A stretch of 36,633 nt of DNA. Origin: Desulfobacteraceae bacterium. Lineage in GTDB: Bacteria; Desulfobacterota; Desulfobacteria; Desulfobacterales; ETH-SRB1. Made by a program: the position numbers and the translations under genes. The first letter of the stretch is position 1; the number at the start of each line of letters is the position of its first letter. Shown here in pieces: positions 1-36,633 of the stretch. The stretch spans positions 1 to 36,633 of the forward strand of contig VMSQ01000212.1 of the NCBI GenBank assembly GCA_013792055.1, given 5' to 3'. Below the pieces are notes generated by a model. That model was given only the letters and a program-made list of their open reading frames with translations. It was not told where the DNA came from and made no database searches.

Positions 1-1128
1 CCCATCGTTAAAACGAGTAGAAGCATTGACAAGAACGACTGAAGAATCCACCTCGCGGACAAATCGCCTCGCTCTATTATAATCTGAAGTAACAATTGCT
101 TCTGTATGGCTGGAACTATATCTTGATATGTGCGTAATAGCTTCTTTCATATCTTCCACAACTTTTACAGCAAGGATGAGATCAAGGAATTCCGCCGGCC
201 AGTCTTCTTCCACGGCATTTGCTGCTTCTGTTAAGATTCGGCATGTTTCAGGACAGCCCCTGATTTCAACGCCTGCCTGAACAAAACGTTTTCCCATGGC
301 CGGCAGAAAATTCTCAGCTACAGACTTGTGGACAAGCATTGTTTCCATAGCATTGCAAACACCCGGACGCTGGACTTTTGCATTAAAACAAATATCCTCG
401 GCCATTGCAAGATCCGCCCCCTCATCAACATATACATGGCATACACCCTTGTAGTGTTTTAAGACTGGTATTTTCGAGTTCTCTACCACAAAACGTATTA
501 GCCCCTCACCGCCTCGAGGAATAATAAGATCAATAAATTCGTCCTGTTTTAAAAGAATATTAACAGCTTCTCTGTCCCTTATAGGAACAACTTGCGCTGC
601 TCCCTCAGGAAGTCCGGATTCTTTAAGGGCATTACTTATTATAGCAGATAAAGCCTGATTAGAATGAAGAGCTTCAGAACCTCCACGAAGTATCACAGCA
701 TTCCCTGCTTTTAAACAAAGACCGGCAGCATCTACAGTTACATTCGGTCTTGACTCATAAATAATGCCAATGACTCCAAGAGGTATACGCATACGTGATA
801 CTTCTAATCCATTAGGCCTAAGCCATGTATTGCTCATTGAGCCCACTGGGTCCGGGATCTGGACCACCTCTCTTAGTCCATCTGCCATGGATTTAATTGT
901 TGAATCCTTTACCGTGAGCCGATCAATCATTGCATCGGAAAGCCCCATCTCTTTGGCACGTAAAAGATCCTTTTCATTTTCCGCCTTTATATATGCAGCT
1001 TCTTTTTCAATATTATCAGCTATCCTTATAAGCGCCTCGTTTTTATTATTTGAAGGACATCTTGCCATCTCAATGGAAGCACTTCTTGCAGCTTTTGCCA
1101 TCTCAACAATTGTTGACTCAACAGACAT
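1..1128 (-). CDS. proA: Gamma-glutamyl phosphate reductase, C-terminus cut by window edge
   Basis: Second enzyme of proline synthesis: NADPH-dependent reduction of gamma-glutamyl phosphate to glutamate semialdehyde in the cytoplasm. The window holds 376 codons from the ATG at 1128; the family is about 415-420 residues, so roughly 40 C-terminal residues lie off the left edge. The catalytic cysteine is Cys258 in [11 protein letters not shown]. Other family stretches are [18 protein letters not shown] and the glycine-rich ILRGGSEA. A strong Shine-Dalgarno AGGAGG stands just upstream of the ATG. It follows proB in the same direction, 122 nt away, separated only by a repeat element, so it is probably the last gene of rplU-rpmA-obgE-proB-proA. 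Identification is firm. Confidence 0.95.
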
Positions 1129-1141
1129 CTGATTCCTCCTT

Positions 1142-1250
1142 GAACGGTTCACGGTTCACGGTTCACGGTTTTTTCCGAACGCCTTAACTTTCACATGTTG
1201 GTTTATGTTTTGATCAACTGTAAACTGTAAACCGATAACCGTAAACGGTT
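1142..1250. repeat. Heptamer repeat pair (GGTTCAC family) between proB and proA
   Basis: Positions 1146-1168 hold three tandem copies of the 7-bp unit GGTTCAC plus a partial. Positions 1217-1250 hold degenerate copies in opposite orientation (CTGTAAA, CCGTAAA), ending directly at the proB stop codon. The two arms can form an imperfect stem-loop. Related sequence recurs at 3681, 4205-4340, 13864 and 21737. I know of no function; an in-operon mRNA structure is possible. Confidence 0.7.
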
Positions 1251-2399
1251 TTATGCAGGCTTCAGGTCACATGTTATTGCTAAGTTATCTCTATGTATGA
1301 CCTCATCATAAGGCTTATACCCAAGATATTCTTTTATCTTACCGGACTTGAGGCCCATTATCTTTCGTATATCGGAAGAACTGTAATTTACAAGACCTGT
1401 CCCCAAGATCTCATCATTGTTTTCTCTTCTGAATTCAACTGCAGCGCCAACGCTAAATTCTCCCTCTACTTTTACAATACCGCTCGGAAGAAGGCTCTTC
1501 CCTCTTTTAAGGATAGCAGCCGCAGCTCCATCATCAATCCCGATAATTCCTTTGGGTTTTAATGTAAAAGCTATCCAGCATTTACGGTTCGCCAGTTTTT
1601 CTTTTTTCGGAATAAAAAAAGTACCATGCTCTTCACCGGAAAATAGCTTTATTAGAATATCGGGCTTTTCACCCCCGGCTATTAACATAGGTATGCCTGC
1701 GGCAGTAACCTTTTTTGCTGCTATTATCTTGCTGAGCATGCCGCCGGTTCCCAGAGCACCAGGAATATCGCTTGCGTACTTTTCAATATCTTTTTTAATT
1801 GTCGTAACTACTGAAATAAGTTCAGCATCCTGATTCTTGCGCGGATCCTTGTTGTAAAGGCCATCAATATCAGTAAGATTAATAAGAATATCTGCATCCA
1901 TAAGCAGGGTTATCATTGCAGAAAGGTTATCATTGTCCCCGAACTTTATCTCTTCAACCGCAACTGTATCGTTTTCATTTATGATTGGAATAACCTTCCA
2001 TGACAATAGAGTGCAAAGAGTGTTGCGTGCATTTAAGTATCTTTTACGATTAACAAGATCGTCACTTGTAAGAAGTATTTGTGCAACCTTTTTATTATAA
2101 TGCTCAAAAGCTTTTTCGTATTCCATGATTAGTCCGGCCTGACCGACAGCCGCAACAGCCTGTCTTTTGGGAATTTCATCCGGTCTTTTAGAAAGTCCTA
2201 TTTTTTTTATACCTGAAGCCATTGCACCGGATGATACCAAAATTATCTCTAATCCACTGTCGGCAAGCTGGCAAATCTGTCTGCTGATTGATCTAAGAGC
2301 CTTTAAATTTAATCCATTATCTTCTGTAAGAACGCCGCTGCCTACCTTTACGACTATGCGTTTTGCGCATTCAAAACATATTTTTCTTTTATCATTCAT
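1251..2399 (-). CDS. proB: Glutamate 5-kinase with PUA domain
   Basis: Cytoplasmic kinase that phosphorylates L-glutamate with ATP, the first and feedback-inhibited step of proline synthesis. The protein has 382 residues, the full two-domain length. The N-terminal amino-acid-kinase domain (about 1-265) shows VVKVGSGVLT, SSGAMASGI, NENDTVAVEEIKFGDNDN and the GTGGM motif. The C-terminal part (about 280-365) fits a PUA domain. The ATG overlaps the end of obgE by 8 nt, indicating translational coupling. proA follows after a repeat-containing gap. Identification is firm. Confidence 0.97.
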   Translation of the reverse strand: MNDKRKICFECAKRIVVKVGSGVLTEDNGLNLKALRSISRQICQLADSGLEIILVSSGAMASGIKKIGLSKRPDEIPKRQAVAAVGQAGLIMEYEKAFEHYNKKVAQILLTSDDLVNRKRYLNARNTLCTLLSWKVIPIINENDTVAVEEIKFGDNDNLSAMITLLMDADILINLTDIDGLYNKDPRKNQDAELISVVTTIKKDIEKYASDIPGALGTGGMLSKIIAAKKVTAAGIPMLIAGGEKPDILIKLFSGEEHGTFFIPKKEKLANRKCWIAFTLKPKGIIGIDDGAAAAILKRGKSLLPSGIVKVEGEFSVGAAVEFRRENNDEILGTGLVNYSSSDIRKIMGLKSGKIKEYLGYKPYDEVIHRDNLAITCDLKPA

Positions 2400-3393
2400 C
2401 TAAATTATCCAAGGATTGAACAAGTCTTGATTTTAAACTATCAATTCCTTCTCCGGTTAAAGCCGAAATTAATATGATTTTGATATCCTTAGCGAAAGCT
2501 TGAAAAATATCAACAGCCTTTTTAGCATCAGGCATATCAATCTTGTTAAGAACAACTATTTGAGATTTTTTTGCAAGCTCCTTATTGTACATTTCCAGTT
2601 CATTATTTACAGTTTTATATGATTTAAGTGGGTCTGCCGGATCAATTGATGACGAATCTATCAAATGAATAAGAATACGTGTTCTTTCTATGTGGCGCAG
2701 AAAGCTTATACCAAGCCCGGCGCCTTTATGTGCACCTTCAATCAAACCTGGAATATCTGCCACTACAAAGGGCTCTCCCCAGTCTGTTTTAACAACGCCG
2801 AGATTTGGGACAAGAGTTGTAAAGGGATAATTTCCTATTTTGGGATGTGCTGAAGAAATTGCGCTGATAAGGGTGGATTTACCGGCATTGGGAAGACCGA
2901 TTATACCAACATCGGCAATAAGTTTGAGATCTACTTTAAGTTTTAATATTTCACCTGATTCGCCTGGCTGAGCAAAACGAGGCGCACGGTTTGTTGATGT
3001 TTTAAAACGAGTGTTACCCTGTCCTCCTCTGCCGCCTTTAGCTATTATATATTTCTCACCGGGTTTTGCAAAATCTTTGATTACTTGTCCGGTATCGGCA
3101 TCGCTAATCACGGTTCCTGGAGGAATTTCTATAACAAGGTCATCGCCATATTTGCCTGCCTTGCATTTGCCTTGACCACCAGCACCATTTTTTGCTTTAA
3201 AATTTTTTCTATATCTAAAAAAATAAAGTGTGCGTTTTTGAGATGATGCCTCTAAAATTACATCTCCACCTTTACCTCCATCTCCGCCGTCCGGCCCTCC
3301 CCGCGGGATAGATTTTTCACGCCTGAAACTAACACACCCTCTGCCGCCATCGCCGGACTGAACGGTAATAATAGCCTCATCAATAAATTTCAC
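2392..3393 (-). CDS. obgE: Obg family GTPase
   Basis: Essential GTPase acting in late 50S ribosome assembly and stress response. It has 333 residues: the glycine-rich Obg fold at about 1-158 (repeated GGDGG/GGxGG turns), then the G domain with P-loop GLPNAGKST at 166-174, switch region NYPFTT, G3 DIPG at 213-216 and G4 NKID. It lacks the extra C-terminal OCT domain, as many proteobacterial forms do. The start is GTG at 3393, forming a GTGA overlap with the rpmA stop. Placement behind rplU-rpmA is the classical arrangement and supports a ribosome-linked role. Confidence 0.97.
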
Positions 3394-3644
3394 TCTGTAT
3401 AAACACTTACCTTTTTACGAGAACGTCCCATTCGCTCATAAGCAACAAGACCATCTATTTTAGCAAACAGGGTATAATCTCTTCCTAATCCAACGTTCTC
3501 TCCCGGATGTATTTTAGTGCCCAATTGGCGTACCAATATGCTGCCGGCCCTCACACTTTCTCCGCCGAATCGTTTTACACCTCGCCTCTGCCCATTACTG
3601 TCTCGGCCATTCTTTGAACTGCCGCCTGCTTTTTTATGTGCCAT
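3390..3644 (-). CDS. rpmA: 50S ribosomal protein L27
   Basis: Structural protein of the large subunit whose N-terminal tail reaches the peptidyl transferase centre. The 84 residues begin [16 protein letters not shown], the diagnostic N-terminus, with no cleavable Firmicutes-type extension. A good Shine-Dalgarno AAGGAG lies 8 nt before the ATG. The gene overlaps the GTG of obgE by 4 nt and is separated from rplU by a 120-nt gap holding a hairpin repeat. Confidence 0.98.
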
Positions 3645-3680
3645 TGCTACAACTCCTTAATATAAAATAAACCATAACTG

Positions 3681-3750
3681 CTCAGGTTGTTAGGTTCACG
3701 GTTCAGGATTAGTCGGCTTTTAACCTTGAACCGTGAACTCTGAATCTGAG
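3681..3750. repeat. GGTTCAC-family hairpin between rplU and rpmA
   Basis: GGTTCACGGTTCAGG at 3693-3707 pairs with its near-exact reverse complement at 3724-3739. Outer CTCAG (3681-3685) also pairs with CTGAG (3746-3750). The element fills most of the space between two co-transcribed ribosomal protein genes without a T-run, so it is not an ordinary intrinsic terminator. It belongs to the same family as the repeat at 1142-1250. Confidence 0.7.
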
Positions 3751-3764
3751 TAGTTACAATAATA

Positions 3765-4082
3765 CTAACTGTTTTGTGCTATATTATCAATTTTGACAGC
3801 AGTATACTGCTGACGATGTCCCTGTGTTCTGCGATATCTTTTGCGTTTTTTATACTTGAAAACAATAATTTTTTTTGCTTTATCCTGTTCAACTATATGA
3901 CCATTAACTGAAACATTTTCAAGAACAGGCTGCCCTATGTTAACATTTTCACCGTCTGAAAACATTAGGACTTTGTCAAATGCAACAGGAGCACCAATAT
4001 CCCCTGAGATCTTTTCGACTCTTAGGATTTCACCTTTCTGAACTTTATATTGTTTTCCGCCTGAAGAAACTACAGCGTACAT
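3765..4082 (-). CDS. rplU: 50S ribosomal protein L21
   Basis: Large-subunit protein that binds 23S rRNA. It has 105 residues beginning MYAVVSSGGKQYKVQKGE and contains the conserved basic block KKIIVFKYKKRKRYRRTQGHRQ near the C-terminus (shown in part). GGGAGGA lies 7 nt before the ATG. It is the first gene of the rplU-rpmA-obgE-proB-proA group, with a promoter candidate at 4135-4162. Confidence 0.98.
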   Translation of the reverse strand: MYAVVSSGGKQYKVQKGEILRVEKISGDIGAPVAFDKVLMFSDGENVNIGQPVLENVSVNGHIVEQDKAKKIIVFKYKKRKRYRRTQGHRQQYTAVKIDNIAQNS

Positions 4083-4134
4083 AAAATTATCCTCCCTGAT
4101 AAACTACAATAATATTCAAAATTAAAAGTATTAA

Positions 4135-4162
4135 TATCTATTCTATTCATAATTTTTGTCAA
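4135..4162 (-). promoter_or_regulatory. Sigma70-type promoter candidate for rplU operon
   Basis: Read on the minus strand: TTGACA (4157-4162), 16-nt spacer, TAGATA (4135-4140). The -35 box is consensus. Transcription would start near 4128 and give a 5' leader of about 45 nt before the rplU Shine-Dalgarno. Confidence 0.55.
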
Positions 4163-4204
4163 GATATATTTGCATTTTGATTTAACAGTAAATATAAACG
4201 TAAC

Positions 4205-4340
4205 AGTTCACGGGTTCAAAGGTTCAAGGTTCAAGGTTTTTTTAAATGCATTCTTTAATGATTAAAGCATGGTAACTACTAATGTTGTTAGGTTCACGGT
4301 TGATTGCCTTAATTTCTTCATTGCTGTTTAACCGTGAACC
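4205..4340. repeat. GGTTCAC/GGTTCAA repeat and hairpin upstream of fdhD
   Basis: The region between divergent rplU and fdhD (4083-4392) holds degenerate heptamers at 4205-4236 (GGTTCAA units). It also holds a perfect 11-bp inverted repeat: GGTTCACGGTT at 4291-4301 and AACCGTGAACC at 4330-4340. The flanking sequence is AT-rich and contains the rplU promoter. Confidence 0.65.
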
Positions 4341-4392
4341 TTATTTATTATTTATTTATATGCACTCGAGTTTCATAAAAAGGTGGTAGATT

Positions 4393-5193
4393 TTGGATAA
4401 TTTTTTAAAACATTCAGCAGTCTATATGGATAAAAACAGCGTCTCTTCTTCCCCTCACAAGCTAATTAGTGAAGAACCTCTTAAAATAATTATACAGGAC
4501 AGATTATATTCTATTATAATGCGAACTCCTGGCGACGAACTGCCGATAGCCGCTGGTTTTTGTCTGTCCGAAGGTATTGTGGATAACCCGCAAGATATTG
4601 AATCGATGTCTTTTTCAGATCAATCGGATGCAAATGAAATTAGTGTTTCACTAAATAAATCAAGAAGAAGTGAAATTATTCAAATGCTTGAGAAATTTTC
4701 TTTATCATCCCAAAAGGAATTTAATATTAGCTATTCACAAATAATCGGAAATCACTACCAGAAATTTTACCCTGTAAAAAAAGATGATATTAAATTAGAT
4801 TTCAGGAATGCTTTAAACTGCCTTGAAAATCTTTCCTTAATTCAGCCTTTACGAAAAATCACACGCTCATCTCACGCGGCCGCTCTTTATAACTCTGATT
4901 TTGAACTATTATCTGTTTCCGAAGACGTTGGCAGGCATAATGCCCTTGACAAATCAATAGGCAAGCTCTTTTTAGACGACACGCTCTGCAAAGCCTCTCT
5001 TTTAATTCTTTCTTCGCGAATAAGCTGCGAACTTGTCCAAAAAGCCGCAAGAGCCGGTATCCCAGTGATTCTTGCGATATCACGTCCCACATCCAATGCT
5101 GTTAAGCTTGCATCACAGCTAAACATTACAATAGCATGCCTTGCCGAAAAATCCGGATTATATGTCTTTTGCGGCAAATCTCGTCTCGTATAA
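4393..5193 (+). CDS. fdhD: FdhD-family protein lacking the usual CxxC
   Basis: The FdhD family passes sulfur from a cysteine desulfurase to the Mo/W-bisPGD cofactor of formate dehydrogenase. The 266 residues show family signatures GFCLSEGIV, SEDVGRHNALDK and the C-terminal SRISCELVQKAARAGIPVI. The start is TTG at 4393, chosen because AGGTGG lies 6 nt upstream; the first ATG (4426) has no such site. Unusually, the loop that normally carries CGxCG reads EKFSLSSQKEFNISYSQ without cysteine, and the TGGxHxA stretch reads TRSSHAA. The fold assignment is firm, but sulfur-carrier activity is doubtful. No formate dehydrogenase gene is in the window. It converges on dsrP across a terminator. Confidence 0.88.
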   Translation: MDNFLKHSAVYMDKNSVSSSPHKLISEEPLKIIIQDRLYSIIMRTPGDELPIAAGFCLSEGIVDNPQDIESMSFSDQSDANEISVSLNKSRRSEIIQMLEKFSLSSQKEFNISYSQIIGNHYQKFYPVKKDDIKLDFRNALNCLENLSLIQPLRKITRSSHAAALYNSDFELLSVSEDVGRHNALDKSIGKLFLDDTLCKASLLILSSRISCELVQKAARAGIPVILAISRPTSNAVKLASQLNITIACLAEKSGLYVFCGKSRLV

Positions 5194-5200
5194 AAAGCAA

Positions 5201-5242
5201 AAGGGCTTATCCAATTTTACTGGATAAACCCTTTATTTTTTA
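5201..5242. terminator. Bidirectional terminator between fdhD and dsrP
   Basis: A 13-bp stem with one mismatch: AAGGGCTTATCCA (5201-5213) and TGGATAAACCCTT (5221-5233), 7-nt loop. A T-run follows on the plus strand (5234-5242), and a T-rich stretch follows on the minus strand just beyond 5201. It serves fdhD (plus) and the dsr operon (minus), both ending here. Confidence 0.85.
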
Positions 5243-5269
5243 GTTATTATTAATATCTACTTATTAAGC

Positions 5270-6451
5270 TCAACAACTCTCACAAGTATCTTTTACACCT
5301 GAGACTTCTTCCTTAACGCCCACAGCGACCTTGAATAGAATTGTTAATACAAAAAATCCGGTTGCCCATACGCCAAGGGTGATAAGGATTTCAGGCAGCG
5401 TAGGCATATATTCAGTAACACGATGAAGCGGGTTGGGTACAAAACCGCCTGAAATCATACCCATGCCCTTATCAATCCATGTACCGATAAATAATATTGC
5501 GCAAGCAAAGGCAAGTACACCCTCATGCTTTCTTGCAGCAGGGATTACCAGTAAAACAATGCTTGTAACCATAAGAGCCATTGATGTCCACATCCATGGG
5601 ACTAGCGCATGATATCCATGAAACCCGACAAAAAGATATTGAAGGTGAGACATATGACTCGGTATTCTACTGTAAAATACCACAAATACTTCACAGAGAA
5701 GGAAAAATACATTTATAATTATGGCGTAAGTAACTATCTTGGCCAAAGATTGAATCTGCTCTCTTCCTGGATCAAACTTAGTAAACTTTCTGATTATAAG
5801 GCACAACAAAATTAACAATGCAGGACCGGCAGCAAAAGCCGAGGCAAGAAATCTTGGTGCAAGAATTGCGGTAAGCCAGAATCCTCTTCCAGGCAAACCA
5901 CAGTAAAGAAACGCCGTAACTGTATGTATGGCTGGAGCCCATATGATCGATGTAATTATCAATGGTTTCACCCACGGCGCATAATGGACATTGTTTCGTT
6001 CAGCCTCAAGAACATTCCAGCCGATAACTATATTTAACAAAAGGTACACATTTAATACGATCATATCCCAGAAAAGGACGGAATTTGGTGTGGGGTATAG
6101 CATAACATTAAATATCCGCATCGGCTGCCCAAGATCTACAATAATAAACAATATACACATTGTAACTGCAGCAATGGCCAAAAACTCTCCCAGAATCGTA
6201 ATTCTGCCGAATGCCTTATAATCGTGCAGATATCTGGGCAGAACCACCATAACACCACCAGCAGCCACACCGACAAGAAATGTAAACTGAGCGATGTAAA
6301 AACCCCAGGAAACATCTCTGCTCATGCCTGTTATTCCCAATCCGAAATCAAGCTGCTTCAGGTAAACAGCAAAGCCTACACCCATAAAAGTAAGCAATAC
6401 GATTACCAATCCCCAGTATTTCCTGTCTCCTTTAAGCGCTAATTCAAGCAT
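5270..6451 (-). CDS. dsrP: DsrP, NrfD-like membrane subunit of DsrMKJOP
   Basis: Integral membrane quinone-interacting subunit of the DsrMKJOP complex, family NrfD/PsrC. It has 393 residues and about ten hydrophobic segments, starting with a stretch near 15-30. Family-like features include the arginine-containing FWDMIVLNVYLLLN region and FIGTWIDKGMG. The C-terminus ends DTCESC, with two cysteines close together. GAGGTGG precedes the ATG, and the gene starts 12 nt after dsrO stops. It is the last gene of the operon, followed by the shared terminator. Confidence 0.95.
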   Translation of the reverse strand: MLELALKGDRKYWGLVIVLLTFMGVGFAVYLKQLDFGLGITGMSRDVSWGFYIAQFTFLVGVAAGGVMVVLPRYLHDYKAFGRITILGEFLAIAAVTMCILFIIVDLGQPMRIFNVMLYPTPNSVLFWDMIVLNVYLLLNIVIGWNVLEAERNNVHYAPWVKPLIITSIIWAPAIHTVTAFLYCGLPGRGFWLTAILAPRFLASAFAAGPALLILLCLIIRKFTKFDPGREQIQSLAKIVTYAIIINVFFLLCEVFVVFYSRIPSHMSHLQYLFVGFHGYHALVPWMWTSMALMVTSIVLLVIPAARKHEGVLAFACAILFIGTWIDKGMGMISGGFVPNPLHRVTEYMPTLPEILITLGVWATGFFVLTILFKVAVGVKEEVSGVKDTCESC

Positions 6452-6463
6452 AAAACCACCTCA

Positions 6464-7255
6464 TCATACTATGTAGTAAACAGACGGCCCAGCACCGAGA
6501 TCTGGTTTACGTCGAATAGTGTAATTTGATCTTAACAATTCTCTTACTTCTGACTCGGGATCTTCAAGATCACCGACCACCATCGCTCCATTTGATGCCT
6601 CAACACAGGCAGGCATTTTACCGACAGCCAGTCTCTCAGCACAGAAATTGCACTTTTCCACAACACCCTTCATCCTTGTTGGGAATTCCTTGTTTTCCTC
6701 TTTGATGAAAGGACGGGGATCTCTGAAGTTAAAACTTCTCGATCCATACGGACACGCCGCCATGCAAAATCTGCATCCAATACACCTGTGAAAGTCCATC
6801 AAAACAATCCCGTCATCCCTTTTAAACGTAGCTTTAGTAGGACATGCTCTGACACACCCAGGTTTCTCACAATGATTACATAATACCAGGAACGGCAGAT
6901 GTTTAATTCTGTCATTAATTAACTCATGTTCCATGTGAGTAAAGACATGCTTGTACTCATCCTCCCAGAGCCACATGATCTTATGTCTTGGCTCTGTAAG
7001 ATTGGGAACATTATGAGTTTTATGGCAGGCCTCAATCATCGGTTCAAGATCTTCTTTTGAGTGAAATTTCCTGGTATCTATTACCATTCCCCATCTTTTG
7101 GCTATGAGGGCCTTTTCATTTTTATAGACTTCGGGTTTGGGCTCTTCAGCTTTTCCTCCTGATGCAGCAAATACATCAAGAACGGGCTTCGTCCCTAACC
7201 CTAAAGCTGTTATTCCAGCTACTTTCAAGAAGCTTCTTCTGTTGCTGTTTTCCAT
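6464..7255 (-). CDS. dsrO: DsrO, Tat-exported periplasmic iron-sulfur subunit
   Basis: Periplasmic ferredoxin-like subunit of DsrMKJOP, thought to pass electrons between heme protein DsrJ and membrane subunit DsrP. It has 263 residues and a twin-arginine signal NRRSFLKVAG at the N-terminus. Cysteine clusters follow for several [4Fe-4S] centres: CNHCEKPGCVRACP, CIGCRFCMAACP and CNFCAERLAVGKMPAC. The ATG shares its A with the dsrJ stop codon (TAATG). Its Shine-Dalgarno GGAGG lies inside the 15-bp repeats that encode the DsrJ tail. Export needs the Tat system, and tatA/tatC are at 34.1-35.2 kb. Confidence 0.96.
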   Translation of the reverse strand: MENSNRRSFLKVAGITALGLGTKPVLDVFAASGGKAEEPKPEVYKNEKALIAKRWGMVIDTRKFHSKEDLEPMIEACHKTHNVPNLTEPRHKIMWLWEDEYKHVFTHMEHELINDRIKHLPFLVLCNHCEKPGCVRACPTKATFKRDDGIVLMDFHRCIGCRFCMAACPYGSRSFNFRDPRPFIKEENKEFPTRMKGVVEKCNFCAERLAVGKMPACVEASNGAMVVGDLEDPESEVRELLRSNYTIRRKPDLGAGPSVYYIV

Positions 7256-7680
7256 TACTTATTCTCCTCCGGCTTATTCTCCTCCGGCTTCTTCTCCTCC
7301 GGCGCTATGTGGCAAGTCCAGCAGTAAGGTGCTACCGAGGCATAATTATGACATTTATCACAAAACTCGGTCTTACTTTCATGACATCCCAGACATGACT
7401 CTTCACCACTGGAAAGACTCATTCCAAATGTCTTTCCACTGCCGCTCTTGTAAGCCCTGTTTGCATCCCGCACTACTGTGTCTCTCCACAGGTCAAGAAT
7501 CTGCATATGCTCCTGTCTCATAATTTCTTTAGGCTTAACACATTCTTTTGCAGCTTTTGCCTTTTCAGACAGCTTTAGCTCAGGCGCTGAGGATGCTTTT
7601 CCCAAATTATACCAAAAAGGAAATGTTACAATAGCAATAAAAACAATTAGCCCAAAAGTTATCCTGTTCTTATCATTCAT
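7255..7680 (-). CDS. dsrJ: DsrJ, triheme cytochrome c subunit
   Basis: Periplasmic triheme cytochrome anchored by an N-terminal helix (about 7-25). It has three CXXCH motifs, at 96-100 (CLGCH), 107-111 (CDKCH) and 120-124 (CWTCH). Cys47 in KECVKPKE sits where the Allochromatium protein has its cysteine heme ligand, so an unusual His/Cys heme is likely. The start is the ATG at 7680: GGAGG lies 9 nt upstream and the gene overlaps the dsrK stop by 8 nt, whereas an upstream in-frame ATG at 7716 lacks that support. The tail PEEKKPEENKPEENK comes from a 15-bp tandem repeat. It is the third subunit gene of dsrMKJOP. Confidence 0.95.
   Translation of the reverse strand: MNDKNRITFGLIVFIAIVTFPFWYNLGKASSAPELKLSEKAKAAKECVKPKEIMRQEHMQILDLWRDTVVRDANRAYKSGSGKTFGMSLSSGEESCLGCHESKTEFCDKCHNYASVAPYCWTCHIAPEEKKPEENKPEENK
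7258..7302. repeat. 15-bp tandem repeat x3 in the dsrJ 3' end
   Basis: Three copies of CTTATTCTCCTCCGG (7258-7272, 7273-7287, and 7288-7302 with one mismatch). On the coding strand each unit is CCGGAGGAGAATAAG, coding PEENK and containing GGAGGAG, a Shine-Dalgarno core. The nearest one serves dsrO, whose ATG is at 7255. Confidence 0.9.
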
Positions 7681-9301
7681 CAGCTTCATCCTCCATGCCT
7701 GGTAAATCTTCGCCACGCAGATTCACTGTTTTTTTCTTTTCTCCAGGTATTATCAAGGCATTAGCTACCATCTCGTGAAGACCGGTGACATCGACTTCAG
7801 GAACCCAGTATTGCATAAGAGGTGGAAGCACTGCCCTGTCAATAGCGCAAACACAGGCCAGCATATTTACCCCGTGTTTTTCATGCACATATTTTACTGC
7901 GTTAGCTCTCGGCAAACCTCCTGATAATCTCAGTTCCATGTCTTCACTTGCGTTAAGTCCTGATCCACTGCCGCAACAGAAGGTCTGCTCTCTGATGCAG
8001 TTTATTGGCATGTCATAAAAATTATTACATACATTCTTTATTACATACCGTGGTTCATCAAACATCCCCATTCCCCTTGATGTATTGCAGGAATCGTGAA
8101 AGGTAACCTTTAAATGATCATTACGTTTAGGATCAAGGTTAAGTTTGCCGTGCTTGATAAGGTCAGCAGTAAATTCAGCAATATGTACCATCTTTGTGAC
8201 TTTTGCATTCTCAAATTTAGTGCCGGTTATAGGATTAACCGGTTCCTCAAGGAAATCAGCCGGCCCGTTCATCGTAGCCATATACTGATTGATAACACGC
8301 CACATATGCCCGCATTCACCGCCAAGTATCCATTTTACACCAAGTCTCTTGGCTTCTGCATACATTTTAGCGTTCAGCCTTTTCATTACCTCGTTAGAAG
8401 TAAAAAAGCCGAAGTTACCGCCCTCTGAAGCATAGGTACTCCATGTTATACTAAGCCCGTAATTCACTTTTAAATAATGGTGAAGTATCATATATCCCAT
8501 AGCAGTAAAGGTGCCCGGATCGCCAAACACATCACCGGATGGAGTGATAAAAAGAATGTCAGCTCCTTTTTTATTGAATTGAGGCTCAACCCTTACGCCG
8601 GTTACTTCTTCAATTTCATCAACAAAAAAATCCATCATGTCTTTGAATGCATGCGGCTGGATTCCCATGTGATTTCCTGTTTTGTAGCAATTTGAGACCG
8701 GGGTTGCAATCCAGTCTATGTTTAGCCCCAGAAGATTAAATATCTCCCTGGCCATCATTGTTATTTCCGCTGTATCAATACCATAAGGACAGAATACCGA
8801 ACATCTCCGGCATTCAGTGCACTGAAAGAAATAATACCACCACTCTTTCAGGACATCCAAAGTAAGCTCTCTTGCACCGGCCAGCTTGCCAAGAATTTTA
8901 CCGGCTTTAGTAAAATCGTTCCTGTATACCGACCTCAAGAGTTCGGCTCGAACAACAGGCATGTTTTTGGGATCGCCTGTTCCAATGAAAAAATGGCATT
9001 TGTCAGCACAGGCGCCGCAACGCACGCAAATGTCCATGAAAACTTTGAATGATCTAAACCTTTCCAGCCTGTCCCTTAGCCCCTCAAGAACAATCTCCTT
9101 CCAGTTGGCAGGAAGTTTCCAGTCATCATCAAGCGGATTCCACTCTCTTGCGTATGGCAGGCCAAGTGTTTCAACACTTGGCGGTTTAGCGGCATAACAA
9201 AACATCCCCGCTCTAATTACAGTAGGGGTGTCCATCCACCCTGTACTGGGCGGAGTATAATCTATCCTTGCAATTAATTCATCTGGTTTTAAGTTTGCCA
9301 T
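7673..9301 (-). CDS. dsrK: DsrK, HdrD-like catalytic iron-sulfur subunit
   Basis: Cytoplasmic subunit related to heterodisulfide reductase HdrD, believed to act on the DsrC trisulfide made by DsrAB. It has 542 residues. Two [4Fe-4S] motifs are at Cys92/95/98/102 (CVRCGACADKC) and Cys161/164/167/171 (CTECRRCSVFC). The C-terminal half holds CCG-type cysteines (FHDSCNTSRG, then FCCGSGSG) that ligate the special active-site cluster in this family. The ATG overlaps the dsrM stop as TAATG, and the 3' end overlaps dsrJ by 8 nt, so M, K and J are translationally coupled. Confidence 0.96.
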   Translation of the reverse strand: MANLKPDELIARIDYTPPSTGWMDTPTVIRAGMFCYAAKPPSVETLGLPYAREWNPLDDDWKLPANWKEIVLEGLRDRLERFRSFKVFMDICVRCGACADKCHFFIGTGDPKNMPVVRAELLRSVYRNDFTKAGKILGKLAGARELTLDVLKEWWYYFFQCTECRRCSVFCPYGIDTAEITMMAREIFNLLGLNIDWIATPVSNCYKTGNHMGIQPHAFKDMMDFFVDEIEEVTGVRVEPQFNKKGADILFITPSGDVFGDPGTFTAMGYMILHHYLKVNYGLSITWSTYASEGGNFGFFTSNEVMKRLNAKMYAEAKRLGVKWILGGECGHMWRVINQYMATMNGPADFLEEPVNPITGTKFENAKVTKMVHIAEFTADLIKHGKLNLDPKRNDHLKVTFHDSCNTSRGMGMFDEPRYVIKNVCNNFYDMPINCIREQTFCCGSGSGLNASEDMELRLSGGLPRANAVKYVHEKHGVNMLACVCAIDRAVLPPLMQYWVPEVDVTGLHEMVANALIIPGEKKKTVNLRGEDLPGMEDEADE

Positions 9302-10302
9302 TACAACTCCTTTTCCACTGGGAGTCCAGCTTCTATCATTTTCTCCCTAAAATCATCTTCATATGCTTGATATGTATGTATCTTAACTTCAGGATTCCAC
9401 GGATTTATGTGCCTATAAGCTCTGGTGTTGGTTGGAAGATTCCTGGTCGGACTCAGGAATACTCCTCCCATATGCATCAGCTTACTGAATGGGAAATACG
9501 CCAGCAGAACACTGACAAAAAATACATGGACATAAAAAATAGCACCAATGCCTTCTGGAATGTGTGGATGAAATGTTACCAGACCCATTGTCAGCTCTTT
9601 AACGCCAACGATATTTACCTTTGTAAAATAACGCATCATTATTCCTGATACGGCAATACCGATAATAAGGAATAAGGGGAAGAAGTCTGCGGCAAGTGAA
9701 AAATATCTTATTTGCGGAATTAATATTCTTCTGAGGAGCAAAAATATTACCGCTGCGAGAAGAACTACACCGGAAATCAGGACACCAGGCAGCCCGATCT
9801 GGAGAAATCCGTCAACTTTTTCAAGAATTTGAAGCAAAAAAGGAACGGGCTCAAGGAAAAAACGCAGATGTCTTATCAGCGTTGTAAGAAATGCATAGTG
9901 AAATGCCAGTGAAAACAACCACAACCACTTTTCCCATACATAGGAAATCCTTGGCCCCTCGTTCATTTTGCATTTGGTATTCCTGAATAATGACCGAAAG
10001 AATAATATTTCCAGAATCATTCTTATAACGACGGCACCCCCTGTAAACGGGTTGTCTATTTTATTATGTTTGATCCATGGAAGTGACTTCTGCTGGCCGC
10101 ATGTTGTAGGAATTCGGAATGGAACTGGAGAACTCGCCCAGTCCATGATTCGCATTGCAAATCCCACAACAAATGTAATTATGGCCAGATAAGGGATAAT
10201 AATCCCGAATAGATACTGAAGCCCTGCTGCTTCAACGCCCGCATAGGCAAGCAGAAAAAGAGCAATAACTGCTATGAGGGAATACAAGTACTTTTCATTC
10301 AT
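9301..10302 (-). CDS. dsrM: DsrM, membrane cytochrome b subunit
   Basis: NarI-like diheme cytochrome b that oxidises menaquinol and passes electrons to DsrK. It has 333 residues from the second ATG (10302), with about six hydrophobic segments and a cytoplasmic tail of about 50 residues. I chose 10302 because GAGG lies 8 nt upstream; the in-frame ATG at 10308 is only about 2 nt from that site. It follows the RsbRD-type gene by about 80 nt and couples directly to dsrK. Confidence 0.93.
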   Translation of the reverse strand: MNEKYLYSLIAVIALFLLAYAGVEAAGLQYLFGIIIPYLAIITFVVGFAMRIMDWASSPVPFRIPTTCGQQKSLPWIKHNKIDNPFTGGAVVIRMILEILFFRSLFRNTKCKMNEGPRISYVWEKWLWLFSLAFHYAFLTTLIRHLRFFLEPVPFLLQILEKVDGFLQIGLPGVLISGVVLLAAVIFLLLRRILIPQIRYFSLAADFFPLFLIIGIAVSGIMMRYFTKVNIVGVKELTMGLVTFHPHIPEGIGAIFYVHVFFVSVLLAYFPFSKLMHMGGVFLSPTRNLPTNTRAYRHINPWNPEVKIHTYQAYEDDFREKMIEAGLPVEKEL

Positions 10303-10384
10303 TAACATTACCTCGCTCTATGGCTTCACAGCAACTTTCAAATTTTACTTGCTGCTTGAAGCCTCCATAGTAATATTTGAATCT

Positions 10385-10912
10385 TCAGAGACTCGGTCCA
10401 TCTGCCGAAGTCTCAGCTAACAAACCCGCTCTCTCAAATGCGCGGAATGTTCTGTTTCTCTCTTCATTTGCCTTTATCTCATAAACCTGCTCTCTGCATT
10501 TCATATAGACATCAAAGGCAATCAAAGCCAATTCATCGATCTTTAATTCAAAAACTAATAACTCTTTTAAAATATCGTTATCTGAAAATTCTTTCTTAAA
10601 ACTTTCTCTGATAACTTTTTTTAACGACAAGATAAAGCCGATCGATTGTGAAGATGAAAGGATGGGCTGAACAGCTCTGACCCTGATAATGGGATAAAGA
10701 TAAGAGGTTATGGATTTATAATCCATTTCATTAAGGAGCTCATCAAAAAGTGGCCCTAAATTAGAAAAGGTATTTCCAACCGGATTAGCAAAAGGATCTT
10801 TCTGGCTCTTTATAAATTTAGAGGTGTCAGCAGGATAGGCATCAATAGCTAAAGATAGCCATTTTTTTACAATAGCATCTTTGTTTCGCTTTAATAAATT
10901 GTCCAGCCTCAT
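10385..10912 (-). CDS. RsbRD N-terminal-domain protein, first gene of dsrMKJOP operon
   Basis: A 175-residue soluble protein that looks like the RsbT co-antagonist RsbRD N-terminal (globin-like helical) domain alone. It starts MRLDNLLKRNKDAIVKKWL, and its helical body contains YLYPIIRVRAVQP. It has no STAS domain and no cysteine cluster. Such genes are commonly seen just before dsrM in sulfate reducers. A sensory or regulatory role is inference. The Shine-Dalgarno is weak. The leader of about 128 nt from the promoter at 11047 contains 8-bp tandem units (CAGGCTTT at 11001-11020). Confidence 0.8.
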   Translation of the reverse strand: MRLDNLLKRNKDAIVKKWLSLAIDAYPADTSKFIKSQKDPFANPVGNTFSNLGPLFDELLNEMDYKSITSYLYPIIRVRAVQPILSSSQSIGFILSLKKVIRESFKKEFSDNDILKELLVFELKIDELALIAFDVYMKCREQVYEIKANEERNRTFRAFERAGLLAETSADGPSL

Positions 10913-11046
10913 ATTGCAGGTCCAATCTTAATTTCGCATTTTTAAATAAAAAATGATACCTAAAATAAATTGGCAACACTCAACAAATTAATAAGAAAAA
11001 CAGGCTTTCAGGCTTTCAGGCATATGAATCAGACTTTGAGTTGTAG

Positions 11047-11075
11047 CTTATAAACAAATAACTAAATTTTGTCAA
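11047..11075 (-). promoter_or_regulatory. Strong sigma70 promoter of the dsrMKJOP operon
   Basis: On the minus strand: TTGACA (11070-11075), 17-nt spacer, TATAAG (11047-11052). This is 11 of 12 consensus positions with ideal spacing, giving transcription from about 11040 and a leader of about 128 nt. The 10913-11209 region otherwise holds CAGGCTTT tandem units and the acnA promoter candidate. Confidence 0.8.
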
Positions 11076-11158
11076 GAATAAAAAGATGAAAAAGATGACA
11101 AGCCAGTTACTAAATCTAATTTATAACAAAAGGTTGTAAAGTTATTTTTTTTATGTTT

Positions 11159-11187
11159 TTAAGGCTTTTGGTCAAAATAACTATAAT
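11159..11187 (+). promoter_or_regulatory. Promoter candidate for aconitase
   Basis: Perfect -10 TATAAT at 11182-11187, with a poor -35 TTAAGG 17 nt upstream. Transcription would begin near 11194, shortly before the GGGGAG ribosome site at about 11200. That would exclude the in-frame ATG at 11153 as a start. Confidence 0.4.
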
Positions 11188-11209
11188 TGGGAAAATATTG
11201 GGGAGTTAT

Positions 11210-13852
11210 ATGGCTATTCTTAAGAACAGTTTTGGAACAAAATCCACTTTAAACACTTCAGATGGTCAAGTTAATTATTTCAGTCTCAGCAAATTAGCGG
11301 ATTCAGGTTTTACTGGAATTGACCGATTGCCTTTTAGCATAAAAATCCTTCTTGAAAACCTTGTTAGAAATGAAGACGGAATTATTATAAAAACAAGCGA
11401 TATAGAAAATATGGGCAGGTGGGATGCTGATGCCTCGGTATGTCATGAAGTGCCCTTTATGCCCGCCCGCATACTGTTGCAGGATTTTACAGGAGTTCCT
11501 TCTTTAGTTGACATGGCCGGTATGCGCGAAGCTGCAAAACGCCTACAAATCAACCCAACAAAAATAAATCCAACTATTCCAGTCGAGCTTATAATAGACC
11601 ACTCGGTTCAGGTTGATTCTTTTGGGTCCAAAGAATCTTTTGAATATAATGTTGAAAAAGAATTTGAACGTAATTTTGAGCGATATACCTTTTTGCGATG
11701 GGGCCAGAAAAATTTCGAAAATTTCAACGTCGTCCCTCCAGCCACAGGTATAATACACCAGGTAAACCTGGAATATCTTGCCAGAGTTATATTTGTAAAA
11801 AACATTAACGGCCAAAGAATGGCCTTCCCTGATACTCTAATCGGACTTGATTCACATACAACTATGATCAATGGACTTGGTGTGGTTGGCTGGGGCGTCG
11901 GAGGGATAGAGGCGGAAGCTGTTATGCTGGGCAGTCCATATTACCTGCTTACTCCGCAAGTGATAGGTTTTCAATTAACAGGCGAGCTTCCTGAAGGCAC
12001 AACAGCCACAGACCTTGTACTTACAATTACCGAGTTGCTGCGAAAAAAAGGAGTGGTTGGAAAATTCGTCGAATTCTTTGGACCCGGCGTTAATGCCTTA
12101 AGCTTGGAAGATCGCGCTACTATAGCAAATATGGCTCCTGAATACGGTGCAACAATGGGGTTTTTCCCTGTGGATGACGAAACAATAAACTACCTTCGTT
12201 TAACCGGTCGCCCCGACAATGTTATTACCCTTATAGAAAGCTATTGTAAAGAACAGGGGATCTTCAGAACAGAAACAATGGAAGATCCGCTTTTTAACGA
12301 TACAATCCAACTTGATATGGGGAAAATAGAGCCGAGCATGGCAGGCCCAAGACGCCCCCAGGAGAGAATTCCTCTTTCTAAAATTAAAAAAACTTTCATA
12401 AACGAATTTAAGGACGCGTCTTCAGCTGACGGATCGTCACTCAGCAACGGGTCAGTTGTGATTGCATCAATTACAAGCTGTACCAATACATCGAATCCAA
12501 ATGTCCTGATCGGCGCCGGGCTCCTGGCTAAAAAAGCCGTTGAACGGGGGCTATCAGTAAAACCATGGGTCAAAACCAGTTTTGCTCCGGGATCAAAAGC
12601 TGCAATCAATTATCTAAAAGCAGCGGAGCTTATGCCTTATCTTGAGGCTTTAAAGTTCCATCTTGTGGCATATGGATGCACCACATGCATTGGGAACAGC
12701 GGCCCTCTCTCAAAACCTGTTGCAGACACAATAAAAAAACATAACCTTGTGGTGGCATCCGTCATCAGCGGCAACCGTAATTTTGAAGGAAGAATTTCTC
12801 CTCTTACCAGGGCTAACTTTCTTGCTTCACCACCATTAGTTATTGCTTTTGCTATTTCCGGAAAGGTTACCATTGACTTTGCCAAAGAACCAATAGCATT
12901 GGATAACGACGGCAAGCCTGTATATCTTCATGAAATCTGGCCATCAACTGAAGAAATTAAAAAGACCGTGAAAAGAGTTGTTCGTCCGGAAATGTACAAA
13001 AAAGCTTATGAAAATGCGTTTGAAGGATCAAATCAATGGCAAGCTCTTCCTGTTCCTGAAGGAACGCTTTTTAATTGGGACCCAAAATCCACATACATCA
13101 AAGAGCCTCCTTTTTTAAAAGACATAAACAAAACAATTCCTGAACTTCAGGATATAAAAGGAGCCAGGATTCTGGCATTACTGGGCGATAGTGTAACAAC
13201 CGATCACATATCACCTGCGGGCGCAATCCCGGTTGACAGCCCGGCAGGAGCATATCTTATCGACCAGGGTTTAACTCCCTCTGAATTCAATTCTTTCGGG
13301 TCGCGCCGCGGAAATCATGAAGTAATGCTGAGAGGCACCTTTGGAAACATCCGCTTAAAAAATAAGCTTGTACCCGGCATTGACGGCGGCTGGACGGTTT
13401 TTTTGCCAGATGGTAAAAAAATGACAATATATGAAGCTGCAATGCAATACCAAAAAGAAGCTACGCCATTGCTGATTATTGCAGGCAAAAATTACGGTAC
13501 GGGCAGTTCACGCGACTGGGCTGCCAAAGGAACATATCTCTTGGGAATAAAGGCGGTAATTGCTGAAAGTTTTGAACGCATACACAGAAGCAATCTGATA
13601 TGTATGGGAATTCTGCCTCTCCAGTTCAAACCCGGCGAAAACCATAAATCCCTGGACCTGGATGGTACCGAAACTTATGAAATAGCTGGAATAGAAAATA
13701 AGCTTGAACCTTTGAAAGAGCTTACTGTTTTTGCTCAAGGCAAAGACAGTAAAAGAACTAAGTTCCGGGTTATTGCGAGAATCGACTCTCCAATAGAGCT
13801 TAATTATTACAGACATGGGGGGATACTGGCTTATGTCCTGCGCAATATGTAA
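11210..13852 (+). CDS. acnA: Aconitate hydratase, AcnA type
   Basis: [4Fe-4S] enzyme interconverting citrate and isocitrate in the cytoplasm. It has 880 residues from the ATG at 11210, which has GGGGAG 6 nt upstream; a longer in-frame ATG at 11153 adds 19 hydrophobic residues and lacks a ribosome site. Cluster cysteines lie in SCTNTSNP and GCTTCIGNSGPL. Substrate and domain-4 motifs are GDSVTTDHISPAGAIP and GTGSSRDWAAKGT, in the order of the AcnA/IRP1 family. It is divergent from the dsrMKJOP operon. In a sulfate reducer it serves 2-oxoglutarate synthesis or an oxidative citric acid cycle. Confidence 0.96.
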   Translation: MAILKNSFGTKSTLNTSDGQVNYFSLSKLADSGFTGIDRLPFSIKILLENLVRNEDGIIIKTSDIENMGRWDADASVCHEVPFMPARILLQDFTGVPSLVDMAGMREAAKRLQINPTKINPTIPVELIIDHSVQVDSFGSKESFEYNVEKEFERNFERYTFLRWGQKNFENFNVVPPATGIIHQVNLEYLARVIFVKNINGQRMAFPDTLIGLDSHTTMINGLGVVGWGVGGIEAEAVMLGSPYYLLTPQVIGFQLTGELPEGTTATDLVLTITELLRKKGVVGKFVEFFGPGVNALSLEDRATIANMAPEYGATMGFFPVDDETINYLRLTGRPDNVITLIESYCKEQGIFRTETMEDPLFNDTIQLDMGKIEPSMAGPRRPQERIPLSKIKKTFINEFKDASSADGSSLSNGSVVIASITSCTNTSNPNVLIGAGLLAKKAVERGLSVKPWVKTSFAPGSKAAINYLKAAELMPYLEALKFHLVAYGCTTCIGNSGPLSKPVADTIKKHNLVVASVISGNRNFEGRISPLTRANFLASPPLVIAFAISGKVTIDFAKEPIALDNDGKPVYLHEIWPSTEEIKKTVKRVVRPEMYKKAYENAFEGSNQWQALPVPEGTLFNWDPKSTYIKEPPFLKDINKTIPELQDIKGARILALLGDSVTTDHISPAGAIPVDSPAGAYLIDQGLTPSEFNSFGSRRGNHEVMLRGTFGNIRLKNKLVPGIDGGWTVFLPDGKKMTIYEAAMQYQKEATPLLIIAGKNYGTGSSRDWAAKGTYLLGIKAVIAESFERIHRSNLICMGILPLQFKPGENHKSLDLDGTETYEIAGIENKLEPLKELTVFAQGKDSKRTKFRVIARIDSPIELNYYRHGGILAYVLRNM

Positions 13853-13863
13853 TAAATTCTTGT

Positions 13864-13889
13864 AACCGTGAACGCTGAACCCTGAACCG
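13864..13889. repeat. Half-site of the GGTTCAC-family repeat after acnA
   Basis: AACCGTGAACGCTGAACC and a following CTGAACCG are the reverse-complement form of the GGTTCAC unit. No partner arm is seen nearby, so this looks like a decayed or single-arm copy between acnA and the radical SAM gene. Confidence 0.55.
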
Positions 13890-13940
13890 TCATGTTTTAC
13901 CTTGACATCAACCTGCCTGTTTCCTATAAAACTTTCTTCT

Positions 13941-15224
13941 ATGAATGTTCTGCTGATTGAAATAAACCCTTTTGTACAGGAAACAACACCTATCTCGCTG
14001 GGATACATTGCCTCCTTCCTCAAATCCAAAGGCTTTGGTGTAAAAATATTGTCTATTGGACAGAACACTTCCTTATCGCGTTCTGCTTTTCACGAAATTA
14101 TACACAGCTTTAAACCTGCTCTGGTTGGATTTTCCGCCTATCAGAGAATTATGCTATATATAATAGGACTCGCCAAATTCATAAAATCGATCGACAATAA
14201 CATTAAAATAGCCATAGGCGGCCCACAGGCCACCTTTATGCCCTCGGCTGCTTTTGCAGAGCTACCCGATGTAGATTATATATGCCGTTCTCCGGGCGAA
14301 ATTACCTTGCTGGGAATTGCGCAAGCTATTGAGAATGGAACACCTTTTTTGAATCTTTCCGGTGTCAGTTACAAAGATGACAATGATGCTGTTCTTGATA
14401 CACCGGAACTTGAAGGCTACACAGATTTAGATCGTTATCCCTCAGCATATCTGAATGACGTTTTTGATTATTCGCGTATGCGGGAGGCAATTATGCTGAC
14501 ATCTCGAGGATGTCCCCACCACTGCATATACTGTTACACCCCCCATGCCTTCAAACACAAAATAAGCTACCATTCCGTAGAAAGGGTCATTGAAGAAATT
14601 AGATGGATAAGAAAAAAGGGAATAAAAAGTCTTTGGTTTGCTGATCCGAATATTTCTTATAAACCGTCACGGCTTATAGAGATTCTTGATGGAATTTTAC
14701 AAGAAGGCATTGAGACTGAAATCTGGTTACAAACTCGTGTAGATCTTGTAACTCCGGAGTTGCTGAAAAAGATGAAAAGGGCAGGTGTAAAAACCATTGC
14801 CTTTGGACTTGAATCAGCCTCAGAACGTGTCCTGTCAAGGCTTGGCAAGCATATAACTCTTGACAAGGTAGCTGAAGCAATCAGACTTGCCCAGAAGCAT
14901 GGTATAGAAGTTGAACTTTTTACCATATATGGCCTCCCCTATGAAACCTTTGAGGATGCGGTGAAAACCCTGGAGTTTGTGAAGAAAAACAAGGTCAAGA
15001 TAATGGGCAATACAAACTCCCAGCAATTGCAAATCTATTTTGGCACACATATGGCTCGACACTATGAGGACTACAATATACGCCCCTTGAACAACAACCG
15101 CCCGGCATATCTGTCCATCGGTTCTCAGTACGAAACCGACCACATTGGCCGCAATGAGTTACACCAGATTCAACAACTGTGGCAGGCCAATTCAATAGAT
15201 GGTGGGAAACGAATTGTGTCGTGA
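13941..15224 (+). CDS. B12-binding-domain radical SAM protein, substrate unknown
   Basis: It has 427 residues. The N-terminal part (about 1-130) looks like a cobalamin-binding Rossmann domain of the BchE/methyltransferase type, without the DxHxxG ligand motif (GFSAYQ...IAIGGPQATFMP). The radical SAM core has the CxxxCxxC cluster at Cys191, Cys195 and Cys198 (RGCPHHCIYCYTP), followed by FGLESASERVL and IYGLPYETFEDA. No C-terminal SPASM cluster is present. The ATG at 13941 is chosen because upstream in-frame starts are only TTG; no clear Shine-Dalgarno is visible. It is followed 48 nt later by a SPASM-like/TPR gene, suggesting a two-protein enzyme. Class is firm; reaction unknown. Confidence 0.88.
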   Translation: MNVLLIEINPFVQETTPISLGYIASFLKSKGFGVKILSIGQNTSLSRSAFHEIIHSFKPALVGFSAYQRIMLYIIGLAKFIKSIDNNIKIAIGGPQATFMPSAAFAELPDVDYICRSPGEITLLGIAQAIENGTPFLNLSGVSYKDDNDAVLDTPELEGYTDLDRYPSAYLNDVFDYSRMREAIMLTSRGCPHHCIYCYTPHAFKHKISYHSVERVIEEIRWIRKKGIKSLWFADPNISYKPSRLIEILDGILQEGIETEIWLQTRVDLVTPELLKKMKRAGVKTIAFGLESASERVLSRLGKHITLDKVAEAIRLAQKHGIEVELFTIYGLPYETFEDAVKTLEFVKKNKVKIMGNTNSQQLQIYFGTHMARHYEDYNIRPLNNNRPAYLSIGSQYETDHIGRNELHQIQQLWQANSIDGGKRIVS

Positions 15225-15272
15225 TAAGATAGCGAATTGGTTTCTGAATAGGGTAAAGGACTAAATAAAATA

Positions 15273-16805
15273 ATGATTCCTGCCTTTAATAAAATATATA
15301 TAATACTTGGAAAACACGACAATGAAAATCTTGAATGGGTTTTGCGGACTTTATCGTTCCTATATTCATATGTTAACCTGACATCAAATATTTATCTTGT
15401 ATCGGAAAATCTTCCTGACAGCATGCCCCAGGTGGAACGTATCCAGAAAAATATCAACGAGTTTCTCAGCGAAAACCTTTTTGCCAGGCTCTATGTACAT
15501 ATTGTCCATCCTACCCCGCAACCAGCCATGAATGGCATAACGCTATGTTATCAATACCTGAAACAATCGACTGACAAATTTGACCAGGAAGGTTACATAC
15601 ACCAGGAACTGCCAAGGCTTATATCACTGCCGGTTCTTGTTCCAGATGATGAATGCAAGCCGACCCAACTTATAGATCTACTTAATGTGCTAAAAAATTC
15701 TTTTTTGTTGCCCAGCCTTTACCTGAACAAAGATACTTTAAATCTGGCAAAAGATGAAAAGCTTCTGTCTTTGACGGACAAAGTTTACTATGGCATTGGA
15801 AACTCCAGAAAGATGACAGACGTTGTTTATAATCTATTTTGTCAAGATATCATTGATGATTCATTGGACAAGTTAGAGAATAACGATTTATCCATGACAG
15901 ACCCTTGCCCTGATTCGCTCATTATCTCGGCTCAAAATTGTAATGTTTACAGTTGTATGGAAGCATTTCTCAAAAATGAAAGCCTGGCAAAAATTTATGG
16001 GATACATAGTTTGGAAGAACTCCTGGCCCATTATTATAAACAAGACAAATCTAAAAGAGACTGCCTTGGATGCAGAGAAAAGGTGATTGGTTCTTCTGTA
16101 GATTTGCCCAAGTCTCTTGACACGAACCAAAAGACAGGAGCGTTGCTCTATCATTTTGGAATGTTACGCCAGGAGTCGGAAGACGATTTTCAGGCCGTAA
16201 AAAACTTTAAGCAATCCCTGGAGCTCTCTCCGATTGAAGAAACCGATCCTATTTATTTCCGACTTGGCCTTGGATACACCAAGATTGGGCAGTACGATCA
16301 AGCTCTTAAAGCCTTTAACAGCGTTGAACTAGGATACCAAGGTCAATATTTTTTCCATTTTTATAAAGGGCTTTGTTATTTTGAAACAGGAGACTATGTC
16401 ACAGCTCTGGAAGAATTTTCAAAGGCCTTGCAATCTGAGACTCAACATGATGACCGGATCAGGATTTTGATCTATATGGGAACATGTTTCAACAACCTTG
16501 GCAACTATGAGCAGGCCGTGGGCGAATTGGAAAAAGCCAAGGAAACGGCAGGCCATGTGAAAGAGATTTATAATACTCTTGGCTTTTCTTATTTCATGAT
16601 TAAAGACTATGATAAGTCTATTGAAAACCTTAAAATGGCTGTTGAAATCGATCCTTTTTCTGCTATTGATTATGCCAGTCTTGGATCTAATTACCGTGAA
16701 AAAGGAGATCTTAACACGGCAATCGGGATGTACGAAAAAGCCTTGGCATTGGATCCAGGCATGACATCTGTAAGGGAAAATCTTGAAAGGCTGAAAAAGC
16801 TATAA
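15273..16805 (+). CDS. Protein with SPASM-like cysteine cluster and C-terminal TPRs
   Basis: A 510-residue protein. Residues 1-205 are unassigned (alternating strand/helix pattern from NKIYIILGKHDNENLEW, no CxxxCxxC). Residues 212-267 resemble the end of a SPASM domain: Cys212, Cys223, Cys228, then Cys264 and Cys267, with the usual order of LIISAQNCNVYSC, SLEEL and CLGC. Residues about 290-505 are TPRs (for example LGLGYTKIGQYDQALKAF and LGSNYREKGDLNTAIGMYEKAL). No signal peptide or membrane segment. It lies in the same direction as the radical SAM gene. One reading is an auxiliary-cluster and peptide-recognition partner of that enzyme; the domain call is by eye. Confidence 0.7.
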   Translation: MIPAFNKIYIILGKHDNENLEWVLRTLSFLYSYVNLTSNIYLVSENLPDSMPQVERIQKNINEFLSENLFARLYVHIVHPTPQPAMNGITLCYQYLKQSTDKFDQEGYIHQELPRLISLPVLVPDDECKPTQLIDLLNVLKNSFLLPSLYLNKDTLNLAKDEKLLSLTDKVYYGIGNSRKMTDVVYNLFCQDIIDDSLDKLENNDLSMTDPCPDSLIISAQNCNVYSCMEAFLKNESLAKIYGIHSLEELLAHYYKQDKSKRDCLGCREKVIGSSVDLPKSLDTNQKTGALLYHFGMLRQESEDDFQAVKNFKQSLELSPIEETDPIYFRLGLGYTKIGQYDQALKAFNSVELGYQGQYFFHFYKGLCYFETGDYVTALEEFSKALQSETQHDDRIRILIYMGTCFNNLGNYEQAVGELEKAKETAGHVKEIYNTLGFSYFMIKDYDKSIENLKMAVEIDPFSAIDYASLGSNYREKGDLNTAIGMYEKALALDPGMTSVRENLERLKKL

Positions 16806-16822
16806 AAAAATTTCTGACAAGG

Positions 16823-17518
16823 CTATCCTTTTACTAACATAGTAGAAGGGTCTAGAAGCAATTCGGGATAATCACAAGCCGCAGGTACTCCCTTTAGCGC
16901 TTTAACATGAATTTCTTTTCCTTCAGGCTGAAGCTGAATAATAATATCAAAAAGATCAGTTACATTTAAAAGAGAAACCGGCATACCATTAGGACAGGGC
17001 TCTTCATGGCGGTGTGTCCTGACTGTAAACCAGACATGCATGGAATGACTTTCTGCAAGCTTTTTTAATTCCGCTAGAGATTCTCTCATGTCTTTATCAA
17101 ATGGAAGACCATCAATAAGAATTGCCTGTGGCAAAAAAATTTTCTGCTCTATCAGATCGGTTAGCCTTTCCTCAAGTTTTGGCACGCTAAAACCATCTAC
17201 CTTAAATGTCATTATAAGCCGGTGCGATACTATGGACTCCCATAACTGATCTGTCTGACTAAGGTTATACTGATCCGCAATATTTCGAAACACTTCTTCA
17301 TACCACAAACAAACTTTTTTTACTGAATCATCCAAACTTATATGAAGAACATTTCTGCTTCTCAGAAGACCGTCTAAAGCCAACTGCACAAGGATTGCCG
17401 TTTTACCTAAACCAGCCCGCGCCAGCACGGCACCAAACCCTCCTGGCTGAAGAATATTCTCTGTTTCATGGCCCATAAGCCTCAGAGGATTACGGAAGAT
17501 TAACTCCTTTTTTAACAT
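16823..17518 (-). CDS. RecA/KaiC-like P-loop ATPase, function unknown
   Basis: A 231-residue protein from the ATG at 17518, which has AAGGA 8 nt upstream; an upstream in-frame start at 17572 lacks a ribosome site. Walker A is ARAGLGKT at 33-40 after a GGFGAVL strand. The Walker B-like ILIDG is at 133-137. A later strand-helix HVWFTVRTHRHEE follows. The pattern fits a single RecA-fold domain as in KaiC/GvpD-like ATPases, but it is too short for a two-domain KaiC. It converges on the SPASM-TPR gene with only 17 nt between stops. The first 10 residues carry no signal. The exact family is not recognised. Confidence 0.65.
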   Translation of the reverse strand: MLKKELIFRNPLRLMGHETENILQPGGFGAVLARAGLGKTAILVQLALDGLLRSRNVLHISLDDSVKKVCLWYEEVFRNIADQYNLSQTDQLWESIVSHRLIMTFKVDGFSVPKLEERLTDLIEQKIFLPQAILIDGLPFDKDMRESLAELKKLAESHSMHVWFTVRTHRHEEPCPNGMPVSLLNVTDLFDIIIQLQPEGKEIHVKALKGVPAACDYPELLLDPSTMLVKG

Positions 17519-17585
17519 ATTGGAATTCCTTTCTTTAAGGTAAATGATCTTGTTGCTTGTCGCTGTTCTCATCCAGATACCATCT

Positions 17586-17752
17586 TAATTAATGCCTGAA
17601 CAAAAACCCCTGGTTCCGAGCGGTCATTGCGAGGCGTGAGGAACGAACGACGAAGCAATCCCCTTGTTTCAGGGAGATTGCTTCGGTCGTACCTCCCTCG
17701 CAATGACAGGAAAACCGTAATTCAGGGAATTTTCGTTTAAACATTAATTATA
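17586..17752. mobile_element. MITE-like palindromic element
   Basis: Core arms GTCATTGCGAGG (17623-17634) and CCTCGCAATGAC (17696-17707) are exact reverse complements. The inner arms also pair (CGAAGCAATC near 17651 with GATTGCTTCG near 17676). Pairing continues outward to AATTAATG near 17588 and CATTAATT near 17742. I recognise the TCATTGCGAGG...GAAGCAATC pattern as a palindromic repeat common in several bacterial genomes. No ORF lies inside. It fills the gap between fusA and the ATPase gene. Confidence 0.75.
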
Positions 17753-17772
17753 CCTCGGAAGGTTATAAATTG

Positions 17773-19857
17773 CTACGCAACATTCTTCTTTTCTTCTGCA
17801 GCCTTTTTGACCAGCTCCTCGGAAATCGAACTGGGCACCTGCTTATATGTAAAAAATTCCATGGTAAACTGAGCCTTGCCTTGAGTTAACGATCTCAATA
17901 CAGTTGAATAACCAAACATCTCTGCAAGTGGAACCTGGGCCTCAATAACACATATGGACCCTTCGTCCTGAGCAGCAACAATTATTCCCCGCCTCTGGTT
18001 AAGAGAGCCCATGGCAGCGCCCTGATATTCGGTGGGCGTTTCGACCACAACCTTCATAATAGGCTCATGTATAACTGGTTTGGCTTTTGCATAACCTTCC
18101 AGAAAAGCTCCACGGGCAGCGGCCTGGAATGCCATTTCTGATGAATCAACAGAATGAGACTGGCCGTCATTGATAACAACTTTTATACCGGTAACCGGGA
18201 ATTGCATTTTAGGTCCTTTTGCAAGACAGTTTCTGAATCCCTTTTCACATGCAGAGATAAACTGTGTTGGAATTGATCCACCGGTAACCTTGTTTTCAAA
18301 TACAAATTCGTCTTCGATAACCGGCTCCATATAACCAGCCACACGGCCAAACTGCCCGGCGCCACCCGTTTGTTTTCTATGTGTATAATTGAATTCTGCC
18401 AGGCGTGTAATAGTTTCTCTATAAGATACGGTAGGAGTACCGGTTGTAACTTCTGCGTTGTACTCGCGACGCATCCTTTCTACATATACTTCAAGGTGCA
18501 GCTCTCCCATCCCTGAAATAATTGTATCGCCTGTCTCCTCGCTTACATATGTTCTAAATGTCGGATCTTCCTTGGAAAAACGGTTCAGGGCTTTGGACAT
18601 ATTGACTTCAGCCGTACTATCTTTAGGAATAATGGCAAGTGAAATAACCGGTTCAGGTATAAACATGGATGTCATGGCAAGATTAAAGCCCCGAGACACA
18701 AAGGTATCGCCTGAAGCACAATCAATACCAAAAAGAGTCCCTATATATCCGGCAGATATCTTCCCGATATCCTCCATCTGGTTTGCATGCATGCGAACCA
18801 GTCTGCCAACTTTTACCTTTTTTCCGGTCCTGACATTAAAAATTGTATCTCCCTTTGCAAGCGTTCCCTGATAAACACGTACATAGGTAAGCTGCCCGAA
18901 TTGTCCTTCTTCTATCTTGAAAGCATAAGCAACAAGCGGTTTTTGTGAATCATTGGAAAGAATTACTTCAGCCTCATTATTATTCATATCAAGGGCATGA
19001 TTTTCTATCTCTGATGGACATGGCAAAAAATTTGTTACTGCATCAAGAATCAGTTGAACCCCCTTGTTTTTATATGCCGATCCAATGAAGACCGGAGTTA
19101 TTTTTCGAGCAATTGTAGCTTTTCGTACAGCAGAGATAAGTAGTTCATCGGTAACTTTATCCTCAAGAGCAGCTTCCATTAGTTCATCTGAAAACATAGA
19201 AGCAACATCAATAAGTTCTTCCCGCTTTTCAATGGCTTCTGACAAAAGGCTTTCAGGAATATCTTCAACACGTACAGTCTCGCCATTTATACCATCAAAA
19301 TAAACGGCTTTCATAGCAACCAGGTCAACCACTCCCTCAAAATCCGCCTCAAGCCCAATGGGCATCTGCATGGCAACCGCATTGTGACCAAGCTTGTTCT
19401 TTAGCTGGTCGATTACGCGTGAAGGGTTTGCTCCGCTCCTGTCACATTTGTTTATAAAGCCCAGACAAGGCACTTTGTACCGCTTCATCTGCTGATCAAC
19501 AGTAATGGATTGTGACTGGACACCGCCTACAGAACATAGAACAAGTATCGCGCCATCAAGAACCTTTAACGCTCTTTCAACCTCTATTGTAAAATCAACA
19601 TGCCCAGGGGTATCAATGATATTAATCTCATGGCCCTGCCATTCACAGTACGTTGCCGCTGAAGCTATAGTTATGCCGCGCTCCCTTTCAAGCTCCATGG
19701 AATCCATTGTTGCACCAACACCATCTTTTCCTTTCACATCATGAATTGCATGTATTCGTTTGGTGTAAAAGAGAATCCTTTCTGTAAGCGTGGTTTTACC
19801 TGAATCAATGTGTGCGCTTATACCTATGTTTCTTACTTTTTCAGAAGTCTTTTCCAT
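17773..19857 (-). CDS. fusA: Elongation factor G, mitochondrial-like (spdEFG1) type
   Basis: Ribosomal translocase GTPase. It has 694 residues in the usual five-domain order. G motifs are [17 protein letters not shown] and NKCD. The segments [36 protein letters not shown] and [18 protein letters not shown] match the mitochondrial EFG1/spdEFG1 style rather than the canonical str-operon fusA. It is solitary, with no rpsL, rpsG or tuf beside it. The Shine-Dalgarno is weak. The 458-nt region upstream contains a palindromic element and a promoter candidate at 20279. EF-G identity is firm; subtype by motif memory. Confidence 0.93.
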
Positions 19858-19880
19858 AATGCTTTTATCCTAATTATAAT

Positions 19881-20050
19881 ATTGCACCTAAATTGAGCGA
19901 TTTTTTACTCGACCTGCACCAATCTGTTGCGCATCAAGGACTTGCGAAAAGTCTCGACATATCCATTGGTATGCCTACGCTTTTCGCAAACCTTGCTGCA
20001 TCAAGATCTCGGCACATTTCTTCGCAAAAAATCGCTCAACTTAGGTGTTA
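19881..20050. mobile_element. MITE-like palindrome upstream of fusA
   Basis: Outer arms TGCACCTAAATTGAGCGATT (from 19883) and the matching AATCGCTCAACTTAGGTGTT (ending 20049) pair with few mismatches, extending through the adjoining T-run/A-run. An inner pair GCGAAAAG/CTTTTCGC brackets a GC-richer centre. No ORF of note. The rest of the gap (20051-20315) is AT-rich, with a short GTGAGA/TCTCAC inverted repeat at 20171-20202 and nothing else I can assign. Confidence 0.7.
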
Positions 20051-20278
20051 CAAAAACTGAAAATAAAAAATCCCGCATCTGGGATTGCACCATATGGGGA
20101 TTTATATTAGCTTTGATTTCTAAATTAGAAAAGAATTTATATAATCTTAGTCCAATCCTCTATGGTTAAAGTGAGATATAGTCTATAAAGAACTGGTCTC
20201 ACGGTAATAAGCCGATTATCAATCATAAAAAACTATTTAATTAGTTGACTGGAATTTATCACCACCAATAAAGTTTAC

Positions 20279-20307
20279 AAATTAGTTATTTAAAATAAGT
20301 TTGTCAA
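20279..20307 (-). promoter_or_regulatory. Weak promoter candidate for fusA
   Basis: Minus strand TTGACA (20302-20307), 17-nt spacer, TAATTT (20279-20284). The -35 is consensus and the -10 poor. If used, fusA has a leader of about 410 nt that includes the palindrome at 19881-20050. Confidence 0.35.
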
Positions 20308-20315
20308 GAAAATTT

Positions 20316-21719
20316 TTAAGCGTTAATGTCTTCCTCTATAACTGCACCTTCCTTTATAATTGCCTGGGACCCGCCCCTGTTATTTATTACGACATCTCCC
20401 CTGATCTTAACATTTGCTTCAAAAGAAACATCCCCTATTATAGTCAAAGATTCACAATCAACTAAAGAAGGAATACCATTTGCAAACCTTTTATCAAACA
20501 TATCTATTTTACTGTAATATTTCGGATCAAGATCAATTATTATATTAAAATTTTTGCCATTCTGTTTCCTGGCCGGGTTAACAATAAAATTTTTATCCTC
20601 TGAAAATAAAAAGCAGTCAGAACGAACAGCCATAAGATCATTGCACGTTTTAACAGGGAAAAACCGAGATCTGGGAACTCTAATTACTGTTGCACCTTCA
20701 ATAATTGAGATAGCTGACCCCATTGCGGTTTCTATCTGATAAACAGGCGGACTTAATTCATCTCTCGGATCTAAGCTCTTAGGATTCAGAATCATAGGAA
20801 GCTTAACTGTCCTGTGTCTATCAATTAAATTTTTCAAAGACCTTAAATCTATCCAGATATTGTTTGTATTGAAATATTTATACTGACTTATATCTCTACA
20901 CTTTTCAAGTTCCCTTTTCGAGCACTGAGCTGCTTCACGTAAAATCATATGGCCATTTTTATCTCTGGCCATATGACCTCCTTTAAAATCAACGGGTATC
21001 CTTTCCGAGACCTCCATCATAAAAGGAAAGCCTTTTTCGGAAAAAAATCCAAGGAGCGATTTATCTATGGTAGCGCCCAAATTATCAGAATTTGCAATAA
21101 AAGCGTATATTATCCCTTCATCAATTAGTTGCTGAAGGATTCCTGAGGTTAATAAGGCTGTATATACATCTCCGTGACCGGGCGGATTCCACTCAAGGCG
21201 TCGGTTGCCGGGCCAGTCAGCAGGAGCAAAGCCATGCCGTAAGATCTTGGGGAACCTGTGCTGAAGGAATAACCTTGGAGCTATGGATGGCTTAATTTTT
21301 GACAGCGCGGAAATTGTTTCCTGATGAGTACTGAAACTGTTCATAAGGCACAGCTTAACATTTAACTTTTCTGCCTTCTCTAAAATTATTTCAAGGAATG
21401 TTTTATCGTTTTTTGCCTTTATTAGAGATTTGGGCTTTGTTAAACCCATAGTTGTTCCAAGACCGCCGTTCAATACTATCATAGCAACATTTTTCAATAC
21501 TTTTTCACCGGCATCTGCATATTTAGACGCATCCTTTGCGTCTTCAATATCATCTGGATCAAGAGGCCTTATATCTTTATCATAAATAAATCCTTTTTCA
21601 CCGGCAGCAACCTTTTCATAATAATATGCAAATGTATCAATAACTATAGGCTGAATACCTTCTGTTTTCATCTTTGATATAAAGGCCTGCAAATATCTTG
21701 GTTCGCCTGAAGTCTTCAA
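20316..21719 (-). CDS. UTP--glucose-1-phosphate uridylyltransferase, eukaryotic-type UDPGP family
   Basis: Makes UDP-glucose (or UDP-N-acetylhexosamine) from UTP and sugar 1-phosphate. It has 467 residues. The nucleotide-binding signature VLNGGLGTTMGLTKPKS is near residue 80, followed by WNPPGHGDVYTAL and the C-terminal left-handed-helix-like stretch INNRGGSQAIIKEGAVIEED. This is the PF01704 (eukaryotic UGP) family, not bacterial GalU. The start is TTG at 21719, with GAGGG 7 nt upstream; the first ATG (21671) has no such site. It lies downstream of ilvE in the same direction, separated by a hairpin repeat. The sugar is not certain from sequence. Confidence 0.87.
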   Translation of the reverse strand: MKTSGEPRYLQAFISKMKTEGIQPIVIDTFAYYYEKVAAGEKGFIYDKDIRPLDPDDIEDAKDASKYADAGEKVLKNVAMIVLNGGLGTTMGLTKPKSLIKAKNDKTFLEIILEKAEKLNVKLCLMNSFSTHQETISALSKIKPSIAPRLFLQHRFPKILRHGFAPADWPGNRRLEWNPPGHGDVYTALLTSGILQQLIDEGIIYAFIANSDNLGATIDKSLLGFFSEKGFPFMMEVSERIPVDFKGGHMARDKNGHMILREAAQCSKRELEKCRDISQYKYFNTNNIWIDLRSLKNLIDRHRTVKLPMILNPKSLDPRDELSPPVYQIETAMGSAISIIEGATVIRVPRSRFFPVKTCNDLMAVRSDCFLFSEDKNFIVNPARKQNGKNFNIIIDLDPKYYSKIDMFDKRFANGIPSLVDCESLTIIGDVSFEANVKIRGDVVINNRGGSQAIIKEGAVIEEDINA

Positions 21720-21736
21720 ATAAATACCCTCTCAGA

Positions 21737-21800
21737 GTTCACGGTTAAAATGCTTCAGTCGTTGCATAATTCATTAAAAAAAGCGTGAACCGTGAACCGT
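21737..21800. repeat. GGTTCAC-family hairpin between ilvE and the UDPGP gene
   Basis: GTTCACGGTT at 21737-21746 and AACCGTGAAC at 21788-21797 form a perfect 10-bp inverted repeat, with the right arm carrying two tandem units. It fills most of the 92-nt intergenic gap, as in the rplU-rpmA and proB-proA gaps. Confidence 0.7.
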
Positions 21801-21811
21801 TTTCTTAACAT

Positions 21812-22873
21812 CTATATCGGCTCAATCCATCCAAAAGGATCTTCTGCAATACCATACTGTATGTCTGTTATGGCATTATAAAACTTGTTTGCCATAGGAC
21901 CAACTTTACCGTCATCTATGGTTAAAATCTTTTTGCCGTATCTTATTTCTCCGACAGGTGAAATAATGGCAGCAGTGCCTGATCCGAAAATCTCATGAAG
22001 CTTGCCTGATTCGTGAGTATCAATCAACTCGTCAATGCTGATCTTCCTCTCTGTAATTTTCAAATTCCACATTTTTGCAAGGGAAATTACAGAATCTCTG
22101 GTAATGCCTGGGAGTATGCTTCCGCTTAACATCGGAGTAATAATCTCGTCATCTATGACAAAAAATATGTTCATCGATCCTACTTCTTCCACATATTTAA
22201 GCTCAACCCCATCTAGCCATAAAACCTGTGTATAACCATTTCTATGGGCTTCTTCGCCGGCATAAAGACTTGCTGCATAGTTTCCGGCTGTTTTTACATT
22301 TCCAACACCGCCTCGCACTGCTCTAACGTGGTTTTTTGTAACCCAGATTTTAATTGGATTAAAACCTTCTTTATAATATGCGCCAACCGGTGAAAGGATA
22401 ATAAACAAACGATATGTATGAGAAGCGCGGACGCCCAGAAACGGGTCCGTTGCGATAATTGCAGGCCTTATATAAAGGGAAGCATCATGAGTACCAGGCA
22501 CCCAGTCTTTTTCAATATTTAACAACTGCTTCATGGCATAAAAAATAAAATCTTCGTCAATCTCAGGAATGCATAAGGCACGTGCAGATTTATTAAGCCT
22601 TGTAAAATTATCTCTCGGTCTAAAAATCTGTATATTGCCTGACTCTGTCCTGAAAGCCTTGAGCCCTTCAAAAATGGCCTGGCCATAATGAAGAACCATT
22701 GTGGCGGGATCCATTATAAAGGATGCGTATGGCTCAATGCGTGGATTATGCCAGCCTTCTTCTGGATTGTAATCCATATTAAACATATGGTCTGTAAATA
22801 TTGTTCCAAAACCAAGATTGGAAGCATCCGGCCGCTGCTTCAATTTGTCGCATCTTTTAATAGTTATTTGCAT
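21812..22873 (-). CDS. ilvE: Branched-chain amino acid aminotransferase
   Basis: PLP enzyme (class IV) for the last step of valine, leucine and isoleucine synthesis. It has 353 residues, the long BCAT2-like form. Motifs: LHYGQAIFEGLKAFR near residue 60, GNVKTAGNYAASL with the PLP lysine, LDGVELKYVEEVGSMN, SILPGITRDSVI, and EIFGSGTAAIISPVG. AGGAGG lies 6 nt before the ATG and overlaps the end of the upstream PPC gene, so the two are coupled. Identification is firm. Confidence 0.95.
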   Translation of the reverse strand: MQITIKRCDKLKQRPDASNLGFGTIFTDHMFNMDYNPEEGWHNPRIEPYASFIMDPATMVLHYGQAIFEGLKAFRTESGNIQIFRPRDNFTRLNKSARALCIPEIDEDFIFYAMKQLLNIEKDWVPGTHDASLYIRPAIIATDPFLGVRASHTYRLFIILSPVGAYYKEGFNPIKIWVTKNHVRAVRGGVGNVKTAGNYAASLYAGEEAHRNGYTQVLWLDGVELKYVEEVGSMNIFFVIDDEIITPMLSGSILPGITRDSVISLAKMWNLKITERKISIDELIDTHESGKLHEIFGSGTAAIISPVGEIRYGKKILTIDDGKVGPMANKFYNAITDIQYGIAEDPFGWIEPI

Positions 22874-22883
22874 TTAAACCTCC

Positions 22884-23330
22884 TCAGACAAACGATAAAT
22901 TCCATAGCATAAGACCGGTTTTATTATCATAAGCTCTCTCAAAAGGCTTTCCTGTTAATTCCTGAAGGTTGATTTCCCCTGCAAAAATAATTGTCTCTGA
23001 AAAAAGATGCCCTCCGGTAATTTTACCTTTCTCATCACTTAAAACAATGTGTGCATGTACAAATGGGCTGCCCTCTTTTACTGAGACGTTACCAATACAT
23101 GCTATGATCTCAAGAGGAGCTTCTTCGCTGAAAGTCACATAAACCTGCTGTTTTTGGTCATAACATCCTAATGTAACGGATGAAACAGAGCCAATCGCCG
23201 AAAAAACGGCCATCTGGATTGAGGCTTCTTTACAGAAGTCTTCAACAGACTCTATCAAATCCTTGCCGTAAGGAAGGGACCCTAAAAAAAAACGTCCGAG
23301 CTTAAATTCAGATAAAGACATATTCTTCAT
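22884..23330 (-). CDS. PPC/DUF296 domain protein
   Basis: A 148-residue protein resembling the PCC (plants and prokaryotes conserved) domain. It shows FFLGSLPYGKDLIESVEDFC, AIGSVSSVTLGCYD and the HAHIVLSDEKGKITGGHL metal-site-like stretch. Bacterial members form trimers and some bind DNA when fused to an AT-hook, but none is seen here. It is the first gene of a unit with ilvE, ending 10 nt before it. Promoter candidate at 23386-23414. The biochemical role is unknown. Confidence 0.85.
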   Translation of the reverse strand: MKNMSLSEFKLGRFFLGSLPYGKDLIESVEDFCKEASIQMAVFSAIGSVSSVTLGCYDQKQQVYVTFSEEAPLEIIACIGNVSVKEGSPFVHAHIVLSDEKGKITGGHLFSETIIFAGEINLQELTGKPFERAYDNKTGLMLWNLSFV

Positions 23331-23385
23331 ATAAACAAAAGGTTAAATCCAATTTGCAGGTTGATGTTTTTATTTTATTTTATAA

Positions 23386-23414
23386 CATATAAAAATATTT
23401 CCTCTTTAAATCAA
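23386..23414 (-). promoter_or_regulatory. Promoter candidate for PPC-ilvE unit
   Basis: Minus strand TTGATT (23409-23414), 17-nt spacer, TATATG (23386-23391). Start near 23379 gives a leader of about 50 nt. Confidence 0.5.
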
Positions 23415-23500
23415 GAAATAAGTTTTTTGTAACATAGCTTTTGGAAAATATATCAGCCCATAGATAGCTTGTTTCATATAGTTTTACAAAACCTGAGCTA

Positions 23501-23529
23501 TTGACATCGTTTTTCTATTCAGATAGGAA
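23501..23529 (+). promoter_or_regulatory. Promoter candidate for the cysteine-cluster gene at 23572
   Basis: TTGACA at 23501-23506, 17-nt spacer, TAGGAA at 23524-23529. The -35 is consensus and the -10 weak. It would give a leader of about 35 nt before the ATG. Confidence 0.4.
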
Positions 23530-23571
23530 AGTCCAAGTTTTTTGATACTAAACCCATGAAAGGAAAAAAAT

Positions 23572-24366
23572 ATGAATTTGTTAAACGATAAGCCTGATAT
23601 GGCTGGTATCGAACCTGTTAGATTCGGCCCTGATGATAAATTTAAGTTTGAATGCCATAAGGGTGTAAAATGTTTTACCAAATGTTGCAGGGGTATAAAT
23701 ATTAATCTTACTCCTTATGATATTATCAGGCTAAAAAATCGTCTGCAGCTTTCATCAGAAGAATTCTTGGCAATCTATACTGAACCGCAGCTTTTAGAAA
23801 AAACAGACCTTCCTATTATAACTTTAAAGCTGATGGACGATGAAGAAAAATCATGCCCTTTTGTAAGGGATGATGGATGCATAATCTATGAAGACAGACC
23901 AACTACCTGTCGTTATTATCCTTTGGGAGTTGCTTCATTGAGCCACAAAGAAGGAGCCGATGACAAAGAATTCTATTTTTTTGTACATGAACCTCACTGT
24001 CTTGGCTTTGAAGAAGAAAAAATATGGACCGTACGCGAATGGCGAAAAGATCAGGGGGTTGACATCCATGATGAAATTAATGCGGGGTGGACGGATCTGC
24101 TGGTCAGGAAGAGATCTTTTCCAAAAAATGTAATGCTCACAGAACAAAGCAAGAAAATGTTTTTCTTAGTCAGTTATAATATTGACAAGTTCAGAGAATT
24201 TGTTTTTGAAAGCACATTCTTAGAACGATATGATATCAAAAAGAAACTTATTGAGAAAATAAAAAAAGATGAACTTGCTCTGTTAGAATTTGGAATCAGG
24301 TGGCTGAAATGGCTTTTTTTTAAAGCCGGTGATTTCAAAATAAAAGAAGAGAAGAAATCTAATTGA
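23572..24366 (+). CDS. YkgJ-type cysteine cluster protein
   Basis: A 264-residue protein of the zinc/iron-chelating CxxxCxxC family (PF03692, YkgJ-like). The cysteines sit in ECHKGVKCFTKCCRG near residues 28-41, CPFVRDDGCIIYEDRPTTCR near 98-117, and HCLG near 146. The C-terminal third is charged and basic, with no membrane segment. The ATG has AAAGGA 8 nt upstream. Function is unknown; members are proposed to bind metal or an iron-sulfur cluster. It ends in front of two palindromic repeats and is convergent with dapA. Confidence 0.85.
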   Translation: MNLLNDKPDMAGIEPVRFGPDDKFKFECHKGVKCFTKCCRGININLTPYDIIRLKNRLQLSSEEFLAIYTEPQLLEKTDLPIITLKLMDDEEKSCPFVRDDGCIIYEDRPTTCRYYPLGVASLSHKEGADDKEFYFFVHEPHCLGFEEEKIWTVREWRKDQGVDIHDEINAGWTDLLVRKRSFPKNVMLTEQSKKMFFLVSYNIDKFREFVFESTFLERYDIKKKLIEKIKKDELALLEFGIRWLKWLFFKAGDFKIKEEKKSN

Positions 24367-24385
24367 TATTGGTTGAGTGGAAAAT

Positions 24386-24419
24386 TGGTCGAGTGGTTGA
24401 CTACTCGACCACTCGACCA
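24386..24419. repeat. Perfect 12-bp inverted repeat of 8-bp units
   Basis: TGGTCGAGTGGT (24386-24397) and ACCACTCGACCA (24408-24419) are exact reverse complements around a 10-nt loop. Related GGTTGAGTGG stands just before at 24371. The design, short tandem units in inverted pairs, parallels the GGTTCAC elements with a different unit. No T-run follows. Confidence 0.75.
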
Positions 24420-24424
24420 TGCTT

Positions 24425-24610
24425 TTAGGAACGGGGACGAAATAACTTCCCCAAGTAGGCGCATAGATTTGGGTTAGATTCGTTCGATCTTAAAGCACAA
24501 AAGTTGATAGAATAGCAGGCTATTTTGATATTTTTGGGATTTAAGATCGGGCAAAGATGGCTTGAAGCTGTGATGCATAGTTGGGAAAGTATTTCGTCCC
24601 CGTTCCTTAG
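24425..24610. mobile_element. MITE-like palindrome abutting the dapA stop codon
   Basis: Left end TTAGGAACGGGGACGAAAT (24425-24443) and right end ATTTCGTCCCCGTTCCT (24591-24607) are inverted repeats. Pairing continues inward to GATCTTAAA (near 24489) and TTTAAGATC (near 24540). The AGGAACGGGGACG end type resembles inverted repeats mobilised by REP-associated Y1 transposases (RAYT), from memory. No ORF inside. The right end supplies the TAA stop of dapA. Confidence 0.7.
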
Positions 24611-25641
24611 TATTTTTCATAAAAAAGTCCTTCACAGCTTGAAGGATCATTTAAACGAGCCTCAATATCTACACCAAAAAAATCCGCTGCCGGTTGGAAT
24701 ATCTCAGGGTTATCAGCCTGTACTTTTTTTGCAGCTTCAAGTACTTTATTTAGACCATTTTTTGTCATTTTCCCCAAAGGTTTTCTGCATTCTCCAGAAG
24801 TAACGCCAAGAATGGCCATTAGGGTCTTTATGCCCAGAGGATTTCTTGCCCTGCAAACCACTTCTCCATAAGGCGTCTTTTCCTTAGTTATAACGGTAAC
24901 CATTTTAAATAGCGGTCCCAGTGCCGATAACAGTTTCTTGGCCTCGGTCTGGTTACCCTGCTCAAGTAAGTTAACCATTTCAGCAACAGCTTTTGGTGCA
25001 ATATTTGAAACAACTGAAATAACTCCCGCTGCTTTTATCTGCAGATCAAGCATCATATCATATGTCATTCCATCATCACCTGATAGAATAGTAAAATCAT
25101 CTCCGCAACAAGCTCTGGTGCGTTTCATGTTTTCTATATTTCCAGTTGCCTCTTTTACTGTATTTACATTTCCAAACTCCTTGTTAAGGAAAGCCAGATC
25201 TTCCGGCAACAGTTGCGTGCCGGTCCTTCCAGGAATTACATAAGGAATAATCTCAACATCCGGAAAAGCTCTGGCAACCTGCCCAATATATTCTTTACGT
25301 ATTTCAAGAGAGCTTGGGCCATTATAATATGGATCTACAAGCAATACAGCAGCAACGCCAACAGCAGCAGCGTGTTTAGTTGCTGCAATAGTTTCATCGG
25401 TGTTGTTGCTTCCTGTGCCTGCTATGCAAATGCATTTACCCTTTGATTTTATTGCAACATCCTCTATAATTTTGTTGTGTTCATCCCATGTTAAAGTGGG
25501 GCTTTCACCTGTTGTACCAACAGCCAAAATTCCTTTAATACCATTTTCTATCTGAAAATCCGCAAGTTTGCCAAGATTTTCATAATCAACGGCAAAATTA
25601 TTAAATGGCGTTATAAGCGCTGTAAAACATCCTTTTATCAT
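24607..25641 (-). CDS. dapA: 4-hydroxy-tetrahydrodipicolinate synthase with C-terminal extension
   Basis: Condenses pyruvate with aspartate semialdehyde, the first committed step to diaminopimelate and lysine. It has 344 residues from the ATG at 25641, which follows a GGGGG ribosome site by about 6 nt. Motifs: GTTGESPTL, PYVIPGRTGTQ with the proton-relay tyrosine, and VKEATGN with the Schiff-base lysine. The family is usually about 290-300 residues; here roughly 35 extra residues end in SSCEGLFYEKY. Its stop codon lies in the end of the palindrome at 24425-24610. A TATAAT on the minus strand at 25717-25722 could be its -10 box, with no good -35. Confidence 0.92.
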   Translation of the reverse strand: MIKGCFTALITPFNNFAVDYENLGKLADFQIENGIKGILAVGTTGESPTLTWDEHNKIIEDVAIKSKGKCICIAGTGSNNTDETIAATKHAAAVGVAAVLLVDPYYNGPSSLEIRKEYIGQVARAFPDVEIIPYVIPGRTGTQLLPEDLAFLNKEFGNVNTVKEATGNIENMKRTRACCGDDFTILSGDDGMTYDMMLDLQIKAAGVISVVSNIAPKAVAEMVNLLEQGNQTEAKKLLSALGPLFKMVTVITKEKTPYGEVVCRARNPLGIKTLMAILGVTSGECRKPLGKMTKNGLNKVLEAAKKVQADNPEIFQPAADFFGVDIEARLNDPSSCEGLFYEKY

Positions 25642-25762
25642 AACGACCCCCTTATTTAAGAAAAAAAGAAATTTACCCACTGAAAGAACGTCTCGAAATT
25701 TCTACAACCTATTGACATTATAACTCTTTTAGCGGCATCTCGTGCGTGCTACAACATACATG

Positions 25763-25857
25763 GGATGTTGGAATAATGGAATAGTGGGTAAGGGGAAAAA
25801 ATTAATTTCTTATTCCTCTAAACCCATCATTCCACTGTTCCATTCTTCCAATACTCC
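25763..25857. repeat. Inverted repeat of TGGAATA-type units upstream of dapA
   Basis: Left arm ATGTTGGAATAATGGAATAG (from 25765) pairs imperfectly with the arm at 25822-25852 (CATTCCACTGTTCCATTCTTCC within it). It lies in the 473-nt gap between divergent dapA and the TPR gene. The remaining gap is AT-rich and holds a lone TTGACA at 26031-26036 without a convincing -10. I see no convincing gene in it. Confidence 0.6.
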
Positions 25858-26114
25858 AATTGGAGCGAAGCCCCTAAATTCTATAACATTAAGAAATTGT
25901 ATAAAATATATAATTATGTCAAGGAAAAAATTAATTTTCTTAGAGCTCACGCAAAAAATAAATCGGCCGGGTTTGCATAAGCCCTTACCATTTTATCTGA
26001 AAGATGAACTTGACTTCAATCTGTTTTTGCTTGACAATAACCCGAAAAATGTCTCAATGATTCGATAATTATTATCAGAAATTTACAAACTTATTTTTAA
26101 TAAAGGAATATATC

Positions 26115-26735
26115 ATGCAAAAAGCAAAAAATGTCGAAGAATATATTGCTATGCAAAGGGCCAGCGTAGCTTCAAATCCGGATTGCGGAACATCTCATTA
26201 TAACCTTGCAGTAGGCCTGATAGGGCAGAGAAAATTTGATGAAGCTGAGAGAGAGCTGCATGCTGCGATAGATTGTAGCCCAAACATCGCCGAAGCTTAT
26301 GTACAACTTGGAGGAATCTGCCTGCAGCATGGTGACCTGGACGGCTGCCTTGAATACAACAAACAGGCAACAAAGGCAAGGGCTGGATTTTTCGAAGGTT
26401 ATGGCAATATAGGATTTGTTCATCTTCAAAGGGGAGAGGCGGAAGAAGCTATAGCAGCCCTTAAAAAAGCTATCTCCTTTAATTGCAAGTTTATTCAGGC
26501 TCATTCTACATTGGCAAGTGCTTATTTGATGTCAGGCTTGATTGATGAGAGCATAAAAGCCAATTTAAAAGTTATTGAACTGGACCCTAATTTTGCAGTT
26601 GCCTACAATAACTTAGCAATAGCATATTTAGAAAAAGGTGAATATGACAAAGCCGTTGAAAATTGCGATAAAGCAATTAAACTCGGTTACGAGGTAGCAC
26701 CGGAAATTTTAAAAGAAATTGATACGCATAGATAA
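26115..26735 (+). CDS. TPR protein upstream of dsrAB
   Basis: A 206-residue soluble protein made almost wholly of tetratricopeptide repeats, about five units from residue 25 to the end (for example HYNLAVGLIGQRKFDEAERE, AYNNLAIAYLEKGEYDKAVE). No signal peptide or membrane segment. AAAGGA lies about 9 nt before the ATG. It is followed by its own terminator at 26773-26823. A scaffold for protein-protein contact is the general role; the partner is unknown. Confidence 0.88.
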   Translation: MQKAKNVEEYIAMQRASVASNPDCGTSHYNLAVGLIGQRKFDEAERELHAAIDCSPNIAEAYVQLGGICLQHGDLDGCLEYNKQATKARAGFFEGYGNIGFVHLQRGEAEEAIAALKKAISFNCKFIQAHSTLASAYLMSGLIDESIKANLKVIELDPNFAVAYNNLAIAYLEKGEYDKAVENCDKAIKLGYEVAPEILKEIDTHR

Positions 26736-26772
26736 AGCATCTAACTACTGAGACATATGTCTTTGTAATTAA

Positions 26773-26823
26773 GCGGCCCATATTCATTGTAACTAACTGA
26801 AATTATTGGGCCGCATTTTTTTT
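26773..26823 (+). terminator. Terminator after the TPR gene
   Basis: GCGGCCCA (26773-26780) and TGGGCCGC (26807-26814) form a perfect 8-bp GC-rich stem with a 26-nt loop, followed by eight T (26816-26823). Confidence 0.8.
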
Positions 26824-26843
26824 GACTTATTTGACTTATTAAA

Positions 26844-28037
26844 ATGCCATCCAAACCCCTATTCAAGTATTATCTTCAATACACAAAAAACCTTATTGAC
26901 GAGAACAGCCATATATGGACTGAACCACTTCCCATGAAAAGGAAAAAGTCCCAAAAAGTTGAAGGAATTTCTGTAAGTTATGGAGACTATTTTTATGCAG
27001 TCCGCTCTTTTTTGGGAAAAAACGAATTTAAATCTATTACTTCTGCAATCTCTCAACAATTAAATCAAAATATAAAACCTGAAGCAATACAAGAAATTCG
27101 TATCTATCTGGAAAAACACGGAGAATTTTACCATCCAGCAAGGATAGAAGCCCATATTAATGGATCAAGCATCCTTTTTGTATTAAACGTTGCCATATCA
27201 AGTACAGGTAAAAATTATATCAAAAGAGAGTTTGAAATTCTAAATAAACTGAACAATGAGTTTTCATTTTCATTTATTCCAACAGCATATAACATCGGTG
27301 AAATACACTTAAAAAATAAAGGGTTAGATATTATAATGTTTTTGGGAGAGTGGTTTGAAGGTTTTAATGAATTTCATCTTTCACAAGATAAAACAGATTC
27401 AAGCATAAAAATAGTTGTATGGGACCATGAAAAAGGCAACTTTTTCCTTTCCGCTGATGAAACTTTGGAACTTTACAGCCAGGTAGCCATGATTTTGACA
27501 TGCTACTATAATGCTGAGACTTTTGAACAAATATTTCCCTGGCATCACGCTGCAGGAGATTTTGTCATAAAACTTCAAAAAAACAAGATGGAAATAAGGC
27601 TCATTACAGTCAGGCAGTACGCACCCATGTTTAAAAATACTAATGAAAATGAACTGGAAGGACAAAACACAAACAGCGCTGCCTATTTGCCGCTTGAAGC
27701 CATGCTTGTATTTTTTCTCAATATTTCAATAAGAAACCGCCTTGACAGGCTTGATGGAATTGGAGAAATAGTTTGGTCCGATAATATTGCTGTCGAGGGC
27801 ACTCTAAAAGGTTTTCTAAAAGGTTTGTCTAAAATATCCTCCAATAAATTAACTAATACCATTGCAGTTAATTTCATAAATTATATTTCATGTTTTGCAA
27901 AAACAGATTTGCTGGAAATATCTAATTCCATAGTTAATACATATAATCCAATGGCTCCTGAAATTTCTGTAATAAGACAAAATTTAATAAATCATGTTGA
28001 TATAGTTTTTAGTACAATAAAAAATCTATCATTTTGA
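26844..28037 (+). CDS. Unrecognised protein, possibly phosphotransferase-fold
   Basis: A 397-residue protein with no signal peptide. I do not recognise the family. The order of segments loosely resembles a kinase/phosphotransferase fold: KREFEILNKLNNEFSFSFIP with IMFLGEWFEG (N-lobe-like, about 130-175), then FPWHHAAGDFVIKLQKNK near residue 233, recalling the catalytic HxxxGD of aminoglycoside/choline-kinase-like enzymes, and IRLITVRQYAP after it. The first ATG at 26844 has no Shine-Dalgarno and sits 20 nt after a terminator, so the start and promoter are uncertain. It stands between the TPR gene and the dsrA promoter. Confidence 0.6.
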   Translation: MPSKPLFKYYLQYTKNLIDENSHIWTEPLPMKRKKSQKVEGISVSYGDYFYAVRSFLGKNEFKSITSAISQQLNQNIKPEAIQEIRIYLEKHGEFYHPARIEAHINGSSILFVLNVAISSTGKNYIKREFEILNKLNNEFSFSFIPTAYNIGEIHLKNKGLDIIMFLGEWFEGFNEFHLSQDKTDSSIKIVVWDHEKGNFFLSADETLELYSQVAMILTCYYNAETFEQIFPWHHAAGDFVIKLQKNKMEIRLITVRQYAPMFKNTNENELEGQNTNSAAYLPLEAMLVFFLNISIRNRLDRLDGIGEIVWSDNIAVEGTLKGFLKGLSKISSNKLTNTIAVNFINYISCFAKTDLLEISNSIVNTYNPMAPEISVIRQNLINHVDIVFSTIKNLSF

Positions 28038-28231
28038 AATCACTGCGTTTTTATTAATATTATGGCTTGCGGTCCGATTGTAAATGCTTTTCTATTTAAA
28101 AATTATTTGCATACAATTACACAATATAAAGAACTTTTTAGAATCAAAAACTCAATATAAAGTGTAAAAAGCCTGTAACATATTTTCGAACAATATAAAT
28201 TCTCTATGCGATACCTTATATTCCTTTTTTG

Positions 28232-28260
28232 TTGACAAAGAACAAGATTGGTTATATATC
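28232..28260 (+). promoter_or_regulatory. Strong sigma70 promoter of dsrABDN
   Basis: TTGACA (28232-28237), 17-nt spacer, TATATC (28255-28260). Start near 28267 gives a leader of about 190 nt before dsrA. The preceding stretch 28038-28231 is AT-rich with nothing else I can assign. Confidence 0.75.
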
Positions 28261-28272
28261 CATAAACTTAAA

Positions 28273-28294
28273 TGGGTTATCTATATACAACCCA
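28273..28294 (+). promoter_or_regulatory. Small hairpin at the start of the dsrA leader
   Basis: TGGGTT (28273-28278) and AACCCA (28289-28294) form a perfect 6-bp inverted repeat around a 10-nt AT-rich loop, immediately after the predicted start site. It could be an operator or a 5' mRNA stem-loop that protects the transcript. Confidence 0.45.
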
Positions 28295-28372
28295 AAGAAA
28301 AAAGCTATAAAATCAATAGAATATCAATAAAATACCGCATCGAATTAAAAGGCAAATTGAGAGGAGGTGACC

Positions 28373-28429
28373 TTGATAGTCCCGTATGGGGAAAGGAATT
28401 TTCATTTCATTTATAGTCAGAATGGTTAA
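28373..28429 (+). CDS. Possible dsrA leader peptide, 18 residues
   Basis: A near-perfect Shine-Dalgarno AGGAGGTGA (28362-28370) precedes a TTG codon at 28373 that opens the frame MIVPYGERNFHFIYSQNG and a TAA stop at 28427. It ends 26 nt before the dsrA ATG, which has its own GGAGGT. The ribosome site is stronger than those of most genes in the window. It may be a translated leader peptide, a ribosome standby site, or chance. No downstream attenuator stem is obvious. Confidence 0.35.
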   Translation: MIVPYGERNFHFIYSQNG

Positions 28430-28455
28430 TTTTTACAAAAAATGGAGGTAAGACT

Positions 28456-29769
28456 ATGGCAAAACACAAAACCCCTTTGATTGACCAGCTAGAAACTGGT
28501 CCGTGGCCAAGCTTTATATCCGATATAAAGCAGGAGGCCGCGTCAAGGGCAAAGAATGAAAAGGGTTTAGACTACCAGGTACCCCAGGATATCTGTGAGG
28601 ACCTCTTGGGAGTGCTTGAGCTTTCCTACAAGGATGGAAGAACTCACTGGAAACACGGCGGAATCGTCGGTGTATTCGGTTACGGCGGCGGTGTTATCGG
28701 AAGATACTGTGACCAGCCGCAGATGTTCCCGGGTGTTGCACATTTCCACACCATCCGCGTAAACCAGCCCTCAGGCAAATACTATACAACCAAATTCCTT
28801 AATGATCTTATGGATATCTGGGAACTGCGCGGAAGCGGTATGACCAACATGCATGGCGCTACCGGTGATATCGTTCTTCTCGGCACAACAACACCCCAGT
28901 TGGAAGAAATCTTCTGGGAATTAACCCACAATATGAACACAGACCTTGGCGGCTCCGGTGGCAACCTGCGAACTCCTTCCTGCTGTCTTGGAACATCACG
29001 CTGTGAATATGCCTGCTACGATACCCAGGAACTGTGCCATTTCATGACCAATCATTATCAGGATGAGCTTCATCGTCCGGCTTTTCCATATAAGTTTAAA
29101 TTCAAATTTGACGGATGCCCTAACTGCTGTGTTGCATCCATTGCGCGTTCAGACTTGTCCTTTATCGGCACATGGCGCAATGATATCCGTATTGACCAGA
29201 AAGCGGTAAAGGCTTATGTCGGCGGTGAAGTTCCTTCAAACGCAGGAGCCCATTCAGGACGTGACTGGGGTCCGTTTGACATCCAGAAAGAAGTTGTTGG
29301 CCTCTGTCCTACCGGGTGCATGCGATATGAAGGTGGAAAACTCGAGATCAACAACAGAGAATGCACCAGATGTATGCACTGCATTAACACAATGCCCAGA
29401 GCTCTTAGGGTTGGCACAGATAAGGGCCTATCTATATTTTGTGGCGCAAAAGCCCCGATTCTCGATGGAGCACAAATTGCTACTCTGCTTGTTCCTTTTG
29501 TAAAAGTTGAAGAGCCTTATGATGAACTCCATGAGTTAATTGGAAATGTCTGGGACTACTGGATGGAAGAAGGAAAGAACAGAGAGCGGGTGGGCGAATT
29601 AATCAAACGTCAGGGCTTGCAGAAGATGCTTGATAAATGCAACCTGAAACCGATTCCGCAGCATGTTCTAGAACCTCGTGCCAACCCGTATATTTTCTGG
29701 AGAGAAGATGAAGTTCCAGGTGGTTGGAAGCGTGATATCGTTGAATTTAGAAAACATCATCAAAGATAG
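28456..29769 (+). CDS. dsrA: Dissimilatory sulfite reductase, alpha subunit
   Basis: Alpha subunit of cytoplasmic DsrAB, which reduces sulfite and hands sulfur to DsrC as a trisulfide. It has 437 residues, full length. Family cysteines for the siroheme-[4Fe-4S] region are in [14 protein letters not shown] and GCPNCC. The inserted ferredoxin domain shows CPTGCMRY then [24 protein letters not shown] is a typical stretch. GGAGGT lies 8-9 nt before the ATG. It is first in dsrA-dsrB-dsrD-dsrN, with a 13-nt gap to dsrB. Identification is firm. Confidence 0.99.
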
Positions 29770-29782
29770 GGGGGAAATTACC

Positions 29783-30928
29783 ATGGCATTTATATCTTCA
29801 GGTTACAATCCTGATAAACCGATGGAAAACAGAATAACCGACATCGGTCCAAAAAAGTACGATAATTTTTACCCTCCGGTTATTGCAGCAAATAAGGGTA
29901 AATGGTTATATCATGAAATCTTGGAACCAGGCGTTCTGGTACATGTTTCTGAAACAGGGGATGAAGTATATACTGTAAGAGTCGGTGCTGCTCGTCTCAT
30001 GAGCATCACCCTGCTCCGTGAAGCATGCGAAATCGCTGATAAACATTGCGACGGACACCTGAGATTTACTACCAGAAACAACATTGAATTCATGGTGGAC
30101 AGTAAAGATAAGGTTGAACCTCTAAAAAAGGATCTTGCCGGCAGAAAATTTGCTGCAGGAAGCAACAAGTTCCCAATTGGCGGTACAGGGGCCGGCATTA
30201 CCAACATCGTGCATACCCAGGGCTGGGTTCACTGTCACACCCCGGCAACCGACGCATCAGGCACAGTAAAAGCAACGTTGGATGTGCTTTATGACCAGTT
30301 TACAGACATGAAGCTGCCTGCTAAACTCCGCGTTTCAATGGCGTGCTGTCTTAACATGTGCGGCGCTGTTCACTGCTCAGATATTGCGATTCTCGGATAT
30401 CACCGCAAACCGCCACTTCTTGACCATGAATATCTGGACAAAATGTGCGAAATTCCTCTGGCTATTGCAGCATGTCCGACCGCAGCAATCAAGCCTTCTA
30501 AAATTGAAATAGGTGGCAAAAAGCTAAACACTGTTTCAGTTAACGAGGACAGGTGTATGTACTGCGGTAACTGTTACACAATGTGCCCCTCAATGCCTCT
30601 GGCTGATACCGAGGGTGACGGAATAGTAATCATGGCAGGCGGTAAAATATCCAACAGAAGAAGCGCACCCAAGTTCTCCAAGTGCGTTGTTGCATTTATT
30701 CCGAATGAACCGCCTCGCTGGCCGACCATGACAGCAACAATCAAGAGAATTGTTGAAGCATATTCAAGTGGTGCAAATAAATACGAGCGTGTCGGTGAAT
30801 GGGCGGAAAGAATCGGCTGGGAAAGATTCTTTGAAAAATGTGAGATTGATTTCACACATCATCTCATTGATGATTTCCGTGATTCTGCCTATTACACATG
30901 GCGTCATACAACAAACTTTAAGTTCTAA
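29783..30928 (+). CDS. dsrB: Dissimilatory sulfite reductase, beta subunit
   Basis: Beta subunit of DsrAB; it carries the catalytically active siroheme in characterised enzymes. It has 381 residues from [20 protein letters not shown]; the ATG at 29783 follows a GGGGGG ribosome site, and longer in-frame openings lie inside dsrA. Motifs: [43 protein letters not shown] and the ferredoxin motif [12 protein letters not shown] perfect stem-loop separates it from dsrD. Identification is firm. Confidence 0.99.
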
Positions 30929-30945
30929 TTACATTAAACAATACG

Positions 30946-30971
30946 CCGGAGGCAAATAATTTTGCCTCCGG
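30946..30971 (+). promoter_or_regulatory. Perfect 11-bp stem-loop between dsrB and dsrD
   Basis: CCGGAGGCAAA (30946-30956), loop TAAT, TTTGCCTCCGG (30961-30971). No T-run follows, and the dsrD ribosome site comes soon after. It fits a processing or stability element, or a leaky attenuator lowering dsrD relative to dsrAB, better than a full terminator. Confidence 0.7.
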
Positions 30972-30993
30972 TATAAATTTAAGAGGCTTAATA

Positions 30994-31245
30994 ATGGCTA
31001 TATCAATTGATGAACAAGCAGCAAAAGATATAATTGTAGAAGCTCTTAAGGGTAAAAAGGGCAAAACAAAATTTTATCTTAAAGATTACTATAAAATGCT
31101 TCCCGATGAAAAACTTATGGATGTGAAGAGACTTGTAAATCAAATGGTAAGAGAAGAAATCCTGGAATACTGGTCTAGCGGAAGCACAACTTTAATTGGA
31201 CTCAAAGGTCTCGGAAAGCAACACGCCACCGAAGAAGATGAGTAA
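30994..31245 (+). CDS. dsrD: DsrD, allosteric activator of DsrAB
   Basis: A small winged-helix protein of 83 residues, shown in sulfate reducers to bind DsrAB and raise sulfite reduction. The sequence has the expected FYLKDYYKMLPDEKLMDVKR helix region and the EEILEYWSSGSTTLIGLKG wing. AAGAGG precedes the ATG. Presence of DsrD marks the reductive, not oxidative, direction of the Dsr pathway. It is followed 12 nt later by dsrN. Confidence 0.97.
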   Translation: MAISIDEQAAKDIIVEALKGKKGKTKFYLKDYYKMLPDEKLMDVKRLVNQMVREEILEYWSSGSTTLIGLKGLGKQHATEEDE

Positions 31246-31257
31246 GATTATAATTTA

Positions 31258-32676
31258 ATGCAGCAAGAAAGTATGGATTTCCCCGGAATCGTTATTGCAG
31301 CCTTGAGAGGTGGATCGGGAAAGACCATACTGTCCATAGGAATAATTGCTGCGTGGAAAAATCTTAAAAAAATTGTTGCCCCCTTTAAAAAAGGTCCGGA
31401 TTATATAGATGCCGGCTGGCTTGCTATGGCGGCCGGCCGGCCCTGCTACAATCTTGACACCTTCCTCGTAGAAGATAAGCAAATCCTCAATTCATTTTAT
31501 ACCCATACATTAAAAAGTGATATAGCTGTTGTAGAAGGAAATCGCGGGCTATACGATGGCCTGGATGCAGAAGGAAGCACCAGCACTGCTGAGCTTGCAA
31601 AACTTCTTAATCTGCCTGTAATCCTGTGCATAGATTGCACAAAGAGCACGCGAACCATGGCTGCAGTTGTGTTGGGATGCGTCGAATTTGATCCGACCGT
31701 ACCCATCAAAGGTATTATATTAAACCGTGTTGCAGGATCGAGGCATGAAAACATTGTTCGCAAAAGTATTGAAAACTACTGCGGAATACCGGTTTTGGGT
31801 GCTGTCCCAAAGCTTAAAAAGCAAAATTTTCCTGAAAGGCACATGGGGCTTATCCCAACTCCAGAACATGAATGGGCAAATGATTCAATAAATGCTGCAC
31901 TTAAAATGGCTAAAAGCTATATTGATCTTGACGCATTAACCAAAATTGCTTGCGATGTTTCTTTTCAACGACCATCTGCAATCACGCATCCGAAATCCGA
32001 AATCCGAAATCCGAAATCAGTAAGGATAGGCATAATTAAGGATTCCGCTTTTCAGTTCTACTATCCTGAAAATATTGATGCACTTGTTGCGGCAGGTGCA
32101 GAAACAGTATTTATAAGCCCGCTTAAAACAAATAAAATACCACCTATAGATGCTCTCTATATCGGCGGCGGCTTTCCTGAAACCCATGCTAAAGAATTAT
32201 CAGAAAACGAGCAATTCAGAAATGAGTTAAAGGCATTGGCTGAAGACGGCCTCCCAATATACGCTGAATGCGGGGGGTTGATGTATCTGGGAAAAGAACT
32301 TGTTCTTGATAACAAATCATATCAAATGGCAGGAGTTCTGCCTGTTGTATTTGGCCTTTCCAAAAAACCAAAAGGACACGGCTATACAATCATTTCAATT
32401 GAAAGAGAAAACAAGTATTTCAAGAAGGGAAGCGAAATCAGAGGCCATGAGTTTCACTACTCATACGTTCTTGAATGGAAAGGAAATGATGAGGATCTGG
32501 TTTTTAACATGAAAAGAGGAAATGGTTTTATTAATAAAAAAGACGGCATATGTTATAAAAATGTGCTCGCCACATACACCCATATTCATGCCCTTGGTAC
32601 CCCCTCATGGGCAAAGTCTATGGTCAGCAATGCAATTTCCTACAAAAAAATCAAAAAAACAGGGCAAACATCATAA
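31258..32676 (+). CDS. dsrN: DsrN/CbiA-type a,c-diamide synthase
   Basis: Glutamine- and ATP-dependent amidase of the cobyrinate a,c-diamide synthase family. Next to dsrAB, homologues (DsrN) are linked to making siroamide, the amidated siroheme. It has 472 residues. The N-terminal ATPase has P-loop ALRGGSGKT near 15-23 and KKGPDYIDAGW. The C-terminal GATase domain has AECGGLMYLG with the nucleophilic cysteine, RGHEFHYS, and THIHALGT near the end. The linker between domains contains a heptamer repeat array (31988-32018). The last codons overlap a terminator for the opposite strand. A cobalamin role is the alternative. The ATG at 31258 has a weak ribosome site; 31273 is possible. Confidence 0.9.
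   Translation: MQQESMDFPGIVIAALRGGSGKTILSIGIIAAWKNLKKIVAPFKKGPDYIDAGWLAMAAGRPCYNLDTFLVEDKQILNSFYTHTLKSDIAVVEGNRGLYDGLDAEGSTSTAELAKLLNLPVILCIDCTKSTRTMAAVVLGCVEFDPTVPIKGIILNRVAGSRHENIVRKSIENYCGIPVLGAVPKLKKQNFPERHMGLIPTPEHEWANDSINAALKMAKSYIDLDALTKIACDVSFQRPSAITHPKSEIRNPKSVRIGIIKDSAFQFYYPENIDALVAAGAETVFISPLKTNKIPPIDALYIGGGFPETHAKELSENEQFRNELKALAEDGLPIYAECGGLMYLGKELVLDNKSYQMAGVLPVVFGLSKKPKGHGYTIISIERENKYFKKGSEIRGHEFHYSYVLEWKGNDEDLVFNMKRGNGFINKKDGICYKNVLATYTHIHALGTPSWAKSMVSNAISYKKIKKTGQTS
31988..32018. repeat. In-frame ATCCGAA heptamer array inside dsrN
   Basis: Four exact tandem copies of the 7-bp unit ATCCGAA (31988-32015) plus ATC. It is translated as HPKSEIRNPKS in the linker between the ATPase and GATase domains. 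Three units make seven codons, so the array can vary in frame by multiples of three units. Confidence 0.85.
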
Positions 32677-32690
32677 ATAATGTTTGCCCT
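32642..32690 (-). terminator. Terminator of cytochrome c3 gene 1, overlapping the dsrN end
   Basis: AGGGCAAACA (32661-32670) and TGTTTGCCCT (32681-32690) form a perfect 10-bp stem. On the minus strand it is followed by a T-rich tract opposite the A-runs at 32643-32659. Those A-runs code the Lys-rich end of dsrN. Confidence 0.85.
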
Positions 32691-32719
32691 GAATAATTAA
32701 ATCTGCAGATATTAAATTA

Positions 32720-33160
32720 TTACTTTTTGGGATGGCACTCATCACAGAATGTTGGTGCGTTCTTGCCAGCCTTTTTTTCCTTCCTATGGCACTCCTTGCA
32801 GTTCATATGCAATGCCTCAGCATGGTATTCTAACATTTCACTCTTTGAAAGCTTAGCGCCCTTTGGTTTTCTGCTTGGGTTGCCGTGACAATCAATACAA
32901 CCACCATCGACTTCATCACCAACCTTAAGATCAGTACGAGGCTGACCGCTGTCATCATGATGGCATTCACCGCAAGGTAGTTTATATCCCTCAAAATGCC
33001 TCTTGTGTGAAAACATAACGATACCCATTGTATGCTCGGAATAAGCAGGATTGTCCATCTTGATCATATCAGGGCATTCAGCACCAGCATAAATACTGCT
33101 CGCAATAAAAAGGGAAGCAATAACTACAACTGACAAAATCACAAAATTTCTTTTACTCAT
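32720..33160 (-). CDS. Periplasmic tetraheme cytochrome c3, copy 1
   Basis: A 146-residue class III cytochrome c. Signal peptide MSKRNFVILSVVVIASLF with cleavage probably after SIYA. Four CXXCH motifs: CGECH, CIDCH, CKECH and CDECH. Distal histidines are available in FSHKRH, ECHH and EYHAEALH. It carries electrons in the periplasm between hydrogenases or formate dehydrogenases and membrane complexes. It has its own promoter (33237-33265) and terminator (32642-32690). About half of its residues match copy 2 at 33533, reading by eye. GGAGG lies 12 nt before the ATG. Confidence 0.95.
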   Translation of the reverse strand: MSKRNFVILSVVVIASLFIASSIYAGAECPDMIKMDNPAYSEHTMGIVMFSHKRHFEGYKLPCGECHHDDSGQPRTDLKVGDEVDGGCIDCHGNPSRKPKGAKLSKSEMLEYHAEALHMNCKECHRKEKKAGKNAPTFCDECHPKK

Positions 33161-33236
33161 ATACTTTCTTTACCTCCTTCCATTATTCAAAATTTATCAA
33201 TCAATAACCTTTTTAATAATTTTTCATATGAAAAAT

Positions 33237-33265
33237 TCTTTATCAAGTAAAAACTGTTCTGTCAA
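33237..33265 (-). promoter_or_regulatory. Promoter of cytochrome c3 copy 1
   Basis: Minus strand TTGACA (33260-33265), 17-nt spacer, TAAAGA (33237-33242). The same arrangement and much of the surrounding sequence recur before copy 2. The rest of 33161-33390 has no gene that I can see. Confidence 0.55.
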
Positions 33266-33393
33266 TGACAGCAATTCTCGGCAAAGCCCCAGATTATTAA
33301 CCAACATTATAAAGAATACAAAATATAGGCCTGAAGTTGATAGGAAACAGTTATCTCTTAAGAACTGAAGATCTTTTTAAACAACTGAAATGA

Positions 33394-33480
33394 TGAGCGC
33401 CGTTGACCTCCATGCTCTTGGTACTCAATTCTGGGCTGAAAATTTTGTTCGCAACGCAATTTCCTGCAAAAAAAACAGGG
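33394..33480 (+). pseudogene. Relic of the dsrN 3' end between the two cytochrome genes
   Basis: The frame from ATG 33394 reads DLHALGTQFWAENFVRNAIS then CKK, matching the intact dsrN C-terminus HIHALGTPSWAKSMVSNAIS then YKK at 13 of 23 positions. It is followed by the same AGGGCAAACA terminator. It has no ribosome site and lacks everything upstream of this tail. It marks a tandem duplication of the dsrN tail, terminator and cytochrome gene. Confidence 0.75.
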
Positions 33481-33505
33481 CAAACATTATTTTAATGTTT
33501 GCCCT
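33465..33505 (-). terminator. Terminator of cytochrome c3 copy 2
   Basis: AGGGCAAACATTA (33477-33489) and TAATGTTTGCCCT (33493-33505) form a perfect 13-bp stem with a 3-nt loop. On the minus strand a run of eight T (opposite 33468-33475) follows. Confidence 0.88.
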
Positions 33506-33532
33506 GAATAATTAAATCCTGCAGCTATTAAA

Positions 33533-33991
33533 TTACTTTTCGGCTTTAGGATGGCACCCTGTACATGTTGTAGGTGCTGTTTTCGTGCCGCTTTTCTTAT
33601 TTGCCTTCGTGTGACAACCCTTGCAGTTTTCATGCATAGCCTCTGCGTGGTATGCCATCTTCTCTTTCTCTGAAAGCTTTGGAGCGTCTTTCCCCTTTGG
33701 AGCTTCACCCGGCGTGCTGTGACACTCGATGCAATTCTTAACCTCATCACCCATTTTCAGACCACTAAGCGGTTTGTTATCAGCATCATGATGACAGTCA
33801 CCACAGACTGCTTTGTATTCCTCAACATGCTTCTTGTGTGTAAAGGTGACTATGCTCTTCTTGTGCTTGTCATAAGCCTTGTTTTCCATATTGACAACAT
33901 CAGCTACGGTGGTCCCGGCATAAATAGCGGTAGCAAGAAACAGAGAAGCAATTCCTACAACAGCTATAATCAACAAATATCTTTTGCTCAT
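33533..33991 (-). CDS. Periplasmic tetraheme cytochrome c3, copy 2
   Basis: A 152-residue class III cytochrome c with signal peptide MSKRYLLIIAVVGIASLF, cleavage probably after AIYA. Heme motifs: CGDCH, CIECH, CKGCH and CTGCH. Histidine ligands lie in FTHKKH, DCHH and YHAEAMH. It is a tandem paralogue of copy 1; the surface differs, with more lysines near the last two hemes (KANKKSGTKTAP), so partner preference may differ. It has its own promoter and terminator. Confidence 0.95.
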   Translation of the reverse strand: MSKRYLLIIAVVGIASLFLATAIYAGTTVADVVNMENKAYDKHKKSIVTFTHKKHVEEYKAVCGDCHHDADNKPLSGLKMGDEVKNCIECHSTPGEAPKGKDAPKLSEKEKMAYHAEAMHENCKGCHTKANKKSGTKTAPTTCTGCHPKAEK

Positions 33992-34072
33992 AGACTTTCT
34001 TCACCTCCTTACATTCTAAGGATTATTAATTGACAATTCATCTAATAATTTTTCATATATAATATATAAAAT

Positions 34073-34101
34073 TCTTTATCAAGTAAAAATTATTCTGTCA
34101 A
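34073..34101 (-). promoter_or_regulatory. Promoter of cytochrome c3 copy 2
   Basis: Minus strand TTGACA (34096-34101), 17-nt spacer, TAAAGA (34073-34078), identical in boxes and spacing to copy 1. An alternative TTGATA-N17-TATATG lies slightly downstream. Confidence 0.55.
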
Positions 34102-34127
34102 CGACAAAGAATATATGTAAAAATCAA

Positions 34128-34874
34128 TTAAATATCATTATCGATTTTTTGTGATTTTTTTTTCCCAAAAACCCTTGCGCCTATTATGCTTATTTCATAA
34201 AGAGCCATCAGGGGAACAGCCATCATAATCTGGGTTACAACATCAGGGGGAGTTAAAATAGCAGCAACAACAAAAAATAAGAGTATGGCATATTTTCTGT
34301 TTTTCTTTAAAAATTCAACTGAAACTATGCCGAGTCTGGCAAGAAAAATAATAACAAGAGGAAGTTCAAAAACCAGCCCAAATGCAAGAAGTAACATCGA
34401 AGAAAAGCTTAAATACTCACGCATGGATGGAAGCGGCCGGATTGTCTCAGTGGCAAATCCTAAAAAAAACTTAAATCCAAATGGAAAAACAATAAAATAT
34501 CCGAACAATGCCCCGCCGATAAAGAAAAAAGAAGAAAGAAAAACTATAGGAACGAGAAGTTTTCTTTCCTTGCCATAAAGCCCTGGTGCAACAAACAACC
34601 AGAACTGATATAATATTACAGGTGCTGACAGCATTAAACCTGATAGCAATGATACTTTTAGATATGTAAAGAACGCCTCAGGCAAACCTGTAAAAATAAG
34701 TTTATCATCTGCCTGCATTGCAGAAATTAAAGGTATGGTCAGGTAATGGAAAATTTTCTCCTTAAATCCATATGAAATAATAAAGCCTATAGCTATAGCT
34801 ATAAAACAGATAACCAGACGCTTCCTTAGTTCCTCAAGATGGCCGGAAAAAGGCATTTTCTCATCTTCAATCAT
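34128..34874 (-). CDS. tatC: Tat translocase subunit TatC
   Basis: Receptor subunit of the twin-arginine translocase, recognising RR signal peptides such as that of DsrO. It has 248 residues and six membrane helices. The N-terminal [13 protein letters not shown] is diagnostic, and FELPLVI is conserved. The ATG at 34874 overlaps the tatA end by 8 nt; an inner ATG at 34856 (MPFSGHL) is a possible alternative start. Confidence 0.96.
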
Positions 34875-35166
34875 TTTTTAAAGGCCCTTCTGCTGCTTCA
34901 TTATCAACTTTTTTTCCATCATTAGATGGGGTGGGAACGTCATCAACAGCCTCCCTTATGCTATCGTTCATATCCTCAAACTTATCTTTAACATCTTTTA
35001 AATCACTATTTATATCAATAGACTGTTTAAATTCCTGTGTGGCTTTCTTGAATTCGCCAATTGCCCGGCCAAGTGATTTTGCAAGATCCGGAAGCTTTTT
35101 GGGACCTATAACAATAAGCGCTACAGCTAAAATTAATAATACTTCAGGCATGCCTATGCCGAACAT
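34867..35166 (-). CDS. tatA: Tat translocase subunit, TatA/TatB family
   Basis: A 99-residue protein with one N-terminal membrane helix ([20 protein letters not shown]), the [13 protein letters not shown] hinge and an amphipathic helix, then an acidic tail. The ATG at 35166 has AGGTG about 8 nt upstream; the GTG at 35175 is part of that ribosome site. The glutamate in the helix (GMPEVLL) is more TatB-like, so it may play either part; no second TatA/B gene is in the window. It is coupled to tatC. Confidence 0.93.
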
Positions 35167-35227
35167 ATCGCTCACCTATAACAAAAGTCTTAATTTAGGG
35201 TAAAATATAAATCACAAAATGAGTTAT

Positions 35228-35256
35228 ACAGTACTTATTTTTCAAAAAACTGTCAA
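35228..35256 (-). promoter_or_regulatory. Promoter candidate for tatAC
   Basis: Minus strand TTGACA (35251-35256), 17-nt spacer, TACTGT (35228-35233). Consensus -35, poor -10. Confidence 0.4.
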
Positions 35257-35305
35257 GCTCGCTGGACTCGTATGGTACAATTAAAAGTCCAGGGAAATCA
35301 ACCGC

Positions 35306-36517
35306 TCAACTAATTTCAGGTTTAAGAACAAGAAAGTACAGCTTCCCAGGGTGTTGCATGTGACCCGCCGCTATCTCAGCGTATGTACCGTTTCCCCAGA
35401 ACAGATCCGCACGGCCAGGCCCGCGTATCGCCCCTCCTGTATCATGATTCAAAACAACTCTGCTAAAACTTGTCCAATTATGAATTTCACCATCGCCATT
35501 TATCAAAGGTTTTAGCGTTTCTATAAAAGCAAGAGCTGACAAAGGAAATATTCTCCTGTCCAATGCTATCGACCTGCCAGGCGTCAATTTAACTCCAATA
35601 CAACCCAAAGGGCCGTCTTCCTCTATCTTGAAAAAAACATAACTGGGGTTAAAGTTTAAAATAGCTTTGACGTCTTCTGGATTTTCACGCAGATAAGCGC
35701 GAATTTTTTGCATAGACATTTCTGATTTTTCTATCATCCCTTTTTCAATAAGTAATTTTCCTATGCTCCGGTATGGATGTCCGTTTGTTATATCATAATG
35801 GACATTAATTGTCTTACCGTTATCAAAATAAATTCTTCCAGAGCCCTGAATTTGAAGAAAAAAAAGATCAACCGGGTCTTTAATCCAGGCAATTTTTTCC
35901 GCCTTGCCTTCCAGGCCTCCCTTGTATTCAATTTCATCCCGTTCAAAGTAGGGAACAACCGTCCGGCCGGTGTATCTTCCAATTATTCTTTTATTTTTTA
36001 AGTTAGGAATAAATAATGAAAGATCGATTGTTGTTAAATCGCATGGACGAGCATAAATCGGAATTCCATATTCAGTATTCTGCTCAAGACTGCCTTTCAG
36101 GATGGGTTCATAATAACCTGTAAAAAGGACATGACCATCTCTGCCGCCGATCGATTTGTAAACAAAATAATTTGATCTGATAAACTTATTAAGTTCATCT
36201 TCTGAGGGTCTGGTCTGTATAAAATTTAGAAAATGCTCCATGGACTTGATCATATGGACAGCATTAAAGCTGTCTTCCCCGAATCTGAACAGCCTGGAAG
36301 AAGGAAGCTTTTTGAGATATGAAATACTCTGCGAAATAGTGTATTCTAAAGTATCATAGGCCATATCATCTGAAAATTCAGGATACTCTGAAGAAGGAAG
36401 TTTTTGTGCAACGAATTCATCTTTTAAAGACGGATGTATTCTAAAAACAGAGCATCCGGCTATAAAAGAAAGATGTAACAATAAGGCGACAATTACAGAT
36501 AAATATAAATATCTCAA
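35306..36517 (-). CDS. mltA: Membrane-bound lytic murein transglycosylase A
   Basis: Outer-membrane lipoprotein cleaving peptidoglycan to 1,6-anhydro-muropeptides. The N-terminus has a hydrophobic signal ending in the lipobox FIAGC. The MltA domain includes FTGYYEPILKGS, and the C-terminal 3D domain has DTGGAIRGPGRADLFWG, containing the catalytic aspartate. About 403 residues. I place the start at TTG 36517, since AAGGTG lies 6 nt upstream; the GTG at 36526 falls inside that ribosome site. It is transcribed towards tatA, with a repeat-free gap between. Confidence 0.92.
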   Translation of the reverse strand: MRYLYLSVIVALLLHLSFIAGCSVFRIHPSLKDEFVAQKLPSSEYPEFSDDMAYDTLEYTISQSISYLKKLPSSRLFRFGEDSFNAVHMIKSMEHFLNFIQTRPSEDELNKFIRSNYFVYKSIGGRDGHVLFTGYYEPILKGSLEQNTEYGIPIYARPCDLTTIDLSLFIPNLKNKRIIGRYTGRTVVPYFERDEIEYKGGLEGKAEKIAWIKDPVDLFFLQIQGSGRIYFDNGKTINVHYDITNGHPYRSIGKLLIEKGMIEKSEMSMQKIRAYLRENPEDVKAILNFNPSYVFFKIEEDGPLGCIGVKLTPGRSIALDRRIFPLSALAFIETLKPLINGDGEIHNWTSFSRVVLNHDTGGAIRGPGRADLFWGNGTYAEIAAGHMQHPGKLYFLVLKPEIS

Positions 36518-36575
36518 GTTTCGCACCTTTAATTAATATCAATTGCACAGGATAACGGACTGAATAATAAGTATT

Positions 36576-36633
36576 TTATTCGATAGTATCACCTGAATCA
36601 ATGTCGATTTTACGGGCTTTCTCTTTAGCAGGA
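36576..36633 (-). CDS. C-terminal end of an unidentified gene, cut by right edge
   Basis: An open frame enters from the right edge and ends at TAA 36576-36578, reading PAKEKARKIDIDSGDTIE. It lies 50-60 nt upstream of mltA in the same direction, so the two may share a transcript. Only 18 codons are visible; no family can be assigned. Confidence 0.4.
   Translation of the reverse strand, partial: PAKEKARKIDIDSGDTIE

Follow-up and report, generated by a model that had tools for sequence, protein, structure and literature searches.

We found that a gene for a B12-binding radical SAM protein (gene A) and the gene that follows it (gene B) are kept together in genomes spread over the phylum, and that their co-occurrence, at 49 distinct loci, is far more frequent than chance would allow. 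In the window, the whole 36,633-nucleotide stretch of DNA that was analysed, gene A (427 aa; 13941..15224, forward strand) is followed after 48 nt, in the same frame, by gene B (510 aa; 15273..16805, forward strand). AlphaFold, VIA-align, a PDB profile search and Pfam TPR matches point to B being a pseudo-radical-SAM, half-SPASM (Twitch-like) and TPR protein. We lean towards the reading that A and B are one two-chain radical SAM enzyme, in which B would dock through the C-terminal tail of A, provide an auxiliary [4Fe-4S] cluster in trans and recruit a protein substrate through its TPRs. The parts are known, and the arrangement appears to be undescribed. The earlier note on this DNA knew of no described system with such a layout, and we likewise found no description of the pair in the literature searched, which took in few subscription journals.

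Gene A was identified by Pfam, by alignments and by its orthologues in other families, which are 50-56% identical. It carries an N-terminal B12-binding domain (PF02310, residues 12-124, E 9e-17) and a Radical_SAM domain (PF04055, residues 186-347, E 2e-29). Across an alignment of 33 homologues, the CxxxCxxC motif (C191/C195/C198) is invariant and its cysteines are the sole conserved ones, and therefore A is without an auxiliary-cluster domain, as the earlier note had proposed on seeing a CxxxCxxC core and no such domain. Judged by sequence, A is a radical SAM protein, with CxxxCxxC lying within the radical SAM barrel, and one of the cobalamin type, with an N-terminal B12-binding domain. The closest curated NCBIfam models are BchE, PhpK, ApyD, HpnJ and the MCR glutamine C-methyltransferase, all B12-type radical SAM families, and all score far below their own cut-offs on A, with no equivalog cut-off reached; for example, the MCR glutamine C-methyltransferase model TIGR04014 gives E 2.7e-30, far below the family cut-off.

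Next, we investigated the fold of gene B. Outside its TPRs B matched no Pfam family: residues 1-290 had no match in Pfam and none to any NCBIfam model at E up to 10, and no significant SPASM match was found for B in either collection. AlphaFold modelled residues 1-290 (31 sequences) with pLDDT 75 and pTM 0.76, the CxxC region being of low confidence. The order of secondary structure in the model, E-H-E-H-E-H-E-H-E-H-E-H, corresponds to six beta-alpha units (strands at 5-11, 34-43, 72-81, 116-124, 148-151 and 170-173), with a short beta element and helices after them. From this order and from the structural matches, residues 1-200 (15273..15872, forward strand) are predicted to form a radical SAM barrel of the (beta/alpha)6 kind that is degenerate and lacks CxxxCxxC. 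Foldseek listed many barrels for the model, with the highest TM-score for PqqE, and VIA-align also placed PqqE first (Z 12.1, 199 residues, 3.7 angstroms), followed by EpeE, viperin, ChlB, BlsE, SuiB, anSME and CteB, with BtrN also among the best structural matches. The top 18 VIA-align chains are all radical SAM enzymes aligned to B residues 1 to about 255, whereas unrelated barrels reach a Z of about 8. The earlier note had named the lack of a structural match of residues 205-270 to SPASM as grounds for giving up its reading; instead, residues 1-255 match SPASM/Twitch enzymes in VIA-align.

The sequence matches of B are weaker and fall in the same group of enzymes. When a profile of 23 B proteins was searched with hmmsearch against 177,635 PDB sequences, three were returned at E<10, namely anSME (0.032) and BtrN twice (0.048, 0.056), all aligned over the cysteine region; at the level of sequence, each match is marginal, but it is not a marginal result that SPASM/Twitch enzymes account for all three. 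For 4 of the 10 distant B proteins examined, TIGR04085, the SPASM model of NCBIfam, ranked highest, below threshold and over that same region; taken singly, the sequence matches to SPASM are weak (E 0.03-0.15). When B was compared profile to profile with five SPASM proteins from its own genome, the right stretch was aligned, with a probability of only 37%. Profiles of B and A show no similarity, and B is therefore no recent copy of A. Among the 23 homologues, CxxxCxxC is absent from the start of the barrel and there is no conserved cysteine before residue 212. By the motif, or a variant that binds the SAM cluster, B does not classify as a radical SAM enzyme, whereas its predicted fold, in which a SPASM/Twitch element extends a (beta/alpha)6 partial barrel, is that of radical SAM enzymes. 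Since its structural and sequence matches are to radical SAM/SPASM proteins and its barrel is without CxxxCxxC, the best interpretation of B is a radical SAM/SPASM protein whose SAM-cleaving cluster has been lost.

Upon examining the cysteines of B, we observed that C212, C228, C264 and C267 are invariant in 23/23 homologues, down to 18% identity, with nine invariant columns overall. The SPASM motif has seven cysteines, Cx9-15Gx4CxnCx2Cx5Cx3CxnC (PMC12093266), and the consensus of B, C212-x10-G-x4-C228 followed by C264-x2-C267, corresponds to the first four. The invariant cysteines, the PDB hmmsearch and TIGR04085 thus delimit a putative half-SPASM region at residues 212-267 (15906..16073, forward strand; Cx10Gx4C...Cx2C). 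The earlier note had counted Cys212/223/228 together with 264/267 as SPASM-like; four of these hold, and C223 drops out, as most relatives have Gly at this position, namely the one in the Gx4C of SPASM. The second SPASM half (Cx5Cx3C and the final Cys) is absent from B, with no further conserved cysteines in the 23 homologues, and therefore B could hold at most one cluster. The auxiliary cluster of BtrN is held by four cysteines (PMC9012708), and B, with its four invariant cysteines and a marginal profile match to BtrN, may be a Twitch protein of the BtrN type that binds one such cluster. Outside the 23-sequence alignment, one B protein (L111) is without the first Cys and the G094/G168 family is without one or more, and thus the cluster is not universal among B proteins.

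The C-terminal part of B is a TPR arm (residues ~290-510; 16140..16802, forward strand), matched by Pfam TPR_1/TPR_2 at E about 1e-28, which bears out the earlier description of a protein without a radical SAM motif fused to TPRs: there is no CxxxCxxC, and the Pfam TPRs begin at about residue 290. The arm is optional, being absent from the B of a paralogous pair and of the Eth-SRB2 group.

We then examined how B is distributed relative to A. The N-terminal part of B was found in 15 of 94 relatives, and a search profile built from near and far members, run on 395 genomes across the phylum, found B in 23 of them. At all 49 loci with both genes in reach, A precedes B on the same strand; the two lie within 476 nt of each other, often overlapping, at 45 loci, and are 0.9-2.0 kb apart with an insertion at the other 4. 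In the 395-genome sample, B was present in 21/21 genomes with unfused A (E at most 1e-100). In individual genomes, B adjoins an A split by a frameshift (G428), A and B are 14 kb apart on one contig (G166), and B is present with no A detected (G094). Rare adjacency of the homologues was the other outcome on which the earlier note would have yielded, and they are almost always adjacent. Eth-SRB1, Eth-SRB2 and Candidatus Desulfaltia bathyphila are among the carriers that have a name. The flanking genes change between families while A-B stays together; aconitase precedes the pair in part of the family, and a protein disulfide oxidoreductase gene lies directly after B in some genomes of two families.

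Additionally, a second, duplicated pair, whose B is without TPRs, is present on another contig of the window's genome and in most other genomes of the genus. Maximum-likelihood trees group the duplicate copies of A in a single clade, and likewise those of B (support 1.0 in both cases), and therefore the two genes were duplicated together. Between A and B, pairwise distances are correlated (Spearman 0.87), which partly reflects shared species history, and B evolves about 2.2 times faster than A. One mixed alignment, in which B rows were aligned to A, was left out.

The C-terminal tail of A is a candidate docking site for B. In the window its codons are 15186..15221 on the forward strand (ANSIDGGKRIVS). 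The conserved C-terminal pattern of A is W-x3-S-x-D-x2-[KR]-R-x-V-S, with a free carboxylate at the end. Across B-paired A proteins the pattern S-x-D-x2-[KR]-[RH]-x-V-S-COOH is conserved to the last residue, being present in every intact B-paired A examined, with one disrupted gene as the sole exception, whereas the adjoining residues 400-413 vary freely in the alignment. The strict pattern is missed by 5 of 68 A proteins, of which 2 are records of the disrupted gene and 3 differ by a single residue. In two other families, 7 genomes encode A as a fusion with an FKBP-type domain and TPR-like repeats; there B is missing and the tail is absent (0/7), and these fused relatives work without B. Judging from the alignments, the simplest explanation would be that the tail docks B. 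The tail is also kept where the partner B is without TPRs, and therefore any binding of the tail to B would be to the pseudo-radical-SAM part.

Other neighbours of the pair were set aside. A RecA/KaiC-like P-loop ATPase gene (16823..17518, reverse strand; alternative start 17572) converges on B from the opposite strand with a 17-nt gap, exactly as the earlier note had stated, and of the two starts, 17518 has the better position downstream of a ribosome-binding site. The inclusion of this ATPase in a three-gene layout did not survive: it is found in 32 of the 38 genomes tested in the order, including genomes without B, and lies next to B only in the window's genus. Being so widespread in the order, and linked to B in that genus alone, it was rejected as a third component. 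Of the neighbourhood survey that the note had suggested for all three genes, co-occurrence was thus obtained for A and B, with the ATPase adjoining B in one genus only. In one family with fused A, a YcaO-TPR gene adjoins A, and its repeats resemble the TPRs of B; it was rejected as a coupled partner, being found in 147/395 genomes with no enrichment among carriers of A or B. The YcaO-TPR protein had no match to E. coli YcaO in PDB at E 1e-10, and a parallel with uL16 thioamidation (PMC13063428) was therefore dropped. In the window, dsrMKJOP and dsrABD lie on either side of the pair, and in a distant genome it is found beside dsrAB, but in other genomes it is far from the dsr genes or on other contigs; no dsr linkage was shown, dsrA being present in 40/46 A-carrying or family genomes and 28/34 controls, which were hand-picked and not random. 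No substrate gene next to the pair is conserved across loci. Neither is any small peptide gene beside it, and a secreted peptide product is therefore unlikely.

The pairing, the invariant cysteines, the predicted fold, the co-duplication and the conservation of the A tail with B were all shown here, and on this ground we propose the following mechanism. A would carry the SAM-cleaving cluster and bind cobalamin. B would have descended from a radical SAM/SPASM enzyme, losing the SAM-cleaving cluster and keeping the barrel scaffold and four cysteines, which would bind a single auxiliary [4Fe-4S] cluster. The tail at the C-terminus of A would dock on the pseudo-radical-SAM/SPASM part of B, placing its cluster to accept or relay an electron in the reaction of A. 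The TPR arm of B, where present, or FKBP-TPR in the fused form, would recruit a protein or peptide substrate, which A would modify by C-methylation or another cobalamin/radical reaction. The target is probably another protein, because TPRs are found on B, FKBP and TPRs are fused to A where B is missing, and the modules around A, with the disulfide oxidoreductase, are all protein-handling. AlphaFold of an A-B read-through fusion, one chain through the stop codons, gave pTM 0.46 and no confident interface. The earlier note had imagined a radical SAM enzyme whose SPASM part sits on its own chain with a binding arm. The separate chain, the TPR arm and the near-obligate co-occurrence were borne out; however, B is more than a SPASM domain, as a degenerate radical SAM barrel is predicted for residues 1-200, the SPASM is only a half whose cysteines number four, like those that hold the auxiliary cluster of the Twitch enzyme BtrN, and the arm is not universal.

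Other readings of B were weighed against the two-chain enzyme. B may be a substrate-presenting chaperone, with A performing all the chemistry and the four cysteines binding zinc or a structural cluster that takes no part in handling electrons. The TPR and FKBP arms around A, as substrate-handling modules, fit such a chaperone, as do the few B proteins that have lost some cysteines yet stay beside A and the lack of Cx5Cx3C, with the second SPASM cluster gone. However, all four ligands are invariant across very divergent B proteins with the spacing of an auxiliary-cluster site, and the cysteines are retained in B proteins without TPRs, so that we consider a chaperone rather unlikely, though the most credible of these alternatives.

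It is more doubtful still that B is an electron-delivery partner, whose low-potential cluster would reduce the SAM cluster or the cobalamin of A away from the substrate. That job is normally done by generic flavodoxin or ferredoxin, and the retained radical SAM barrel and TPRs of B would be left unexplained, even though the disulfide oxidoreductase gene directly after B in some genomes of two families, and the redox step between radical SAM protein and partner molecules known for PapB (PMC10470005), are in its favour. Finally, A and B could be unrelated genes held together by operon structure, both coming after aconitase in part of the family; this is highly improbable, since the flanks change across families while A-B is constant, the two were duplicated together, and tail and partner are correlated.

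Returning to the two-chain enzyme, we compared it with known systems. BtrN (a Twitch radical SAM dehydrogenase) and anSME/PqqE (SPASM) have in common with B the barrel-plus-auxiliary-cluster fold, predicted for B, and the first four SPASM cysteines, whereas B is without the CxxxCxxC SAM cluster, has gained TPRs in most members and is paired with a B12-type enzyme on another chain. In the GeoRSP system a SPASM protein is encoded beside a radical SAM/SPASM protein, similarly to B beside A; in contrast, A is a B12-type enzyme without a SPASM domain. The literature search returned no paper on GeoRSP, and B 1-290 matched no model at E up to 10 in the NCBIfam copy used, whichever GeoRSP models it may include. 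The nearest precedent found is TrnC/TrnD of thuricin CD, two radical SAM proteins in one complex of which only the SAM chemistry of TrnC is strictly essential and the other partner has a Twitch domain, according to the available text of PMC12093266. As in A-B, where the complex is presumed, two radical SAM-fold proteins are combined and the SAM chemistry of one is essential; however, TrnD is still an active radical SAM enzyme, whereas B has no radical SAM motif. Furthermore, the same text reports B12 dependence for neither TrnC nor TrnD, whereas A belongs to the B12-type enzymes. Thuricin, moreover, is a peptide that is secreted, whereas no peptide gene is conserved beside A-B. MgmA and Mmp10 are cobalamin-dependent radical SAM modifiers of methyl-coenzyme M reductase (PMC11796369, PMC8828468), and MgmA has the same layout as A (B12-binding plus radical SAM) but is described as a single chain with no pseudo-radical-SAM partner. 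For clavusporin-type peptides, B12-rSAM + DUF5825 pairs, mentioned in PMC12257519, are likewise made up of a radical SAM enzyme of the B12 type and a distinct partner protein and, as far as the mention goes, modify peptides; B, in contrast to the DUF5825 partner, has no Pfam match outside its TPRs.

Overall, we tentatively suggest, at somewhat less than even confidence, that the pair may represent an undescribed class, a heterodimeric cobalamin-type radical SAM enzyme with an obligate pseudo-radical-SAM subunit that gives a [4Fe-4S] cluster in trans and a TPR or FKBP-TPR arm that delivers a cellular protein, conserved across sulfate-reducing Desulfobacterota. The role of auxiliary clusters in radical SAM enzymes is still debated, and if the proposal is true, the SAM cluster and the auxiliary cluster would lie on separately purifiable proteins, each of which could be assayed, mutated and measured electrochemically alone. 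Going by the literature searched, B would also be the first example of a radical SAM pseudoenzyme that is kept as an obligate partner. Eth-SRB1 and Eth-SRB2 are partners of anaerobic alkane oxidisers, and the pair, if the proposal is true, would point to a new protein modification in sulfate reducers, these two included.

In nearly all B proteins, the partners of the B12-binding radical SAM protein A, we find a second conserved block, F-x2-EGY-x-HQ-x2-PRL-x4-P, which spans B residues 103-120 (window 15579-15632) and sits in the degenerate barrel. R115 and P120 are invariant in B, as is H79, which lies outside this block.

The RecA/KaiC-like ATPase beside B (~231 aa; window 16823-17572) is present in 32 of the 38 genomes tested in the order Desulfobacterales, and neither Pfam nor NCBIfam returned anything above cut-off for the window's copy. 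Directly after B, in three genomes of two families, we observe a protein disulfide oxidoreductase gene (loci L115:8339-9325, L117:4963-5943 and L119:4807-5793), the product of which consists of two thioredoxin folds and an additional C-terminal part. In the window, dsrP, dsrK and dsrM (5270-10308, minus strand) lie on one side of A-B, with dsrA, dsrB, dsrD and the cobB/dsrN gene (28519-32673, plus strand) on the other. No general linkage of A-B to dsr genes was found; in the distant genome G113, dsrA is located ~1.1 kb from A-B.

Within the window's genome, the nearest non-paired relative of A (30% identity) is a further B12-type radical SAM protein of 562 aa with a C-terminal TPR match, encoded on contig C61 (L236:865-2553). 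Elsewhere, in seven genomes (G110, G147, G182, G210, G237, G193 and G413), the A orthologue is part of a fusion protein of 787-827 aa that also contains an FKBP-type domain as well as TPR-like repeats (L168-L174; L176-L182); B was found in none of these genomes. In family f88, which carries such a fusion, a YcaO-type gene adjoins the fused A.

The window's genome itself encodes two YcaO-domain proteins, on contigs C39 (L003:1480-3219) and C271 (L188), the former with C-terminal TPRs that strongly resemble those of B. E. coli YcaO in the PDB gave no match to this C39-type YcaO-TPR protein, which occurs in 147 of the 395 genomes of the phylum sample.
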